DNA of 64,000 bases, from positions 4,502,735 through 4,566,734 of the forward strand of contig NZ_CP062803.1 of NCBI RefSeq assembly GCF_008801925.2, read 5' to 3'. The DNA comes from Cupriavidus basilensis. Lineage in GTDB: Bacteria > Pseudomonadota > Gammaproteobacteria > Burkholderiales > Burkholderiaceae. A program made the translations under genes and the position numbers. Below the pieces are notes generated by a model that searched no databases, was not told the origin of the DNA, and was given only the letters and a program-made list of their open reading frames with translations. Within the stretch, counting starts at the first letter, position 1; each line of letters begins with the position of its first letter. Positions 1 to 64,000 of this stretch are shown here, in pieces.

Positions 1-692
1 ACACCATCCAGGGCTACGGCGCCGCGCCCAATGGCGACCTGAACCCGGAGAAGAGCCGCTCGTTCGAGATCGGCGCGCGCTATACGGATGAACGCGTGCA
101 GACCAGCGTCGCGGTGTTCGACAACCGTTACAAGGACTTCATCGAGCAAGTCGCGCTGCGCTGCCCGTCGGATCCCGCTTGTCTTGCCGGCCTGCGCGCG
201 ACATACCAGTACCGCAACCAGAGCAGCGTGCGCATCTACGGCGCCGAGTGGCGCGGCAGCTACCGCTTCCTGCCGCAATGGCGCGTGGACAGCGCCGTGG
301 CCTACGCGCACGGCAACAACGAGCAGACCGGCCAGCCCCTCAACAGCGTCTCGCCGCTGCGCGCCAGCGCCGCGCTGACGTGGGAGCGCGGCAGCAGCAG
401 CCAGGGCCAGGGCGCAAGCCTGCGCTGGCGCGGCGCGCGCGCCGTGACGCGCACCGACGACACCTCCTTCGCCTACTTCAAGCCGGGCGGCTATGGCGTG
501 GCCGACATCCAGGGCTGGTGGCGCTTTAACCGCTACGCCAGCCTGGTGCTTTCGGTGAATAACGTGTTCGACAAAAAGTACTGGTTGTGGGGCGATGTGC
601 GCCAAGGCAGCGTGGCCGCCAGCGAGCCGGGCCTGGACTTCTATACGCAGCCAGGACGCACCTTTGCCGCCAGCGTGAAGCTGTCGTTCTGA
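1..692 (+). CDS. TonB-dependent outer-membrane receptor, C-terminal part (gene starts before the window)
   Basis: The frame is open from base 3, so only about the last 229 residues are present. The visible part is the beta-barrel end of a TonB-dependent receptor: alternating amphipathic strands, a typical 'NPEKSRSFEIGARY' strand, and a final strand ending VKLSF with the terminal Phe used for outer-membrane assembly. The TonB box and plug lie outside the window. It is 20 bp upstream of the chelatase-like gene and in the same direction, so it is very likely the outer-membrane importer of this operon. The substrate cannot be read from the barrel; the neighbours suggest heme or another tetrapyrrole. 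Confidence 0.9.
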   Translation, partial: TIQGYGAAPNGDLNPEKSRSFEIGARYTDERVQTSVAVFDNRYKDFIEQVALRCPSDPACLAGLRATYQYRNQSSVRIYGAEWRGSYRFLPQWRVDSAVAYAHGNNEQTGQPLNSVSPLRASAALTWERGSSSQGQGASLRWRGARAVTRTDDTSFAYFKPGGYGVADIQGWWRFNRYASLVLSVNNVFDKKYWLWGDVRQGSVAASEPGLDFYTQPGRTFAASVKLSF

Positions 693-712
693 CCAGAGGC
701 GAATCGACCGAC

Positions 713-3700
713 ATGTCCCCACAAGATAAAACCAGGATGCGGCTTGTCCGCGCGTTGTGCCTGCTGTGGATAACCTGGCTGGTGCTCGGCATGCAGCCAG
801 CGTCGGCAGCGCCGCGCATCGCGGTGCTGACCACCTCGCCCGTGCCCGCCGGCAAGTTCGAGCCGCTGCAGGCCATGGCGCGCGCGCACGGCATGACGCT
901 GGATGCGCGCTACCTGGAGCGCATGAACGCGCAGGATATCGCGCCGTTTATCGACGGCGCCAGCCTGCTGATCCTGGATGCGCCACGCGACCATATCGTC
1001 ACCGAGATGCTGGCCAAGCTCGGGCCGCTGTGGACCCATGCGCGCGTGCCGCGCCTGCTGATTGCCACTGACCGCTTCGACGCGCACGGCGTGGATAACG
1101 CGCTGGGCGCGAAGCTGCAGGCGTACTACGTCAATGGCGGCCGTGCCAACTTCGACGCGATGATGCGCACGCTGGCTGCGCAGCAGTTCAAGCTGCATGT
1201 GGACAACGCTATTCCCGCGCCAGTCGTATTCCCCAAGGCCGCTTACTACCATCCGCGGCTTGCCAGCGTGGTGACGGCCTCGCCGGAAGATGCACTCAAG
1301 GTGTCCGGCCACGCCGGTGAACCGGTGATCGGCGTCGCCATCCACCAGGCCTACGTGTCGGGGCTGGACAGTGCCTTTATCGACGACCTGATCGCGCGCA
1401 TCGAAGCGCGCGGCGCGCGCGCGCTGGTGTTCTATAGCGGCGTCATGGAGGCGGGCGGCGTGCAGCACATGGCCGCGCCTGGCGGCAAGCGCATCGTCGA
1501 CGTGCTCATCAACGGCCAGATCATGCTCAACGCGGCTGGCCGCAAGACGGAGTTCGAGGCGCTCGGCATCCCGGTGCTGCAGGTCATGCCTTATCGCAAG
1601 GGCGACGCGCAGGACTGGGAGCGCGACCCGCACGGCATCAGCCTCACGGACACGCCCTTCTACCTCGTGCAGCCCGAGCTGGCCGGCGTGAGCGATCCCA
1701 TGCTGGCCGCAGCCACCTCGCACAAGGACGGCAGTATCGTCAGCCTGCCGGCGCAGCTCGATGCCGTGGCGGACAAGGCGCTGGCGCTCACGCGCCTGCA
1801 GCGCACGCCGAACGCCGACAAGCGCGTGGCGATCCTGTTCTACAACTATCCGGCGGGCGAGAAGAACCTGTCGGCATCGTTCCTCAACCTGCCGCGCAGC
1901 CTGTCGTCCACGCTGGCCGCATTGCATGGGGCCGGCTACCGTACCGATGCTGCGGATGCGCTCGCGCTGCAGCGTGATCTGGGCGCATTGCTCGCACCCT
2001 TCTATCGCGATGGACAACTTGCCGCGCTGCTCGACGCGGATCGCGCGGTGTGGATGCCGATGACGCAATACCGCCGCTGGTACGACGCGCAACCTGCTGC
2101 GTTTCGCGCCGAGGTCAGCGCGCGCTGGGGCGAACCCGAAGCCTCGTCGATGGCGATCCGGCGCAACGGCGTGGCCGGCTTCGCCATCCCGCGCCTGCAA
2201 CTCGGCAACGTGGCCCTGATGCCGGTACCGCCACGCGGCGAGCGCGACGAAGCCGCCGAGAAAGCGCTCTATCACTCCACCAAGACGCCGCTTAGCCATT
2301 TCTACATGGCGGCCTACCTGTGGGCGCGCGAAGGGCGCGAGGCGCTGGTGCACTACGGCACCCACGGCACGCAGGAATGGACACCGGGCAAGGAGCGCGG
2401 CCTGTCCGTGACCGACCAGCCCTACCTGGTGCTCGGCAGCGTGCCGGTGATCTATCCCTATATCGTCGATGACGTCGGCGAGGCACTGCAGGCCAAGCGC
2501 CGTGGCCGCGCCACCATCGTCAGCCACCAGACGCCGCCGTTCAAGCCGGCGGGCCTGCACACGGATCTGTCGGCGCTGCACGACCAGTTGCACAACTACC
2601 TGCAGCAGGACGACGGCGCAGTGAAGGACACGCTGCGCGAGGACATCCTCAAGCGCAGCGCGCGCATGCACCTGCTCGACGACATGGGCTGGCCGCAAGC
2701 CCGCGCGAGCGCGCAGTTTGCCGAATACCTCGATGCGCTGCACACGCATCTGCACGAGCTCGCCGGGGCATTGCAGCCCTACGGCCTGCATACGTTCGGC
2801 CAGTCGCAGGATCCCGAGCTGCGGTTGTACACGGTGATGGCCATGCTCGGGCAACCGTGGCTCAAGCGCGTGTTTCCCGACGAGCCGGAAGAACTGTTCG
2901 CGCTCGACTACAAGCAGCTCGCGCAATCGGCGCCGTACGCCATGCTGCGCAAGTACGTGATCGACGGCGCGCCGCTGACCAACCTTGCCGACGCCAGACA
3001 GCGCGAAGACATGGAGCGTGCCCGCACGCTGTACGCCAGCCTGGATGCCGCGCCGGAGAGCGCATCCATCCTCACCGCGCTGGCCGGGGGCTACGTGCTG
3101 GCCGGCACCGGCGGCGACCCGGTGCGCCATCCCGACGCACTGCCGACCGGGCGCAACCTGTATGGGTTCGATCCCTCGAAGGTACCTAGCCGCGAAGCGT
3201 GGCAGGCCGGCCAGGCCACGGCCGAGAGCATGATTGCCGACTGGCGCAAGCGCCACGGCAAATGGCCCACCAAGCTGGCCTTCTCGCTGTGGAGCGTGGA
3301 GACCATGCGCCATCAGGGCATGCTGGAGGCGCAGGCGATGGCCGCCATGGGCATTCGCCCGAAGTGGGACGGCGGCGGCCGCGTGGTCGGCGTGGAAGCG
3401 ATTCCCGCCGCCGAGCTCAAGCGGCCGCGCGTGGACGTGGTGCTGTCCGCTACCGGCCTCTATCGCGATCACTTTCCCAACCTGATCAAGTGGCTGGCCG
3501 AAGCGGTCAAGCTCGCCGCCGCGCAGCCCGAGCCCGACAACGCCGTTGCCGCCAGCACGCGCGCGCTCAGCGCGCGGCTGGCGCAACGCAAGGCCGCGGA
3601 CATGACCCCGGAGCGCATCGAGTCGCTGGCGCTCACGCGCGTCTTCGCCAGCGAGACCGGCAACTATGGCACGGGACTGAACGACGCTACGCTGGCCAGC

Positions 3701-4780
3701 GACAGCTTCGGTAGCGGCAAGGAAGCGGACGCCAAGCTGGCCAAGCTCTATCTCGCGCGCATGCAATACGGCTATGGGCCCGACGAGAAGACGTGGGGCG
3801 AGAAACTGCCACAACTCAATCTCTACGCAGAGAACCTCAAGGGCGTGGAGGGCGCGCTGCTGGCGCGTAGCTCCAACCTGTACGGCATGCTGACTACCGA
3901 CGATCCTTTCCAGTATCTCGGTGGCATCGGCCTGGCCGTGCGCCACCTGACGGGCAAGGCGCCGGAGCTGCTGATCTCCAACCTGCGCGATGCCAACAGC
4001 GCACGCACGCAGACGGCGGCGTCCTTCCTCGCCACCGAGCTGCGCACGCGCTACTTCCATCCCGGCTGGATCGAAGGCATGAAGGCCGAGGGCTATAGCG
4101 GCGCGCTCAACGTGCTCGATACCGTGAACAATTTCTGGGGCTGGACCGCGGTCGCGCCGGAGATTGTGCGCGACGACCAGTGGACCGAGTTCGCCGAAGT
4201 CTACGTCAAGGACAAGCACAAGCTCGGCCTGGACGCATGGTTCGAGCAGAACGCGCCACAGGCCCAGGCGCAGGTAATCGAGCGCATGCTGGAAGCCGCG
4301 CGCAAGGGCTACTGGCGGGCCGATCCCGAGATGCTCAAGACGCTGGCCGACAGGTGGCGGGCGCTGTCGCAGCGGCACGATATCCGCAGCGACAACCGCA
4401 GCTTCAATCGCTACGTGCAGCAGCAGGCCATGGCGCCCGGCGCCGCGGGCTATGGCACGCAGGCTCCGACGGCACCGCCCGCCGCCGCGCCGAAGGCCGC
4501 GGCCCCGCTGGCGCCGCCGCGTCCTGCCCGGCAGCAAGCACAAGCACAAGCGCAGGCGCAGCCCAAGCCGCAACCCGAGCCCAAGGCACAGCCGCAAACG
4601 GTGCCGGTGCAAGGCATGCAACTGGTCGAGAAAAAGCCTCCCGCTGCGGCGCTCGTGCCCGTGCTGTCGTGGCTTGCCGGCGGCATCGCACTGGCTGGCG
4701 CCATGCTGGGCGGCGCCCTCAGCGCGCGCCGCCGCGCTGGCGCTGCGCCCTTCTTCCAAAAGCAATCCGAAACCCACTGA
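713..4780 (+). CDS. Secreted, membrane-anchored CobN/HmuS-like chelatase homologue
   Basis: 1,355 residues of the CobN/BchH large-subunit family. The start at 713 is chosen because it gives a clean Sec signal peptide (basic n-region, LVRALCLLWITWLVLG core, cleavage near ASA-AP). The family signature HYGTHGTQEWTPGKE is at about residues 547-561, followed by a 'VPVIYPYIVDDVGEALQAKRRG' block. After about residue 1240 comes a Pro/Ala/Gln-rich linker, then a transmembrane helix at about 1314-1336 and a short Arg-rich tail. The chelatase domain should therefore sit in the periplasm, tethered to the inner membrane. Classical CobN works in the cytoplasm with the AAA+ partners CobS and CobT, neither of which is here. 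Periplasmic CobN homologues of the HmuS type belong to heme-uptake loci, so a role in metal removal from (or handling of) an imported tetrapyrrole is inferred. Cobalamin is an alternative. Confidence 0.85.
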   Translation: MSPQDKTRMRLVRALCLLWITWLVLGMQPASAAPRIAVLTTSPVPAGKFEPLQAMARAHGMTLDARYLERMNAQDIAPFIDGASLLILDAPRDHIVTEMLAKLGPLWTHARVPRLLIATDRFDAHGVDNALGAKLQAYYVNGGRANFDAMMRTLAAQQFKLHVDNAIPAPVVFPKAAYYHPRLASVVTASPEDALKVSGHAGEPVIGVAIHQAYVSGLDSAFIDDLIARIEARGARALVFYSGVMEAGGVQHMAAPGGKRIVDVLINGQIMLNAAGRKTEFEALGIPVLQVMPYRKGDAQDWERDPHGISLTDTPFYLVQPELAGVSDPMLAAATSHKDGSIVSLPAQLDAVADKALALTRLQRTPNADKRVAILFYNYPAGEKNLSASFLNLPRSLSSTLAALHGAGYRTDAADALALQRDLGALLAPFYRDGQLAALLDADRAVWMPMTQYRRWYDAQPAAFRAEVSARWGEPEASSMAIRRNGVAGFAIPRLQLGNVALMPVPPRGERDEAAEKALYHSTKTPLSHFYMAAYLWAREGREALVHYGTHGTQEWTPGKERGLSVTDQPYLVLGSVPVIYPYIVDDVGEALQAKRRGRATIVSHQTPPFKPAGLHTDLSALHDQLHNYLQQDDGAVKDTLREDILKRSARMHLLDDMGWPQARASAQFAEYLDALHTHLHELAGALQPYGLHTFGQSQDPELRLYTVMAMLGQPWLKRVFPDEPEELFALDYKQLAQSAPYAMLRKYVIDGAPLTNLADARQREDMERARTLYASLDAAPESASILTALAGGYVLAGTGGDPVRHPDALPTGRNLYGFDPSKVPSREAWQAGQATAESMIADWRKRHGKWPTKLAFSLWSVETMRHQGMLEAQAMAAMGIRPKWDGGGRVVGVEAIPAAELKRPRVDVVLSATGLYRDHFPNLIKWLAEAVKLAAAQPEPDNAVAASTRALSARLAQRKAADMTPERIESLALTRVFASETGNYGTGLNDATLASDSFGSGKEADAKLAKLYLARMQYGYGPDEKTWGEKLPQLNLYAENLKGVEGALLARSSNLYGMLTTDDPFQYLGGIGLAVRHLTGKAPELLISNLRDANSARTQTAASFLATELRTRYFHPGWIEGMKAEGYSGALNVLDTVNNFWGWTAVAPEIVRDDQWTEFAEVYVKDKHKLGLDAWFEQNAPQAQAQVIERMLEAARKGYWRADPEMLKTLADRWRALSQRHDIRSDNRSFNRYVQQQAMAPGAAGYGTQAPTAPPAAAPKAAAPLAPPRPARQQAQAQAQAQPKPQPEPKAQPQTVPVQGMQLVEKKPPAAALVPVLSWLAGGIALAGAMLGGALSARRRAGAAPFFQKQSETH

Positions 4781-4786
4781 CGCATC

Positions 4787-5296
4787 ATGACTCCTACCCT
4801 GCTTGAAACCCTGATGTACGACGTCGGCCAGTTGTTCCTGTTTCCGACGCTGGCCCTGATCGGGCTGCTGTTCCTGTACGCCTTCTGGGCGCTCGGCGAG
4901 TTCATCACGCAAGGCTGGCAACGCCGCCGTCACGGCATTGAGACGGGGCGCGGCTATGTGCTGGTCGCGTTCGCCCTGCGCCACCGTATCCAGGACCCGG
5001 ACACGCTTGACGTGACCGCGCACCGCCTGCTGGAGTGGCCGCGCATTGCCACGCGCGTCGCGCCGATGCTAGGACTGGTGGCCACCATGATCCCGATGGG
5101 GCCCGCGCTCAAGGGCCTGTCCGGGGGCAACCTCGCCAACGTGGGCGAGAACCTCACCATCGCGTTTTCCGCGGTGATTCTTGCGCTGATCGCTGCCAGC
5201 ATCACCTTCTGGGTGGTCAACGTGCGTCGCCGCTGGCTCGCCGAGGAGCTGGTGTGGCTGGGCAAGCATCAACCGCAGTGGGAGGTGGACGCATGA
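4787..5296 (+). CDS. MotA/TolQ/ExbB-type proton channel protein
   Basis: 169 residues with three predicted membrane helices (about 13-35, 78-100 and 120-145). The second carries RVAPMLGLVATMIPMGPAL, which matches the ExbB/TolQ signature region around the conserved GLxGT. The protein is shorter than classical ExbB. It starts 6 bp after the chelatase-like gene, and its stop overlaps the next start as ATGA, so the pair should be translationally coupled. It probably forms a proton-driven inner-membrane complex with the DUF2149 protein. Whether that complex drives the receptor through TonB or acts directly on the anchored chelatase is not known. Confidence 0.85.
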   Translation: MTPTLLETLMYDVGQLFLFPTLALIGLLFLYAFWALGEFITQGWQRRRHGIETGRGYVLVAFALRHRIQDPDTLDVTAHRLLEWPRIATRVAPMLGLVATMIPMGPALKGLSGGNLANVGENLTIAFSAVILALIAASITFWVVNVRRRWLAEELVWLGKHQPQWEVDA

Positions 5297-5613
5297 AGTT
5301 CCTGGAGGAGAGCGAGGCCGACGATCCCATCCTGTCGGTAGTCAACCTGATCGACGTGTTCCTGGTGGTGATCGCCGCGTTGCTGGTGGCCATCGCGCAG
5401 AACCCGATGAACCCGTTCACGCACGCGGACGTCACCATCATCACCAATCCGGGCAAGCCCAACATGGAGATCGTCTCCAAGCAGGGCGAGAAGGTCGTGC
5501 GCTACCAGGCCAGCGGCCAGGTCGGCAGCGGTGACGGCACCAAGGCCGGCGTGGCGTACCGGTTGCAGGACGGCTCGATGGTGTATGTGCCGGAAGCCGC
5601 GGCCGCGCGGTAA
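5293..5613 (+). CDS. DUF2149 family protein, ExbD-like small subunit
   Basis: 106 residues. The start at 5293 overlaps the stop of the ExbB-like gene. A short acidic cytoplasmic N-terminus precedes one membrane helix, NLIDVFLVVIAALLVAIA (about 18-35), and then a small periplasmic domain. The Asp at about position 21, at the start of the helix, lies in an 'LIDVfLv' context like that of ExbD and TolR, where the Asp is the proton-carrying residue. DUF2149 proteins are known as neighbours of ExbB-like and CobN-like genes. The ExbD-like function is inferred from topology and this motif only. Confidence 0.8.
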   Translation: MKFLEESEADDPILSVVNLIDVFLVVIAALLVAIAQNPMNPFTHADVTIITNPGKPNMEIVSKQGEKVVRYQASGQVGSGDGTKAGVAYRLQDGSMVYVPEAAAAR

Positions 5614-5665
5614 AACTGCGCAATAATGAGCACAAGCGAGCCATCGCAACCAGGATTACTTAGCC

Positions 5666-6565
5666 ATGCGGATTCGTCACAGCGTTGCCAGCCTAGCCAG
5701 TTATGTCCCTACCCGCGCCGCCGCACTGGCGCTCGCGGCCGCCATGTTCGCCGCGCTCGCCGGTTGCGCCGGCACGCCACCCGCCGCCGTGGCTGGCGAT
5801 GTCGCGCATCAGTTCACCGGCAAGACCTATGTGCTGCTGGGCGAGGTCCACGACAACGCCGATGGGCAAAAGCGGCGCCTGCTGGCGTTGTCCGACGCAC
5901 TGGCAGCCGGCTGGCGCCCGGCCATCGCGATGGAACAGTTCGACCGCGAGCGCCAGGCCGATATCGATCGCGCCCGCCGCGAGCGGCCCGGCGACGCGGC
6001 GTATGTCGTGGCGCAGGCGGGTGGAAAGAGCTGGCAGTGGGAGCTTTACACGCCGGTAGTGGCGCTGGCCTTGCGCTACGACCTGCCGCTGGTGGCGGCC
6101 AACCTGTCGCGCGCGGATGCAAGCAAGATCGTGCGCGACGGGCTGGACGGCGTGTTCGATGCGACGCAGCGCAAGCGCCTCGGCCTCGCCGCGCCGCTGC
6201 CCGCGGACGTGGTGACCGAGCAGACCGCGGTGCTTGACCGTGGCCACTGCGGCAATTTCCCCAAGTCCATGCTGCCCGGCATGCTGGACGCGCAGGCCGC
6301 GCGCGATGCGGTCATGGCGGCCTCCATGCGCGAATACGCCGACCGCGGCGCCGTGCTGATCGCCGGCAACGGCCACGTGCGGCGCGATGTGGGCGCGCCG
6401 CGCTGGCTCGCCGCCGAGCCGGGCGCGATCTACAGCGTGGGTTACCTGGAGCAGGCCAGCGGCCACGAGATCGGCGCCTATGATCGCGTGGTGCTGGTGC
6501 CGGTGCACAAGCGGCCTGATCCGTGCGAGGGCGCCAAGCCGGCGGCAATGGCCGAGCCGGCCTGA
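5666..6565 (+). CDS. ChaN family heme-binding lipoprotein
   Basis: 299 residues. The N-terminus has a long signal sequence ending in a lipobox (AALAGC) with Cys near residue 33, so the mature protein is a lipoprotein. The family signature TYVLLGEVHDNADGQ follows, then AMEQFDRERQ and the C-terminal VLIAGNGHVRRDVG. This is the ChaN-like 'cofactor heme-binding' family (PF04187); the Campylobacter ChaN structure holds heme and is iron-regulated. It begins 52 bp after the DUF2149 gene on the same strand, so it probably closes the operon. Its presence is the strongest local hint that the operon handles heme. No Fur box was identified because the operon promoter is outside the window. Confidence 0.85.
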   Translation: MRIRHSVASLASYVPTRAAALALAAAMFAALAGCAGTPPAAVAGDVAHQFTGKTYVLLGEVHDNADGQKRRLLALSDALAAGWRPAIAMEQFDRERQADIDRARRERPGDAAYVVAQAGGKSWQWELYTPVVALALRYDLPLVAANLSRADASKIVRDGLDGVFDATQRKRLGLAAPLPADVVTEQTAVLDRGHCGNFPKSMLPGMLDAQAARDAVMAASMREYADRGAVLIAGNGHVRRDVGAPRWLAAEPGAIYSVGYLEQASGHEIGAYDRVVLVPVHKRPDPCEGAKPAAMAEPA

Positions 6566-6579
6566 ATCCGGCGGCGCGC

Positions 6580-8031
6580 CTAGCCGAACAGCTCCTCGGC
6601 CACGGTGGGATGCAGCTGCACCGTGGTCTGCAGGTGCGACAGCTTCACCCCGAGCCGCACCGCCACGGCAAACGCCTGCATGATCTCGGGCGCGGCGTTG
6701 TCCATCATATGGGCGCCCAGCACGCGCCCGCTGCGCGCATTCACCACCAGCTTGACCATCGACGCCTGCTCGCTGCCGGCAAAGCGATTCTCAAGCGAGA
6801 CGAAGCGGCGCACCACGGTGTGGATGCGCTCCGGCTTGCCAGCTGCCTCGATGGCCGCATGCTCCGTCAGTCCCACGCTGCCGATCGCCGGCTCGCAGAA
6901 AACCGCCGTTGGCACCAGGTCGAAATCCGCGCGGTCGTCGCGGCGGCCGAACAGGCGGTCGGCCAGCCAGCGGCCCTGAGCGCCGGCCACCGGCGTGAGG
7001 TGCAGGCCGTCGATGACGTCGCCAATGGCATGGATCGAGCGCACCTTGGTGCGCAACGAGCGGTCCACCTGGATGCCGCCCTTCTGCGTTTTCGCGATGC
7101 CCAGCGCCTCCAGGCCGAGCCCGTCCCAATGCGGGTCGCGCCCGATCGCCGCCAGCGCCGCCTGCGCGCGCACGGTCTGGATGCGGTCATTGCCATGCTG
7201 CCGGTAGCACACGTCGATGGCGCCGTTGGCCTGGTTCAGCAGCGTCACCTCGGCATTGAAATGCAGGCGCACGCCCTTGGCGGCGAGCGCTTCGGCCAGC
7301 GCCTCGGCCACTTCGTGGTCAAAGCGCGTCAGCAGGCGTGCCTCGCGCACCAGCATCTCCACCTTGACGCCATAGCGCGACAGGATCGAGGCTTGCTCCA
7401 CCGCGACGTAGCCGCCGCCGATCACCACCAGCGAGGCTGGCAGGCTCTGCCAGGTGAAGATGTCGTCGGAGGTGCAGGCCAGCTCGCCACCCGGCACCGG
7501 CAACGCGCGCGGCCGTGCGCCGGTGGCAATCAGGATGCGTTTGGCGCGGATGGTCTCGGCGCCCACCTGTACCTGGTCGGCGGCGCTGACCGTGGCGTCG
7601 CCGCGCAGCAGCTCCACGCCGGCTTGCTGCAGCCGGTGCGTGTAGGCCACGTGCAGCCGCGCCATTTCGGCGTTGACGTGCACAATGGCATCGCTCCAGT
7701 CTTCCTTGCCGCCGGTGTGCGAAAGGCAGCCTGACAGTATGGCCGCGAGGCTGGCGCCATACGAGAGCATTTTCTTGGGCACGCAGCCGCGGTTGATGCA
7801 GGTGCCGCCGATCGCGTCGCGCTCCACCAGCACCACGCGCGCGCCCAGCGTGGCCGCGCGCCGCGCAGCCGCCACGCCGCCCGAGCCGGCACCGATCACC
7901 ACGAAATCCGCTTCGCGCTGCGTGCCGGGCTTGCGCTTGCCACGACGGGGGACTCGCTCGACAGCCTGCTCGGTGCTGGCCCTGCGGGCGCTCTGGCGCT
8001 CGGTCGTGGATCTTGCCTGGCGTTTCGTCAT
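6580..8031 (-). CDS. gor: Glutathione reductase-type FAD/NAD(P)-dependent disulfide reductase
   Basis: 483 residues. The start at 8031 is preceded by AGGAGG at good spacing. After a basic extension of about 40 residues come the FAD-binding VVIGAGSGGVAAARRA, the redox-active GGTCINRGCVPKK, the NAD(P)-binding VVIGGGYVAVEQA, and the C-terminal HPTVAEELFG with the catalytic His. This architecture is that of class I pyridine nucleotide-disulfide oxidoreductases, closest to glutathione reductase, which reduces GSSG with NADPH in the cytoplasm. The N-terminal extension is unusual and rich in Arg, Ser and Thr. Mycothione or trypanothione-type substrates cannot be excluded, but glutathione is expected in this group. 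It is convergent with the ChaN gene, with 14 bp between the stops. Confidence 0.85.
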   Translation of the reverse strand: MTKRQARSTTERQSARRASTEQAVERVPRRGKRKPGTQREADFVVIGAGSGGVAAARRAATLGARVVLVERDAIGGTCINRGCVPKKMLSYGASLAAILSGCLSHTGGKEDWSDAIVHVNAEMARLHVAYTHRLQQAGVELLRGDATVSAADQVQVGAETIRAKRILIATGARPRALPVPGGELACTSDDIFTWQSLPASLVVIGGGYVAVEQASILSRYGVKVEMLVREARLLTRFDHEVAEALAEALAAKGVRLHFNAEVTLLNQANGAIDVCYRQHGNDRIQTVRAQAALAAIGRDPHWDGLGLEALGIAKTQKGGIQVDRSLRTKVRSIHAIGDVIDGLHLTPVAGAQGRWLADRLFGRRDDRADFDLVPTAVFCEPAIGSVGLTEHAAIEAAGKPERIHTVVRRFVSLENRFAGSEQASMVKLVVNARSGRVLGAHMMDNAAPEIMQAFAVAVRLGVKLSHLQTTVQLHPTVAEELFG

Positions 8032-8111
8032 CAATGCCTCCTGTGGCGGCGCGAAGGCCGCATTGCACATCGTGATGACGGAGCCGCGAGCACGGCCGGC
8101 GCGCTGGAGCG

Positions 8112-9041
8112 CTACCCGGCGGTGCCAAGCTCCGTCTTCATGACAGACGGCCAGTCACGCAAAAAGGTTTCCCCGTCGCGCCGGCCGAGTTCGTAGGCAC
8201 CGATCATCGCGCCGGGCTGGGTGTAGTCCCAGCTCGAGATCGGAACCCGTTGCGAAGGTTGCAGGTAGAGCCGGCGCTGCGCGCCGTGTTGCAGGACAAA
8301 GCGGCGCGGGCGCGGATAGAGCCGCGTCACCAGCACCAGCACGTTGCCGGGCGTTGCGTCGAGCGCGTCGACCGGCACATTGTCGACCATGCCGCCATCC
8401 AGCACGGGCCGGCCGTCGCGCCGCAGCACCGGCGTGAAGGGCGGGGTCGAGGACGATTGCAGCAGCAGGTCCGCCAGCTGCTCGGGCGAGCCGCAGTCCT
8501 GCGCGCGCACGAACTCGGGATGAAACCCCAGCTTGCGGCCCAGGCGCGGGTGCAAGGTCTTGAGCCAGTGTTTCTCGATGTTGTAGGCGACCAGCCCGGC
8601 CATCACCGCTAGCCGCGGGCCGCTCCAGCGCGGGATGTGGGCCACGCCGATGCGGATCTCCGGCGCCGTCTGCAGGTTTGCCAGGCGGCCCTCGCCGAAG
8701 ATGTTCAGCAATGCCGTGCGGTAGATGCCGTAATGCGGAAACACGCGCTGCTTGCTCAGCAGGTTGCCCCAGTACGCATTGCGCCGGTTGCCCGCAAGCA
8801 CCTCGCCGTAGTACGCCATCACCTGGCGGGAGTCGTGCGTATAGATCATGCACGCCGTGGCGGCCCCGGCCGAAATCCCCGTGATGACACGCGGGCGCAG
8901 CCCCAGCTCGGGCGCCACCGTATCCCACCAGCCCGCCTGCCACCAGCAGCGGTTGCCGCCGCCGGCAAACACCACCTGGTCGAACCGCGAGGCGGCGGCG
9001 GGCGGGATGGGGGCAGGCGTCAGGCTGCGGGGCTCAGGCAT
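8112..9041 (-). CDS. Patatin-like phospholipase
   Basis: 309 residues from the ATG at 9041; an in-frame ATG at 9092 would add 17 residues encoded by a 12-bp tandem repeat and looks less likely. The oxyanion-hole glycines FAGGGNR (about 26-31), the nucleophile elbow GISAG with Ser at about 57, and DGGMVDN with the Asp of the catalytic dyad are all present. Such enzymes hydrolyse acyl ester bonds of lipids. No signal peptide is evident, so it is probably cytoplasmic or membrane-peripheral. It is downstream of the thioesterase gene on the same strand, but no pathway link is visible. Confidence 0.85.
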   Translation of the reverse strand: MPEPRSLTPAPIPPAAASRFDQVVFAGGGNRCWWQAGWWDTVAPELGLRPRVITGISAGAATACMIYTHDSRQVMAYYGEVLAGNRRNAYWGNLLSKQRVFPHYGIYRTALLNIFGEGRLANLQTAPEIRIGVAHIPRWSGPRLAVMAGLVAYNIEKHWLKTLHPRLGRKLGFHPEFVRAQDCGSPEQLADLLLQSSSTPPFTPVLRRDGRPVLDGGMVDNVPVDALDATPGNVLVLVTRLYPRPRRFVLQHGAQRRLYLQPSQRVPISSWDYTQPGAMIGAYELGRRDGETFLRDWPSVMKTELGTAG

Positions 9042-9060
9042 GGAGATAGCTTGGGAGATT

Positions 9061-9096
9061 GCGTGCAATTTGGCGTGCGATTTGGCGTGCAATTGG
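9061..9096. repeat. 12-bp tandem repeat, three units
   Basis: Three consecutive 12-bp units, GCGTGCAATTTG, GCGTGCGATTTG and GCGTGCAATTGG, lie between the patatin and thioesterase genes. They fall in the leader of the patatin gene on the minus strand and would encode a repetitive peptide if the upstream ATG at 9092 were used. The pattern recurs with unrelated units at 51628 and 58924. Confidence 0.8.
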
Positions 9097-9108
9097 GTGA
9101 TGTGCCGC

Positions 9109-9549
9109 TCACAGCAGCGCGTAAGTGGTGGTGGCCTGCACGGCTAGCTTGCCATCGGTGCCGGTCAGCTCGATCTCGCCGAACACCACGGTCCTGCCCA
9201 GGCGCAGCACATTGGCGCGCACCAGCACGTCGCCCTCGATCACCGGGCGCATGAAGTTGGTGGTGAGCGTGACGGTGGTCATCGGCCTGAAGGCGCCAAG
9301 TGCATTGGCGACGGCCACGATCATGGCGGTATCGGCGGCGGACATCAGCACCTGGCCGCACACCACGCCACCCGCATGGCGAAATGATTCGTCAAAAGGC
9401 AGGCGCAGCGTTACGCCCTGCGCATCAACGTGCTCGGCACGCAGCCCGAGCTGGCGCACCCATGGCGCCAGGACCCGCTGCAGGGTGTGGTCGATATCGG
9501 CAAGCGTGAAGCCGGATTCCGGCGTGGGTTCTAGCGTTGGCTCTGGCAT
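9109..9549 (-). CDS. PaaI/YbaW-type hotdog-fold thioesterase
   Basis: 146 residues of a single hotdog domain. The helix region FRHAGGVVCGQVLMSAADTAM resembles the active-site helix of PaaI-family acyl-CoA thioesterases, where Asp and Gly residues of HxGG...AD take part in hydrolysis. The strand TTVTLTTNFMRPV is also typical. It probably cleaves an acyl- or aryl-CoA in the cytoplasm; the substrate is unknown. It is followed on the minus strand by the patatin gene and preceded by the AbrB-family gene. Confidence 0.8.
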   Translation of the reverse strand: MPEPTLEPTPESGFTLADIDHTLQRVLAPWVRQLGLRAEHVDAQGVTLRLPFDESFRHAGGVVCGQVLMSAADTAMIVAVANALGAFRPMTTVTLTTNFMRPVIEGDVLVRANVLRLGRTVVFGEIELTGTDGKLAVQATTTYALL

Positions 9550-9588
9550 GGCACGCCCGTTTGTCTGGGATGGGGCCGGGCCAGGTTG

Positions 9589-10647
9589 CTATTCCGTCTC
9601 CTGCGGCGCGGCACGATGTTTGAGCCAATGATACAGGGGGCCGGTGCACAGCACCACGAAGGCCATCCGGATCACGTGGAAGGCGGTGACCAGGGGCACG
9701 CCAAGCTCCAGCACCTTGGCCGTGATGCACATCTCGGCGATGCCGCCGGGCGTGGTGCCGAGGATGGCGGTGGCGGGATGCACGCCGGACAGTGCGGACA
9801 GGCCCCAGCCGAACAGCGCGGAGAGCACCAGCGCCGCCAGCGTGTACACCGCCACGCCGCCGAGAAAGCGCGGCGCGGTATGGAGAAAGTCGCGCGAGAA
9901 ACGCGCGCCCAGCGACACGCCGATCATCAACTGGCCGGCGCGGCTCATCCACGTGGGGATGGCGGACAACTCGATGCCCGAGGCGGTCAGCACGGCGGCC
10001 GCCAGCAGCGTGCCGATCACGAAGGGATTGGGCAGGTTGAAGTGCTTGAGCACCAGCGCCACGCTGACCGTGATCGCGATCAGCACGGGCAGCCACAGGT
10101 AGTCCACCGTGCGTGGCCCGGGCACGTATGGGTCAAGCCCGTGGATGCCGCCGTACTGGAACAGCGCGGGCACGGCCACCACCACCATCAGCACGCGCAG
10201 CGAATGCGCGGCCGCCACCTGGTCGATGCGCGCGCCGTTGCGCTCGGCCAGGTTGGCCATCTCCGACGCGCCGCCGATGGCGGTGGAGAAGTACGCTGTC
10301 TTGAACGCCACGCCGGTGGTCTTGCGCAGCAGCCAGGCGCCGCCGCAGCCGAGCAGCAGCGCAAACAGCGATCCTGCGACGATATACGGCAGGAACTCGA
10401 TCAGCCGCGCCACCACGTCGGACGTGAAGTAAAGCCCGAGCGAGGTGCCAATGGCCCACTGCCCGGCATTGCGCGCCTGCGTGGGCGCGCGCAGGTCGGC
10501 GCCGCGCATGCGCGCGATGGCGACCGCCAGCAGTGGGCCGATCATCCATGGCAACGGCGTGTGCAGCAGCGTGCAAACGAGCGCGGCGGCCAGGCCGAGC
10601 AGCAGCGTCAAGAGGACCGGACGCCAGCGGTGAAGGAGAAAGGGCAT
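9589..10647 (-). CDS. AbrB family (PF05145) membrane protein
   Basis: 352 residues from the ATG at 10647; the longer frame upstream has no supporting ribosome site. It is a hydrophobic protein made of two similar halves, each opening with a 'PWMIGPLLA' or 'PTWMSRAGQLMIGVSLG' type segment, with about ten membrane helices. This is the AbrB/putative ammonia monooxygenase membrane family, which is often misannotated as a transcription regulator. Its transport role is not established. It lies directly downstream of tctA, separated by a strong terminator, so it is probably expressed independently. Confidence 0.75.
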   Translation of the reverse strand: MPFLLHRWRPVLLTLLLGLAAALVCTLLHTPLPWMIGPLLAVAIARMRGADLRAPTQARNAGQWAIGTSLGLYFTSDVVARLIEFLPYIVAGSLFALLLGCGGAWLLRKTTGVAFKTAYFSTAIGGASEMANLAERNGARIDQVAAAHSLRVLMVVVAVPALFQYGGIHGLDPYVPGPRTVDYLWLPVLIAITVSVALVLKHFNLPNPFVIGTLLAAAVLTASGIELSAIPTWMSRAGQLMIGVSLGARFSRDFLHTAPRFLGGVAVYTLAALVLSALFGWGLSALSGVHPATAILGTTPGGIAEMCITAKVLELGVPLVTAFHVIRMAFVVLCTGPLYHWLKHRAAPQETE

Positions 10648-10744
10648 GTTGCAGCGGCCTGGCGCGCGGGGCGCCGGCGCGATGTTCTTGTGGTGGAGCG
10701 CAATGTAGAGATAGCGCGGCCGATGCCATGGCGCGACAAATGAA

Positions 10745-10774
10745 AAGGCCCGGCACCCTGGAGTGCCGGGCCTT
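10745..10774 (-). terminator. Rho-independent terminator after tctCBA
   Basis: A perfect 12-bp stem (AAGGCCCGGCAC pairing with GTGCCGGGCCTT) with a 6-nt loop starts 18 bp beyond the tctA stop. Read on the minus strand it ends in CCTTTTCA. It should end transcription of the transporter operon before the AbrB-family gene. Confidence 0.75.
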
Positions 10775-10792
10775 GCCCGCATTTTGCGCTAA

Positions 10793-12307
10793 TCAACCGG
10801 TGGCGTCAGCCACCTTGCCACGCGCCGAGCGCCGGGCCAGCCAGCCCAGGATGCGCGGGATCAGCACCACCGCCACCGTCATGGCCAGGATGGTGGCCGA
10901 GATCGGCTGGGTCACGAAGATCGACCAGTCGCCCTGGCTGATCGACAGCGCATTGCGCAGCTGCTTCTCGGCGATGGGCCCGAGGATCATGCCCACGATC
11001 ACCGGTGCGGTGGGGAAGTCGAAGCGGCGCATGGCCATGCCCAGCACGCCGATGATGAACAGCAGCAGCAGGTCGAACCACGACTGGCGGATGCCGTAGG
11101 CGCCCAGGCCCGCGAAGATCAGGATGCCGCCATACAGCAGCGGCGTGGGGATGCGCAGCATGCGCACCCACAGGCCTATCGCCGGCAGGTTCAGCACCAG
11201 CAGCATCACGTTGCCGATGTACAGCGATGCCAGCAGGCCCCACACCAGGTCGCCCGAGGTCTGGAACAGCATCGGGCCCGGCTGCAGGTTGTAGTTCTGG
11301 AACGCCGCCAGCAGGATCGCGGTGGTGTTCGAGGTGGGGATGCCCAGCGTCAGCAGCGGAGCCAGCGTGGCCGTCACGGCGGCGTTGTTGGCGGCCTCGG
11401 GGCCAGCCACGCCCTCGATCGCGCCCACCGTGCCGAACTCATCCTTGTGCTTGGACAGCTTCTTCTCGGTGGCGTAAGACAGGAAGGTCGGGATCTCCGC
11501 GCCGCCGGCCGGGATCAGGCCGAAGGGAAAGCCGATGATGGTGCCGCGGATCCAGGCCGGCACCGAGCGCTTCCAGTCCGACTTGGTCATCATGACCGAG
11601 CTGAGCTTGTTGAAGCCGCCCGCGGGCTGCGGGAAGAAGGCGTTGAACAGCGCCTCGCCCACCGCGAACAGGCCGACCGCGACCACCACGATGTCGATGC
11701 CGTCGTACAGCTCCTGCACATTCATCGAGTAACGCGTCTGGCCCGACAGCGAGTCCATGCCGATCAGGCCGATGCCCAGGCCCAGGAACAAGCTGGTCAT
11801 GCCGCGCAGCAAGGACGAGCCCAGCACCGCCGACACCGTGGTGAAGGCCAGCAGCATGATCATGAAGTACTCGCCGGGCCCGAACTGCAGCGCCACGTCG
11901 GCCGCGACCGGCGCGAACATCGACAGCAGCACGGTGGCGATGGTGCCCGCGGCGAACGAGCCGATGGCCGCGGTGGCCAGCGCCGGGCCGGCGCGGCCGC
12001 TCTTGGCCATCAGGTTGCCTTCCATCGCCGTGACCATGGTCGACGACTCGCCCGGCGTGTTCATCAGGATGGAGGTGGTGGAGCCGCCGTACATGGCGCC
12101 GTAGTAGATGCCGGCGAACATGATCAGCGCGGCGGTGGGTTCCACCTTGGCGGTCAGCGGCAGCAGCATCGCTACCGTGAGCGCGGGGCCGATGCCCGGC
12201 AGCACGCCGATGGCGGTGCCCAGGAAGCAGCCCACCAGGGCCCACATCAGGTTGATTGGCGTGATGGCGATGGCAAAGCCATGCATCAGCAGGTTAAGCG
12301 TATCCAT
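10793..12307 (-). CDS. tctA: Tripartite tricarboxylate transporter large permease TctA
   Basis: 504 residues, the usual length of TctA. The protein has about 11-12 membrane helices and the two conserved TctA blocks near [21 protein letters not shown] (N-terminal half) and [23 protein letters not shown] (middle). It forms the inner-membrane channel that moves carboxylates together with TctB, fed by a periplasmic Bug-type binding protein. It starts 16 bp after the tctB stop. The substrate is probably a di- or tricarboxylate such as citrate, but family members also carry aromatic acids. Confidence 0.93.
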
Positions 12308-12323
12308 GGATCATCAGCTCCGT

Positions 12324-12797
12324 TCAGAACCCGGCGACGGGCAGCAACGGCAAATTGATGCCGAGCAGGAATTCAAACAGTGCCCACATCGGCAACGTAA
12401 TGCACAGGCCGATCAGGGCGTCGCGCACAAAGCGCTTGCTGCCGTAGCCACGTGCCACGCAGACCATCAGCAGGGTCGACGCCAGCACAAAGCCCAGCGT
12501 GCCGATCAGCGCCATATTGGCCACCAGGCCGGCGGCCACCCACAGGAAGCCGCGGAAATTGTGCGGGGCGTCAGGCAGCTCGGCGTCTTCTTCCGGCATA
12601 TTGCGAAAGCCGCCGCGAATGCCTTGCCAGGTCAGCGCCGCGCCGCATGCGGCCAGGCCGATGGCAACCAGCGTGGGCATGAAGCGCGGCGACAGGCCGG
12701 CATAGCCCTCGTCGCCGGAGATGCCCGACAGGCCGACGAAGTAGAAAGCGGAGAGCAGCAATACGGCAATGCCGATCGCCAGGTGTGAGGGTTTCAT
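12324..12797 (-). CDS. tctB: Tripartite tricarboxylate transporter small permease TctB
   Basis: 157 residues from the ATG at 12797, with GAAGGAG upstream at a rather long spacing. Four membrane helices are predicted, with a hydrophilic stretch after the second (residues about 60-75, EEDAELPD). This is the TctB/DUF1468 family, the poorly conserved small membrane subunit of the transporter. It lies between tctC and tctA, as usual. Confidence 0.9.
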   Translation of the reverse strand: MKPSHLAIGIAVLLLSAFYFVGLSGISGDEGYAGLSPRFMPTLVAIGLAACGAALTWQGIRGGFRNMPEEDAELPDAPHNFRGFLWVAAGLVANMALIGTLGFVLASTLLMVCVARGYGSKRFVRDALIGLCITLPMWALFEFLLGINLPLLPVAGF

Positions 12798-12879
12798 GAT
12801 TAGAAGTGGCTCCTTCAAGCGGTGCCTGCGGCCGTGTTGTCCGGCCCTTGGCGTCCCGCGGTTTGTCGTCCCCGCTTAA

Positions 12880-12943
12880 GGCGGGGGTCCGGCGATGTGT
12901 AGTTTGGTTTTTGGGTATCGCAGGTGGACACCGGACCCCCGCC
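12880..12943 (-). promoter_or_regulatory. Long intercistronic stem-loop between tctC and tctB
   Basis: GGCGGGGGTCCGG (12880-12892) and CCGGACCCCCGCC (12931-12943) form a perfect 13-bp stem around a 38-nt loop, in the 242-bp gap between tctC and tctB. There is no T-run after it. Such structures downstream of binding-protein genes usually protect the upstream message or cause partial termination, so that the binding protein is made in excess of the permease. That role is inferred here. Confidence 0.6.
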
Positions 12944-13039
12944 TGCCGCATGCGCACCGAGCGTTACGGTGCGCCGCAGGCAGGGCCGACAGGTAAAACG
13001 CTGAAACGATCAAGCAGTGAAACGCTCAGGCGGGGCAGC

Positions 13040-14008
13040 TTACTTTGCTACGCCCAGCTCGCGCAGCGAACCGCCCAGGCGGGCCGACTCGCTGTCCACG
13101 AACTTGCCGAACTCGTCGCCGGTGAGCAGGAACGGAGTCCAGTCATTCTTGGCCAGCGTTTCCTTCCACAGGGGGGTCTCGGTCGCCTTGACCACCGCAT
13201 CCACCAGCGCCTTGCGTTGCTCGGCGGTGATGCCCGGCGCGCCGTACACGCCGCGCCAGTTGTAGATCTCCACGTTGATGCCCTGCTCCTTGAGCGTCGG
13301 GATATCGGCGGTGCGGTCCTTGGAGGTCACGGCCAGCGCGCGCATCTTGCCGCTCTTGATGAAGGGCAGGAACTCGGACACGCCGGCCAGGCCGACGGTC
13401 ACGTGGCCGCCCAGGATCGAGGCCGAGGCTTCACCACCGCCCTGGAAAGGCACGTAGTTGATCTTCTTCGGGTCCACGCCGCTTTCCTTGGCCACCAGGC
13501 CCGCCAGGATGTGGTCGATCGAACCCTTGGAGCCACCGCCCCAGCTCACGCTGCCCGGGTTGGCCTTGAGCTGCGCGGTCAGGTCCTTCATGGACTTCAG
13601 CGGCGAGTTCGCCGGCACGGTGATCACCATGGTGTCGGCGAACAGGCGAGCGATCGGGGTGGCGTTCTTCAGCGTGACCGGGGGATGGTTGGTTTCGATG
13701 GCGCCGACCATCACCGCGCCGGTGACGATCATCGCGTTGGGGTTGCCCTTGTCGGTATTGACGAACTGTGTCAGGCCGATGGTGCCGCCCGCGCCGCCCT
13801 TGTTGTCGTATGAGGCCGTCTTGGCCACGCCGGCGGAAACCAGCGCCGCGCCTAGCGAGCGGCCGGTCTGGTCGAAACCGCCGCCCGGGTTGGCGCCGAT
13901 CATGAACTTCACGCTGTCGAGCGCGAACGCGGGCGCGGCAGCCACGGTGGCGGTGATCGCGGCCGAAGCCATGACGACGTGGGCAAAGCGATGAATCGAA
14001 CGACGCAT
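13040..14008 (-). CDS. tctC: Bug-type periplasmic solute-binding protein TctC
   Basis: 322 residues. The start at 14008 has an AGGAG ribosome site and gives a Sec signal peptide (RFAHVVMASAAITATVAAAPAFA). The mature protein shows the Bug/TctC hallmarks: VKFMIGANPGGGFDQTGR near the N-terminus, a VSWGGGSKGSIDHILAG segment and the FLPFIKSGKMRALAVTS block. It captures a carboxylate in the periplasm and delivers it to TctAB. It is first in the tctCBA operon, and its promoter must lie in the 387-bp gap next to tctE. Confidence 0.93.
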   Translation of the reverse strand: MRRSIHRFAHVVMASAAITATVAAAPAFALDSVKFMIGANPGGGFDQTGRSLGAALVSAGVAKTASYDNKGGAGGTIGLTQFVNTDKGNPNAMIVTGAVMVGAIETNHPPVTLKNATPIARLFADTMVITVPANSPLKSMKDLTAQLKANPGSVSWGGGSKGSIDHILAGLVAKESGVDPKKINYVPFQGGGEASASILGGHVTVGLAGVSEFLPFIKSGKMRALAVTSKDRTADIPTLKEQGINVEIYNWRGVYGAPGITAEQRKALVDAVVKATETPLWKETLAKNDWTPFLLTGDEFGKFVDSESARLGGSLRELGVAK

Positions 14009-14282
14009 TACGGTCTCCTGTTCTTGTTCAGAGGATTGCCGGTGAACGGTTGCCGGCGTTGCTGGCGAGGACCGACCCCGGAGGTATCCGGCTGGCAGTG
14101 AAAGTGAAGCGGGCTGTCGGGGGCGGGAGAGTCGTGCGGTGCGCCGGCCCTGCGTGCGTTGACCGGGTGGCTCGGCGTTGTCTCCTGTCCCTGGCAGCGC
14201 TTGCATGCCGGACTTGTTCTTTGGCTTTCTGACTTGGTCTGGCCGGTACGGCGGCCATGGCGCGATTCTAGGGGGTAGAAAC

Positions 14283-14306
14283 TGTCAAAAGGCTGTCAAT
14301 TTGTCA
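14283..14306. promoter_or_regulatory. TGTCA direct repeats upstream of tctC, possible TctD site
   Basis: Three TGTCA pentamers start at 14283, 14294 and 14302 in the 387-bp gap (14009-14395) between tctE and tctC. Direct repeats near helical spacing are usual for OmpR-family response regulators, and this is the only likely promoter region for tctCBA. The rest of the gap shows no gene. The assignment is speculative. Confidence 0.3.
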
Positions 14307-14395
14307 GGTAATGGGGTGGGGTTTACGTGGGGATGGATGTATGGACATTTGCTTTTTTAGACTTTTTGGTCTTTTTAGCGCCCTCTCATGTCTTC

Positions 14396-15865
14396 TCATT
14401 CCCCGATCGGCAGCGACAGGACCGCCCGAACCCCTTTGCCCTGCAGCGCGATTCCCAGCGCGACCGTTCCCCCGAAGCGTGCCGCCATTTCGCGGGAAAT
14501 CGCCAGCCCCAGGCCGGAGCCCGGTTCCACATTCCCGACCCGGCGGTAGAACCGTGCAAATACCTTCTCGCGTTCCTCGGCAGGAATGCCGGGCCCGTCG
14601 TCCTCCACCACCAGGCGGGCGGCGTCCCCGATGCGCGCGGCGGAAAGCGTGATGCGGCTGCCGCGCGGCGAATACTGGATCGCGTTGTGGACAAGATTGG
14701 CAAAGGCTTCGCGCAACAGCGCGGCATCGGCCCGTACCGGCAGCGCCAGTCCCTGCGGCCGCTCCCAGCCAAAGTCCTGCTGCTTGCCGCGCGCCAGCGG
14801 CAAGTAGTCCAGCGCCACCTGCTCGGCCACGGCCACGGCGTCGATCAGCTCCAGCGGTTCGGCGTCGCCGGGCGCGTCGCTGCCCGGGTGCTGCCGTACC
14901 CGCGCCAGCGCCAGCAACTGGTTGGTCAGGCGCGCGGCCTGCTCCAGCTGCGTGACGATGCCGCCTACCGCCTCCCCTGCGGCATCCCGCGCGCGCGCCG
15001 GGTCGGCGCTGGCGCAAAGCTGGCGCTGGGCGAATTCGGCTTGCGTCTTGAGGATGGCCAGCGGCGTGCGCAATTGGTGCGCGGCGTCGGCGATGAATTG
15101 CGCCTGGGCCTGCGTCATGGCGGCCGAGCGCGAGACGTGCAGGTTGACCGCATCGACCAGCGGGCGGACTTCCATGGGCACATGGTCGAAGGCCAGCGGC
15201 GTGAGGTCGTCGGCGGAGCGCGCCTGCACGTCGTCGCGCACGCGCGCCAGCGGGCGCAGCACATAGGTGATGCCGGCCACCAGGATGCCCGCGCTGATCA
15301 GGATCAGCAGCACGTCGCGCGCCAGCGCACCGCGCCACACGGTGGCGATCAGTGCAAAGCGCGGCTCGGCGGTTTCGGCCACCTGCACGATCACGCGCAT
15401 GTGGGCGTTGGGGCGATACACCGGGTGCGCCAGCACGGCAATGCGCACCGGGTCGCCGCGATAGTCGGCGTCGTAGAAGCGCGGCTGGTTGCTGGCGATC
15501 GCTCCCTTGGGCAGCGGCAGGTCGTCGTAGCCGGTGACGGTTTCGATCTTGCCGTTGCGCTCCAGCGAGACGCGGTAGAAGACATGGGTCTGCGCCGCGG
15601 TTTCGAACATCTCCATGGCGGCGTCCGGCAGCGCGATCTGCACGCTTTCGCCGGCCATGCCGATGGCGTTGTCGATGGCGCGCACCGAGCCGTACAGCGA
15701 GCGGTCGTACGCTGCGTTGGCGGCATCGCGCAGCGTGCCGTAGGTCAGCCACGTGTCGAGCGCCATCATGGCCGCCAGCGCGGGCACGAGCAGCAGCAGC
15801 AACTGGCGGCGCAGGCTGCCTTGCAGCCAGCGCCGCAACCAGTGCCGTGGCAGGCGGCGCAGCAT
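14396..15865 (-). CDS. tctE: Sensor histidine kinase TctE
   Basis: 489 residues. An N-terminal membrane helix (about 20-42), a periplasmic sensor region of about 130 residues and a second helix (about 165-188) precede the kinase core. The phospho-acceptor box reads FIADAAHQLRTPLA (His at about 262), followed by the N box NLVHNAIQYSPRG, the G1 box VVEDDGPGIP and the G2 box GSGLGLAI. It is the membrane sensor of the TctDE pair, which in enterics responds to tricarboxylates. Its ATG overlaps the tctD stop as ATGA. Confidence 0.92.
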   Translation of the reverse strand: MLRRLPRHWLRRWLQGSLRRQLLLLLVPALAAMMALDTWLTYGTLRDAANAAYDRSLYGSVRAIDNAIGMAGESVQIALPDAAMEMFETAAQTHVFYRVSLERNGKIETVTGYDDLPLPKGAIASNQPRFYDADYRGDPVRIAVLAHPVYRPNAHMRVIVQVAETAEPRFALIATVWRGALARDVLLILISAGILVAGITYVLRPLARVRDDVQARSADDLTPLAFDHVPMEVRPLVDAVNLHVSRSAAMTQAQAQFIADAAHQLRTPLAILKTQAEFAQRQLCASADPARARDAAGEAVGGIVTQLEQAARLTNQLLALARVRQHPGSDAPGDAEPLELIDAVAVAEQVALDYLPLARGKQQDFGWERPQGLALPVRADAALLREAFANLVHNAIQYSPRGSRITLSAARIGDAARLVVEDDGPGIPAEEREKVFARFYRRVGNVEPGSGLGLAISREMAARFGGTVALGIALQGKGVRAVLSLPIGE

Positions 15866-16539
15866 CAGGGCTGTCCTTCCGGTTCCAGCAGGTAGCCGAA
15901 GCCGCGCAGCGTGACGATGGTCACACCGTGGCCCGAGAGCTTCTTGCGCAGCCGGTAGACCAGCACTTCGATGGCATCGGGGCTGACGTCGGCATCGAGC
16001 GAGAACACCTTGTCGAGCAGTTGTGCCTTGGTCAGCGGCTGGCCGCTCTTGGCCAGCAGCGCGCCCAGCAGGGTCGATTCACGCGGGGTCAGCGCGAGCG
16101 GCGCCCCTTCGAGCGTGAAGCTGCGCGTTTCGCCGTCGAACACCAGCGTGCCGCACTGCAGGCGCGGATGGGCGCGGCCGCGGCTACGCCGGATCAACGC
16201 CAGGATGCGGGCTTCCAGCTCGGCAATGGCAAAGGGCTTGGGCAGGTAATCGTCGGCGCCGAGGTTGAGGCCGCGCACGCGCTCGTCGAGCGTGTCTTGC
16301 GCGGTCAGGATCAGCACCGGGGTGCGGTCGTCGCGCCCGCGCATGGATTTGAGCACGGCCAGCCCGTCCTTGCCGGGCAGGCGCAGGTCCAGCACCACCA
16401 CGTCGTATTCCTCGGCCATCAGCCGCGCCTCGGCCTGCAGGCCATCGGCCACATGCTCGATGACGAAGCCGCCCTGCTCCAGGGCACGCGCAACCCAGCG
16501 CGCCAGTTCAATCTCGTCTTCCACCAGCAATAAGCGCAC
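15865..16539 (-). CDS. tctD: OmpR-family response regulator TctD
   Basis: 224 residues using the GTG at 16539, which has GGAGG at proper spacing and yields the standard N-terminus VRLLLVEDEIELARW. The receiver domain carries the acidic pair EDE, the phospho-acceptor Asp in VVVLDLRLPGKDG (about 51) and the switch Lys in LPKPF. The C-terminal winged helix ends in TIVTLRGFGYLLE. It probably activates tctCBA. It overlaps tctE and is divergent from the binding-protein gene on the plus strand. Confidence 0.92.
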   Translation of the reverse strand: MRLLLVEDEIELARWVARALEQGGFVIEHVADGLQAEARLMAEEYDVVVLDLRLPGKDGLAVLKSMRGRDDRTPVLILTAQDTLDERVRGLNLGADDYLPKPFAIAELEARILALIRRSRGRAHPRLQCGTLVFDGETRSFTLEGAPLALTPRESTLLGALLAKSGQPLTKAQLLDKVFSLDADVSPDAIEVLVYRLRKKLSGHGVTIVTLRGFGYLLEPEGQP

Positions 16540-16715
16540 GGCGGTCCTCCCCTGCCAGATAAGCGTCCGTTTGAAATCATGCGAAGGCTTTGCCGCCATG
16601 GCTGGCAAGGCCGCCGCCCCCGCGAGGACACGCCGCGGGCGCTTATAATACCTCCGCCCCGGGCTGCGCGCGGCGAGTGCGCCATGGCCCCTTTTGGCCA
16701 CCGATGTCACCACCG

Positions 16716-17942
16716 ATGGTTCCCGCCTTGCGCAAGCTGCCCCCTTCCCCATCCCCCTTGCTTTCCCCCTTCGTGCCTTCTTCCACGGTTGCCGGACTAC
16801 CCGCAAGCTGGCACCGGCGGCGCGTCATGACCGGTGCCGCAGCGGCTACGCTGGCGGGGCTGAGCCATGGCGTGCATGCCCAGGGCGTGCCGCCGGTGCC
16901 GGCGGGCTACCCGGCAAGCTACGCCGAGATCATCGCGCGGGGCGTGCAGGAAGGCTCGGTCAACGTGCATGCCTCCACCGACGTGGAGATCGCGCGGCCG
17001 CTGCTGGCCGCGTTCGAGGCACGCTACCCTGGCATCAAGGTGCGCTATCAGGACCTCAATACGCTGGAGCTGAACGGCCGTTTCCTGGCCGATAGCGCCG
17101 CGCTGGGCGCGGGCCAGGTGGGCGGCCCCGACTACGCCGACGTGCTATGGAGCACGGCAATGGACCTGCAGATCAAGCTCGTCAACGATGGCCATGCCCT
17201 GCGCTACCCCTCGCCCGAGCGCGCCGGCCTGCCGGCGTGGGCTGCCTGGCGCGACGAAGCCTGGGGCACCACCTTCGAGCCTGCCGTGATCGTCTACAAC
17301 CGCCGCCATTTTGCCGGCATGCGCACGCCGCGCAGCCGCACCGGCCTGGCGCGCCTGCTGCAGGAAAACACACCGCGCTGGCGCCAGCGGGTGGTGACCT
17401 ACGATGTCGAAAAGTCCGGGGTGGGCTACCTGCTGGCGCAGCAGGACGCGCGCATGGGCGATGAGTTCTGGTACCTGGCCCAGGCGCTGGGGCGCTGCGG
17501 CGTGCAGTTGTCCGCGTCCACCGCGAACATGATCGAGCGCATCGCCTCCGGCGAATTCGTGATGGGCTACAACCTGCTGGGTTCGTACGCGCTGTCGCTG
17601 ATGGAGCGCGGGGCGGAGATCGATGTCATCGCGCCGCGCGACTACACGCTGGTGATGTCGCGCGTGGCCTTCATCGCGCGCCGCGCGCCCCATCCCAACG
17701 CGTCCCGGCTATGGCTGGATTTCCTGCTCTCGCGTGCGGGCCAGACGTTGCTGGGGCAGAGCGCCTCGCAGCTCTACACGATCCGCACCGACACCGAGAG
17801 CGAGCACACCGCCGCGGCGCTGTCGGAGCGGCTGGGCTACGCGCTCAAGCCGATCAGCGTCGGCCCCGGCCTGCTGGCGGCGCAGGACACCCTGCGCAAG
17901 CGCAATTTCCTGGCGCGCTGGCGCGAGGCCGTGCGCGGCTGA
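16716..17942 (+). CDS. Orphan iron(III)-type ABC solute-binding protein
   Basis: About 408 residues from the ATG at 16716; starts at 16590 and 16704 are also open. The N-terminus contains WHRRRVMTGAAAATLAGL, which could be a twin-arginine signal ending at GVHA. The mature part is a class-II periplasmic binding protein of the AfuA/FutA type: GSVNVHASTDVEIARPLLAAFEARYPGIKV, then WGTTFEPAVIVYN and MGYNLLGSYA. No permease or ATPase is nearby. Divergence from tctDE suggests it may work as an extracytoplasmic partner of the TctE sensor, as proposed for similar loci, rather than as a transporter part. This is inference. Confidence 0.75.
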   Translation: MVPALRKLPPSPSPLLSPFVPSSTVAGLPASWHRRRVMTGAAAATLAGLSHGVHAQGVPPVPAGYPASYAEIIARGVQEGSVNVHASTDVEIARPLLAAFEARYPGIKVRYQDLNTLELNGRFLADSAALGAGQVGGPDYADVLWSTAMDLQIKLVNDGHALRYPSPERAGLPAWAAWRDEAWGTTFEPAVIVYNRRHFAGMRTPRSRTGLARLLQENTPRWRQRVVTYDVEKSGVGYLLAQQDARMGDEFWYLAQALGRCGVQLSASTANMIERIASGEFVMGYNLLGSYALSLMERGAEIDVIAPRDYTLVMSRVAFIARRAPHPNASRLWLDFLLSRAGQTLLGQSASQLYTIRTDTESEHTAAALSERLGYALKPISVGPGLLAAQDTLRKRNFLARWREAVRG

Positions 17943-17966
17943 GTGGCTCGCGCGCCGCTGTGGCGA

Positions 17967-18734
17967 TCAGCCCGGTAGCGCTTTGGTGGCGAGAGTCTGC
18001 GCAGCCCGCCTGGTCTCGGTCTCGGCCTCGGCCTTCTTCTTGGCTTCCTGGCACATCGAGGCCACTTCTTCCTCTAGCTTCGGCACGGGACGCGCCACAT
18101 AGCCCTGGCGCAAGGCCGGCGAGAGCTTGAGGGTGTCGATGAAGGCATCGGCCACCCGCTCGGCATTGCTCTCGAGATCGAAATCCTCGGGGGCGAACAA
18201 CCAGTGCGACAGCATTCCGCCAATCGAGGCGTGGAACACATTGACGGCCAGGTCCAGGTCGAGGTCGGCCGGCAACTGCCCGCGGTCGACAGCCATGCGC
18301 AGGTGCTCGCGCATCTTCACCGTGCCCTCCTGGTGCGACTGGCGCTGCCGCTCGAAGATGGCGCCGTTGTCCGCCACCATCTCGCACTTGTGGAAAACGA
18401 TCTCGAACACGCGCCGCCATTGCGGGTTTTCCACGGTCTGGCGCATCACAAAGGCGCAGATGTCGCGGATGCTGGCAAGCGGGTCTTCCTGGCTGGCGAT
18501 GCGTCCCGGCTCGCACAGGGCCTCGAGCGGCAGGTGGACGCGGTCGGACATTGCGGCGAAGACATCGCTTTTGTTCTTGAAATGCCAGTAGATGGCGCCG
18601 CGCGTCACGCCGGCCGCCTCCGCGATATCGGCTAGCGAAGGGCGGGCAACGCCGCGGGCGTGAAAGACCGCCTCGGCCGCGTCGAGAATGCGATGGCGTG
18701 TTTCAAGCGCCTCTTCCTTTGTGCGTCGGACCAT
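17967..18734 (-). CDS. TetR/AcrR-family repressor of the RND efflux operon
   Basis: 255 residues from the ATG at 18734 (MVRRTKEEALETRHRIL). The N-terminal helix-turn-helix SLADIAEAAGVTRGAIYWHFKNKSDVF matches the AcrR/TtgR/MexZ group very closely, and the C-terminal ligand domain is of the same group. The gene is divergent from the adaptor-pump-outer-membrane channel operon, and an AcrR-type operator lies in the shared intergenic region. It should repress the pump, and probably itself, until a hydrophobic drug or solvent binds. Confidence 0.92.
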   Translation of the reverse strand: MVRRTKEEALETRHRILDAAEAVFHARGVARPSLADIAEAAGVTRGAIYWHFKNKSDVFAAMSDRVHLPLEALCEPGRIASQEDPLASIRDICAFVMRQTVENPQWRRVFEIVFHKCEMVADNGAIFERQRQSHQEGTVKMREHLRMAVDRGQLPADLDLDLAVNVFHASIGGMLSHWLFAPEDFDLESNAERVADAFIDTLKLSPALRQGYVARPVPKLEEEVASMCQEAKKKAEAETETRRAAQTLATKALPG

Positions 18735-18846
18735 GATGTTCTCTGGTGCCGGCCACGACGGACCGGTCTGGTTCTGTCTCCCTGAGTGCTGGCAGTGAAG
18801 CCCGCCTTGCACTGTGCGCGCCGCGCTGGCGCGTTAGGACGTGGGT

Positions 18847-18875
18847 TATATAGAGCGGTTATCGCCGCGTTGCAA
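18847..18875 (-). promoter_or_regulatory. Promoter of the tetR/acrR-type gene
   Basis: On the minus strand TTGCAA (18875-18870) is followed after 17 bp by TATATA (18852-18847), a good sigma-70 match facing the repressor gene, whose ATG is at 18734. Confidence 0.6.
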
Positions 18876-18882
18876 CAAGTTC

Positions 18883-18911
18883 TTACATACATGCTTGAAT
18901 GTATATATAAT
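18883..18911 (+). promoter_or_regulatory. Efflux operon promoter overlapping an AcrR-type operator
   Basis: A 24-bp imperfect palindrome at 18884-18907 (TACATACAT, centre GCTTG, then AATGTATATA) closely matches the E. coli AcrR operator. It is sandwiched by TTACAT (18883-18888) and TATAAT (18906-18911) with a 17-bp spacer, so repressor binding would cover both promoter hexamers. The leader to the adaptor ATG (19182) is about 265 nt long, and nothing else was recognised in it. Confidence 0.75.
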
Positions 18912-19181
18912 ACGCGTTCGCCTGACTTTCGGCCAGCCCATCGGCGTGATGGCCTGGCAGACGGCGGCGCGCACCGCTCCACGGTTCACGCTGCCATGTC
19001 GGCATGTCGTTACTAATTTGCAACCTTTCGTCGCATGTGCCACGTCAGTGTTGCAAATTGTGGCTAGCATTACTCTTTTTGCCCGCCTCTGTGCCATCTG
19101 CCAGCGGTGGGCCGCGCCGTATCCGGAAGCGACACCGGGAGCACATGCGGCCGATCTCAAATTGCCATCATGGGGTTATCG

Positions 19182-20414
19182 ATGAGGAAGTCCCAACGTA
19201 TTACTTGCGTTGCCGCTGCCGTGTTGTCGGCGCTTGCGCTGTCCGCCTGCGGCGAAAAGAAGCCACAGGGCGGCGCCATGCCGCCGCCGGAAGTGGGTGT
19301 CGTTACCGTCACGCCTACGACCGTTTCTGTCATCAATGAACTGCCGGGCCGCCTCGAAGGCGTGCGCACCGCCGAAGTGCGGGCGCGGGTTGCCGGCATC
19401 GTGCTGTCCCGCAACTACACGGAAGGCGGCGAGGTCAAGGCAGGCCAGTTGCTGTTCAAGATTGATCCCGCGCCCTACCAGGCACAGCTCGAGTCGGCCA
19501 AGGCCAGCCTTGCCCGCGCCGAAGCCAACGCCGTGGCCGCCCGCCAGAAGGCCGAGCGCTACAAGCCGCTGGTCGCCGTCAACGCGGTGAGCAAGCAGGA
19601 ATACGACGAAGCCGTGGCGGCCGCGGGCCAGGCCACTGCCGACATCGCCTCGGCCAAGGCGGCCGTTTCCACCGCCCAGATCAACCTCGGCTACACCGCC
19701 GTCACCGCGCCCATCAGCGGCCGCGTGGGCCGCGCGCTGGTGACCGAAGGTGCGCTGGTCGGCAGCGGCGAAGCCACCAAGCTGGCCACGGTCGAGCAGG
19801 TCGACCCGATCTGGGTGACCTTCACCCAGCCCGCGAGCGAAGTGATGAAGCTGCGCCGCGCCATCGAGAGCGGCAAGGTCAAGGGTGTCGACGGTGGCGC
19901 GCGCGTCCACCTGTTCATCGAGGACGGCCGCGAGTACGAGCAAACCGGCAAGCTGCTGTTCTCGGACATGACGGTTGACCCGACCACCGGCGCCATCACG
20001 CTGCGCGCGCAGTTCCCCAACCCCAAGCGCGAGCTGCTGTCGGGCACCTTCGTGCGCGTCAAGATCGAGCAAGGCGTGGACGAAAACGCGCTGACCGTGC
20101 CGCAACGCGCGCTGATCCGCAATGCGCAAGGCGCATCGGTGATGGTGGTGGGCGGCGACGGCAACGTCGCGGCCGTGCCGGTCAAGGCGCCCCAGGCCAT
20201 CGGCGAGAGCTGGATCGTCACCGAGGGCCTCAAGGGTGGCGAGAAGGTGATCGTCGAGGGCTTGCAGAAGGTCAAGGTCGGCGCGCCCGCCAAGGCCGTG
20301 CCGTTTGTCTCGAAGACCGCCGCCGCCTCGGCTCCCGACGCGCAGCCGGCCGCCAGCGGAGCCTCGGCTCCTGCCGCGGTGACCGCGGACAAGGCCGACG
20401 CCAAGCAGGGCTAA
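19182..20414 (+). CDS. acrA: RND efflux periplasmic adaptor lipoprotein (AcrA/MexA family)
   Basis: 410 residues. The ATG at 19182 is preferred over 19170 because GGGG precedes it and it gives a compact lipoprotein signal (VLSALALSAC). The order of domains is the usual one: the first lipoyl half (PGRLEGVRTAEVRARVAGIVLSRNYTEGGEVKAGQLLFKID), the alpha-helical hairpin, the second lipoyl half (VTAPISGRVGRALVTEGALVG), then the beta-barrel and membrane-proximal domains. The C-terminus is an Ala-rich tail. It bridges the inner-membrane pump and the outer-membrane channel. The pump gene begins 30 bp downstream. Confidence 0.95.
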   Translation: MRKSQRITCVAAAVLSALALSACGEKKPQGGAMPPPEVGVVTVTPTTVSVINELPGRLEGVRTAEVRARVAGIVLSRNYTEGGEVKAGQLLFKIDPAPYQAQLESAKASLARAEANAVAARQKAERYKPLVAVNAVSKQEYDEAVAAAGQATADIASAKAAVSTAQINLGYTAVTAPISGRVGRALVTEGALVGSGEATKLATVEQVDPIWVTFTQPASEVMKLRRAIESGKVKGVDGGARVHLFIEDGREYEQTGKLLFSDMTVDPTTGAITLRAQFPNPKRELLSGTFVRVKIEQGVDENALTVPQRALIRNAQGASVMVVGGDGNVAAVPVKAPQAIGESWIVTEGLKGGEKVIVEGLQKVKVGAPAKAVPFVSKTAAASAPDAQPAASGASAPAAVTADKADAKQG

Positions 20415-20444
20415 TCACAGCGCAATTCGAAGGGAGCCAGTGTT

Positions 20445-23400
20445 ATGGCCAAGTTTTTTATTGACCGGCCGGTGTTCGCGTGGGTGCTTGCGCTGATCAT
20501 CGTGCTGGGGGGCTTGCTGTCGGTGGTGCAACTGCCGATCGCCCAGTACCCCAACATCGCCCCGCCGACGATCTCGGTCACGGCGACCTATCCGGGCGCA
20601 TCCGCCAAGACGCTTGAAGACTCGGTCACCACGGTGATCGAGCAAGAGCTCAACGGCATTCCCGGGCTGCTTTACTACAACTCCACCAGTGAAGCCACCG
20701 GCCTGTCGACGATCACGATCGCCTTCCAGCCGGGCTCCAACATCGACCTGAACTCGGTCGAGGTGCAAAACCGCCTCAAGCGCGTGGAAGCGCGCCTGCC
20801 GGCGGAAGTGCGCCAGCAGGGCGTGCGCGTGGACAAGGCCGGGAACAACTACATGATGTTCCTGACGGTCACGTCCAAGTCCGGGCAGGCCGACGCCATC
20901 CAGCTGGGCAACTACATCTCGTCCAGCGTGATCGACTCGATCCGCCGCGTGCCGGGCGTGGGCCAGGCCGACCTGTTCGGCACCGAGTACGCCATGCGCA
21001 TCTGGGTGGACCCGGCCAAGCTGACCGGCTTCAACCTGACGCCGCAGGACGTCACCGCCGCCATCTCGGAGCAGAACGTCCAGGTCGCCGTGGGCGAGCT
21101 GGGCGGCACGCCGTCGCCCAAGGGCACGGAACTCAACGCCACCGTCACCACCGAGAGCCGCCTCACCACGCCGGAGCAGTTCGCCAACATCCTGCTGCGC
21201 ACGAACCCGGACGGCTCCTCGGTGCGCATCAAGGACATCGGCCGCGTCGAGCTCGGCGGTGCCGACTACTCCACGCTGGCCCGTACCAACGGCAAGGCGT
21301 CGGCGGCCATCGCCATCAAGCTGGCCCCGAGCGGCAACGCCCTGGCCACGGCCACCGCGGTGCGCGCCAAGATGGAAGAGCTCTCCAAGTTCTTCCCGGC
21401 CGACTACCAGTACACCGTGCCTTACGACACCTCGGCCTTCGTCAAGATCTCGATCGAGGAAGTGATCAAGACCCTGGTCGAAGCCGTGGTGCTGGTGTTC
21501 CTGGTGATGTACCTGTTCCTGCAGAACATCCGCGCGACCATCATCCCGACGGTGGTGGTGCCGGTGGCCCTGCTGGGTACCACGGGCATGCTGCTGGCCT
21601 TCGGCTTCTCCATCAACGTGCTGACGATGTTCGGCATGGTGCTGGCGATCGGTATCCTGGTGGATGATGCGATCGTGGTGGTGGAAAACGTCGAGCGGAT
21701 CATGAGCGAGGAAGGACTCTCGCCACGCGACGCCACGCGCAAGGCCATGGGCCAGATCACCGGCGCTATCGTCGGCATTACGCTGGTGCTGACCGCGGTG
21801 TTCATCCCGATGGCGTTCTTCTCGGGCTCGGTGGGTAACATCTACCGCCAGTTCTCGCTGTCGCTGATCGCGTCGATCGCGTTCTCGGCGCTGCTGGCCC
21901 TGACGCTCACGCCGGCGCTGTGCGCCACGTTGCTCAAGCCGGTCGAGGCTGGCCACCACCATGAGAAGAAGGGTTTCTTCGGCTGGTTCAACCGCACCTT
22001 CGCACGCGCCGCCACCGGCTACCAGAGCATGGTGGGCCGCATCCTGGCGCGCGCCGGGCGCTACCTGATCATCTACGCGCTCATCATCGTCGGCATGGTG
22101 GTGCTGTTCAAGCGCCTGCCCTCGTCCTTCCTCCCCGAGGAAGACCAGGGCTACATGATCACGGTGGTGCAGCTGCCCAACGGCGCCACGCAGGAACGTA
22201 CCATCGGCGTGCTCAAGCAGATCGAGGACTACTACCTGCAGAAGGAATCCAAGGTGGTGGACCAGATGATCACCGTGGCGGGCTTCTCCTTCTTCGGCCG
22301 CGGCCAGAACGGCGGTATCGCGTTCGTGCGCCTGAAGGACTGGAAGGACCGCTCCGGCAAGGACGAGACCGCGCAGGCACTGGTTGGCCGGGCGTTTGGT
22401 GCGCTGTCCTTCATCAAGGACGCCATCATCTTCCCGCTTAACCCGCCGGCAATCTCCGAGCTGGGCAACTCCTCGGGCTTCGACTTCCGCCTGCAGGACC
22501 GCACCGGCCAGGGTCACGCCAAGCTGATGGAAGCGCGCAACATGATGCTCGGCATGGCCGCGAAGAATCCTGCGCTGGTGGGCGTTCGCCCCGAAGGCCA
22601 GGAAGACGCGCCGCAGCTGCAGATCGACATCGACCGCGAGAAGGCACGCGCGCTGGGTGTTTCGGTGGCCAATATCAACTCGACGCTGGCCATCGCGTTC
22701 GGCTCATCCTACGTCAACGACTTCATCTACGAAGGCCGTGTGCGCAAGGTGATCGCCCAGGCGGACGGCAACGACCGCAAGCTGCCCGACGACCTGACCA
22801 AGCTGCGCGTGAGGAACAGCAACGGCGACATGGTTGCGTTCGCTGCCTTTGCCACCTCCAAGTGGATCATGGGCTCGCCGCGCCTGGAGCGTTACAACGG
22901 CTTGCCGGCGGTGAAGATCGCTGGCCAGGCCGCTCCGGGACGCAGTACCGGCGAAGCCATGAAGATCATGGAAGACAACTTCGCCAAGCTGCCGCCGGGC
23001 TTCGGCTTCGAGTGGTCGGGCCAGTCTTATGAAGAGCGCCTGGCCGGTTCGCAAGAGCCGATGCTGTACACGCTGTCGCTGATCATCGTGTTCCTGTGCC
23101 TGGCCGCGCTCTATGAGAGCTGGTCGATCCCGGTCGCGGTGCTGCTGGTGGTGCCGCTCGGCGTGCTCGGCGCGCTGCTCGGCGTGACCCTGCGCGGCAT
23201 GCCCAACGACGTGTACTTCAAGGTGGGCCTGATCGCGACGATTGGCTTGTCGGCGAAGAACGCCATCCTGATCGTGGAATTCGCCAAGGATCTGCAGGCC
23301 CAGGGCCGCAGCGTCATCGACGCTACGCTCGAAGCCGTGCACCTGCGGTTCCGCCCGATCCTGATGACCTCGATGGCCTTTATCCTGGGCGTGCTCCCGC

Positions 23401-23597
23401 TGGCGATCGCCAGCGGCGCGGGCTCGGGTGGCCAGCGCGCCATCGGTACCAGCGTGATCGGCGGCATGATCACGGCCACGGTGCTGGCGATTTTCCTGGT
23501 GCCGGTGTTCTTCGTGGTGATCCGTAGCCGCTTCAAGGGCAGCAAGCGCGAGCAGATGCTGAACGAGCAAGGGCTCGAACCCAAGGAAGGAATCTGA
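20445..23597 (+). CDS. acrB: RND multidrug efflux pump, HAE1 family (AcrB/MexB)
   Basis: 1,050 residues, the usual HAE1 length. The protein begins MAKFFIDRPVFAWVLALIIVLGG. The fourth helix contains GILVDDAIVVVENVERIM with the paired proton-relay aspartates, and the tenth contains the matching region IGLSAKNAILIVEFAKDL with the essential Lys. Two large periplasmic loops hold the PVAQYPNIAPPTISV-like porter segments. It exports hydrophobic compounds using the proton gradient as a trimer. The stop is one base before the channel gene start. Confidence 0.96.
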   Translation: MAKFFIDRPVFAWVLALIIVLGGLLSVVQLPIAQYPNIAPPTISVTATYPGASAKTLEDSVTTVIEQELNGIPGLLYYNSTSEATGLSTITIAFQPGSNIDLNSVEVQNRLKRVEARLPAEVRQQGVRVDKAGNNYMMFLTVTSKSGQADAIQLGNYISSSVIDSIRRVPGVGQADLFGTEYAMRIWVDPAKLTGFNLTPQDVTAAISEQNVQVAVGELGGTPSPKGTELNATVTTESRLTTPEQFANILLRTNPDGSSVRIKDIGRVELGGADYSTLARTNGKASAAIAIKLAPSGNALATATAVRAKMEELSKFFPADYQYTVPYDTSAFVKISIEEVIKTLVEAVVLVFLVMYLFLQNIRATIIPTVVVPVALLGTTGMLLAFGFSINVLTMFGMVLAIGILVDDAIVVVENVERIMSEEGLSPRDATRKAMGQITGAIVGITLVLTAVFIPMAFFSGSVGNIYRQFSLSLIASIAFSALLALTLTPALCATLLKPVEAGHHHEKKGFFGWFNRTFARAATGYQSMVGRILARAGRYLIIYALIIVGMVVLFKRLPSSFLPEEDQGYMITVVQLPNGATQERTIGVLKQIEDYYLQKESKVVDQMITVAGFSFFGRGQNGGIAFVRLKDWKDRSGKDETAQALVGRAFGALSFIKDAIIFPLNPPAISELGNSSGFDFRLQDRTGQGHAKLMEARNMMLGMAAKNPALVGVRPEGQEDAPQLQIDIDREKARALGVSVANINSTLAIAFGSSYVNDFIYEGRVRKVIAQADGNDRKLPDDLTKLRVRNSNGDMVAFAAFATSKWIMGSPRLERYNGLPAVKIAGQAAPGRSTGEAMKIMEDNFAKLPPGFGFEWSGQSYEERLAGSQEPMLYTLSLIIVFLCLAALYESWSIPVAVLLVVPLGVLGALLGVTLRGMPNDVYFKVGLIATIGLSAKNAILIVEFAKDLQAQGRSVIDATLEAVHLRFRPILMTSMAFILGVLPLAIASGAGSGGQRAIGTSVIGGMITATVLAIFLVPVFFVVIRSRFKGSKREQMLNEQGLEPKEGI

Positions 23598-23598
23598 C

Positions 23599-25074
23599 AT
23601 GACAAAGACACTGACCACGCTGTTGCTGGTGGCGGGCGTCCTCTCGGGTTGCACACTGGCACCCGTTTATGAACGCCCTGCCCCGCCGGTGGCCACCAGC
23701 TTCCCGGCCGCGCCGGAAGGCTACGCAGCCGCCGAGGTGAAGACCGGCGAAACCCGCCGGGCGAGCGAGATCGGCTGGCGCGAGTTCTTCCGCGACCCGC
23801 GCCTGCAAGCGCTCATCGCCACCTCGCTGGATAACAACCGCGACCTGCGCACTGCCGCGCTGCGCATCGAGGAAGCGCGCGCGCTGTACCAGGTGCAGCG
23901 CGCCGACCTGCTGCCCACGGTGAACGCCACCGGCGGTTTCAACCGTTCGCGCACCCCCGCCTTGCAGTCGGCCACCGGCAAGCCGTACGTCTCCGAGTAC
24001 TTCCAGGCGGGCGCCGGCGTGACTTCGTTCGAGCTGGACTTCTTCGGCCGCGTGCGCAGCCTGTCCAACGCGGCGCTGTCGCAGTACTTCGCCACCGAGG
24101 AAGCACGCCGTTCCGCGCAGATCTCGCTGGTCTCCGAAGTTGCCCAGGCCTACCTGTCCGAGCGCTCCTTCGCCGAGCAGTACGAGCTCGCGCAGAACAC
24201 GCTGAAGACGCGCGAGTACACGCTGAGCCTGGCCAAGCAACGCTTCGATGCGGGCGCCACGTCGGCGCTGGACCTGCGCGACAACGAGTCGCTGGTGGCG
24301 CAGGCCCGCGTTTCCGCCGCACAGCTGGCACGCCAGCGCGCGCAGGCGCAGAACGCGCTTGAGGTGCTGGTGGGCAAGCCGCTTGGCACCATCGAGAACC
24401 TGCCCGCACCGATGCGCCTGTCGGACGAGCGCATCATCAGCGACATCCCGGCAGGGCTGCCGTCGGACCTGCTCGAGCAGCGTCCCGACATCCGCCAGGC
24501 CGAGCAGTTGCTGCTCTCCGCCAACGCCAATATCGGCGCGGCGCGCGCGGCGTTCTTCCCGCGCATTACGCTTACCGCCAATGCTGGCGCGATCAGCCCG
24601 ACCTTCTCGAGCCTGTTCGACTCCGGCACCGGCGCGTGGTCGTTCGCACCGCAGCTGGTACTGCCGATCTTCGACTACGGCCGGAACCTGTCCAACCTGG
24701 ACCTGACCAACGTGCGCAAGAACATCCAGATCGCCAACTACGAGAAGACCATCCAGACGGCCTTCGCGGAAGTGGCGGATGCACTGGTGGCGCGCGGCAC
24801 GCTGGAAGAGCAGGTGACCAGCCAGGAGCAGGTGCGCAACGCCGAGGCGGCGCGCTACGAGTTGTCGACGGTGCGCTTCAGGAATGGCGTGGCCAGTCAG
24901 TTGGACCAGCTCGACTCGCAGCGTCAGTTGTTCGCGGCCGACCAGGCTCTGATCCAGGCGCGGCAACTGCGCCTGAACAACGCCATCGACCTGTACCGGT
25001 CGCTTGGCGGCGGCCTGAGCGAGACCGGTCCGGTGGCCTCGGCGGACGTCAAGCCGGCAGTGACCACGCAGTAA
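23599..25074 (+). CDS. oprM: Outer-membrane efflux channel lipoprotein (OprM/NodT family)
   Basis: 491 residues with a lipoprotein signal (LLLVAGVLSGC, Cys 17-18) and the NodT-type start LAPVYERPAPPV. Two outer-membrane efflux repeats are present, each with long helices; LPSDLLEQRPDIRQAEQLLLSANANIGAARAAFFPRITLTA is a hallmark of the family. It forms the trimeric exit duct for the pump. It is the last gene of the three-gene operon, and a strong terminator follows 51 bp after its stop. Confidence 0.95.
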   Translation: MTKTLTTLLLVAGVLSGCTLAPVYERPAPPVATSFPAAPEGYAAAEVKTGETRRASEIGWREFFRDPRLQALIATSLDNNRDLRTAALRIEEARALYQVQRADLLPTVNATGGFNRSRTPALQSATGKPYVSEYFQAGAGVTSFELDFFGRVRSLSNAALSQYFATEEARRSAQISLVSEVAQAYLSERSFAEQYELAQNTLKTREYTLSLAKQRFDAGATSALDLRDNESLVAQARVSAAQLARQRAQAQNALEVLVGKPLGTIENLPAPMRLSDERIISDIPAGLPSDLLEQRPDIRQAEQLLLSANANIGAARAAFFPRITLTANAGAISPTFSSLFDSGTGAWSFAPQLVLPIFDYGRNLSNLDLTNVRKNIQIANYEKTIQTAFAEVADALVARGTLEEQVTSQEQVRNAEAARYELSTVRFRNGVASQLDQLDSQRQLFAADQALIQARQLRLNNAIDLYRSLGGGLSETGPVASADVKPAVTTQ

Positions 25075-25125
25075 GGCAGAAGGATTCGTCCTGCCATCCG
25101 GTGCGGCCTGCCCGGATGGCCTCGA

Positions 25126-25158
25126 AGCGAAGCGCCAACAGCGCTTCGCTTTTTTTTT
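25126..25158 (+). terminator. Rho-independent terminator of the efflux operon
   Basis: A perfect 10-bp stem, AGCGAAGCGC and GCGCTTCGCT, around the loop CAACA is followed by nine T residues. It lies directly after the outer-membrane channel gene. Confidence 0.92.
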
Positions 25159-25286
25159 ATGGCACGGCTTCGTGCCATGGCGTAGGCGGGAAGTTTTCCG
25201 AATCGCAATGCACTGCGTTAGGATGGCGGTGCGCGCCGCGCAGATGTCTCTCCCACCACCCACGCCAATCCCCAAGGTAGCCCGCC

Positions 25287-25745
25287 ATGGAAGTCCGCCC
25301 TCTTGGTGCCGATGATGTCGAACTGGTCTGCCGTCATCGCGAGTCCATGTTCCGCGAGGCCGGGCGCAGCGAGGAGGTCCTGCAGGCCATGACGCAGCAG
25401 TTCCGGCCGTGGCTGGTGCCACGCCTGCGCGATGGCAGCTACTTCGGCTTCGTGCTGGTGGACCAGGGCCAGCCGGTGGGTGGCATCGGCCTGATGGCGA
25501 TCGACTGGCCGCCGCATCCGGCCCATCCCACGCAGGACAAGCGTGGCTACGTGCTGAACGTGTATGTGGAGGCAACGCATCGCAAAGAGGGGCTGGGGCG
25601 CCGCCTCATGCAGCTGGCGGAGGACGAATTCGCCAGGCGCGACCTCCAGTACGCGATCCTGCACGCTACCGAGATGGGGCGGTCCCTGTATGTCGCGCTG
25701 GGCTGGCATGCCACGAGCGAGATGGCGAAAGCCCTGCGCGCGTAG
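25287..25745 (+). CDS. GNAT-family N-acetyltransferase
   Basis: 152 residues of a single GNAT domain. The acetyl-CoA binding motif is VLNVYVEATHRKEGLGRRLMQLAEDEF, with the pyrophosphate loop as R-K-E-G-L-G. The C-terminal strand ALGWHATSEMAKAL is typical of small GNAT proteins. It transfers an acetyl group to an unknown amine. It stands alone after the efflux terminator and is convergent with the GST gene (12 bp between the stops). Confidence 0.82.
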   Translation: MEVRPLGADDVELVCRHRESMFREAGRSEEVLQAMTQQFRPWLVPRLRDGSYFGFVLVDQGQPVGGIGLMAIDWPPHPAHPTQDKRGYVLNVYVEATHRKEGLGRRLMQLAEDEFARRDLQYAILHATEMGRSLYVALGWHATSEMAKALRA

Positions 25746-25757
25746 CGCGGCCGTGGA

Positions 25758-26366
25758 TCAGGTCTGCGGCGTGTCCTTGAACACGGCAAGGCGTTCGGCG
25801 GCCGCGCCGAATGCCGCCAGCGCGGGATAGGCTGACGCCTCGACGCATGCCGGCAGCATCCGCTGCGTGAAGCTCCATGCCACGGCGGCGGTCACGTCCG
25901 CCTGCGTGAGCAAGCGCTCCTCCGCGGGAAGCGCGGCCCCTGCCAGTTCTGCTTCCAGCGCCGCGCAGGCGGCATGCAACTGTCCCTGCACGCGATCGAT
26001 CCATGGCTCGTGCTGCTTTTCCGCCGGGCGCAGGTTGCGCTCATAGACGATCTGCACCGTCTTCTCGCACGCCGCCAGCGCCAGGCCGATCACGCGCAAG
26101 GCGTGCTGGCGCTGGCCGGGCTGCGCGGGCATCAGGCTGCGCGTGGCCAGCGTCTCGGCATAGTCCAGGATCAGGCTGGACTCCATGAGCACCACGCCGT
26201 TGTCGCAAACCAGGGTGGGCGCCTTCACCACGGGATTGATCGCGCGATACTGCGCGAACGTGCTGAACACCGAGACTGCCCGATGCTCGAACGGCAGGTC
26301 CAGCAGCCGCAGCGAGATGGCCACGCGGCGCACATAGGGTGAGTCGAGCATGCCGATGAGTTGCAT
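25758..26366 (-). CDS. Glutathione S-transferase family protein
   Basis: 202 residues from the ATG at 26366, which has GGAGG upstream. The thioredoxin-like N-terminal domain begins MQLIGMLDSPYVRRVAISLRLL and contains the cis-Pro segment VVKAPTLV and the ESSLILDY glutathione-binding turn. The C-terminal domain is all helical. The Ser in 'DSPYVRR' is the likely catalytic residue. Substrate unknown; a detoxification role is generic. It is divergent from the Lrp-family gene, sharing a 155-bp intergenic region. Confidence 0.85.
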   Translation of the reverse strand: MQLIGMLDSPYVRRVAISLRLLDLPFEHRAVSVFSTFAQYRAINPVVKAPTLVCDNGVVLMESSLILDYAETLATRSLMPAQPGQRQHALRVIGLALAACEKTVQIVYERNLRPAEKQHEPWIDRVQGQLHAACAALEAELAGAALPAEERLLTQADVTAAVAWSFTQRMLPACVEASAYPALAAFGAAAERLAVFKDTPQT

Positions 26367-26521
26367 ATTGCCTCCGGAAGGATATCGGGCTGCGCATTGC
26401 GCTGCACTGAGTTCCAGCATAATCGCAGCACGCCATCGCCATGAATGGCAAGGCATCGGAAATCGGCATCGCGCACCGATGATTCATCGGCGCCGCGCAA
26501 CAGGTGCCATAGGAGAATGGG

Positions 26522-26971
26522 ATGGAGCTGGACAAGAAAGACCGACTGATCCTGGAGGCGCTGCAGGCCGATGCCCGCCAGAGCCTGGCAGCGCTGGGCA
26601 AGCGCATTGGCTTGTCGCAGCCCGCCATGAGCGAGCGCGTGCGCAAGCTGGAGGACGCGGGCGTGATCGAGGGCTACGGCGCGCGGGTGAACCTGCGCGC
26701 GCTGGGCGTTGGCCTGCAGGCGATCATCCATATCGAGACCACGCACGCCTATATCCAGAAGTATGTGAAGCTGTTCGAGAGCATGCCCGAAGTGCTGAGC
26801 GCCGATCGCGTGACCGGGGCGCATTGCTTTATCGTGCGTTGCGCCATCGCCGATCCGGCCGACCTGGAGCACGTGGTCGACACGCTCGCGGCCCACGGCT
26901 CGGTGACCACATCGCTGGTGCTCTCAAGCCCCGTGCGCAAGACCGTGACGGTACCGGCCGCGAGAGTTTGA
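26522..26971 (+). CDS. Lrp/AsnC-family transcriptional regulator
   Basis: 149 residues with an AGGAG site before the ATG. The N-terminal winged helix (LDKKDRLILEALQADARQSLAALGKRIGLSQPAMSERVRKLEDAGVIEGY) is followed by the RAM ligand-binding domain, including the VTGAHCFIVRCAI segment that matches the usual VTGeyDyllkv. It probably senses an amino acid and may control the divergent GST gene. Confidence 0.9.
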   Translation: MELDKKDRLILEALQADARQSLAALGKRIGLSQPAMSERVRKLEDAGVIEGYGARVNLRALGVGLQAIIHIETTHAYIQKYVKLFESMPEVLSADRVTGAHCFIVRCAIADPADLEHVVDTLAAHGSVTTSLVLSSPVRKTVTVPAARV

Positions 26972-27000
26972 ACGCCTTGATCTAGCGCTGGGTTGCCCCC

Positions 27001-27042
27001 CTCTCCCACACTCGTGGGAGAGGGAGTGACTGCCCTCGTCAT
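27001..27042. repeat. Interspersed hairpin repeat, copy 1
   Basis: CTCTCCC (27001-27007) and GGGAGAG (27016-27022) form a 7-bp hairpin after the Lrp gene. The 27 bases from 27016 match 24 of 27 bases at 60107-60133, after the VOC-family gene. Both copies lie just downstream of a plus-strand gene, which points to a dispersed, possibly terminator-like intergenic element. Confidence 0.6.
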
Positions 27043-27061
27043 GGCAAGCGTCTTGCCCCCT

Positions 27062-27913
27062 TCAGAACTTATACGTCGCCGCCACAAACATGATCAGCGG
27101 GTTCGGGCTGATGGTGGCCTTGGAGGTGGACAACACCGTGCCGTCTGACGCCTTGATGATCATCGATGACGTCGTCTTGAGCGGAATGTAGGTGACCGAT
27201 GCGGTCAGGCCCCACTGGTCCGTGATCGCAACGGAGCCGCCGATGTTGAACACCGGCGCGAACGAGTTCGACGCCTTGGCCTCCACCGATGTCGGCCCCG
27301 GCTTGCCGGCGCCGGCGGCCAGCGTGGCGCCCAGGTTGTTGTTGACCGAGGCGGCGAAGGCCGGGTTGAGCTCGATGTTGGTAAAGAAGTTGTACGACAC
27401 ACCGATGCCCAGGAAAGGGCGCACGCGCGCGGTAGGCTCCAAGAAGTGGTACTGCACCATCGTCGCCGGGCTCCACTGGCGCGCGCTGGTGATGATCGGG
27501 TTCAGGCCCGGGTCGCCCAGCGGCTGCTGCCCCAGCGCGCCCGCCGGGCCCGGCGGGATCAGGTTGCCGTGGCCGTAGAGCTTGAACTTGGGCGGAATGC
27601 CGCCCACCGCCGTGAGCGCGATGTGGTCCGTGAAGAAGTGGCTGAAGGTCAGCCCCAGCGTGTCCGCGTTGGATGTGCTGATGCTGCTGCCCGGCGCCGT
27701 GAATGACGACGGCAAGCCTAGCGGGCCGTTGATGGGCGCATCGATCACGCTGGTGGTGAACGGGCTGCTGTTGCCGCTGGTGTTGATGTGGAACCAGCCG
27801 GCAGCGACGACGTTGTCGCCGGCTTTCTGTGCATGGGCGCTGGGCATGCCGCCCAGCCAGGCGAGCGCGGCGATCAGCAATGGCGCTGCCAAACGAAAGG
27901 CATTCTTCGTCAT
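27062..27913 (-). CDS. OmpW-family outer-membrane protein
   Basis: 283 residues. The start at 27913 has an AGGAAG site and gives a signal peptide ending PSAHA-QKAG. The mature protein has the OmpW pattern: an early DTLGLTFSHFFTDHIALTAVGGIPPKFKLYG block, a RVRPFLGIGVSYNFF strand, and a C-terminus MFVAATYKF ending in Phe. OmpW-type eight-stranded barrels provide entry for small hydrophobic molecules. It is larger than E. coli OmpW because of extended loops. It is in series with the DUF2957 lipoprotein gene (35 bp downstream of it), in front of an oxidative catabolic cluster. Confidence 0.88.
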   Translation of the reverse strand: MTKNAFRLAAPLLIAALAWLGGMPSAHAQKAGDNVVAAGWFHINTSGNSSPFTTSVIDAPINGPLGLPSSFTAPGSSISTSNADTLGLTFSHFFTDHIALTAVGGIPPKFKLYGHGNLIPPGPAGALGQQPLGDPGLNPIITSARQWSPATMVQYHFLEPTARVRPFLGIGVSYNFFTNIELNPAFAASVNNNLGATLAAGAGKPGPTSVEAKASNSFAPVFNIGGSVAITDQWGLTASVTYIPLKTTSSMIIKASDGTVLSTSKATISPNPLIMFVAATYKF

Positions 27914-27948
27914 CTTGTCTTCCTGGAATAAGTGGGATTGCATGGCCG

Positions 27949-29286
27949 TCATTGCACGAAGGCGCCGATGGTGAAGTACGGACTGCCGCTGCGCGACTCG
28001 AGGAAGCCGAACACGCCGCCGGTGAAGATGAACTTGCCGGTGGGGCTGGCCGCCGCGCCATCCTTGCGCGTGGTGGTGACCACGCCGGGCAATTGCTGCG
28101 AGAAGTCCAGCTTGAGCGCCGTGGCGAGCGAGGCATCCGACGGGTGGAACGGGTCGAGCATGGCCGCGTCCGCCGCCACCAGCGCGGTGGTGCGGTAGGC
28201 GAAGTTGCTGTCCACGCCGACGTACTCGCCGTTGACCGTGCCCTGCGTCACGGCGACGGCCGGCGCCATCATGCCGATGCCGATCTCATCGTCGGCGCCC
28301 AGTGCCATGCCGTTGGTGAGCGAGCCGTTGGCGTAGCCCACGCGGATCATCACCGGGACCAGCTGGCCGCGCAGCTTGCCCACGATCAGGTAGGCGCGGC
28401 CCAGCGTGGCGCCGAGCGTGGGCGGATCGATCTCACCCTTGTAGTTGGCCGACATCAGGCTGCCGTTGGCCTGGGGCACGAAGTTCTTGCCCTTTTGCGA
28501 GCAGGTGCCGCCCGTCTTGTTGTCGCACACCTGGAACGAGCCGTCGGCCGCCAGCGCCATGCGGTAGTCCTGCGCCACCGTCTGGAAGTTCTTCGACGGC
28601 ACCTCGTGAAAGCCGTAGCCGTTGTACTGGCCCGCGATCTTGGTGAGGTCGGTTTCGGTCTGCGCGAAGCCGATGAACTGGAAATACGGGAAGGTGGTAT
28701 CCGGCACCGCGCCCGCACCCAGGACGCCATTGAACTGGATGCGCGCACCCGGAATGGTGCCGCCCGCCACGCCCTCGCCAACGAACAGCCGCGCGGGGCG
28801 ATTCGGGTCCAGGCTCGCGCCGTTGAGCTGGAACGCGCACTGGTTGAGCTTGTCGGTGGGCAGGCCTGTTTCCTGCGACAGCGTGCCCGTCATCACGTTC
28901 TGGCCGCCGGTGGTGTCGCTGCGGGTCGGCAGGACCGTGCCCGTGGTGCGCGGCACGGAGGAGTCGAGGAAGGTCACTTGCCAGGTCTTCTTGCTGGTGT
29001 CGATCTGCACCTTGACCAGTTCCCCCGAGCCGGTGCCACCGGTGAAGGTGGTGGTGTAGTCCAGCGCCGCGGGACACAGCCGCACCGGTGTGGCCGGGGC
29101 GGAGCTGGTGGCAGCGGCGGTGCTGCCACCGCTGCTGCCGCTATCGCCGCCGCCGCCGCCGCCGCAGGCGGCCAGCATCGTGGCACCCAGCAGCGCCACG
29201 GCGTAGCGCAGGAGCCGCTGCCCATGATGACGCCTCCACGGCGTATGCTGCCGATCCTGTCCGTGCTGCCAAGGATGCTGATGCAT
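27949..29286 (-). CDS. DUF2957-type lipoprotein
   Basis: 445 residues from the ATG at 29286, preceded by AGGAG. The N-terminus is unusually basic and His-rich, then a lipobox (LLGATMLAAC) is followed by a Gly/Ser-rich linker. The rest lacks membrane helices and has several short beta-type segments with repeated G-T-V motifs and a few Cys. I recognise it as the DUF2957 family, known only from Burkholderiales; no function is established. Position directly upstream of the OmpW gene suggests a surface or periplasmic partner in uptake of a hydrophobic substrate. Confidence 0.72.
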   Translation of the reverse strand: MHQHPWQHGQDRQHTPWRRHHGQRLLRYAVALLGATMLAACGGGGGGDSGSSGGSTAAATSSAPATPVRLCPAALDYTTTFTGGTGSGELVKVQIDTSKKTWQVTFLDSSVPRTTGTVLPTRSDTTGGQNVMTGTLSQETGLPTDKLNQCAFQLNGASLDPNRPARLFVGEGVAGGTIPGARIQFNGVLGAGAVPDTTFPYFQFIGFAQTETDLTKIAGQYNGYGFHEVPSKNFQTVAQDYRMALAADGSFQVCDNKTGGTCSQKGKNFVPQANGSLMSANYKGEIDPPTLGATLGRAYLIVGKLRGQLVPVMIRVGYANGSLTNGMALGADDEIGIGMMAPAVAVTQGTVNGEYVGVDSNFAYRTTALVAADAAMLDPFHPSDASLATALKLDFSQQLPGVVTTTRKDGAAASPTGKFIFTGGVFGFLESRSGSPYFTIGAFVQ

Positions 29287-29561
29287 GATGCTTGTCTCCT
29301 GAAGCGCTGTGTCGCGCGTGGTGCCGTTTTGTTTTGTCTTGCGTGCCGCAATGCACGGCAACGCATCGTTCTTTTCCGTGCAGCGACTCTCGCTGCCGGG
29401 GCAAGCGAGCGTCAATAGAGTGCGCGTTCCAAACATGGCGCGCCGTGCCCTTGCCACCGCTGCGCAAGCGCTCGTGCCGTTTGTTCAAACCGCTGCGCGC
29501 GTGCTTGCGCAAGCGGATTCAAACGCGCGCGGCGCTGCCTGGCGGGCACGGTGATACCGCA

Positions 29562-30506
29562 TCAGAACTTGTAGTCGCTGTTTTTCGCGTCGAAGGCGCT
29601 CGCGTCAAAGGTCTTGCGCACCGCCTTCTCGAAGACAATCTTCTCGACCATGTTGCCCTCGGCATCCCAGGCGGTTTCCACGCGTGGCCAGGGGTTCTTC
29701 AGGTCCAGCATCAGCTGCACCCGCTTGGCGTAATAGCGTGGCGCGCCGGCTGGCAGGTCCCAGGTGAGCGCGACCATGCGCATGCCCTGCTCCTGCACGA
29801 TGTCCGCGCGTGTGAACTTCTCCGAGAGCCCGGCCGCGCGCAGCGACCTGGCATCGCGCTCGAGCATCGACACCACGTACTGGAAGCCCAGGTCGCGCAC
29901 CGTATGGTTGGACTGCGCGCGCGCGATGGTGCCATCGAGCGCGATCCACATCGAGGTGAACCCCAGCATGCCGCCGAGGTGGCCGTACATCTCATCCTTG
30001 CGCTGCGTCTCGTCGTAGATGATTTCCTGGCCGGCCTGGCTGCCGCCCGGCAGCCACTTCGCATAGAGCTGGCGCGGCGCGTGGCGGTAGCGGATCATCA
30101 TGCGCGCGGGCTGCTCTTGCCACTGGCCGTTGAGGCGCTCCTGGCGCGTCATCCAGTACTCGTACTCGGGGTAGCGGTTCATCTCGGTCTTGGCCCACAG
30201 CAGCGCGGCCTCGGGCTGCAGCGCGTTGATGGCCGCAAGCAGTTGCTCGTCGGGCAGCTTCGCCAGTTCTCCGCTGGCGATCTGCTTGGACAGTAGCGCG
30301 GCCTGCTGCTGCGCCGTGAGCCCGTCGTAGGCGGTGCCGGAGCCGGCGGGGGCCTGCGGCTGCGTTTGTGCGAGTGCCGGCAACGCGAGCGCGAAGAGGA
30401 AGGCGAAGGCGGCCGCGAGGTGGCGCAGCAAGGGCAATGGCATTCTCGATGCGGATACGGATACGAATACGGATGCGCCAAGCGCGTGGGAATACAAGGC
30501 TTTCAC
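29562..30506 (-). CDS. DUF1571-like exported protein
   Basis: 314 residues using the GTG at 30506, which has GGAG at suitable spacing; the internal ATG at 30443 lacks a ribosome site. A long basic n-region precedes the signal core LAAAFAFLFALALPALA. The body contains MMIRYRHAPRQLYAKWL and GQEIIYDETQRKDEMYGH, which I associate with the DUF1571 family (periplasmic, unknown role, possibly outer-membrane lipoprotein-carrier-like). It is 275 bp upstream of the DUF2957 gene on the same strand, so co-expression is likely but not certain. Confidence 0.65.
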   Translation of the reverse strand: MKALYSHALGASVFVSVSASRMPLPLLRHLAAAFAFLFALALPALAQTQPQAPAGSGTAYDGLTAQQQAALLSKQIASGELAKLPDEQLLAAINALQPEAALLWAKTEMNRYPEYEYWMTRQERLNGQWQEQPARMMIRYRHAPRQLYAKWLPGGSQAGQEIIYDETQRKDEMYGHLGGMLGFTSMWIALDGTIARAQSNHTVRDLGFQYVVSMLERDARSLRAAGLSEKFTRADIVQEQGMRMVALTWDLPAGAPRYYAKRVQLMLDLKNPWPRVETAWDAEGNMVEKIVFEKAVRKTFDASAFDAKNSDYKF

Positions 30507-30751
30507 GATGCGGATCTCCAGTTGTGGCGTCGGCCCGCGCGCAAAACGCGCGGAAAACGCGGGCGACAGCGGTCCACCGCGTGCGCGGGGCGCACGCGTG
30601 GTGTCATTGAGAACGGAATGCCTGAGTGCGGATCGCTGCGGCTATGCCGGGCTAAGGACGGCCGGATGCCTGGCGCAAGCGGGGCTCTCGCAACTCGGGT
30701 TCCTGGAGGCGGCCAGGCTCGCGCCGGCTGTTGACCGGCGCCAGCGCGCCG

Positions 30752-31687
30752 CTAGGTTCTGGAGCGGGTACGCATCCAGTCGTCGAGCGGATTGCTCGGG
30801 AAGACGATGGGGTGCTCGCGCGCGCCGCGCACCGCCATGCTGGTGACGGCGGCGCGTGTCGCGCCCTCGTTGCGTGCCGCGCGGCGTGTCTTGCGCACGG
30901 CAGCGGAAAGGGTGTCGGCGCGTTGCGCCTGTTCTGCCACCAGGGCATGGAGCGCGGCTTGCTCGGCATGCTTCGCAGCATGCTGGGTCGCGCCGATCTG
31001 GAATACATCCTGCAGCGCGCACAGTTGCTGGCTGGCGGGCACGGGTGCCTTGAGCGCAGCCACCACCATCGCGCTCAACTGCGCGAGCACGTGCGCGTCG
31101 CTCAGGTCCTTGCCTTGCGTGAAGGCCGGCAGCAGGTTGCCAAGCTCCTCGCCGGCCAGCACACCGGCCAGCGCCTTGAGCGCAAAGTTCAGGCGCCAGC
31201 CCAGTTCTTGCGGCGGGATCTCGGGCAGCGCGCGGGCGAAGGCATCGGAGAAGCGGCCGAACACCGGCGCGTAATGGCCGAGCAGATAAGACTGGATGAA
31301 TGGCGAGGTATCGGAATACACGCGCCCGAGCAGCCGCAGGAACGACGGGCCGCCCACTTCGGGCTCGCGCGCCATTTGCAGCGCGGGCACGAAGAGCGCA
31401 CCCATCACGTGTTCGCAGCGGATCTGCGCGCCCGGCCAGCGCGCCTCGCAGGCATCGAGCAGCGCCAGGCGGCGCGTGTTGAGCGGATCGAGCCGGCGGC
31501 CCAGGACCGCCTGCATCATGATGTCTTTACTGCGGAAGTGGTAATTGACCGCGGCCAGGTTGACGATCGCGCGCGATGTCACTTGCCGTAGCGAGGTGCC
31601 TTCGTAGCCAACCTCGATGAACAAGCGCTCGGTGGCGTCGAGAATGCGGGCCTTGGTGTCTCCTGCCGTGCCTTTTCCGGTCTTCAT
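30752..31687 (-). CDS. TetR-family regulator with long C-terminal extension
   Basis: 311 residues, about 100 longer than typical TetR proteins. The N-terminal helix-turn-helix reads ARILDATERLFIEVGYEGTSLRQVTSRAIVNLAAVNYHFRSKDIMMQAV. A ligand-binding domain follows, with FLRLLGRVYSDTSPFIQSYLL. The last about 80 residues are Ala- and Arg-rich and unlike the rest. It is divergent from nothing but lies between the DUF1571-like gene and the GMC oxidoreductase gene, all on the minus strand, and is the likely local regulator. Confidence 0.83.
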   Translation of the reverse strand: MKTGKGTAGDTKARILDATERLFIEVGYEGTSLRQVTSRAIVNLAAVNYHFRSKDIMMQAVLGRRLDPLNTRRLALLDACEARWPGAQIRCEHVMGALFVPALQMAREPEVGGPSFLRLLGRVYSDTSPFIQSYLLGHYAPVFGRFSDAFARALPEIPPQELGWRLNFALKALAGVLAGEELGNLLPAFTQGKDLSDAHVLAQLSAMVVAALKAPVPASQQLCALQDVFQIGATQHAAKHAEQAALHALVAEQAQRADTLSAAVRKTRRAARNEGATRAAVTSMAVRGAREHPIVFPSNPLDDWMRTRSRT

Positions 31688-31713
31688 AGGGGGGCGTCTC
31701 TCTTATGGTCATG

Positions 31714-31794
31714 CCGTACAACCCCAGCAAAACTCCACACACTGCAGCAGCTCCCTGCTCTGACGGCAAACGGATGCTTGAAACAGTTGTACGG
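31714..31794. promoter_or_regulatory. Inverted 9-bp repeats upstream of the TetR gene
   Basis: CCGTACAAC (31714-31722) and GTTGTACGG (31786-31794) are exact inverted copies in the 239-bp gap upstream of the TetR gene. Each contains GTAC. They could be two half-operators for autoregulation. The remaining part of the gap shows no gene. Confidence 0.35.
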
Positions 31795-31926
31795 AGCCTA
31801 GCTAGCGCTGCGCGCGTTTCACAAGTGCAATTTTGGAGCGTTGCCTCTAACTGGATTGGATTGTGCCTGCATGCCACGCGCGCCATGCCGGATTTTGCTT
31901 CCCTGCTAAAGGGGGGCGAGCGGCGC

Positions 31927-33522
31927 TCATCGGGCCAGCTGCCCAGCCAGCGCCTGGGCGTTCTGCGCGCTGAGTGCAAAAACAGACAGTTGCGGGTTCG
32001 CCCCGATGCTGGTCGGAAACACCGAGCCGTCCAGCACCGACAGGTTGGCCAGCTGGTGATGGCGGCCATGGCTGTCGACCACTCCACCCTGCGGCTGGTC
32101 GCTCATGGCGCAGCCGCCCATCAGGTGGGCGGTAAACAGCGCGGCGCGGAACTTGGCCAGCGGCAGCGTGGCGATGCCCTGCCTGGCTTGCGCCCAGCTG
32201 TCGTAGTACGGCGCGTCCAGGTGGGCTGGGCGCACCCGCAGCGCGCCCGCGGCGAACTGTGCCTCGGCCATGCTCAGCCAGGCGCGCCGCATGCCGTCCC
32301 AGACATAGTCGCTGATGTCGTAGTCGATCACCGGGCTGCCATCGTCGGCAATGCGCACACGGCCGCCTTCGCTCTGCGCCACAAAGCCATCGCGCAGCAG
32401 CGCCAGCATCGCGTTGGTATGCGGCAGCGCAGCCATGTCGGCGCGCAGCGCCTCGCCCACCTGGTTGAACACGCCCGCGCTGATGCCAGGGAACAAGGGC
32501 GGCACTTCCAGCTTGTAGCCCATCGGGCCGGTGGCGCCATCCTTCCACTGGAAGTGATCGGAGGCGATCGATTGCGGCGCGCCGTAGTACGGGTCGACCT
32601 GTTCGGGCATCACCGCCACGCTCAGGTTGACCGGATGGATGAAGGTGCGCACGCCGAGCCGCTGATACGGGTCCGGCACGCGCGAGCGCAGCAACAGCGC
32701 CGGTGTGTTGATGGCGCCGCCGGCCGCCACGTAGTGCCGTGCGCGCACGGTCACCGCGATGCCCGAAGGCGTGCGGCCATCGGCGCCGAGCGCTTCGCCG
32801 GCAAGCGTGGTGACCGCCTTGCCGTCATGCTCCAGCGCGCGCACCCGCACGCGGTGGACCAGCGTGGCGCCCCTGGCCAGCGCGGCGGGAATGGTCGATA
32901 CCAGCATCGATTGCTTGGCGTTGACCGGGCAGCCCAGCCCGCAATAGCCGGAGTTCCAGCAGCCCTTCACATTGCGCGGGATCACGTGCGACTCCCAGCC
33001 CAGCTTGTCGCAGCCGCGCTTGAGCACATCGTTGTTGTTGTTCGGCGGCATGCCCCACGGCGCCACCGACAGCCGTGCCTCCATGCGCTCGAACCACGGT
33101 GCCATGTCCGCGGGGCTGTGGCCGCTTACCGCGTGGTGCGCGGCCCAGTGCGCCAGCGTTTCCTTTGGCGTGCGAAAGCTCGACGACCAGTTCACCGTCG
33201 TGCTGCCGCCCACCGAGCGTCCTTGCAGGATAGCGATGGCGCCATCGGACGTGGCACGCGCCGCGCCCTCCTGGTACAGCTCGCGATAGGCGCGGCCCTC
33301 ATCCATGTCCTTGAAGCTGTCGGAGGTGCGCAGCGCGCCCTCCTCCACCAGCACCACGCGCAGACCGGCTTCGCTGAGGATCTCGGCGGCCACGCCGCCG
33401 CCGGCGCCGCTGCCGACAATGACAACGTCGGCGTCGAGCGAAATCGGCGCGGTCAGCGCAGCGCCGTCCACCACGTTCCAGCCGGCTGCGATGCCGGCGC
33501 TATAGATATCGGGAATGGCCAT
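31927..33522 (-). CDS. GMC-family FAD-dependent oxidoreductase
   Basis: 531 residues. The N-terminal dinucleotide motif is VVIVGSGAGGGVAAEILSEAGLRVVLVEEG, followed by the GMC signature block GRSVGGSTTVNWSSSFRTP. A Cys-rich stretch, GCWNSGYCGLGCPVNAKQS, is typical of the cholesterol oxidase/long-chain alcohol oxidase branch, and the C-terminus has HLMGGCAMS and a final SIGANPQLSVFALSAQNA. It oxidises an alcohol, probably long-chain or alicyclic. No secretion signal; the small Tat-type protein encoded 22 bp upstream may bring it to the membrane or pair with it. Confidence 0.88.
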   Translation of the reverse strand: MAIPDIYSAGIAAGWNVVDGAALTAPISLDADVVIVGSGAGGGVAAEILSEAGLRVVLVEEGALRTSDSFKDMDEGRAYRELYQEGAARATSDGAIAILQGRSVGGSTTVNWSSSFRTPKETLAHWAAHHAVSGHSPADMAPWFERMEARLSVAPWGMPPNNNNDVLKRGCDKLGWESHVIPRNVKGCWNSGYCGLGCPVNAKQSMLVSTIPAALARGATLVHRVRVRALEHDGKAVTTLAGEALGADGRTPSGIAVTVRARHYVAAGGAINTPALLLRSRVPDPYQRLGVRTFIHPVNLSVAVMPEQVDPYYGAPQSIASDHFQWKDGATGPMGYKLEVPPLFPGISAGVFNQVGEALRADMAALPHTNAMLALLRDGFVAQSEGGRVRIADDGSPVIDYDISDYVWDGMRRAWLSMAEAQFAAGALRVRPAHLDAPYYDSWAQARQGIATLPLAKFRAALFTAHLMGGCAMSDQPQGGVVDSHGRHHQLANLSVLDGSVFPTSIGANPQLSVFALSAQNAQALAGQLAR

Positions 33523-33543
33523 GAGGGACTCGTGTATGGGATT

Positions 33544-34122
33544 TCAGGCGTGCAGCGCACGAAAGACCGCGGGATTGGGGCCGGGGTATCCGCTGCCCGC
33601 CCACGCCGCCGGCAGCAGGTAGTAGCCCACGCTGCTGAGCTTGACCAGCACCACGGCGCCGGCATTCAAGGTGGCGAAGCGGCTGGCACGCCAGCGCGCA
33701 AGAAACTGGCGTGCCTGCTGCGTATCGGTCTGCTTCCAGTCCTGGCCCACGCCGGCGAGCACCCAGCGCAACGGCCCGATGGCGAGCAGGTCGAGCAGCT
33801 TGCGCAGTTCCGCGCGTGCGTTGGCATCCATGGCGGCGCATGTGGCGTCGACATTGCGCACGGCCTGGCCGAGCTGCAGTTCGCGCGGGCCGCGCTCGCG
33901 CTCGGCGAGCTCCGCCACCACGGCGGGCAGCAAGGCGGTGAACAACGCCACGTCGCCTTCGCGCAGGAACTGCATGCCGGCGGCGGGTTGCTTGTGCGCG
34001 GGCGCGCAGCCGGACAATGCCGGGACCAGGCCGGCGCACGCGAGCGCGGCGGACAAGCCAAAGCCAATCTTGAGAAAGCCGCGCCGCGACAGCGCGCGCG
34101 GCTCGGTGGCTGGGGTGTGCAT
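33544..34122 (-). CDS. Twin-arginine signal protein, probable small partner of the GMC oxidoreductase
   Basis: 192 residues, start at 34122 with AGGAG upstream. The N-terminus LSRRGFLKIGFGLSAALACAGLVPALSGC combines a twin-arginine motif with a lipobox-like Cys. The mature part is helical and ends YYLLPAAWAGSGYPGPNPAVF. Proteins of this shape, similar to gluconate 2-dehydrogenase subunit 3, commonly accompany GMC oxidoreductases and are needed for their maturation or export. It is immediately upstream of the GMC gene in the same operon. Confidence 0.75.
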   Translation of the reverse strand: MHTPATEPRALSRRGFLKIGFGLSAALACAGLVPALSGCAPAHKQPAAGMQFLREGDVALFTALLPAVVAELAERERGPRELQLGQAVRNVDATCAAMDANARAELRKLLDLLAIGPLRWVLAGVGQDWKQTDTQQARQFLARWRASRFATLNAGAVVLVKLSSVGYYLLPAAWAGSGYPGPNPAVFRALHA

Positions 34123-34294
34123 GGTATGTCTCCTTTTTTTGCGCTGATCCGTCTGCTTGCGGGTGGCTTGCGGGTGCATGGTGCGGGCATTGCACGGGCC
34201 TTGCGGTGGGCGTTGCCGATACCCCGCATTGACGCTCGCCGCAGTTTGGATAAAGATCGGGCCCCGGTCTTGATCCCGCATGACAGGTGATTTG

Positions 34295-35398
34295 ATGCCA
34301 CGCGCCAACGCGGCGCTCCCCGCCGCCGCTATCACCGACACCGCCAGCGCGGCTTACGTTGCCCGGACGCCCGGCACCGTGTCGCTGCCCTACCTGCGCA
34401 CCGTGCTCGACTATGGCGAGGCCGCCGGCATCGCGCCGGCCGACCAGCTCGTGATGGCAGGGCTTGATCCCGCCCTGCTCGACAGCGCGGCCGGCCCCGC
34501 CACGCGCATCGGCGTTGCGCACTACCTTGCGCTGCTCGATGCGCTGGAGCGCGCTGCCGGCGATCCGCTGGCGGGCCTGCACGCGGGCGCGGCGTTCCGG
34601 CCGCGCCACTATGCCGAGATGGGCTATGTGGTGCTGACCACGCCCACGGTGCGCGAGGCCATCCTGCAGGGCATCCGCTACGAGGTGCTGGCCAACGATA
34701 TCGGCCGCACCCGCCTGCATGAAACGGCGCAGGGCGCGTGGATGACGTGGGAGGCGCAGCACGGCCCGCTGTCGCGCCACGCGCACGAGCTGCACATGGC
34801 CACGTGGATCTGCTTTTCCCGCTGGCTGCTGGGCGACGGCTTCTTTGCCGAGCGCATCGAGTTCCCCCACGCGCCGCCACCCGGTGGCCACGCCGACGAT
34901 TACGGCCGGGTATTTGGCTGCCCGGTGGTCTTCAACGCCGGGCGCCACGCCATGCACATCGATCCCGCGTTGCTGGCGCGCCCTTCGATGCAGGCCGATG
35001 CGCAAATGCAGACACAGATGACGCGCATCGCCCAGGTCCAGCTGCGCGCGCTGGAGGCGGACGGCACCGGCGAGATCGCGCAGGCGCGTGCCTTTATCAG
35101 CGCAGCGCTGCATCGGGGCGAGGTGCCGATCGCGGCGGTGGCGGCGCACCTGCGCTTGCCGGTGCGCACGCTGCAGCGGCGGCTGCAGGCGCAGGGGCTG
35201 AGCTACTCCGCGCTGGTCGACGGGGTGCGCCGCGCCCAGGCCGAGCACTACCTCGCCGACCCCGCCATCAGCCTCGCCCAGCTGGCCATGCTGCTCGGCT
35301 TTTCGGAGCAAAGCGCGTTCAGCCATGCGTTCAAACGCTGGACGCAGGAAACCCCGAACGCCTGGCGCAAGCGGTTGCTGGGCCGCGCGCCGGGATAG
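34295..35398 (+). CDS. AraC-family regulator (OruR/ArgR-like, PF12625 N-terminal domain)
   Basis: 367 residues from the ATG at 34295, which has AGGTG upstream; 34280 is an alternative start. The large N-terminal domain (about 30-220) is of the 'arabinose-binding-like' PF12625 type. The C-terminal AraC DNA-binding domain contains VPIAAVAAHLRLPVRTLQRRLQAQGLSYSALVDGVRRAQAEHYL and ISLAQLAMLLGFSEQSAFSHAFKRWTQETPNAWRK. Such regulators often activate alkane or alcohol oxidation genes. It is divergent from the Tat-signal/GMC operon and 273 bp upstream of the monooxygenase operon, so it could control either. Confidence 0.88.
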   Translation: MPRANAALPAAAITDTASAAYVARTPGTVSLPYLRTVLDYGEAAGIAPADQLVMAGLDPALLDSAAGPATRIGVAHYLALLDALERAAGDPLAGLHAGAAFRPRHYAEMGYVVLTTPTVREAILQGIRYEVLANDIGRTRLHETAQGAWMTWEAQHGPLSRHAHELHMATWICFSRWLLGDGFFAERIEFPHAPPPGGHADDYGRVFGCPVVFNAGRHAMHIDPALLARPSMQADAQMQTQMTRIAQVQLRALEADGTGEIAQARAFISAALHRGEVPIAAVAAHLRLPVRTLQRRLQAQGLSYSALVDGVRRAQAEHYLADPAISLAQLAMLLGFSEQSAFSHAFKRWTQETPNAWRKRLLGRAPG

Positions 35399-35595
35399 CC
35401 ACCGTCGCCTGTCGGCAATATCTGGCAGATAGGAGGCGGTTTCAAACGCAGCGGCGGGTACGCCCTCCGGTGCGGAAAAGCGCGCTTTTTACCTGTTTCA
35501 TGCGCTCAAATCACTAATAAAATCCGCTAAAAATTAGAATGGCGATTCAAATCTCCGGGTTGACCCCGGGCGTTGGCGTGCCTACGATGACATCC

Positions 35596-35614
35596 ATCAA
35601 TGTCACAATCAATG
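35596..35614 (+). promoter_or_regulatory. ATCAATG direct repeats before the monooxygenase operon
   Basis: ATCAATG occurs at 35596-35602 and 35608-35614, 12 bp apart, about 60 bp upstream of the monooxygenase ATG. Direct repeats of this kind are usual for AraC-family activators, and the AraC gene is next door. The AAAAGCGCGCTTTT palindrome at 35476-35489 lies between and may end the araC message. Confidence 0.3.
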
Positions 35615-35671
35615 ATGTTGCGACGCAATACGGCATGCCGCCGTGCACGCAAGCGACACGAGAGACGCCTT

Positions 35672-37279
35672 ATGAATGCGCCAGCAGACCTGCCCCCGGA
35701 GTTATCCACAGCCCAGCCGTCACCGCAGGGGCCCGGCCCTGCCGAGCACATCGATATCGCCATCATCGGTACCGGGTTCGCCGGGCTGGGCATGGCGATC
35801 CGCCTCAAGCAGGCAGGCCTGCATGACTTCGCGCTGTTCGAGAAGGCCGGCTCGGTGGGGGGCACGTGGCGCGACAACCACTATCCTGGCTGCGCCTGCG
35901 ATGTGCAGTCGCACCTGTACTCGTTCTCCTTCGCGCCCAACCCCGACTGGTCGCGCATGTTTTCGCCGCAGCCGGAGATCCGTGCTTACCTGGAGCGCTG
36001 CACCGACCAGTTCCGCCTGCGCCCCCACCTGCGCCTGAACCACGAACTGCGCCGCGCCGCGTGGGACGACGCCAGCGGCACGTGGCAGCTCGACATGGCC
36101 GATGGCAAGCGCGTGCGCGCTCGCGTGCTGGTGTCGGGCATGGGCGGCCTGAGCCGGCCGGCGTATCCCGATATCCCGGGCCTGGCGCGTTTTCGCGGCG
36201 AGGCGTTTCACTCGCAGCACTGGAACCATGACTACGCGCTGGCGGGCAAGCGCGTGGCGGTGATCGGCACTGGCGCCAGCGCCATCCAGTTCGTGCCGCA
36301 GATCGCTGCGCAAGTGGCCCACCTGGACCTGTTCCAGCGCACGCCGCCGTGGATCATGCCCAAGCCCGATCGCAAGGTGTCCACCGCCGAGCGCTGGCTG
36401 TTCCGCCGCCTGCCGCTCACGCAAAAGCTCATGCGCACCGGCATCTACTGGGCGCTGGAGTCGCGCGTGCTTGGCTTCGTGGTGCATCCCAAGCTGATGA
36501 CGGTGGTGGCGCGCATCGCGCGCCGCCATATCAAGCGGCAGATCGCCGATCCCGTGCTGCGCGCCACCGTCACGCCGGACTACACCATCGGCTGCAAGCG
36601 CGTGCTGATCTCCAACGACTACTACCCCGCGCTGGCGCGCGCCAATGTGGATGTGGTGGCGCAAGGCATCGACCACGTGGAGGAAGACGCCATCGTGATG
36701 CGCGACGGCACCCGCCGCCAGGCGGACTGCATCATCTTTGGCACCGGCTTTCACGCCACCGACCCGATTCCGCGCGGCGCCATCCTCGGCCAGCGCGGCG
36801 CCGACCTGCTCGACGCCTGGCGCGATGGCGCCGAGGCGTACCTGGGCACCACCGTGGCCGGCTTCCCCAACCTGTTCCTGGTGGTGGGGCCCAACACCGG
36901 CCTGGGGCATAGCTCGATGGTGTTCATGATCGAGTCGCAGGTGAACTACATCCTCGGCGCGCTCAAGGCCATGGGCCAGCAGCGTGTGCAGGCCATCGAC
37001 GTGCGCCCGCCCGCGCAGCGCGACTACAACGCCGGGCTGCAGCGCAAGCTGGCGGGCGCGGTGTGGTCGGAGGGCGGCTGCGTGAGCTGGTACCTCGACC
37101 CCAAGACCGGCAAGAACACCACGCTGTGGCCCGGGTTCACCTGGCAGTTCCGCCGCGCCACCGCACGCTTTCGCATGGCTGACTACGAGATCCGTCCGCT
37201 GATGCACCACGCGCCCGCAGCCAACGCAGCCAACGCAGCCAACGCAGCCAACGCAGCCAACCGGGCCATCGAGGCGTGA
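35672..37279 (+). CDS. Flavin monooxygenase of the Baeyer-Villiger type
   Basis: 535 residues from the ATG at 35672. FAD site IAIIGTGFAGLGMAIRL; then GGTWRDNHYPGCACDVQSHLYSFSF; the Baeyer-Villiger fingerprint FxGxxxHxxxW appears as FRGEAFHSQHW; the NADPH site VAVIGTGASAIQFVPQI follows. These show a class B flavoprotein that inserts oxygen into a ketone, giving an ester or lactone. The C-terminal tail is a run of NAA repeats encoded by a 9-bp tandem repeat. It is first of five genes (SDR, alpha/beta hydrolase, diiron protein, rubredoxin). AlmA-type alkane oxidation is an alternative reading. Confidence 0.9.
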   Translation: MNAPADLPPELSTAQPSPQGPGPAEHIDIAIIGTGFAGLGMAIRLKQAGLHDFALFEKAGSVGGTWRDNHYPGCACDVQSHLYSFSFAPNPDWSRMFSPQPEIRAYLERCTDQFRLRPHLRLNHELRRAAWDDASGTWQLDMADGKRVRARVLVSGMGGLSRPAYPDIPGLARFRGEAFHSQHWNHDYALAGKRVAVIGTGASAIQFVPQIAAQVAHLDLFQRTPPWIMPKPDRKVSTAERWLFRRLPLTQKLMRTGIYWALESRVLGFVVHPKLMTVVARIARRHIKRQIADPVLRATVTPDYTIGCKRVLISNDYYPALARANVDVVAQGIDHVEEDAIVMRDGTRRQADCIIFGTGFHATDPIPRGAILGQRGADLLDAWRDGAEAYLGTTVAGFPNLFLVVGPNTGLGHSSMVFMIESQVNYILGALKAMGQQRVQAIDVRPPAQRDYNAGLQRKLAGAVWSEGGCVSWYLDPKTGKNTTLWPGFTWQFRRATARFRMADYEIRPLMHHAPAANAANAANAANAANRAIEA

Positions 37280-37334
37280 GCGCGTCGCGTGCCCGGCCAC
37301 GAGCCAGACCAGAAGCACACCGAGGAGACACCGC

Positions 37335-38249
37335 ATGAAGGATTTCAAGAACAAGGTGGCCGCCATTACCGGCGCAGGCTCCGGCATGGGCCGCTCGCTG
37401 GCGCTCGCGCTGGCGCGCGAAGGCTGCCAGCTGGCGCTGTCGGACCGCAATGAAAAAGGCCTCGCGCAGACGGTGGCCGAGGTCATGCGCGCAGCGCCAG
37501 GCCTGGTGTTCACGCAGCACTGCGTGGATGTATCGGACCGCGCCGCGATGTACGCCTGGGCCGAACAGGCCGCGCGCACGCACGGGCGCATCAACCTGAT
37601 TTTCAACAACGCCGGCGTGGCGCTGTCGAGCACCATCGAGGGCATGAGCTACGATGACCTCGAATGGATCATGGGCATCAACTTCTGGGGCGTGGTGCAT
37701 GGCACCAAGGCGTTCCTGCCCTACCTGAAGGCCAGCGGCGAAGGCCACGTGATCAATACGTCGAGCATCTTCGGCATCTTCGCGCAGCCCGGCATGAGCG
37801 GCTACAACGCGAGCAAGTATGCGGTGCGCGGCTTTACGGAATCGCTGCGCCAGGAGCTCGACATGCAGGCCTGCGGCGTGTCCGCGACCTGCGTGCACCC
37901 GGGCGGCATCAAGACCAATATTGCGCAGGCCAGCCGCATCTCCGCGAACGTCACCGGCTTCCTCGTGCACGATGAGCAGCAGGGCCGCGATGAGTTCGAG
38001 AAGTATTTCATCACCACGGCGGACAAGGCCGCGCGCGTGATCCTCAACGGTGTGCGCCACAACCGCCGCCGCGTGCTGATCGGACCGGATGCGGTTGCCG
38101 CCGACATGATGGCGCGGCTGCTGCCCGCGGCCTACCAGAAGCTGGTGGTGTTCGACGCGCGGCGCAAAGGCCCGCTCGGCAAGCCCGCCGCGGGCGTGCC
38201 CGGCACGGTGCCGGCCAAGGCCGGCGGCAATGGCGGAGACGCGCAATGA
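37335..38249 (+). CDS. Short-chain dehydrogenase/reductase
   Basis: 304 residues, somewhat long for a classical SDR because of a C-terminal extension. Cofactor motif AAITGAGSGMGRSLALALAREG, the NNAG structural motif (LIFNNAGVAL), the catalytic Ser in INTSSIFG and YNASK for Tyr and Lys. It interconverts an alcohol and a ketone with NAD(P). Its stop overlaps the hydrolase start as ATGA. In this operon it probably supplies the ketone for the upstream monooxygenase. Confidence 0.9.
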   Translation: MKDFKNKVAAITGAGSGMGRSLALALAREGCQLALSDRNEKGLAQTVAEVMRAAPGLVFTQHCVDVSDRAAMYAWAEQAARTHGRINLIFNNAGVALSSTIEGMSYDDLEWIMGINFWGVVHGTKAFLPYLKASGEGHVINTSSIFGIFAQPGMSGYNASKYAVRGFTESLRQELDMQACGVSATCVHPGGIKTNIAQASRISANVTGFLVHDEQQGRDEFEKYFITTADKAARVILNGVRHNRRRVLIGPDAVAADMMARLLPAAYQKLVVFDARRKGPLGKPAAGVPGTVPAKAGGNGGDAQ

Positions 38250-39208
38250 ACCGCGTCGCCATGCCGGCGGACAGCCGCCTCTCGCAGCCACCCGGCGCGC
38301 TCACGCGCTGGTTCGGCCAGGGCCGCGTCGGGCTGTTCAGCCTCTCGCGTGAAACGCTCGCCAGACGCTACGCGCTGCCCGCCTCGCGCTGGGTGCAGGT
38401 CATGGGCACGCTCGTGCATTACACCGATGAAGGCGTGCCCGGCGGCGAGCCGCTGCTGCTGATCCATGGCTTCGGCGCTTCGCTGCACACCTGGCAAGGC
38501 GTGCTGCCGGCACTCGCGCAACGCTATCGCGTGCTGCGCGTGGACCTGCCGCCCTTTGGCCTGACCGGGCCGTTGCGCGATGCGCGCGGGCGCATTCTCA
38601 CCATGGATGTGGACACGTACCGCCGCTTCATCGACGCCTTCTGCGACGCCATCCACCTGCAGCGCGCCAGCGTCATCGGCAACTCGCTGGGCGGCCTGAT
38701 CGCATGGGACATGGCCGCGCGCCATCCAGGGCGCGTCGACAAGATGGTGCTGATCGATGCCGCCGGTTTCCCGATGAAGTTGCCGCTCTATATTGCGCTG
38801 TTCAACCACGCGCCGGTGCGCTGGTCGGCGCCGTGGCTGCTGCCGGAGTGCGTGATCCGCGCCGCCACGCGCGACGTCTACGGCGATGCCTCGCGGGTGG
38901 ACGAAGGCACCTTCCGCCGCTATGTCGATTTCTTCTACGCCGAGGGCAGCCGCGAAGCGGTGGGCCGCATGGTGCCCAAGCTGGATTTCGACGCGCTCGA
39001 CACGCAAGCGCTCAACGCCATCCGCTCGCCCACGCTGGTGCTGTGGGGCGAGCGTGACCGCTGGATCCCGCCGGCGCATGCGCAAGCCTTTGCCGGGCGC
39101 ATCCCGGGGGCGCGGCTGCAGCGCTACGCCGGCCTGGGCCATATCCCCATGGAAGAGGATCCGCAGCGCGTGGCGGCGGACCTGCTGCCTTTTCTCGACG
39201 GGCGCTGA
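38246..39208 (+). CDS. Alpha/beta hydrolase
   Basis: 320 residues. The oxyanion region is LLLIHGFGASLHTW, the nucleophile elbow VIGNSLGGLIAWDMA, and the C-terminal catalytic segments are LVLWGERDRWIP (Asp) and AGLGHIPMEEDP (His). It probably cleaves the ester or lactone formed by the monooxygenase encoded two genes upstream. The overlap with the SDR gene implies translational coupling. Confidence 0.9.
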   Translation: MNRVAMPADSRLSQPPGALTRWFGQGRVGLFSLSRETLARRYALPASRWVQVMGTLVHYTDEGVPGGEPLLLIHGFGASLHTWQGVLPALAQRYRVLRVDLPPFGLTGPLRDARGRILTMDVDTYRRFIDAFCDAIHLQRASVIGNSLGGLIAWDMAARHPGRVDKMVLIDAAGFPMKLPLYIALFNHAPVRWSAPWLLPECVIRAATRDVYGDASRVDEGTFRRYVDFFYAEGSREAVGRMVPKLDFDALDTQALNAIRSPTLVLWGERDRWIPPAHAQAFAGRIPGARLQRYAGLGHIPMEEDPQRVAADLLPFLDGR

Positions 39209-39278
39209 GGCCACCGCCGACATACGCAACGCACCCGACGCACCCGACGCATTCCACGAATCGACAGGAGTACTCATC

Positions 39279-40151
39279 ATGATGCCAGTCCGACGCGATG
39301 TGCATCCCCACTTGCCCGCCAGCCGCATCGGCGACTGGCACGTGCGGGGCCGCCATGTCACCCACTTCGTCAACGCGCTCTCGATCTTCTTTCCGGCGGG
39401 CGAACGCTTCTTCATGGACAGCGTGCGCGCCTATCGCGACGATGTGACCGACCCCGAGCTCAAGCGTGCCATCGCGGGTTTTATCGGCCAGGAGGCCATG
39501 CACACGCGCGAGCACATTCTCTACAACCGGCTGATGACGGATGCGGGCCTGCCCGCCGAGCCGCTCGACCGGTTCGTTGGCAAACTGCTCAACGTGCTGC
39601 GCAAGATACTGCCCAAGTCATGGCAGCTCGCGCACACCATCGCGCTCGAGCACTACACCGCCATGCTTGCCGGCGGGCTGCTGGCGGACCCGGACCAGAT
39701 GGGCGGCTCCGAGCCCGGCTACCACCAGGTGTGGATCTGGCACGCGCTGGAAGAGACCGAGCACAAGGCAGTGGCCTACGACGTGTGGAATGCCGTGATG
39801 AAGCCGGGGCTATCTCGCTATCTGCTGCGCACCTTCACCATGCTCACCACCACGGTGACGTTCTGGGCGATGGTGTTCGTGTTCCACATCCGGCTGGTGA
39901 TGGCGGATCGCGAGTGCCGCAACAAGCTCGGCGGCTTTGGCGGCGTGATGCGTTTCCTGTGGGGCAAGCCCGGCGTGCTGCGCAAGATGATTCCGGAGTG
40001 GTTCGATTATTTCCGGCCGGGCTTCCACCCGTGGGATCATGACAACCGTGCGCAGCTGGCGCGCATCGAGCCGCTGATCGCGGAGATCGAGGCCAACTCC
40101 GCGCGGGCCGGCGTATCCAGCCGGGCGCCTTCGGTGAGGGCCGCGGCATGA
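39279..40151 (+). CDS. PF10118 'metal-dependent hydrolase' family, ferritin-like diiron protein
   Basis: 290 residues; AGGAG precedes the ATG at 39279. The family is annotated as predicted metal-dependent hydrolase, but the residues form a ferritin-like diiron set: Glu42 (PAGERFF), E72-A-M-H75 ([10 protein letters not shown]), Glu124 ([10 protein letters not shown]) and E159-T-E-H162 (ALEETEHKA), that is E, ExxH, E, ExxH on four helices. A hydrophobic helix follows at about 186-209, so membrane association is likely. The rubredoxin gene overlaps its stop by ATGA. I infer a rubredoxin-fed diiron oxygenase or desaturase acting on the cluster's substrate rather than a hydrolase. Confidence 0.82.
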
Positions 40152-40312
40152 AGGTCTGGCAGTGTGAAATCTGCGGGCTGGTCTACGACGAAGCCGCTGG
40201 CATGCCGGAGCATGGCATCGCGCCCGGCACGGCATGGAGTGCCGTGACGGAAGACTGGAGCTGCCCCGATTGCGGCATGCGCAAGGGCGATTTCCAGATG
40301 GTGGCGCTTTAG
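40148..40312 (+). CDS. Rubredoxin
   Basis: 54 residues. Two CxxC knuckles bind one iron: C6-EI-C9 in [16 protein letters not shown], and C39-PD-C42 in [13 protein letters not shown]. The ATG overlaps the stop of the diiron protein gene. Rubredoxins are one-electron carriers and are the usual donors for membrane diiron hydroxylases such as AlkB. The coupling strongly suggests this one reduces the adjacent diiron protein. No rubredoxin reductase gene is in the window. This gene is short and easily missed. Confidence 0.92.
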
Positions 40313-40342
40313 CTAGCGGGCTAGAGCGGGCACGTCCCTGTA

Positions 40343-41242
40343 TCAGCGCCTGGCCTTGCGCGGCCCGGCCTTTGGCGCGTTGCCCGCGCCGCCGTCTTCC
40401 GGCGCGTCGTGCAAGTGCTCGATGATGGCCGCCACGCGGTCGCCGAGGTATTTATTGGCCGACTGTTCCATGGCCCGCATCATCTCCGCTTCTACCGCCA
40501 CCATGGCCAGCGGGCGGATGCGCCAGAGGATATCCACCAGCCGCGGCACGTCCTGCGGCGGTGGCAGCTTGCCTTCACCGAAGCGGTCCAGCTCGCGCAC
40601 CACCATGGCCACGATCCGGTCCGATACGGCTTCGAAGTGCCCGCGTGCGTGCTCGACGATGGACAGCACATCTTCCAGCGGAAATCCCGCGCGCGCGATC
40701 TCCGCGCCGGCAGCCAGCGTGCGCGGGCTGCGTGCGAGGTAGCCCATGCCGTCCGGCTCCAGCAGCCCCAGCGCGATGGCCTTGGCCAGCGCCGGGCGCG
40801 ATATCGCGCGGCCGAACAGCTTGGCCAGCGCCAGGTAGGAATAGTGGCGCGGCACTTCATCGGTCCACGGGCTGCTGATGGCGGATTCCAGCCCGAGGAT
40901 GGAGCGCAGGTCGTGCCCCTCCACGATGGCCTTGAGCAGCTCCTGGATATTGTTCAGCGTGTAGCCGCGCGCCAGCAGGTGGTTGATCAGCCGTAGCCGG
41001 CCCAGGTGCGTCTGCGTGTAGATGCCCACCCGGCCGCGCCGCTCGGGTGGATCGATCAGGCCGCGGTCCTGGTAGGAGCGCACGTTGCGCACCGTGGTGC
41101 CGGCCGCCCGCGCGAGTTCGTCGATGGTGTATTCCGGCGGCGTGCCATTGCCATTGCCATGGCCGGAGCCGGCGGCATCGTGGGCGGCGGACGCGGATGA
41201 CGGCGAGGAGGTGGGCGCAGCGCTGCGCTTGAAGAAGGCCAT
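40343..41242 (-). CDS. MerR-family regulator
   Basis: 299 residues from the ATG at 41242. After a low-complexity Ser/Ala/Gly N-terminus of about 35 residues, the MerR helix-turn-helix reads YTIDELARAAGTTVRNVRSYQDRGLIDPPERRGRVGIYTQTHLGRLRLI. The effector domain is helical and lacks the Cys pattern of metal sensors. It is convergent with the rubredoxin gene and divergent from the LysR gene. It may regulate the monooxygenase operon; this is not shown. Confidence 0.85.
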   Translation of the reverse strand: MAFFKRSAAPTSSPSSASAAHDAAGSGHGNGNGTPPEYTIDELARAAGTTVRNVRSYQDRGLIDPPERRGRVGIYTQTHLGRLRLINHLLARGYTLNNIQELLKAIVEGHDLRSILGLESAISSPWTDEVPRHYSYLALAKLFGRAISRPALAKAIALGLLEPDGMGYLARSPRTLAAGAEIARAGFPLEDVLSIVEHARGHFEAVSDRIVAMVVRELDRFGEGKLPPPQDVPRLVDILWRIRPLAMVAVEAEMMRAMEQSANKYLGDRVAAIIEHLHDAPEDGGAGNAPKAGPRKARR

Positions 41243-41412
41243 GGCAAAAATTCTACCCGAGTCGTGCGGCTGCCGTGTGTCGCATGCCGCGCGCTGCGCG
41301 CCGGGGCACGTACAGCTACAGCTACAATATTCGCAGCGCCGCGCTTCGCGACGGCGGCATTTGCCCGGAACGTCCCCATTCAACTTCTGCGCGCGCCCTG
41401 GCGCGAGTCCTT

Positions 41413-42342
41413 ATGCATATCCGCTGGCTGGAGGATTTTGTGTGCCTGGCCCAGGCCGGCAGCCTTGCGCGCGCGGCGGAGCTGCGCAACGTCACGCCGC
41501 CGGCATTCGGGCGCCGCATGCAGGCGCTGGAAGTCTGGGCGGGTGCGCCGCTGATCGATCGCAGCGTGTTCCCGGTGCGCCTCACCGATGAAGGGCGGCA
41601 GTTTCTGGAGGCCGCGCAGAGCGCGCTGCGCACGCTGGACGACACGCGCATGTCGCTGCGCGCGGCGCATCGGGCCGATGCCAGCACCGTGGTGATCGTC
41701 ACCGGCAAGACGCTGGCGCGCTCGATGGTGCCAGCGTGGCTGGCCGGCCTGCGCCATGCGCTGCGCAACGACAAGGCGGCGGCGGGCTTTCGCACGCGGC
41801 TTTCCACCTTTCCCACGCACGACGCGCTGGCGATCTTCACCGAAGGCGACGCGGATTTCCTGCTTTGCTACAACTCCCCAGAGCAGCCGGTGACGCTGGA
41901 CAGCGCGCGCTACCAGTACCACTTCGTGGGCGAGGAGCGCCTCGTTTGCGTGAGCGCGGCGGCCGATGGCGGCGGGCCACAGTACAAGTTGCTCGCGCGC
42001 GGCCAGCGCGCCCCGGTGCCGATGATCGCCTACGCGCCGACGCTGACCCTGGGCCGCATGGTCAACGGCGAGATCGCGCGCCGCGGGCTGGCCAGCCGGC
42101 TCGACGTGATCGCGGTCAGCGACTTCGCCGAATCCGTGCATGAAATGGTGCGCCAGCGCATGGGCCTGGCGTGGCTGCCCGCGCGGCTGATCGCCGATGA
42201 CCTGCACGCCGGGCGCCTGGTGCGCGCCGGGCTGGAGGTCGGCGGCGACACGGACCTCGTGATGCAGATCCTGCTGTATCGCCCGCGCGCGCCCATGCGG
42301 GCGCTGGGCGAGGCCTTCTGGCATGCGGCGGTGGCCGGCTAG
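41413..42342 (+). CDS. LysR-family regulator
   Basis: 309 residues from the ATG at 41413, which gives the usual N-terminus MHIRWLEDFVCLAQAGSLARAAELRNVTPPAFGRRMQALEVWAG. The helix-turn-helix is unusual in having PAFGRR where most have SALSRQ. The effector domain is of the periplasmic-binding fold. The following genes, a Bug binding protein and an aspartoacylase-like hydrolase, are in the same direction with a 194-bp gap, so it probably controls them. Confidence 0.87.
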   Translation: MHIRWLEDFVCLAQAGSLARAAELRNVTPPAFGRRMQALEVWAGAPLIDRSVFPVRLTDEGRQFLEAAQSALRTLDDTRMSLRAAHRADASTVVIVTGKTLARSMVPAWLAGLRHALRNDKAAAGFRTRLSTFPTHDALAIFTEGDADFLLCYNSPEQPVTLDSARYQYHFVGEERLVCVSAAADGGGPQYKLLARGQRAPVPMIAYAPTLTLGRMVNGEIARRGLASRLDVIAVSDFAESVHEMVRQRMGLAWLPARLIADDLHAGRLVRAGLEVGGDTDLVMQILLYRPRAPMRALGEAFWHAAVAG

Positions 42343-42536
42343 CTGTCCGGCGCCACGCGCCGGGTCCAGCGGCCTGATCCCGCCCTCGCCCCACCCACCC
42401 CCCACCCTTGCCAAAACGGCAAGCGCCATTGCCAAAGCCGCACGTTGCTGCGCCCGCACGCTCTCTAAGATCGCCGCATGCCTGCATACCTTGCCTGTCT
42501 GCATACGGCGCAAATCTAGAAACGGAGAGACCTGCC

Positions 42537-43505
42537 ATGAACAAACTGCTGCGTGCGGCTGCTGCCGCATCCTTCTGCCTGCTTGCCGGCGGCGCTAGCG
42601 CCTCGGGCTGGCCGACCAAGCCGATTTCCCTGGTGGTGGGCTACACCGCGGGCGGCAGCGTCGACCTGGTGGCGCGCACTATCGCGCCGGAACTGGGCAA
42701 GCGCCTGGGCCAGAGCGTGGTGATCGAGAACCTGGGCGGCGCGGGCGGCACCATCGGTGCGTCCAAGGTGGTCAAGGCCGACGCCGACGGCTACACGCTG
42801 CTGATGGGCTCGGGCAGCGAGGTCTCGATCGCGCGCCTGACCAATCCCGCGGTGCGCTACGACGGCGAGCGCGACCTGGCGCCGATCACCTTTGTCGGCA
42901 CCCAGCCGATGGTGCTGGTGGGCAAGTCCGCGCTGCCGGCCAAGAACGCCGATGAGCTGATCGCGCTGGCCAAGGCGCAGCCGGGCAAGCTGGCCTATGC
43001 CTCGTCCGGCGTGGGCACGCCGCTGAACCTGGCCGGCGAGCTGATCAAGCAGCAAGGCAAGGTCAACATCACCCATGTGCCCTATAAGGGTGCGTCCGCC
43101 ATGTCCACCGACCTGCTCGGCGGCCAGATCGACCTCGCCGTGATGGTGCTGTCGTCGGCGCTGCCGCATATCCAGGCTGGCCGGGTCAAGGCCTACGGCG
43201 TGACCGAAGGGCACCGCGCCCAGGTGGCGCCCAACGTGCCCGCGCTGGCGGAAAGCAGCGCGCTCAAGGGCGTGGACATGGGGGTGTGGTTTGGCCTGAT
43301 GGCGCCGGCCAATACGCCGCGCGCCGTGGTCGATCGCCTGAACACCGAGATGCAGGCGGTGCTGGCCATGCCCGAGGTGAAGAAAAAGCTGGCCGAGGCC
43401 GGCGTGGAAGTGGCGCCGGGCGGCCCGGGCCAGTTCGCCAGCTTTATCAAGCGCGAGACGGTGAAGTACAAGAGCATCGTCCAGACTGCCGGCATTCACG
43501 AATAA
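42537..43505 (+). CDS. Bug-type periplasmic solute-binding protein
   Basis: 322 residues with a signal peptide ending GGASA-SGWPTKPI. The mature protein contains the Bug hallmarks VVGYTAGGSVDLVARTIAPELGKRLGQSVVIENLGGAGGTIGASKV and LPHIQAGRVKAYGVT. It binds a carboxylate or related solute in the periplasm. No TctA/TctB permease is adjacent, which is common for Bug proteins; they may use a permease elsewhere or signal. It lies between the LysR regulator and the M14-like hydrolase. Confidence 0.9.
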   Translation: MNKLLRAAAAASFCLLAGGASASGWPTKPISLVVGYTAGGSVDLVARTIAPELGKRLGQSVVIENLGGAGGTIGASKVVKADADGYTLLMGSGSEVSIARLTNPAVRYDGERDLAPITFVGTQPMVLVGKSALPAKNADELIALAKAQPGKLAYASSGVGTPLNLAGELIKQQGKVNITHVPYKGASAMSTDLLGGQIDLAVMVLSSALPHIQAGRVKAYGVTEGHRAQVAPNVPALAESSALKGVDMGVWFGLMAPANTPRAVVDRLNTEMQAVLAMPEVKKKLAEAGVEVAPGGPGQFASFIKRETVKYKSIVQTAGIHE

Positions 43506-43641
43506 GCGGACGGCGGCAGGCGTACCATTTGCTTGTCGCAAGTGGCGGTGCCGGCGGTTGCCGCTCGCCCGCCTTCTCCCGCTTCATTCGCTACTTTCGC
43601 TGTTCAGTCGCTATCACTTGGCACTCTTGCCGATCAAAAAC

Positions 43642-44613
43642 ATGACGACCACTGCCCCCAGCTTCGACGCTTACCCGGTTGAAGTCGAATTCCCCGATAT
43701 CTCCGCCTACGCCGCCGGCAACGCCGGCGTGCCCTACGTCCACACCTTCGACAGCGGCGTGCCCGGCCCGCACGTGATGGTCAATGCGCTGACCCACGGC
43801 AACGAGGTGTGCGGCGCCATCACCGTCAAGGTGCTGCTGGACCTGGGCCTGCGCCCGCGCCGCGGCCGCCTGACGTTGGCCTTTGCCAACGTCGACGCGT
43901 ACCACAGCTTCGATGCCGCCCGCCCGGATGCGTCGCGCTATGTCGACCAGGATTTCAACCGCGTGTGGACGGCCGCCGTGCTCGACGACACCACCCGTGA
44001 CTCGTCCGAGCTGCGCCGCGCGCGCGCCATGCGCCCGGTCATCGACACCGTTGACCTGCTGCTCGACCTGCACTCCATGCACGAGAAAAGCCTGCCGCTG
44101 ATCGTGTCCGGCCCGCTCGACAAGGGCATCGCCCTGTCGCGCGCCGTGGGCGCGCCCGCCAATGTGATCGTGGACGAGGGCCATCCGGAAGGACGGCGCA
44201 TGCGTGACTACGAAGGCTTTGGCGACCCGGCCAGCGCCAGGAACGCACTGCTGATCGAATGCGGCCAGCACTGGGAAACCGCTGCCGTGGGCGTGGCCCA
44301 GGACAGCACCGCGCGCTTCCTGCTCCATGCCGGCGTGATCGATGCGGGTGACGTGCCTGCCGGCTGGCTCCTGCCCATGGCACCGCAGCGGGTGGTACGC
44401 GTGACCGAGCCGGTGGTTGCCAGCAGCATGGATTTCCGCTTCGCCGGCCCATACACCGGGCTGGAAACCTTCGCCGAAGCCGGCACCGTGATCGGCTGGC
44501 GCGACGGCGAGCCGGTGGTCACGCCGTATCCGGATTGCGTGCTGGTGATGCCGTCGCTACGCCAACTGCGCCCGGGCGTGACCGTGGTGCGGCTGGGGCA
44601 GCTGGTAGGCTGA
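43642..44613 (+). CDS. Succinylglutamate desuccinylase/aspartoacylase family protein
   Basis: 323 residues of the zinc-dependent AstE/AspA family. The zinc ligands are visible as LTHGNEVCG (His and Glu) and LLDLHSMHEK (His). A C-terminal beta domain starts around 'YTGLETFAEAGTVIGW'. It removes an acyl group from an N-acylated amino acid or a related amide. Next to a Bug protein and LysR gene, it probably begins breakdown of the imported compound; the identity is unknown. Confidence 0.85.
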   Translation: MTTTAPSFDAYPVEVEFPDISAYAAGNAGVPYVHTFDSGVPGPHVMVNALTHGNEVCGAITVKVLLDLGLRPRRGRLTLAFANVDAYHSFDAARPDASRYVDQDFNRVWTAAVLDDTTRDSSELRRARAMRPVIDTVDLLLDLHSMHEKSLPLIVSGPLDKGIALSRAVGAPANVIVDEGHPEGRRMRDYEGFGDPASARNALLIECGQHWETAAVGVAQDSTARFLLHAGVIDAGDVPAGWLLPMAPQRVVRVTEPVVASSMDFRFAGPYTGLETFAEAGTVIGWRDGEPVVTPYPDCVLVMPSLRQLRPGVTVVRLGQLVG

Positions 44614-44623
44614 TCGGTTGATT

Positions 44624-44645
44624 TAAGTGCGTAAATACGCACTTA
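44624..44645. terminator. Perfect 10+2+10 palindrome between convergent genes
   Basis: TAAGTGCGTA, AA, TACGCACTTA is a perfect inverted repeat 10 bp after the hydrolase stop and 41 bp before the convergent lipoprotein stop. There is no T-run, so it could be a weak bidirectional terminator or a protein-binding site. Confidence 0.4.
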
Positions 44646-44686
44646 TCGCTGTAATGGGTACGCCGTCGTCAAGGCGGCGGAGGTGT

Positions 44687-45205
44687 TCAGGCTGGCGTAG
44701 CTGGCGATTGCGGCGCGGCCGGCGTGCCGGCCGTGGACGGCTTTGGCCGCATGCCGGGCAGCAATTGCTCGAACAGCTCGTCGATCTTCATCTCGGGCGG
44801 GACCAGGTTGCTCAGGTTGATGCCGCCGGCGCTGCGCAGGGCGTCGTAGTTCGCCTTGCCGGCGCGCTCGCCGTTGATATAGACGATGATCTCCGCCGTA
44901 CTCAGGAAATCGCGCCAGTAGGTCTGGCGTTGCATGTAGACCGTGGCGGTATAGGGGCACGACGCTACCGACGAGCCGGGCGACAGCATCTTGAACTCAA
45001 AGCCGCGCTGCTGCACCGCGTCGCGGATGAATTCCGCATAGGCATTGCCGCCGCTGCCCGGGTTGGCGATCACGCAAAACAGCGTGCCGTCGGCCGGCTG
45101 CATGGAGGCGATACGGTCGCCGCGGTCGACCGGGACGACGGCCTGGTACGTGGCGCAGCCGGTGACCAGCAAGCCTAGGCTGGCGGCTAGCAGTGCTTTT
45201 TTCAT
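44687..45205 (-). CDS. Small lipoprotein of unknown function
   Basis: 172 residues from the ATG at 45205 with AGGA upstream. Lipoprotein signal MKKALLAASLGLLVTGCATYQ. The mature part contains GTLFCVIANPGSGGNAYAEFIRDAVQQRGFEFKML and a YTATVYMQRQTYWRDFLSTAEIIVY segment, then a Pro/Ala-rich C-terminus. It resembles the Sbal_3080-type lipoproteins, whose role is unknown. It stands alone; the 171 bp upstream hold an 11-bp repeat of the unit GCCGGTTCTGC. Confidence 0.7.
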   Translation of the reverse strand: MKKALLAASLGLLVTGCATYQAVVPVDRGDRIASMQPADGTLFCVIANPGSGGNAYAEFIRDAVQQRGFEFKMLSPGSSVASCPYTATVYMQRQTYWRDFLSTAEIIVYINGERAGKANYDALRSAGGINLSNLVPPEMKIDELFEQLLPGMRPKPSTAGTPAAPQSPATPA

Positions 45206-45376
45206 GATGTTCCTGGAAACGCTGGTGCAAGGGTGCCGAACCGTGTTGTCGGCAAGCGCGCCAGGCAACTTTAGGCCATTGCGGCGGCGGCAATCGTTGG
45301 AACAGAGCGGGTAAACCGGTCCTGTGCCGGTTCTGCGCCGGTTCTGCTACGGTTCTGTGGCTCGCCCGAGGTTAGC

Positions 45377-45610
45377 CTAGAGCACAATGGCCTGGCGGCA
45401 GCGCAGCGCCATCACCTGCGCCTCGAAGGCGCGGGCCGCGCGCTGCGCGAGCTGGTCGCGGCGGCGGCCCGTGCGGCCATGATCCACGGCGAGGTGACCG
45501 AGCCCGGTCACCTGCCACTCGCGGCGCGTGATGGCGAGGATGTTGGCGAGTGCCTGGGCTTGCTGGACTTGCGGGGCAGGCAGCGTACCCCGGGAGAGAT
45601 CTTCCATCAT
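45377..45610 (-). CDS. Possible small hypothetical protein
   Basis: 77 residues if started at the ATG at 45610; a longer 109-residue frame to 45706 is open. The predicted helical protein contains LPAPQVQQAQALANILAITRREWQVTGLGHLAVDHG and ends ARAFEAQVMALRCRQAIVL. The ribosome site is weak. It may be real because the composition looks protein-like, but I do not recognise it. Confidence 0.4.
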   Translation of the reverse strand: MMEDLSRGTLPAPQVQQAQALANILAITRREWQVTGLGHLAVDHGRTGRRRDQLAQRAARAFEAQVMALRCRQAIVL

Positions 45611-45857
45611 GATATTCAGCGCGGCCCTCGCTCCAGGGGAGCTTCGGGCCGCTTTGCCTTGTCCCGTCGTTGACGTTTGTTCGTATCGTGATGGAAAGAT
45701 AGACAACGCCGGAACGCGCCATTATCGATAGCGCACCGATCCTGCTGTGGGACGTGTCCTACATGCCGCCGGAGTGGCGATTGGCGTACCGGTTAACCGA
45801 GGGGAAAGGGAGAGGCAGCCGTCGCCATGGCGCGCGGTCTTGGCCCGGTTGGTGGCC

Positions 45858-46061
45858 TCAGGCCGTTGCCGCCCCCCCGCTGGCCATCGTGCCCACCACC
45901 ATCAGGCAGATCGCGGCAAGGAACACCCCCACCAGCAGGATCTGCAGGCGTCCCACCGGGCGGCCCTTCAGGAAGGCGTTGCTGATGAACGGTGGCGAGA
46001 CCAGGCCCACCACGGTGACGATCAGGATGGTCAGGGCGAGTACGGAAAGCAGGGTTTGCAT
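45858..46061 (-). CDS. Small membrane protein, two helices
   Basis: 67 residues with two predicted membrane helices (about 5-24 and 40-60) joined by a basic loop NAFLKGRPVGR, giving an N-out/C-out or hairpin topology. It follows the OB-fold protein gene by 45 bp on the same strand and may be co-transcribed. Unknown function. Confidence 0.6.
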   Translation of the reverse strand: MQTLLSVLALTILIVTVVGLVSPPFISNAFLKGRPVGRLQILLVGVFLAAICLMVVGTMASGGAATA

Positions 46062-46106
46062 GCTGGATGTCGATCTGGGTAAATCCGGGTAAGTCAGGGC
46101 TCGCGC

Positions 46107-46685
46107 TCAGTTCGCGCCGCCACGCACAAGGCAATCTTCGAGGATAGGCGAGCCCTCCACCTGGCCCGCGCCGGTGCATTCCACGGCCACCTTCTGTCCG
46201 CGCCGGACCATGGTGCCGCGTGCCTCGACTTCGCAGGTGCGCCCGGCGGGGCCGCAGATCTGGATCGGCAGGAGCCTGGCGCGCACCACCAGGGTCGGGC
46301 TATTGGAGCGGATATCCAGGAAGACGGTGTCGTTTCCCTCGCGCCGCACGCCGCTGGCCACGCCCTCCACGATGAAATACTTGCCCAGGTAGCGGTCGTT
46401 GGCCGCGCCGGCGTTCTCCTGGTAATCGTCGACAAGCGTGTCCGCCTGGTATTGCGGCAGGATGTCGGTGGAGCGGTTCGGGTCGATGCTGATCGGGTCC
46501 AGCGTGCCGTTCTTGGGCACGCCGCGCGCGCCGGCGTTGGGCTCCGGCACCGCCGCGGACGCTGCCGCGACCGCCTCGGGGGCCGGCTCTTCCTGCTGTT
46601 CTTCATGGTTGCCGGTGAGCCACAACATGCCAAGGACGGCAAGGGCGACAACGCCGATAAGGATTTGCTGGGTACGGTTCAACAT
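46107..46685 (-). CDS. Membrane-anchored OB-fold (tRNA_anti-like) protein
   Basis: 192 residues from the ATG at 46685, which has AGGAA upstream; the frame stays open upstream to 46964 but through DnaA-box-like repeats. One N-terminal helix (QILIGVVALAVLGMLWLTG) anchors an acidic linker and a C-terminal OB-like domain (DRYLGKYFIVEGVASGVRREGNDTVFLDI ... VVRARLLPIQICGPAGRTCEVEARGTMVRRGQKVAVECTG). This is the tRNA_anti-like family (PF12869), likely periplasmic, with no defined function. Confidence 0.7.
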   Translation of the reverse strand: MLNRTQQILIGVVALAVLGMLWLTGNHEEQQEEPAPEAVAAASAAVPEPNAGARGVPKNGTLDPISIDPNRSTDILPQYQADTLVDDYQENAGAANDRYLGKYFIVEGVASGVRREGNDTVFLDIRSNSPTLVVRARLLPIQICGPAGRTCEVEARGTMVRRGQKVAVECTGAGQVEGSPILEDCLVRGGAN

Positions 46686-46861
46686 CCGGGGTTTCCTGCG
46701 ATAGAAATAGGCCATTGAATAGGCCATTGCGCTGTCAGGCGCCGGCTGCGCGCATCGAGCGCGCGCGCCGCGTGCCGGCACGCTCGGCTCGGCTGCCAGC
46801 CCGCCTGTGGCAAGGCCTGGCGGTGCCAGGCCAGGTGTTCGGGCGGGGCTTGCCAAAAAAG

Positions 46862-46916
46862 TTGCCCACAGCTTTGCCCACAGGGTTGTTCGGTCTTCTC
46901 CACAGACTTGTCCACA
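46862..46916 (+). other. Four DnaA-box-like nonamers in an intergenic region
   Basis: TTGCCCACA (46862), TTGCCCACA (46874), TTCTCCACA (46896) and TTGTCCACA (46908) all point the same way, with start-to-start spacings of 12, 22 and 12 bp. They lie in the 363-bp gap between the OB-fold gene and the next gene, about 17 kb from the origin. Each differs from TTATCCACA by one or two bases. The rest of the gap shows no gene. A DnaA-binding or titration cluster is possible. Confidence 0.45.
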
Positions 46917-47048
46917 GCCTGGGCTGGGTGCCGCGTGGGGATCCAAGTGGGCATGCGCATGCACTTCATGGCGATGGCGTGACGTAAGGCTGGCTTGCTA
47001 CGGCGCTGCCGGGCTGCGCCGCATCAAGCCGCAACCCGCAAGCCGCGA

Positions 47049-47462
47049 TCAATGAAGGTGCCGCAGCCCGGTTTCGTCGTCGTCTTCGTCCTCGTCTTCC
47101 CAGTCTTCATGTTCGATGGGGGTGTCAGGCGCCATGTCGAACACCATCGAGTGGTGCTGCACGGTAAACCAGTCACGGAACTGCTGCAGCGTCAGCGTTT
47201 GCGGCCACAGGCTTTCGTCGAACCACTCCCCCAGCATGAATTCGAACAAGCCGCGCCAGCGCTGTTCCACCCATTGCAGCGCTTCCGACGTGGTCGAGAC
47301 ATCGTCCGGCACCAGGAACACACTCTGGTCCTCGCGCACATGCTCAAGGGTCAGCGTGGCTACCGGGTCGATATCCACGGCCATGATCCATTCGAAGAAA
47401 GGCTGCTGCGGCACCAATACGACGAGCGAGCGATTGAGGGTAAAGCGGGGATGATCGGTCAT
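47049..47462 (-). CDS. Conserved-looking hypothetical protein
   Basis: 137 residues from the ATG at 47462. A soluble protein with an aromatic-rich centre (EQRWRGLFEFMLGEWFDESLWPQTLTLQQFRDWFTVQHHSMVFDM) and a strongly acidic C-terminus (EDWEDEDEDDDE). No membrane helix, signal peptide or known motif is seen. I do not recognise the family. It is separated from the acyltransferase gene by 118 bp. Confidence 0.65.
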   Translation of the reverse strand: MTDHPRFTLNRSLVVLVPQQPFFEWIMAVDIDPVATLTLEHVREDQSVFLVPDDVSTTSEALQWVEQRWRGLFEFMLGEWFDESLWPQTLTLQQFRDWFTVQHHSMVFDMAPDTPIEHEDWEDEDEDDDETGLRHLH

Positions 47463-47580
47463 GGCAGGGGCTCGTTCGCTGAAACGGCCCATTGTAGCGG
47501 TTGGCCGTGCCCGCATGCGATTCATCGGTGGGGCGGCGGCCCGGCATTGCCAGGCCGCCGCCCGCCGCGCATCAGCGCGC

Positions 47581-48798
47581 CTAGATGATGGGCCGCCCGC
47601 GCCTGGCGGGATCGGCGCCAAATGTGTCCCGCGCCGGCAAGGCGGCGGATGGCGGGGGCGGCGCTGGTGTGGGAACCCGGTTGGGGAACAACATGTCCTT
47701 GAGCCCCAGGAAGCGTTTTTCGATCAGGTGCCAGCTCAGCAAGGCCGCCGCGATGGAGGCGCACAGGCACGCCGCCGAAAAGCCAAGCTGCCACGGGATC
47801 TGGCTGCCGAACAGCAGGCGTGGCTCGCCGAACGCCTTGACCGCCGCCACGCGGATGATGGGGTGGAACACGTAAAGCGCGTAGCTGTACTTGCCCAGGA
47901 ACACCAGGTACCGGTTGCTGAACACGGCGTGCCGGTCCGTGGCGCAGGCCGCGTAGACCAGGCCCACCGCCACCACGGCAACCACCGAGAAGCCCACGGT
48001 ATAGATCAGCGGGCTGGACTCCAGCCGGGAACCCATGGCCGCCAGCCCGCCCGCCAGCACCAGCAGCGCCAACGGCGCCGCCTTCACCAGCCAGGGCTTG
48101 AAGTGCAATCCGCGCCGGACCGCCATCGCCAGCAGCGCGCCCGCCTCCAGGTCATCCAGCCGGGCCAGCGTGAACACCGAAATGGCGTCCGCGCTATAGC
48201 CTTGCAAGACCATGCCGACGCGCACCGCCAGCGTTCCCGCCAGCACTACCAGGCAGAGCCGGCGCATGGCGGCCAGCGGCAGCAGCAGCACCAGCAAGGG
48301 CCACACGGCGTAGAACTGCTCCTCGATGGCAAGCGACCACAAATGCCCCGCGCCCGCCCCGAAGAACGTGCCGGTCAGCGCCTGCTTGAGGTTGGACAGA
48401 TACAGCACGAACCACGGCCAGCTGGCCTGCACCGCCTCCAGCTTGGCCTGCTCAATGGCGCCGACGCGGTGCGAGATCAGCGGGAACAGCAGCAGAAACA
48501 GGACGGCCAGGTAGAAGTAGTACAGCGGAAAGATGCGCAGCACGCGGCGCCCGTAGAACGCGCGCAGGTAGTTGGGCGCGCCCTTGGTGCGCAGCAGGAT
48601 GCCCGTGATCAGGAATCCCGACAGCGCAAAGAAGATATCCACGCCAATCCACCCCGTCATCGACAACTGGTAGAACAAGCGGTCGAGCGGCAGGTCCGAC
48701 ACCAGGCTCACATGGGCAAAGTGATACAGCATGACAATCAGGACCGCCAGGCCCCGCACACCGTCGAGCGCGCAAACGTGTGTACCGTCTCGGTTCAT
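47581..48798 (-). CDS. Acyltransferase-3 family membrane protein (OafA/YrhL-like), copy 1
   Basis: 405 residues from the ATG at 48798, with GGGAG upstream. About ten membrane helices; hallmark segments are CALDGVRGLAVLIVMLYHF with the catalytic-type His, FFALSGFLITGILL, and FYGRRVLRIFPLYYFYL with the conserved RR. It should transfer an acyl group onto a surface polysaccharide, lipid or other glycan across the inner membrane. It is 151 bp downstream of a second member of the family and lacks a C-terminal SGNH domain. Target unknown. Confidence 0.85.
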   Translation of the reverse strand: MNRDGTHVCALDGVRGLAVLIVMLYHFAHVSLVSDLPLDRLFYQLSMTGWIGVDIFFALSGFLITGILLRTKGAPNYLRAFYGRRVLRIFPLYYFYLAVLFLLLFPLISHRVGAIEQAKLEAVQASWPWFVLYLSNLKQALTGTFFGAGAGHLWSLAIEEQFYAVWPLLVLLLPLAAMRRLCLVVLAGTLAVRVGMVLQGYSADAISVFTLARLDDLEAGALLAMAVRRGLHFKPWLVKAAPLALLVLAGGLAAMGSRLESSPLIYTVGFSVVAVVAVGLVYAACATDRHAVFSNRYLVFLGKYSYALYVFHPIIRVAAVKAFGEPRLLFGSQIPWQLGFSAACLCASIAAALLSWHLIEKRFLGLKDMLFPNRVPTPAPPPPSAALPARDTFGADPARRGRPII

Positions 48799-48949
48799 GT
48801 TTACTCCCTGCCTGCGATGGCCACGCCCGGCGCGGGCGAGCCCACCGGGCTGCCGTGGTGCAATGTCAAAAGGTACCGCGCGGCCTGGCCTGCGTTGGTG
48901 TGGCAGCCAACACAGGCCGACCCACGGGCCGGCGTGTCGCAACGCCCGC

Positions 48950-50125
48950 TTACAAGGCCTGCTGCGGCAAGTCCTGGAGCGGTTCGGCCTCGACGCTGCG
49001 CGCAGGCGCGCCGCCCTCCTCGCTCACCGTCTCCAGGGCTGTTGCCCGCGCTCGCTTGCCAAGCCAGCTTCTGAGCCGCAGGAAAGGCGCCTCGACCAGC
49101 AAGTAGCTCAGCGTCGCGGCTGCCAGTGCCTCCAGGATGCAAAAGGGAAAGCGCAGCGCCAGCGGCGACGCCGTGCTGGTAAACAGCTGCTGCCAGACGT
49201 ACAAGCTGAACGAGATCGTGCCCACGAACACAAAGGCCTTGCTCCTGAGCAGCCGCGATATCCACAACTCGGGCCGCTCCACCACGGCGAGGATCAGCAG
49301 GCCCGCCGCCGCCGCCAGCGCCACCGGGCCATAGGTCGCCGTCCAGATGCCGCCGGCCAGGGTGCCGATGACCGGCAGGCCAAGCAGCAGTACCAGGATC
49401 AGCGCCGGCAGCGCAAACGCGCCGGCAAAGCGTGCGTTCAGTTGCGCCTTCAGCCGCTCGCGGTCCAGCGCGATATAGCATCCCATCAGCACCGGGTCCA
49501 CGCCCGTGTGCAGCATCAACCCCAGTTGCCCGCGCAACGAAGGCGTCGTGAAATAGCAGAGCACCCGCACCAGCGGCATCAGCATGATCACCAGCACCAG
49601 CCAGCGCGGATCCTTGCCGCGCAGCAGCAGCAACAGCACCGGCGGCCACAGCCAGTAGAACTGCTCGTCCAGCGCCAGCGTCCAGAAATGGCCGAGCAGC
49701 CACGCGCCGGCGGGATGCGCCATGTTGACGTTGCCCAGCCCGAGCATCTCGGAGTAATTCCAGAGGTGCGCGGCCGCAAACAGGAGCTGCCGCGCGTCCA
49801 CATCGATCAGCCCGACAATGCCGAACAGGCCCATCGCGATCAGGTAGACATAGAAAGCCGGCCAGATGCGCAGCGCGCGGCGGCCGTAGAAACGCATCAG
49901 CTTGATGGAGCCGCAGGCCCGCCACTCGGCCTGCAGCAGCTCCGTAATCAGGAAGCCGCTCAGCACGAACGAGATAAACACGCCGACGCCGCCGTTCGCG
50001 AAATACCGCAGCGGCGCCAGCAATCCCGTGTACCCCCCCTTGGCCATGTGCTCCGCATGGCTGATGACCACCAGCATGACCGCGACGCTGCGAAGCCCGG
50101 TCAGCTCTAGAACGCGACGGCTCAT
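48950..50125 (-). CDS. Acyltransferase-3 family membrane protein (OafA/YrhL-like), copy 2
   Basis: 391 residues from the ATG at 50125. The same family pattern: TGLRSVAVMLVVISHAEH with His, FISFVLSGFLITELL and FYGRRALRIWPAFYVYL, then about ten membrane helices. Sequence is clearly different from the neighbour, so this is not a recent duplication. The hydrophilic C-terminus (about 350-391) is Ala/Glu rich. No glycosyltransferase is nearby to indicate the acceptor. Confidence 0.85.
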   Translation of the reverse strand: MSRRVLELTGLRSVAVMLVVISHAEHMAKGGYTGLLAPLRYFANGGVGVFISFVLSGFLITELLQAEWRACGSIKLMRFYGRRALRIWPAFYVYLIAMGLFGIVGLIDVDARQLLFAAAHLWNYSEMLGLGNVNMAHPAGAWLLGHFWTLALDEQFYWLWPPVLLLLLRGKDPRWLVLVIMLMPLVRVLCYFTTPSLRGQLGLMLHTGVDPVLMGCYIALDRERLKAQLNARFAGAFALPALILVLLLGLPVIGTLAGGIWTATYGPVALAAAAGLLILAVVERPELWISRLLRSKAFVFVGTISFSLYVWQQLFTSTASPLALRFPFCILEALAAATLSYLLVEAPFLRLRSWLGKRARATALETVSEEGGAPARSVEAEPLQDLPQQAL

Positions 50126-50371
50126 CTGTCTCACCCCCTCAAGGTGTCGGGGGAGGCGCGGTACTTTGCCATGCCTCCCTCGCTTGCCGCCGCGCCACGA
50201 CGCTCTGCGGCGTCGCGGTGGCCGCGCGCGGCGCGCGCAACCGGTGGGCATGCGGGATGAAATCTAGCCCGCCCCGCGGGCGCGCTCTGTGCGCCGGCAT
50301 ACCAAGAGCGTGCTAACGTGGAGAAACGACAAACGCGCGGCTACCGGTTCGCCGGCAAGGAGGCAGGCGCC

Positions 50372-51049
50372 ATGGGATTCAAGGTCGGAATGGCGCTGGC
50401 GGCGGAGGGCCTGCTCTTTGCGGCCCTGCTGTTCGGCGCGGCGGGCACGCTGGCCTGGCCCGCCGCCTGGGCTTATCTCATCGTGTTTTTTGGCGGTGGC
50501 TATTGGCTCACGCAACGCCTCGCGCGGCATGATCCCGCACTGCTTGCTGAGCGCATGAAGATGCCGCTGCAACGCGGCCAGCCGTTCTGGGACAAGATCC
50601 TGCTGCCGTTCGTGCTCGTGGCGTGGATCGCCTGGATGGTGCTGATGGGCCTGGATGCGGTGCGCTTTCACTGGTCCGCGATGCCGTTGTGGCTGCAGTG
50701 CCTGGGCGCGGTGCTGGTGGTGCTGTCATTTCTCCTGATCGACCGCGTGATTCACGAAAACACCTTCCTCGCGGCCGTGGTCAGGATCCAGGCCGAGCGC
50801 GGGCACCGGGTGGTGTCCAGCGGCCCCTACGCCGTGGTTCGCCACCCGCTCTACGCCACCATGCTGGTGTTCCTGCCGGCCAATGCGCTGATGCTCGGCT
50901 CCTGGTACGGCGTGGCCGCATCGCTGGTGCTCATTGGCGGCATCGTGTTTCGCACGGCAATGGAAGACCGCGAGCTGCAGCGCGGCCTCAAGGGCTACGC
51001 GGCCTATGCGGCCCGGGTGCGATACCGGCTGGTCCCGTTCGTCTGGTAG
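50372..51049 (+). CDS. Isoprenylcysteine carboxyl methyltransferase-like membrane protein
   Basis: 225 residues; AAGGAGG stands at ideal distance from the ATG at 50372. Five to six membrane helices and the SAM-binding signature SSGPYAVVRHPLYATMLVFLPANALMLGS, then a C-terminal EDRELQRGLKGYAAYAARVRYRLVPFVW. This is the ICMT/PEMT-type membrane methyltransferase family. Bacterial members act on unknown substrates. It is divergent from the acyltransferase genes. Confidence 0.82.
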   Translation: MGFKVGMALAAEGLLFAALLFGAAGTLAWPAAWAYLIVFFGGGYWLTQRLARHDPALLAERMKMPLQRGQPFWDKILLPFVLVAWIAWMVLMGLDAVRFHWSAMPLWLQCLGAVLVVLSFLLIDRVIHENTFLAAVVRIQAERGHRVVSSGPYAVVRHPLYATMLVFLPANALMLGSWYGVAASLVLIGGIVFRTAMEDRELQRGLKGYAAYAARVRYRLVPFVW

Positions 51050-51137
51050 TTCGTCAGGCGTCAGGCAGGCAACCGGTCCTTGCTGCGGTCTTTGTTGCTG
51101 ATCGCAGGGGATTGCCGACGATCAGCGCATCGCAGCC

Positions 51138-51590
51138 TCAGTGAATCTGCATCCCGCGCATGGCGTGGATGCGATCGTGGTGCCACTGTATGCCCTCGTA
51201 CTGGCGCTGCACCACCGCGCGGATCTCGGGCGGCATGTCCTTCGTCAGTGCCGACTGGTACTCGCGCTTTGCCGTTTCCTCATCGCGCTCGCACAGCTGC
51301 AGCACCGCATCGTCGTTGTGCGGCGCGATCACGTGCAGCACTTCCATCCAGCCGCGATGCAGCGTGCCGCCCATGCTGCCGCGATCCCGGGGCTCCGCGC
51401 CCAGCGATGTCACCAGTGCCTGCAACTCCATCACCGAGGCACGGCACGACTCCGCCGTCCCCGTGAGGATCGCGCGTATCTCAGGGTTATGCACCTCGCG
51501 GGCGCCGGTCGTGCAGCTGAGCTCGCCGTCCTTGCCGACCTCGATCAGGTGGTTCAGGGTGCCGACGATTTGTCCTTGCGCGTTGGTCAT
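51138..51590 (-). CDS. DUF2383 (PA2169-type) four-helix protein
   Basis: 150 residues from the ATG at 51590 with GGAG at good distance. The helical ferritin-like fold is suggested by TLNHLIEVGKDGE, ILTGTAESCRASVMELQALVTSLG, LQLCERDEETAKREYQSAL and EIRAVVQRQYEGIQWHHDRIHAMR. This matches the PA2169/DUF2383 family, often stress-associated and possibly metal-binding; the function is not proven. The upstream in-frame extension is a tandem repeat and not translated from this start. Confidence 0.78.
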   Translation of the reverse strand: MTNAQGQIVGTLNHLIEVGKDGELSCTTGAREVHNPEIRAILTGTAESCRASVMELQALVTSLGAEPRDRGSMGGTLHRGWMEVLHVIAPHNDDAVLQLCERDEETAKREYQSALTKDMPPEIRAVVQRQYEGIQWHHDRIHAMRGMQIH

Positions 51591-51627
51591 GATGATCTCC
51601 TTGCCGGTCTTGCATGGACAGGAACCC

Positions 51628-51657
51628 GTGCGAATTCTCGTGCGAATTCTCGTGTGA
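51628..51657. repeat. 12-bp tandem repeat upstream of the DUF2383 gene
   Basis: Two exact copies of GTGCGAATTCTC (51628-51639, 51640-51651) plus a partial third. They lie in the 413-bp gap 51591-52003 between divergent genes. No other gene, promoter or terminator was clearly recognised in that gap. Confidence 0.75.
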
Positions 51658-52003
51658 ACCCCCGCGTACATCCGCGGCACGCTACACGCCTGGCGTCGAT
51701 GCCGCTGCGGGATTCAGGCCCCTGCTTCCTGTGCTTGCCTTGCCTGGTTGGCTTGCCGCGCGGCACTTCTGCGATTGGCTCGCGCGCTGGCAGCCGCGTG
51801 GACCAGCGCCGGGCGAAATGGGGGTGGGATTTCAGTATAGGAGGGTGTGCGGACTCATAGGGGCGAGGGCTGACCGGTTTGTGCGGCGCAGCTTGCCGGA
51901 ATCAATCCGCATGCGCTTGCCTGCACTTTGCGCTAGCCAAGCCACAAAAAAACCGCAAAATCTGCAAACCGGCCGCCGGTAGATTGCACGCCATGGAGAC
52001 CAC

Positions 52004-52187
52004 ATGAAACCCGAGACCCGAATCCAGTACGCCCAACGCATGGAACCCGTCCTGCGCTGGCTGGCAAGCCACCCCGATGCGGACCCGGAGTTGTACCAGC
52101 TGGCCGACCTGGCCTGCCTGTCGCCGTACCACTTCCATCGCGTCTATCGCGCCATGATGGGAGAAACGGTGAACGCCACGGTACAAC
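52004..52187 (+). pseudogene. AraC-GyrI type regulator, 5' fragment (interrupted by IS)
   Basis: The ATG at 52004 has GGAG upstream. It encodes about 61 residues, MKPETRIQYAQRMEPVLRWL ... LYQLADLACLSPYHFHRVYRAMMGETVNATV, the first half of an AraC-type double helix-turn-helix. At 52187 the gene is cut by the insertion element after the TACAAC target copy. The frame resumes at 53819 with RLRMHRAAIALAGTEVSLRDVALRAGY. Joining the two pieces restores an uninterrupted 277-residue protein, so the break is recent. The first half alone lacks the second recognition helix. Confidence 0.93.
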
Positions 52188-52248
52188 GTCGGTCCTGCAA
52201 AATTGGCTTGAGCTGCAAAAGAGGTGATAAAGGGCGGCACCGGCAGTT

Positions 52249-53730
52249 TCAGTCCCGCAGCTTCGGCAGGGCGAGCTGGCCGACGGGCACAACGGTTCGG
52301 CCAAGCAAGCGCAGCAGCAGGAAAACAAAAAATACCGCCGACAGTCCCAGGCGGACGATGGCCCGCAGCAGCCAGCGCAGATTGAAGCCAGCAGCACAAA
52401 GGATCGGATGCAGTGCGTCACCAGCTTCGCCCTTGAGCCAGTTGCGCCGTAGTCCGTGATCCGCCTTGACGTGCCCGATAACGGGTTCGACAGCCTGGCG
52501 CCGCTTGAGCATTCTGCGCTGGACTTGGTTCATCGTCTTGATTCGCCCGCGATGCACGATCTTCACCGGAGCCACCTCGGCATCCACGCCGCGATATCCC
52601 AGATCGACGATAGCCGTGTTGGGTTTCGGGGCGCCGGGCAGCTCCTGCAGCAGGATGGTGGTCTGCTCGAGCTGGGCATGCAGTGTGTGGCCGTCGTAGG
52701 GATTGCCGGGGAAGCTGCGTGCACCGACGATCAGGCCTTGGCTCGCAGTAACTGCCAGGCTGACCTTGACGCCGAACTCATACGGCTGGCGCGCCTTGCC
52801 CTTCGAGATGCACTCGACTTCCGGGGCGTGCAAGGCATAGAGCTTGTTCTTGTCCTTCGGACGTTGCCGACAGATTCGCCACGCCCGCTCGATCCATGGC
52901 TGCATCGTGGCTTGCATGGCGTCCGATGTCCCGGACAACTTGCGCTCGATATCCCGCAGGATCCGGCCGAGAATGGTGCGCTGGCGTTTGAGCACTCGAC
53001 GCAGTCGCTTGAACTGTTTGGCGTGCGCGTATCCGCCCGCACTGCGGCGCAGCTTCTTGCCCTCGCGCTCGAAAGTCTGCTTGAGGTTCAGGCCTGCACG
53101 CTTGGCCAGGCGGACCAGTTTGGCACGCGCCACATCCAGCAATCGACTGTCGGTCGGATAGGCGATGGCCTTCTCCTGGACCGTGGTGTCGACGATCACA
53201 CACTCGAACTCAGCCGGCTTGATCGCGCCCATCTGCACGGCAGCGGCAATCGTGGTCGCCAGCAACTCCTCGACGCCGGCCTCGCCCAATGCCTGCCGGA
53301 AGCGCACCAGATTGGTCGGGTCACATGGCAGACGGGGCTCGAAGTATTCCTGGCCGCTGAAATATTGGTAGTAGACGTCTTGCGCCCACCGCTCGCACAC
53401 CGACTCGTCACTCTCGTTGTATGCATGCTTGAGGTACAGCAGTGCGACCATCAGACGGATCGGCAACCGCGGCCGACCCGCGGCACTGATACCGGCACCC
53501 GCCACCGCCAGGGTCGGGCCGAACAGATCCTCGCCCACCTCCAACTGTCCGTCTCGCGCCTGGCGTGCGAACACTGGCGCCAACGTCGCCTCGATCTGCG
53601 GCCACGGCATACGCATGGCCAGAACCGCCAGCGGATGGCGCAGGTCGATCATGGCGTCAAGGCGGCTACGGAAAAAGTCGGGCGTGCTCATCGGCAAGTC
53701 GAAAACTCCCAGAAAGGGGATCAGATTCAT
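52249..53730 (-). CDS. IS5-like transposase (DDE)
   Basis: 493 residues from the ATG at 53730, preceded by AGAAGGA. The N-terminal part (RLPIRLMVALLYLKHAYNESDESVCERWAQDVYYQYFSG) is the DUF772-type domain that starts these transposases. The catalytic triad is probably Asp in ECVIVDTTVQEKAI, Asp in TAIVDLGYRG and Glu in RQAVEPVIGHVKADHGLRRN. Length is at the long end for IS5 and is shared with IS1182-related proteins, so the precise family is not fixed. The start codon is enclosed by an inverted repeat that should block translation from outside transcripts. Confidence 0.92.
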   Translation of the reverse strand: MNLIPFLGVFDLPMSTPDFFRSRLDAMIDLRHPLAVLAMRMPWPQIEATLAPVFARQARDGQLEVGEDLFGPTLAVAGAGISAAGRPRLPIRLMVALLYLKHAYNESDESVCERWAQDVYYQYFSGQEYFEPRLPCDPTNLVRFRQALGEAGVEELLATTIAAAVQMGAIKPAEFECVIVDTTVQEKAIAYPTDSRLLDVARAKLVRLAKRAGLNLKQTFEREGKKLRRSAGGYAHAKQFKRLRRVLKRQRTILGRILRDIERKLSGTSDAMQATMQPWIERAWRICRQRPKDKNKLYALHAPEVECISKGKARQPYEFGVKVSLAVTASQGLIVGARSFPGNPYDGHTLHAQLEQTTILLQELPGAPKPNTAIVDLGYRGVDAEVAPVKIVHRGRIKTMNQVQRRMLKRRQAVEPVIGHVKADHGLRRNWLKGEAGDALHPILCAAGFNLRWLLRAIVRLGLSAVFFVFLLLRLLGRTVVPVGQLALPKLRD

Positions 53731-53746
53731 ATTCCTTCTGGGAGTT
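53704..53746 (-). promoter_or_regulatory. Hairpin enclosing the transposase start
   Basis: AACTCCCAGAA (53704-53714) and TTCTGGGAGTT (53736-53746) form a perfect 11-bp stem with a 21-nt loop that holds most of the Shine-Dalgarno sequence and the ATG (53730). Transcripts reading in from outside would fold and hide the start, as in other IS elements. Confidence 0.7.
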
Positions 53747-53818
53747 CTCCATCACCCCAATTCTCGCCATGGCCTTGCCACGCTTGGCTTCGTAACATTC
53801 TGCAGGACGGACTACAAC

Positions 53819-54468
53819 GCCTGCGCATGCACCGTGCGGCGATCGCGCTGGCGGGTACCGAAGTTTCATTGCGTGATGTGGCGCTGCGCGCCGGCTACGA
53901 GTCGGACGCGGCATTCAACCGGGCATTTGGCGCGGCCTTCGGCATCCCGCCGGGGCGGTATCGCGCAGCCCGCTCCGGTCCCTTCAACCCTCAGGAGCTA
54001 GGCATGTATCCCATCACGATCGAAACCTTTCCCGGCACCGTGCTGGCCACGCTGCCCCATCGTGGCAGCTATCAGGAAATCGGCCCGGTGTTCACCCGCG
54101 TCTTCATGCTGGCGGCCAGCCGGGGCCTTGCCAGCCCGGACGCCACCGGCTTTGGCGTGTACTTCAGCGATCCCGAGCAGGTGCCGGCAGCGCAATTGCG
54201 CTCGCTGGCCGGCATGCCGGTGGCGCCGGATGCCGACCTGGGCGAGGAACTGGAGCGATTCGACATCCCGGCGGGCCGCTGCGCGATACTGACTTACACA
54301 GGCCCCTACAACGAGATGGGCAAGGCGTACAACTGGATGTTCTCGGAATGGCTGCCGAACAGCGGGGTCGTGCCGGCGGACTTTCCCATGTTCGAGCAAT
54401 ACGTGAACGATCCTCGCACCACGCCGCCCGCGCAGTTGCAAACGCGGATCTGCATGCCGGTGAAATAG
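53819..54468 (+). pseudogene. AraC-GyrI type regulator, 3' fragment
   Basis: This piece continues the frame after the insertion: the second AraC helix-turn-helix (VSLRDVALRAGYESDAAFNRAFGAAFGIPPGRYR), then a GyrI-like ligand-binding domain from about 54004 (MYPITIETFPGTVLATLPHRGSYQEIGPVFTRVFML ... RIC). An AGGAG six bases before the ATG at 54004 could allow the 154-residue GyrI-like domain to be made alone. The DNA-binding function of the whole protein is lost. Confidence 0.88.
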
Positions 54469-54624
54469 GGCTGACGCGCACCGCTCAGGCACGCCTGTTT
54501 CCGCGCGCTGACATTCCCCCCGCGCCGACGCTAAGTCGTCGCGCGCGGGATCTGGAGGGCGTGCGGCCCACGGTGCATGCCGGTGCGGCGGGGTCTTGCG
54601 CCGCAGTCTTGTGTCCGCCGCTTC

Positions 54625-56013
54625 TTACTGCGCCGGTTGGATCAAGCGAATCTGGTTATTGTTCGCATCCGCCACGTAGACCGTGCCCTTGGTATCGACA
54701 GCAATACCATCCACTGCCCAGAACGTTGCTGCCGTACCATAGCCGTTAGCCGAGCCAGTCGTGCTGGAGCCCGCCAGCGTGGTAACGACGCCGGCTGCAG
54801 TCACCTTGCGGATCACATTATTGCTGTTGTCCGTTACATAGACGTTGCCGCTCGAGTCGACCGCTACGGCATAGGGGGAGTTGAACGCTGCCGCAGTGCC
54901 CGTGGCGTCGACGAAGCCAGTGGCGCCCGAGCCGGCCAGCGTGGTGACGACGCCTGCTGGTGTGATCATGCGGATAGCGTTGTTGCCGGTATCGGCGACA
55001 TAGACGTTGCCGCTGGCATCGACCGCCACGCCAATCGGATTGGAGAAGGATGCGGAGACGCCGGTGCCGTTCGCGAAGCCAGCGGTACTCGAGCCGGCCA
55101 GTGTCGTGACGTTGCCCGCCGGGGTGATCTTGCGGATCTGGTTGTTGCCGGAGTCGGCCACGTAGACATTGCCGCTCGCATCAACCGCTACGCCATGCGG
55201 ATTGCTGAATGACGCAAAGGCGCCGGAGCCGTTGGTGGAGCCCCGGGTGTTGGTCCCGGCCAGCGTGGCGACGACGCCTGCCGGGGTGATCTTGCGGATC
55301 CTGTTGTTGGTGGAGTCGCCCACATAGACATTGCCGCTCGCATCCACCGCAATCCCGGTTGGCCCCCAGAACGATGCGGCGGCGCCGGTGCCGTCGGCGG
55401 AGCCCGCCGTTGTGGAGCCGGCCAGCGTGGTGACGACGCCTGCCGGGGTGATCATGCGGATTTCAGAATTTCCGGTATCGGCCACGTACAGGTTGCCGCT
55501 TGCATCGAGCGCCACGCCAAACGGGCTCTTGAACGAAGCGGCGGTCCCGGTGCCGTCGGCGGAGCCCGCCGTTGTGGAACCCGCCAGGGTGGACACCCGC
55601 GCTTGCACTGCGCCGCAGGAAATCGTCACGTTCGTCACCGCTGCTGTGGCGACGCCGCTGCCACTGCTCACCGAGCAGGTTTGCCCAAGCGGCTGCGTAC
55701 CGATCGTGACCGCATAGGCGCTGTTGAGCGCAACGGGGGCGGCGAAGGTAAAGGCGCCATTCGCGGTCAGTGTCAGCGGGGCGGCGCCGTTGTTCAGCAG
55801 TTGAAGCGAGAAGCCGCTGGCCAGGCCGCTGACGACACCGCTGATGCTGTAGCCGGAGCTGACGCCGCCGCTGACGCCACTGCTGATCCCGCCGCTGGGG
55901 GAACCCGCGCTCTGCGGATTGTCGCCATCGCCTCCGCAGGCGGCCAGGCACAGGCTCAGGCACAGCGACGCGATGGCCGGCCGGGCCAAGGGGATGGTGG
56001 CAATCTTCTTCAT
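54625..56013 (-). CDS. NHL-repeat beta-propeller lipoprotein
   Basis: 462 residues from the ATG at 56013. Lipobox in SLCLSLCLAACGGD, a Gly/Ser-rich linker, an Ig/carbohydrate-like segment (SGFSLQLLNNGAAPLTLTANGAFTF), then six NHL units of 54 residues, each like 'FSNPHGVAVDASGNVYVADSGNNQIRKITPAG', with TTLAGS between. Six blades form a beta-propeller in the outer envelope; NHL propellers bind proteins or act as scaffolds. The repeats are very similar to one another, so recent expansion is likely. Between it and mnmE lies an integrase relic. Confidence 0.88.
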   Translation of the reverse strand: MKKIATIPLARPAIASLCLSLCLAACGGDGDNPQSAGSPSGGISSGVSGGVSSGYSISGVVSGLASGFSLQLLNNGAAPLTLTANGAFTFAAPVALNSAYAVTIGTQPLGQTCSVSSGSGVATAAVTNVTISCGAVQARVSTLAGSTTAGSADGTGTAASFKSPFGVALDASGNLYVADTGNSEIRMITPAGVVTTLAGSTTAGSADGTGAAASFWGPTGIAVDASGNVYVGDSTNNRIRKITPAGVVATLAGTNTRGSTNGSGAFASFSNPHGVAVDASGNVYVADSGNNQIRKITPAGNVTTLAGSSTAGFANGTGVSASFSNPIGVAVDASGNVYVADTGNNAIRMITPAGVVTTLAGSGATGFVDATGTAAAFNSPYAVAVDSSGNVYVTDNSNNVIRKVTAAGVVTTLAGSSTTGSANGYGTAATFWAVDGIAVDTKGTVYVADANNNQIRLIQPAQ

Positions 56014-56219
56014 GTCTTCTGTCTCCGCGCGAAAGGGAACAAGGATGGCAACAAGCCGGGAATTCCTGATGGGCGTCCATGCTAGCGAGCCACCCGCCGC
56101 AAAAGCTGACAAGTCCTGACATCCCGCTGATGGCGGAACCAGACAGGCCGGGCTCGCCAGCGTTGTTGCACAAATCGAGTTCGAGGGCGGAACTACCCCT
56201 GAGAGGCGAAATCGCGATC

Positions 56220-56562
56220 GGGGCCTCAAGGTGCCCGCGAGTGAATGGGAAGACGTACGTAGTCCGATCTCGCGCAGCATTTCCACGACCTGGGCGGACA
56301 GGTAGACCCAGGCTCCTTGCGCAGCTTCATAGCGTCAGAGGGATGCGCCAGACTGCGGCGTCCAGGCCGAACTGGTCGCCCTTCGCCTCAATCAGTTCGG
56401 ACTTTCGGACCATGATGAGCACCGGTAAGTGCGCAGTCAGCTTGAGCGGGTGACGGATGTCAGAGGCGTAGTTTGCTCGGAACATGGTCCCGATCTCGTC
56501 CGGCGCGAGCACTCGGGTACGGGCTGCTTCGCGGGCGTCCGTTGCAGGCGTTTGGTAACTGA
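56220..56562 (-). pseudogene. P4-type integrase relic next to mnmE
   Basis: The minus strand just after the mnmE stop encodes the middle of a tyrosine recombinase: ARTRVLAPDEIGTMF ... HPLKLTAHLPVLIMVRKSELIEAKGDQFGLDAAVWRIP. After a stop (about 56327) a second frame continues AWVYLSAQVVEMLRE, the usual next block, and another shift near 56230 gives DYVRLP. The N-terminal domain and the C-terminal catalytic Tyr region are missing. It is a degenerate fragment of a phage or island integrase. Confidence 0.8.
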
Positions 56563-56580
56563 TTACTTGCCGATGCAAAA
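56563..56580 (-). other. SGI1-like attachment site at the mnmE 3' end
   Basis: The last 18 bases of mnmE read TTTTGCATCGGCAAGTAA. I recall the SGI1 attB in trmE as TTCTGTATTGGTAAGTAA, which matches at 14 of 18 positions, all differences in third codon positions. An integrase relic abuts it. No second copy of the site was found in the window. Confidence 0.5.
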
Positions 56581-58035
56581 CCGCGTAAAAATCGTCCCCA
56601 GCAGATCATCGCTGCTGAACTCGCCGGTGATGCTGTTGAGATGGTCCTGCGCCAGGCGCAGTTCTTCGGCGAACAGGTCCAGCGCCTGCGCCTCTTGCGC
56701 TGCGCGCTCTTCGGCCAGGTCCAGGTGCGATTGCGCGTTGCGCAGCGCGGTGAGGTGCCGCTCGCGCGCGAGGAAGGTGCCTTCGTTGCCGGATTGCCAG
56801 CCCACCAGCCGCAGCAACTGGCCGCGCAGCAGGTCGATGCCCGCGCCGGTGCGCGCGGAGATCCATACCTCCGCCGGGTTCGGGCCGATGGCGGCTACCA
56901 CGTGCGGGCGATCCGCGCCGAAGTGGCGCTCGCCAACCTTGGGCGCCAGGTCGATCTTGTTGACCACGCGCAGGATTGGCGAGCCCGGCGGCAGGTGGCC
57001 GGAGAGGCGGTCGTCGATGGCGTCGTCGATTTCCGACAAGCCGTGTTCCACGTAGTCGGCCGCGTCCACCAGGTGCAGCACCAGGTCGGCGCGGCCCACG
57101 GCTTCCCAGGTGCGCTCGATGCCGATGCGCTCGACTTCGTCGGTGGCGTCTTCGCGCAGGCCGGCGGTGTCGATGATATGCAGCGGGATGCCTTCGATCT
57201 GGATGGTCTCGCGCACGCGGTCGCGCGTGGTGCCGGGAATCGGCGTGACGATGGCGAGCTCCGCGCCGGCCAGCGCGTTGAGCAGCGACGACTTGCCCAC
57301 ATTGGGCTGGCCCGCCAGCACCACCGACAAGCCCTCGCGCAGCAGCGAGCCCTGCTTGGCCTGCGCCAGCACGCCGCCCAGCGCATCACGGATATTGGCC
57401 AGCTGGCCGCGCGCGTTGGACGCCTCCAGAAAGTCGATCTCTTCCTCGGGAAAATCCAGCGTGGCTTCCACCAGCATGCGCAGGTGGATCACCTGCTCCA
57501 CCAGCGCGCGGATGGCGTCGGAGAACACGCCCTCCATGGAGCGCGCGGCCGAGCGCGCGGCGGCTTCGGTGCTGGCCTCGATCAGGTCGGCCACGGCTTC
57601 CGCCTGGGCCAGGTCGAGCTTGTCATTCAGAAAGGCGCGGCGCGTGAACTCGCCGGGCTCGGCCAGGCGCAGGCCTATCTCGCGCCCGGCATCCAGGCAG
57701 CGCGCCAGCAGCATCTGCATCACCACCGGGCCGCCGTGGCCCTGCAACTCCAGCACTTCCTCGCCGGTGTACGAGTGCGGCGCGGGGAAGTACAGCGCCA
57801 GGCCGTGGTCGATGGCCTTGCCGTGCGCATCCAGGAACGGCAGGTAGGTGGCGTGGCGGGCTTTCAGCGCCTGGCCACACACGGCCTGCGCAATCGCGCT
57901 CACGTCGGGGCCGGACACGCGCACCACGCCGATGCCGCCGCGCCCCGGCGCGGTAGCAATGGCGGCGATGGGCGTGGTGCGAGCGGAGCGAGGCTGGAGG
58001 GAGTGGGTTGCGGTCATGGCGGTCGTGGCAGTCAT
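56563..58035 (-). CDS. mnmE: tRNA modification GTPase MnmE (TrmE)
   Basis: 490 residues. The ATG at 58035 overlaps the stop of the upstream CHAD gene (ATGA), supporting this start; 58017 is an alternative. The N-terminal formyl-THF binding domain ([15 protein letters not shown]) is followed by the GTPase domain: [14 protein letters not shown] (G1), DTAGLRE (G3), NKIDLAP (G4), and the C-terminal FCIGK with the catalytic Cys. With MnmG it modifies the wobble uridine of several tRNAs. It is the last gene before the integrase relic. Confidence 0.97.
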
Positions 58036-58871
58036 GGCGATATTGTCGCAGATCGATCCGGCACGTCCGTGGCCCCCGGCACATCCGCTGCGGGCATGTT
58101 CAGGCACTCCATCATCAGGCGGCGTGCCACCGCGCCGTCGATCAGGTCGCCCAGGCTGCCTTGGCGCTTCACCAGCTTGCCGAGCAGGCGTTTGCCATAG
58201 CGCTTGGCCAGTACCGGCTCCAAGGCCTCGATCACATAGCGCAGCCGCTTGCTGCCAATGCGAAAGCGATGCACGCGCGCCAGGTCTTTCGAGCGCGCGG
58301 CGCGCGCCAGCGACTTCACGCGCTTGCTTGCGCGGCGCACCCGCCGGCGCGCGAACTCCGCCAGCCGGTCCTGCGCGGCAGCGCCCGCGCGCTGCGCGCC
58401 GTCCGCGCCCAGGTGCATGAGGTCGCGGTGCAGCACGGGCAGTGGCCAGTGCTGGTGTTCGGTGAGCTGCGCCAGCATGGTGGCGCGCGCGTAGTGGCGG
58501 CGCGCAGTCGCGGTGTCAAGCACCGCCAGCAGTACCGGATCCTCAGGCTGCAAGTCCAGCGCCGGGCGCAAGGTCGCGCTGACGAACACGTCCCAGTCGC
58601 GCACATCGCTGGCGGCCTGCGCCAGCTTGCGCAGGCAATCATCCCAGCGCGCGCGGATGGCCTTGGGCAAGGCCGGGGCAAATGCCCAGCACACGGCGCG
58701 CAGACGCCGCACCGCGACACGCAACGCATGCACATCATCGGGATGGTCGCGCCGGTGCAAGGCATCCAGCTGATCGGCAACCGCCGCCAGGCCCGCATCA
58801 CCAAGCTCGATGAAGGCATCGATGGCGCGCATGCGGGGGTGCAGCTGCATGGGGAGGTTGGCGGCGCGCAT
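58032..58871 (-). CDS. CHAD-domain protein
   Basis: 279 residues from the ATG at 58871. The conserved CHAD pattern is visible: [22 protein letters not shown] early and [20 protein letters not shown] late, each with paired His and Arg/Lys residues lining a basic surface. CHAD domains bind polyphosphate. There is no CYTH (triphosphatase) domain in this protein. Its stop overlaps the mnmE start, so the two are probably translated together, although no functional link is known. Confidence 0.9.
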
Positions 58872-58923
58872 AACGTATCGGCGTGGGCATAGCTACCGGA
58901 ACAGCCTGAGCTTGCGCAAGCCC

Positions 58924-58983
58924 GCTTCAGGGCATGTTTCCGGGCGCGTTTCAGTGCACGTTTCAGTGCACGTCTAATCAGTG
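58924..58983. repeat. 12-bp periodic tandem repeat
   Basis: GCTTCAGGGCAT, GTTTCCGGGCGC, GTTTCAGTGCAC, GTTTCAGTGCAC and a degenerate GTCTAATCAGTG follow each other in register between the CHAD and thioesterase genes (a 257-bp divergent gap). The unit length equals that at 9061 and 51628, but the sequence is unrelated. Confidence 0.65.
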
Positions 58984-59128
58984 TAGGCGATTGTGCCGGT
59001 TGCGCCGCACTCCATTGACAGCCCGCGCGCTTCAGGTTGCAATGCGTGCAGGCAACGCCAGCCGGCCAGCCATCACAATAGGCATCACAAGGCCGTACCC
59101 GATCACCACCCGTGCGAGGAGCAGCGCC

Positions 59129-59566
59129 ATGTCCACCGAACAAGAACGGCTTTTGCTGCGCGACACCATCGAGGCCGGCTTTCGCCAGGCTGCCTTTGTC
59201 GCGGATGTAGGCATCCGGCTGGTGGATTGCGGGCCGGGCTGGTGCGAGAGCGAACTGCTGGTTACGCCCCGCCACCTGCAGCATGGCGGCATCGTGCATG
59301 CCGGCGTGCAAGCCACCATGGCCGACCACACCGCCGGCGCGGCCGCCAGCACCATGCTCGACACCGGGCGCCATGTGGTCACCGCCGAATTCAAGATCAA
59401 CCTGCTGCGCGCCGCCCGCAGCGATCGCCTGACCTGCCGCGCCGATGTATTGAAATCCGGCCGCACCATCATTGTGGTGGAGGCCGATGTCTTCGCCAGC
59501 GTGCACGGCGAGGCGGTGCTGGTCAGCCGCTTCAACGCCACCATGAGCGTGCTCGACCTGGCCTGA
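59129..59566 (+). CDS. PaaI-type hotdog thioesterase
   Basis: 145 residues from the ATG at 59129, with GAGGAG upstream. Hotdog domain with the PaaI helix QHGGIVHAGVQATMADHTAGAAAST (HGG and the Asp of ADHTA) and the strand VVTAEFKINLLRAA. It probably hydrolyses acyl-CoA or aryl-CoA thioesters. It is not closely similar to the other thioesterase at 9109. The VOC-family gene follows 65 bp downstream. Confidence 0.85.
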   Translation: MSTEQERLLLRDTIEAGFRQAAFVADVGIRLVDCGPGWCESELLVTPRHLQHGGIVHAGVQATMADHTAGAAASTMLDTGRHVVTAEFKINLLRAARSDRLTCRADVLKSGRTIIVVEADVFASVHGEAVLVSRFNATMSVLDLA

Positions 59567-59631
59567 GCCAGCACTGCGCCAATACCGGGCCAACGCCGGA
59601 CGACAAAAAACACCCAAGGAGACACTGCAAG

Positions 59632-60018
59632 ATGATCGATCACACAGGCGTTGTCGTCAGCGATTTCGCGAAGAGCCGGGCCTTCTACACCGCCGCGCTG
59701 GCCGCGCTCGGCTTCATCAAGAACATGGAGTTGCCCGCCAGCGTGACTGGCCACACCGACGTGGCCGGCTTCGGCCCGCCCGAGAAGCCCGAGTTCTGGA
59801 TCAGCAACGGCACGCCCAACCAGCCACCGCTGCATATCGCCTTTCGCGCGGACTCGCGCGCGCAGGTGGATGCCTACTACAAGGCCGCGCTGGCGGCCGG
59901 CGGCCGGGACAACGGCGCGCCGGGTTTGCGCCCGCACTATCACCCGAACTATTACGGCGCCTTTGTGCTGGACCCGGACGGCCACAATATCGAAGCGGTG
60001 TGCCACGCGCCCGAGTGA
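59632..60018 (+). CDS. VOC-family (glyoxalase/bleomycin resistance-like) protein
   Basis: 128 residues of one VOC domain: MIDHTGVVVSDFAKSRAFYTAALAALGF at the start and GAFVLDPDGHNIEAVCH at the end, with His5 and the C-terminal Glu as likely metal ligands. Such small proteins serve as isomerases, dioxygenases or binding proteins. Substrate unknown. It is in series with the thioesterase gene. Confidence 0.87.
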   Translation: MIDHTGVVVSDFAKSRAFYTAALAALGFIKNMELPASVTGHTDVAGFGPPEKPEFWISNGTPNQPPLHIAFRADSRAQVDAYYKAALAAGGRDNGAPGLRPHYHPNYYGAFVLDPDGHNIEAVCHAPE

Positions 60019-60091
60019 TACGGGGGCGCCTGCGCCAGCCACATCGTGCTGCACTTCACGCGGCTCCTAGCTAAGCCACCCCTTTCCCCAA

Positions 60092-60133
60092 CCCTCTCCC
60101 CCTGAGGGGAGAGGGAGTAACAGCCGTCGTCAT
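60092..60133. repeat. Interspersed hairpin repeat, copy 2
   Basis: CCCTCTCCCC (60092-60101) and GGGGAGAGGG (60106-60115) form a 10-bp hairpin after the VOC gene. The 27 bases from 60107 match 24 of 27 bases of 27016-27042. Confidence 0.6.
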
Positions 60134-60187
60134 TCCAAACGGCTTTGGCGCATCGTCGGCTTCGTTCAGGCGCGGCTGGTGAAGCAA

Positions 60188-60220
60188 AAAAAAGCCCGGT
60201 GCATCGCACCGGGCTTTTTT
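60188..60220. terminator. Bidirectional rho-independent terminator between VOC gene and yidC
   Basis: AAAAAAGCCCGGTGC and GCACCGGGCTTTTTT pair perfectly over 15 bp around a 3-nt loop. It has T-runs in both directions, fitting the end of the plus-strand VOC gene and of the minus-strand yidC operon. Confidence 0.92.
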
Positions 60221-60271
60221 GTCACCAGCGGGTTTGCCACCCGTTGGCATCGATTCACTGCAACTTCAACT

Positions 60272-61942
60272 TCAGCCCTTGGCCACTGCGGCGGTCTTCG
60301 CCTTGTTCTTGCCAAGCATCCGGTTGATCTGCCATTGCTGCGCGATCGACAAGACGTTGTTGGTGACCCAGTACATGACCAGGCCAGCCGGGAAGAAGAA
60401 GAACATGAACGAGAACACCAGCGGCATGATCATCATGACCTTGGCCTGCACGGGGTCCGGCGGGGTCGGGTTCAGCTTGGTCTGCACGAACATCGACACG
60501 GCCATCAGCACCGGCAGGATGTAGAACGGATCCGGCACCGACAGGTCATGGATCCAGCCCAGCCAAGGCGCGCCGCGCATTTCCACCGACGACAGCAGCA
60601 CCCAGTACAGCGCAATGAACACCGGGATCTGGATCACGATGGGCAGGCAGCCGCCCAGCGGGTTGACCTTCTCGGTGCGGTACAGCGCCATCATCTCCTG
60701 GTTCATCTTCTGCGGATCGCCCTTGTGGCGCTCGCGCATCGCGGTCATGCGGGGCTGCAGGTCCTTCATCTTGCCCATGGACTTGTAGCTAGCCGCCGAC
60801 AGCGGGAAGAACACCAGCTTGATCAGCACGGTCAGGCCGATGATCGACCAGCCCCAGTTGCCCAGGAAGCCGTGGATCTTTTCCAGCAGCCAGAACAGCG
60901 GCTTGGCCAGGATGGTCAGCCATCCGTAGTCCTTCACCAGTTCCAGGCCCGGGGTGATCTTCTCGAGCATGCGCTCTTCCTGCGGGCCGGCGAACAGGCG
61001 CGCATCGGTGGTCACCGTGGCACCCGGGGCAATCGAGCCCAGCGGTTGCTGCACGCCCACGCGGAACAGGTTGTTGTCGATCTTCTCGACGTAGAAGCTG
61101 TGCTCCTTGCCCGATTGCGGAATCCACGCCGAGGCAAAGTAATGCTGCACCATCGCCACCCAGCCGCTGGTACCGGCCGCGGGGACCGAAGCCTTGCCCT
61201 TGCCGATGTCGTCAAAGGTGATCTTGTGGTACTTGTCGGCGTCGGTGTAGATGGCCGGGCCGGTGAAGGTGCTATAGAACTGCGACTGCTCGACCTTGCT
61301 GCCGTCGCGCGTCAGTTCCATGTACAGCGTCGGCGAGATCGGCTTGCCGCTGTCGTTGGTCACGGCAAATTTCGTGTCGACAACGTAGCTGCCCTTGTGG
61401 AAGGTATAGGTCTTGTCCAGCTTGACCCCGTCCTTCTCCGCCGTCAGCGTCACCGACACCTTGTCCGAGCCAGCCAGGTCGCGCGGGCCCGCCGAAGCGG
61501 TAAACACCGTGGTGTGGTTGGGCAGGTCGCCACCGATCAGGCCGGAACGGGCCATATAGGTGCGGGTCTGGTCACGCTCGAACAGCACGACCGGCTTGCC
61601 GTCATGCTCCTTGTGGTTCAGCAGTTCCAGGCGCGTCAGGATGCCGCCGGCGGTATCGATCTGGGCACGCATCACGTCGGTGCTGACCACGATCTTCTCG
61701 CCGCTGGGCTGGGCCGCGGCTACCGGCACGGACGCCGGAGCGCCTGCGGCGGCGCCGGCCGTTGCGTTGGCCTTGGGCACATCGCTTTGCGGGGCCGAAG
61801 CGCCGCCTGCGGTTGCCGGAGCCTGCTGCGTCGCGCTCGGGAAGAACATCGACTGGTGACCGTTGGCGCGCTGCCAGTTGTCGTAGAGCAGCACGAGGGC
61901 CATCGAGAAGATGACCCAGAGTATGGTGCGTTTGATATCCAT
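60272..61942 (-). CDS. yidC: Membrane protein insertase YidC
   Basis: 556 residues from the ATG at 61942, the usual length for proteobacteria. N-terminal anchor [21 protein letters not shown], an Ala-rich linker, a large periplasmic beta domain (about 90-340), then the conserved five-helix core with [37 protein letters not shown] and [21 protein letters not shown]. It inserts and folds inner-membrane proteins, alone or with SecYEG. It follows yidD in the rpmH-rnpA-yidD-yidC order. Confidence 0.97.
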
Positions 61943-61964
61943 GTCTCGCTGTGGTCGGGGGAAA

Positions 61965-62249
61965 TCAGGGGCGGGGTAGCCGGATCGTGACTGGGTGGCC
62001 AGTCGCGGGGCGAGCCCGGTCTTGCTTGGTTGCCGATGCCGGTGGCACCGGATCATACCCGCCATCCGTGAACGGATGGCAACGGCATAGCCGGCAAGCG
62101 GCCAGCCAGCTGCCGCGCCCTGCGCCATGGCACAGGATCGCTTCGCGGGCGTAATCGGAACAGGTGGGCAGGAAGCGGCACTGCGAGCCAAAGAACGGGC
62201 TCAGGGCGATCTTGTAGATGCGCAGCAGGGCAAGCAGGATTCGCTTCAT
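61965..62249 (-). CDS. yidD: Membrane protein insertion efficiency factor YidD
   Basis: 94 residues. The three-Cys pattern of YidD is present in [22 protein letters not shown] and [18 protein letters not shown]. The protein is slightly longer than usual at the C-terminus. It sits between rnpA and yidC, 22 bp before yidC, and assists membrane insertion. Confidence 0.95.
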
Positions 62250-62264
62250 GGCAGCGGGCCGGTG

Positions 62265-62726
62265 TCAGGCAGGAGCGCCCGAGGGCGGGACTTCCGTGGG
62301 CGCAGCCTCGGCGGACTTTGGCGGCGACACCCCGGAAGGGGCAGCAGGGCGCGGGGCAAGCGGCTTGACCGCTACCTCGAACAAGCCGGTCAGCTCGGCC
62401 AGGCACACCCGGCGTATCGCCGTGCGGCTGGCAAACTCCGCGCGCGGAAACTTGGCCTGCAGGCGCAGCAACACATCGCGGCCCGCGAGTTTGTCCTGCC
62501 GCTGGCGGAACAGTTCCCGCACCATGCGCTTGACCAGGTTGCGCTCGGCGGCACGCGCTGCGAACTTCTTGCCCACCACCACGCCCAGGCGGGCTTGCGG
62601 CAGGCCGTTCTCGCCCACATACAGCACGAAATGCTGGCTGCGTCGGCGCGGACGCAATGCAAAAACGGATGAAAACTCATCCGTTTTTGTGAGCCTCGCG
62701 GCTTTAGGGTAGGCAAAGGTAGTCAC
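62265..62726 (-). CDS. rnpA: Ribonuclease P protein component
   Basis: 153 residues from the GTG at 62726; no ribosome site is clear, and TTG starts further upstream are possible. The RNR motif region reads ARLGVVVGKKFAARAAERNLVKRMVRELFRQ (about 46-76), close to the family's RNRxKR. A Pro/Ala-rich tail of about 30 residues extends beyond the usual end. With the catalytic RNA it trims the 5' end of tRNA precursors. The yidD start is 15 bp downstream. Confidence 0.92.
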   Translation of the reverse strand: MTTFAYPKAARLTKTDEFSSVFALRPRRRSQHFVLYVGENGLPQARLGVVVGKKFAARAAERNLVKRMVRELFRQRQDKLAGRDVLLRLQAKFPRAEFASRTAIRRVCLAELTGLFEVAVKPLAPRPAAPSGVSPPKSAEAAPTEVPPSGAPA

Positions 62727-62844
62727 GCTAGGCAAAGCGAGCGGAAAAGCTGTGCTTGGCTGCTGGCTACCGGCCGTCCAAAAGGCGAGGCGAGTGGCCA
62801 AGGCGGCGCAAGCTGCTGCACCGCCGTGGCCGGTCGCCAGGCCC

Positions 62845-62979
62845 TTAGACTGCCAGGCGCTTGCGGCCCTTGGCGCGACGCGCGTTGATGACGGCACGGC
62901 CGCCGCGGGTCTTCATGCGCACGCGGAAACCATGGGTACGCTTGCGGCGGGTAACGGAAGGTTGGTATGTACGTTTCAT
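62845..62979 (-). CDS. rpmH: 50S ribosomal protein L34
   Basis: 44 residues, [20 protein letters not shown] ... [18 protein letters not shown], a full-length L34. It is the first gene of the minus-strand rpmH-rnpA-yidD-yidC operon, immediately beside the origin region, as in most bacteria. It is too short for most gene finders' cutoffs. Confidence 0.97.
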
Positions 62980-63488
62980 GTTGCACTCTCTGGTTGATCT
63001 GGGCTCGCCCGGCTTCCGGCGTTAAGCCGGGCGCCGCCGCGTATGGTTCGCATGGGGCTGCCGCGGTTTGCGGTGTTGCCGACTGCTGTGGTGATCTTGC
63101 TGCCGGCCGTGTATCTCGCGAATCGATGGCACCGACGAATCGGACATCGACGCCGCGCGAAGCAGTTGTGGGAGGGAATCTTGCCGGAGCGGAAGCGTAA
63201 AACCGTAAAACCAACGCATCCGTTCCAACCCCATCAGCCTGCCCGGCCCGCTGCCTGTTCCGGCCAATCCAGCTGTTTCCGGCGCGTCTCAGCTTAGTCA
63301 AACACCAAGGATTCGCACCAGTCTTGCACGGAACAGGTCAGACCCGGCGATGCGCATACGTGATCCCCTGCGGCATCGCAGAACCCGCCATTTAACTGAG
63401 TTTCGCGCGACGTGTCAAGACTGCAGATGGATTAGCGCCTTGTGAAGCACCCCTGCCTTAAAAACACGCAACAGGCCGTTGTATTTCA

Positions 63489-63684
63489 TTGTCCACAATC
63501 GCCAGTGGGTAAGTTTTTTTTCTTCAGGGGTGCCACCCGGGGTTGGCCAAGGTGAGCGAAGTCACTGTTTCGACTGGGTTTTCCCGCGTTTTGACTACCC
63601 GGAAACCCGCGCCAGAACTAGGGTTGTGCACAACAATCCACTGCTTTTTCACAACTTATCCACAGACTTATCCTTTGTGGATAA
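63489..63684. other. oriC: Probable oriC with DnaA boxes (upstream of dnaA)
   Basis: The 1,021-bp stretch 62980-64000 has no convincing gene. It holds DnaA boxes TTGTCCACA (63489-63497), TTGTGCACA (63624-63632), TTTTTCACA (63645-63653), TTATCCACA (63656-63664, perfect) and TGTGGATAA (63676-63684, perfect on the minus strand), plus a T-rich tract near 63513-63525. dnaA should begin just beyond the right edge. Promoters for rpmH and dnaA must also lie here but were not identified. Confidence 0.8.
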
Positions 63685-64000
63685 CTTAGGGCGGGGGGTA
63701 CAATCCGGGTCCAAACACCACACGGGCTGCGTGGCGCAAGCGCAACCCGGGCAACACCCCTGGCATGCCGGACAACGGACGCGCAACGGGCAAGCGGCGA
63801 TTTCATCGCCTCGCTCGTCAGCGGCTCCCGCTTGTCGCGTCGATCACCATGGGGGCCCGGGCTGCGGGGTCATTTGCGGATCGCTTGGCGATCGCTTTCA
63901 GGTTGCATGGACTAACGGCAGGGATGCGTCACCGATCCTTGCCTGTCGTCCATTCGGCCGGACTGTCCATGCACCGTGGCGAACACCGAACAACAAAACA

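Follow-up and report, generated by a model that had tools for sequence, protein, structure and literature searches.

Five tightly spaced reading frames on the forward strand open the window, by which we mean the whole 64,000-nucleotide stretch of Cupriavidus basilensis DNA analysed here (Table 1). They encode a TonB-dependent receptor, a CobN-like chelatase, an ExbB-like protein, a DUF2149 protein and a ChaN-type lipoprotein, and both the frames and the Pfam domains confirm the five-gene operon described in a first-pass annotation of the sequence. The genes are separated by 20, 6, -4 (an ATGA overlap) and 52 bases. The complete receptor gene (L004:6133-8427) begins some 1,600 bases before the window opens, RND efflux genes lie upstream of the operon, and the first gene past ChaN is on the opposite strand (8070-6580).

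Table 1. Features of the operon, with positions in the window
Feature	Position	Strand	Basis or remark
Receptor gene, 3' part	3-692 (feature 1..692)	+	frame cut by window edge
CobN-like chelatase, 1,355 aa, predicted to be exported and anchored	713-4780	+	PF02514 (CobN-Mg_chel), 980 bits
Signal peptide of CobN-like protein, about residues 1-33, ...QPASA/AP	713..811	+	by eye, predicted
His551 codon (HYGTHG), equivalent to HmuS His538	2363..2365	+	alignment of 103 homologues
Asp1063 codon, at the HmuS His1209 position	3899..3901	+	alignment
Predicted C-terminal transmembrane anchor of CobN-like protein, then RRR	4652..4720	+	by eye and hydrophobicity control
ExbB/TolQ/MotA-like proton channel subunit, 169 aa	4787-5296	+	PF01618, 25.9 bits
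DUF2149 protein, 106 aa, one transmembrane helix with acidic residue	5293-5613	+	PF09919, 100.8 bits
ChaN-type lipoprotein, 299 aa	5666-6565	+	PF04187, 145 bits
ChaN lipobox LAGC	5756..5767	+	by eye

Judging from its promoter, the operon is apparently iron-controlled. When promoters (that of the window operon at L004:5990-6050) were scored with Fur and Zur consensuses, a Fur-box-like element with 13-15 of 19 matches was found at each of the 21 genus loci with both receptor and CobN, and the Zur consensus scored above chance in one of these 21 promoters. The columns of the Fur-like box are 90% conserved, versus 50% upstream and 76% downstream, and the highest Fur-box score anywhere in the 64-kb window is 12. 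Fur probably binds this element.

A predicted exported relative of CobN and HmuS

The top PDB matches of the CobN-like protein are HmuS (9d26, E 2.8e-114) and Mtb CobN (7c6o, E 2.7e-109). It passes the cut-off of NF004644, a family also named CobN (1395 bits, cut-off 1248), and falls under that of TIGR02257, the test for canonical CobN (540 bits, cut-off 822). Its homology to cytoplasmic CobN extends across the whole CobN domain, but it differs in carrying a predicted signal peptide and C-terminal anchor and in lacking a linked ATPase. The signal peptide, the anchor (a hydrophobic stretch at about residues 1314-1336 followed by RRR) and the ChaN lipobox were read by eye, and the anchor also by a simple hydrophobicity cut-off, which assigns a C-terminal membrane segment to 14 of 20 window-clade sequences and to 0 of 6 canonical CobNs (that of the same genome and five relatives). 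These signals support the export and membrane anchoring that the annotation had ascribed to the protein.

The annotation had also likened the protein to HmuS, and this stands for export, anchor and the motif HYGTHG, which fits the HFG(T/A)HG of HmuS with its catalytic His538. The corresponding His551 is conserved in 96% of the aligned homologues, and the HmuS H538A variant is inactive, its turnover lost, in the available part of PMC12583661. The likeness fails at the heme ligands, at His1209 and at the methionine-rich insertion. Pro and Ile occupy the columns of Met79-Gly80 and His254-Gly-Arg, the Met79 column being less certain because the head domain aligns poorly; in place of LSLDHxxEFMGG with His1209 the window reads TTDDPFQYLGG against LSLDHVYEFMGG, with Asp1063 at the His1209 position; and the methionine-rich insertion (HmuS 780-898), described in PMC12583661, is missing, residues 722-781 of the query lying opposite chain residues 708-933. 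Judged by the defining residues of the HmuS family, the window protein is not an HmuS, and it falls into a clade of its own. Some conserved residues are confined to this clade, for example His211 and His1116; we considered them as ligands replacing Met79 and His254 and set this aside, since nothing links them to metal binding.

Cytoplasmic CobN, too, has Asp at the place of His1209, a likeness that would suit a protein inserting metal, for example into a periplasmic porphyrin. We find this hardly credible, since Fur-like control and an uptake receptor suit acquisition and Pfam detects no biosynthetic gene in the operon; metal release is the probable direction of the reaction.

Inheritance of the ExbB-like/DUF2149 pair

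The ExbB-like protein matches MotA_ExbB weakly (25.9 bits, cut-off 22.9); its Thr100 is invariant (87/87 relatives), and Val130 stands where 75 of the 87 have Thr. The transmembrane acidic residue of DUF2149 is Asp in 91 of 92 sequences and Glu in one, and an AlphaFold model of low confidence (mean pLDDT 67.4) has a helix at residues 12-35. By sequence, DUF2149 does not match ExbD (hhalign probability 0.4%, with only three ExbD rows); both have one acidic transmembrane helix.

DUF2149 and CobN families were searched in 60 genomes of the genus. Of the 36 genomes that bear DUF2149, 35 also have CobN homologues, versus 0 of the 24 that lack it; two of the 35 (G035 and G041) hold CobN fragments only, and the DUF2149 of G041 is intact. 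Another 20 genomes share the order receptor-CobN-ExbB-DUF2149, with a broken or shortened frame in three (CobN in L099 and L125, the receptor in L127) and with one examined stretch, L100, that stops short of ChaN. Eight other genomes have ExbB-DUF2149-ChaN at the locus without receptor or CobN; their exported (B-type) CobN lies at another site, with neither DUF2149 nor ExbB matched beside it. G053 has the receptor and DUF2149, no CobN at the locus, and ExbB and ChaN frames in pieces.

As had been proposed, the operon contains no ATPase gene, and HmuS works in vitro without ATP (PMC12583661). Of 36 genomes, the same 20 contain canonical CobN and TIGR02442, the AAA/VWA partner that accompanies it; TIGR02442 was found only beside canonical CobN and is nowhere linked to the window operon. 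In 11 genomes the window-type protein is the only CobN homologue, and TIGR02442 has no match. The window's own genome encodes its canonical CobN apart from the operon (L005:15861-19691), next to TIGR02442-type partners. The supposed lack of CobS and CobT holds for the operon but not for the genome, in which a CobS/CobT-like pair, under the curated cut-offs, adjoins xsc (taurine degradation); a CobS-like gene is also present in 10 of the 11 genomes with window-type CobN alone.

The ExbB-like/DUF2149 pair also adjoins a CobN homologue in DUF2162-ExbB-DUF2149-CobN cassettes of methanogenic and methane-oxidising archaea, whose CobNs have hydrophobic N-termini (17/20) and C-termini (17/20). Unlike the window operon, these cassettes belong to organisms without an outer membrane or receptor, include an extra predicted transporter, DUF2162, and encode CobNs of a separate clade. 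Across the archaeal loci, ExbB was found in 26 of 28, CobN in 18 of 28 and a TonB receptor in 0 of 28, and the cassettes gave no match to receptor, TonB or ExbD; no CobN was nearby in 5 of the 19 loci that had space on either flank. In Trichlorobacter, the cluster that contains ExbB-DUF2149-CobN also includes a distinct ExbB-ExbD-TonB set. ExbB/DUF2149 therefore tracks CobN rather than the receptor, in agreement with the annotation, and the co-occurrence of CobN with DUF2149, the eight receptor-less genomes and the receptor-less archaeal loci favour a motor for the chelatase; proton flow may power metal removal.

A model of the hmu system (figure legend in PMC12583661) instead has HmuU and HmuV energise HmuR, and ExbB/DUF2149 could likewise energise the outer-membrane receptor, leaving the chelatase motor-free. 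The receptor gene heads the operon, and G053 combines receptor, ExbB (in pieces) and DUF2149 with no CobN at the locus. Furthermore, according to the available part of PMC12583661, purified HmuS extracts iron with NADH in the absence of a motor protein, so that a motor is perhaps unnecessary for catalysis. We nevertheless regard the receptor as an improbable client of the pair, given the archaeal cassettes that match neither receptor, TonB nor ExbD, the ExbB-ExbD-TonB set that Trichlorobacter keeps beside ExbB-DUF2149-CobN, the eight Cupriavidus genomes with motor and no receptor at the locus, and an operon without a tonB gene. A carrier role for the CobN-like protein in the periplasm, passing intact chelate to an inner-membrane importer that contains ExbB/DUF2149, is also quite improbable: the window operon has no permease gene by ORF list and Pfam, the catalytic His is conserved, and its replacement abolishes turnover in HmuS. 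Such a carrier would agree with the HmuTUV import model for P. gingivalis (available part of PMC13227078), with the free PPIX still formed by a B. fragilis btuS double mutant (available part of PMC6460266) and with the predicted transporters, DUF2162 or HmuT, that are frequent in the cassette. Comparison of HmuT with DUF2162 and with NicO-type transporters did not support homology (probability at most 13.5%).

Known relatives, cargo and a proposed mechanism

The CobN/ExbB/DUF2149 trio is not new, matching hmuS/hmuU/hmuV of Bacteroidota and PA1923-PA1925 of the Pseudomonas Zur regulon. Like the window operon, hmuYRSTUV is a single iron-responsive operon with a receptor, an exported and anchored CobN homologue, an ExbB-like protein (HmuU) and DUF2149 (HmuV); by Pfam and ORF reading the window operon lacks hmuY and hmuT, and has ChaN in addition. 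The annotation presented an HmuS-equivalent machine in an aerobic betaproteobacterium, but a proteobacterial equivalent is already in print: in the available parts of PMC9431628 and PMC4542158, Pseudomonas aeruginosa PA1922-PA1925 encode a receptor, a CobN-like, an ExbB/ExbD-like and a DUF2149 protein and are Zur-regulated and zinc-linked. The window matches these four genes and their order, with a promoter that is not Zur-like and with a ChaN that is missing from the Pseudomonas tables in those parts. PA1923 probably belongs to the window's clade.

Three things point to heme as the likeliest substrate, namely the receptor family, ChaN and the Fur-like promoter. The receptor (TonB_dep_Rec and Plug domains) passes both curated heme-receptor cut-offs, TIGR01786 (417.6 bits, cut-off 323.75) and TIGR01785 (409.1 bits, cut-off 316.85), whereas six other receptors (hmu-, cobalt- and nickel-type, and one of a sister operon) fall under both, HmuR-type receptors included. 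ChaN binds heme, and the window protein has both the PF04187 domain and the lipobox; its match to the putative lipoprotein 2g5g is weak (E 0.006). An HMM built from 29 ChaNs of the genus matched no other open frame in L004-L098, and ChaN was discarded as a general part of the machine.

The same machine might handle a non-heme cargo, such as a siderophore, a zincophore or a complex of cobalt or nickel, in which case the receptor would be of heme type in family name only. The HmuS heme ligands are absent from the window's clade, its Pseudomonas kin belong to the Zur regulon, and the one receptor tested from a Diaphorobacter operon of the same clade is not of heme type, with no NCBIfam family match at 1e-30. 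Heme receptors presumably have a His between their FRAP and NPNL motifs, and it is lacking in all 18 genus receptors with the pattern, that of the window included (three more gave no pattern match). Other trios adjoin hyp genes or nikR, in cobalt, nickel and zinc contexts, and lie with B12 riboswitches at 13 of 24 loci scanned; no riboswitch was found at the window operon in L004. With the receptor scores, the attached ChaN and a promoter that is Fur-like and not Zur-like on the other side, we hold a different cargo to be unlikely, though a serious possibility.

Our best explanation, which we advance tentatively, is acquisition of heme or another metal-tetrapyrrole by a proton-driven periplasmic chelatase, and the annotation's interpretation is partly supported. 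In this apparent iron-starvation operon of Cupriavidus (basilensis-like), the receptor would import a metal-tetrapyrrole, with heme the likeliest, into the periplasm, where the anchored chelatase would strip the metal at a pocket around His551. ExbB-like/DUF2149 would be a proton-driven inner-membrane motor for the conformational cycle of the chelatase, filling the role of the AAA+ ATPases in cytoplasmic CobN, and ChaN might keep heme or freed porphyrin at the membrane. The gene order, the export and anchor signals, the Fur-box-like element and the co-inheritance of ExbB/DUF2149 with CobN homologues are what the sequence itself provides. Against the explanation count the missing HmuS ligands, His1209 and Met-rich insertion, the zinc response of the close Pseudomonas operon, the Diaphorobacter receptor, the lack of a DUF2149-ExbD match and of the common Thr in ExbB, the five CobN-less archaeal loci, G041 and G053, and the PPIX of the B. 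fragilis mutant (PMC6460266, as available).

With equal reserve we suggest that CobN-like/ExbB/DUF2149 may form a general proton-driven machine for metal release, an exported class I chelatase that is TonB-independent, extends to archaea and is re-used under iron, cobalt, nickel or zinc control with varied receptors and transporters. Among its branches would be HmuS and PA1923, together with the window operon as the one that is Fur-controlled and equipped with ChaN. We found no statement of ExbB/DUF2149 as a chelatase drive in the literature searched, outside which fell most subscription papers and all bioRxiv-only preprints; in the available parts of that literature HmuU/HmuV and PA1924/PA1925 are assigned to the receptor or to heme import, or their role is left open. 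If correct, the proposal would explain these proteins and give ExbB/TolQ/MotA motors a new job, that of driving an enzyme. Aerobic bacteria would gain tetrapyrrole metals with the ring intact and without heme oxygenase; in this genome heme oxygenase (PF01126), HemS (PF05171) and DUF2470 (PF10615) have no match. Two Pseudomonas DUF2149 proteins (P0037 and P0041) are 73% identical to that of the window.

Operon and chelatase family

The five-gene operon claimed by the first-pass annotation is real and well bounded, with five consecutive genes lying on a single strand.

Coordinates and family assignments of the window operon (window positions, except where L004, a stretch of the same genome reaching upstream of the window, is named)
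Gene	Position	Strand	Families
Receptor	L004:6133-8427, window part 1-692	+	Pfam + NCBIfam
CobN-like	713-4780	+	Pfam + NCBIfam
ExbB-like	4787-5296	+	Pfam + NCBIfam
DUF2149	5293-5613	+	Pfam + NCBIfam
ChaN	5666-6565	+	Pfam + NCBIfam

The window is C1:4502735-4566734 in a genome of 8.94 Mb, which encodes CobN homologues three times and DUF2149 twice. A second set (set B, the window operon being set A), on the second large contig (L005:9189-19691 and L006), consists of ExbB, DUF2149 and an anchored CobN, directly followed by CobW and a canonical, cytoplasmic-type CobN and then by AAA- and VWA-type partners; a NicO-type permease gene and a receptor gene that has a cobalamin riboswitch lie nearby on the opposite strand. 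Sets A and B may be an iron and a cobalt version working separately in one genome.

The chelatase has C. basilensis (88% identity) and other Cupriavidus among its nearest named relatives, and its best PDB match is HmuS, the heme de-chelatase of the Bacteroidota hmuYRSTUV operon (E 2.8e-114), with M. tuberculosis CobN a close second (2.7e-109). PMC12583661 gives Met79, His254-Gly-Arg, His538, LSLDHxxEFMGG with His1209, and a Met-rich insertion as the marks of the HmuS family. When 103 homologues are aligned, the window protein shares His538 (as His551) and none of the others, whereas the ligand and His1209 motifs were seen in the Bacteroides and Prevotella HmuS rows. FastTree placed 20 window-type sequences and one Azospirillum sequence in a single clade (support 100). 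Separate clades hold the five HmuS-motif rows, set B and canonical CobN (support 100 each) and the archaeal sequences (99); since long branches and odd composition were flagged in the output, their branching order is uncertain. By the family's defining residues and by its own clade, the window protein is not a HmuS. Elsewhere in the genus, a CobN homologue of G016 (locus L101) carries HGR and SLDHVYEF motifs and groups with HmuS, so that an HmuS-like signature also occurs in these betaproteobacteria.

A Diaphorobacter plasmid bears a sister operon belonging to the window's clade; it contains ExbB, DUF2149, two receptors and genes for an ABC transporter, with no ChaN annotated. According to published annotation, P. 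aeruginosa PA1922-PA1925 has the same receptor, CobN-like, ExbB-like and DUF2149 genes as the window operon, and the DUF2149 of the window shares 73% identity with two from Pseudomonas. Four papers (PMC9431628, PMC4542158, PMC8531726, PMC13083405) place PA1922-PA1925, and with it the Pseudomonas trio, under Zur control as part of the Zur regulon, report PA1922 up 147-fold in a znuA mutant, and call the operon's precise role undetermined.

Association of the proposed motor pair with the chelatase

Among 60 Cupriavidus genomes, that of the window included, 36 have DUF2149 and 24 lack it. CobN homologues were found in 35/36 of the former (own genome; 10/10; 24/25; counts ignore kinship), those of G035 and G041 being fragments, and in none of the latter (0/24), 21 of which have low contamination and a completeness of at least 90%. 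The exception, G029, keeps a 55-residue DUF2149 remnant only. Eight genomes (G005, G010, G022, G027, G028, G036, G037, G050) have ExbB-DUF2149-ChaN at the window's locus with no match to CobN or receptor within the stretch retrieved; in L109 and L128, which were read through, RND efflux genes are followed directly by ExbB. Each of the eight has one DUF2149 and also a B-type CobN at another place in the genome; read by eye, its N-terminus is hydrophobic, and a C-terminal anchor is present in 7/7 whose C-terminus was covered. In none of the eight genomes does a match to ExbB or DUF2149 adjoin this B-type CobN, the eighth stretch (L144) beginning at a contig end. Five genomes (G004, G009, G011, G013, G018) have both CobN types, yet a single DUF2149, at the window's locus, and G053 has there a receptor, DUF2149 and broken ExbB and ChaN frames without CobN, with a B-type CobN elsewhere. 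In G035 both genes are broken: some 1.8 kb separates the two pieces of DUF2149, and CobN is a fragment. The motor pair thus goes with the chelatase; G041, where only CobN fragments lie beside ExbB, DUF2149 and ChaN, counts against this. Locus decay is visible in G029, G035 and G041 (L135, L136, L122).

We also scanned with a DUF2149 alignment and took the 80 best loci, to which the list was limited, a non-random sample; neighbors were counted with HMMs, each based on between 1 and 11 sequences. Within these 80, the 52 bacterial loci had ExbB in 49, CobN in 49 and a receptor in 36, and CobN was present in 26/26 loci with 4.5 kb on either side (within 1 kb in 23). The 28 archaeal loci had ExbB in 26, DUF2162 in 23 and CobN in 18 (14/19 with 4.5 kb on either side, within 1 kb in 10), and our HMMs found receptor, TonB or ExbD in 0/28; five DUF2162-ExbB-DUF2149 cassettes (L058, L063, L064, L081, L094) had no CobN in the fetched stretch. 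Archaea lack an outer membrane, and therefore serving a TonB receptor cannot be the task of ExbB/DUF2149 in them. In Trichlorobacter lovleyi, an ExbB-DUF2149-CobN cluster adjoins a separate ExbB-ExbD-TonB set. PMC3403914 records its CobN as without CobS/CobT and of unknown role, and PMC10846266 describes two BtuS proteins of Methanosarcina barkeri that vary with iron source.

These distributions bear on the published assignment of HmuU (ExbB-like) and HmuV (DUF2149) to the receptor, as printed in PMC12583661, or to heme import, as in PMC13227078: a pair serving the receptor is at odds with ExbB/DUF2149 accompanying CobN, and with archaea that have no receptor. In the mechanism we propose, the receptor would act first, its cargo most likely being heme; the anchored chelatase would take the metal out, ExbB/DUF2149 would drive this removal, and ChaN would be the holder of heme or porphyrin. 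An absolute need for the motor is disfavored because purified HmuS is active in vitro without HmuU/HmuV, according to PMC12583661. The motor may serve substrate loading or product release. The operon's parts already have known kin, and the interest lies in a broader reading: that of a class I chelatase, driven by protons, which handles several metals and which archaea share. This reading is a tentative but serious possibility.

Within the pair, the DUF2149 membrane acidic residue is Asp in 91/92 sequences and Glu in 1/92, and ExbB Thr100 is invariant (87/87). Residue 130, in the third membrane segment, is Val in the window ExbB and Thr in 75/87 relatives, and may reflect a changed proton path in the window's clade. 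The ExbB-like profile matches canonical ExbB (94.8%), and DUF2149 has no match to ExbD (0.4%); in its AlphaFold model (mean pLDDT 67.4) a single helix is predicted confidently, and confidence is low for the beta part.

ATP-dependent partners

Canonical CobN (>1,300 bits) and its AAA/VWA partner TIGR02442, scored on up to 24 first-look candidates per genome, occur in the same 20/36 genomes, always side by side. TIGR02442 had no match in G049, which has a canonical-type CobN piece at a contig end, or in eleven genomes with window-type CobN alone (G002, G003, G008, G014, G024, G025, G044, G045, G054, G058, G059). A clean absence of CobS/CobT is contradicted by 12/14 genomes searched, the window's own included, which have a CobS-like gene above 500 bits (cut-off 558); G024 has only a 35-bit CobS-like match, and G016 has none. 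In the own genome (L145:4221-8925) CobS-like and CobT-like genes lie beside xsc (sulfoacetaldehyde acetyltransferase) in a taurine locus, distant from every CobN. In G003 the CobS-like gene has a CobT-like neighbor, and phosphate acetyltransferase is encoded about 3 kb off. Locus L146 has a pair resembling that of L145. A cytoplasmic ATPase could not reach the exported chelatase, and in G024 the operon occurs without such a partner.

Substrate, promoter and metal contexts

Heme is the likely substrate, judging from sequence. The window receptor exceeds two heme-receptor cut-offs, which 0/6 receptors reached when taken from sister operons and from operons of hmu, cobalt and nickel type; because HmuR-type receptors also fail, this label is neither necessary nor proof. 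No His lies between the FRAP- and NPNL-like motifs in 18/18 genus receptors with the pattern, three more having no pattern match. The search of the own genome for heme-utilisation families covered heme oxygenase PF01126, HemS PF05171 and DUF2470 PF10615, and gave no match to these three.

Promoters were scored against a Fur-type and a Zur-type consensus. A candidate Fur box, GATAATAATTCGCATTCTC (L004:6013-6031), 5' of the receptor and about 100 bases ahead of its start codon, has 15/19 matches to the Fur-type consensus; the best score across the 64-kb window was 12. Scores are 13-15 at all 21 genus loci in which receptor and CobN are retained (P <0.05 in 21/21, against first-order resampled sequences with a mean of about 10), although these promoters are mutually related and not 21 independent cases. 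Conservation is 90% in the box columns, 50% upstream and 76% downstream. The Zur consensus gave P <0.05 in 1/21 of the same promoters.

Other metals appear around related loci. Cobalamin riboswitches were found in 13/24 loci scanned (7/8, 2/8, 4/8), hand-chosen from about 90, mostly for long flanks; they are clustered at L057 (three, 5608-7464) and L010 (two, 4861-5327). In Runella the trio of CobN, ExbB and DUF2149 lies within a hyp (nickel hydrogenase maturation) cluster, and in Azospirillum it has nikR and a riboswitch nearby, the hyp and nikR contexts pointing to nickel. In Bacteroides, Prevotella and Aureibacter, hmuY-type genes accompany it.
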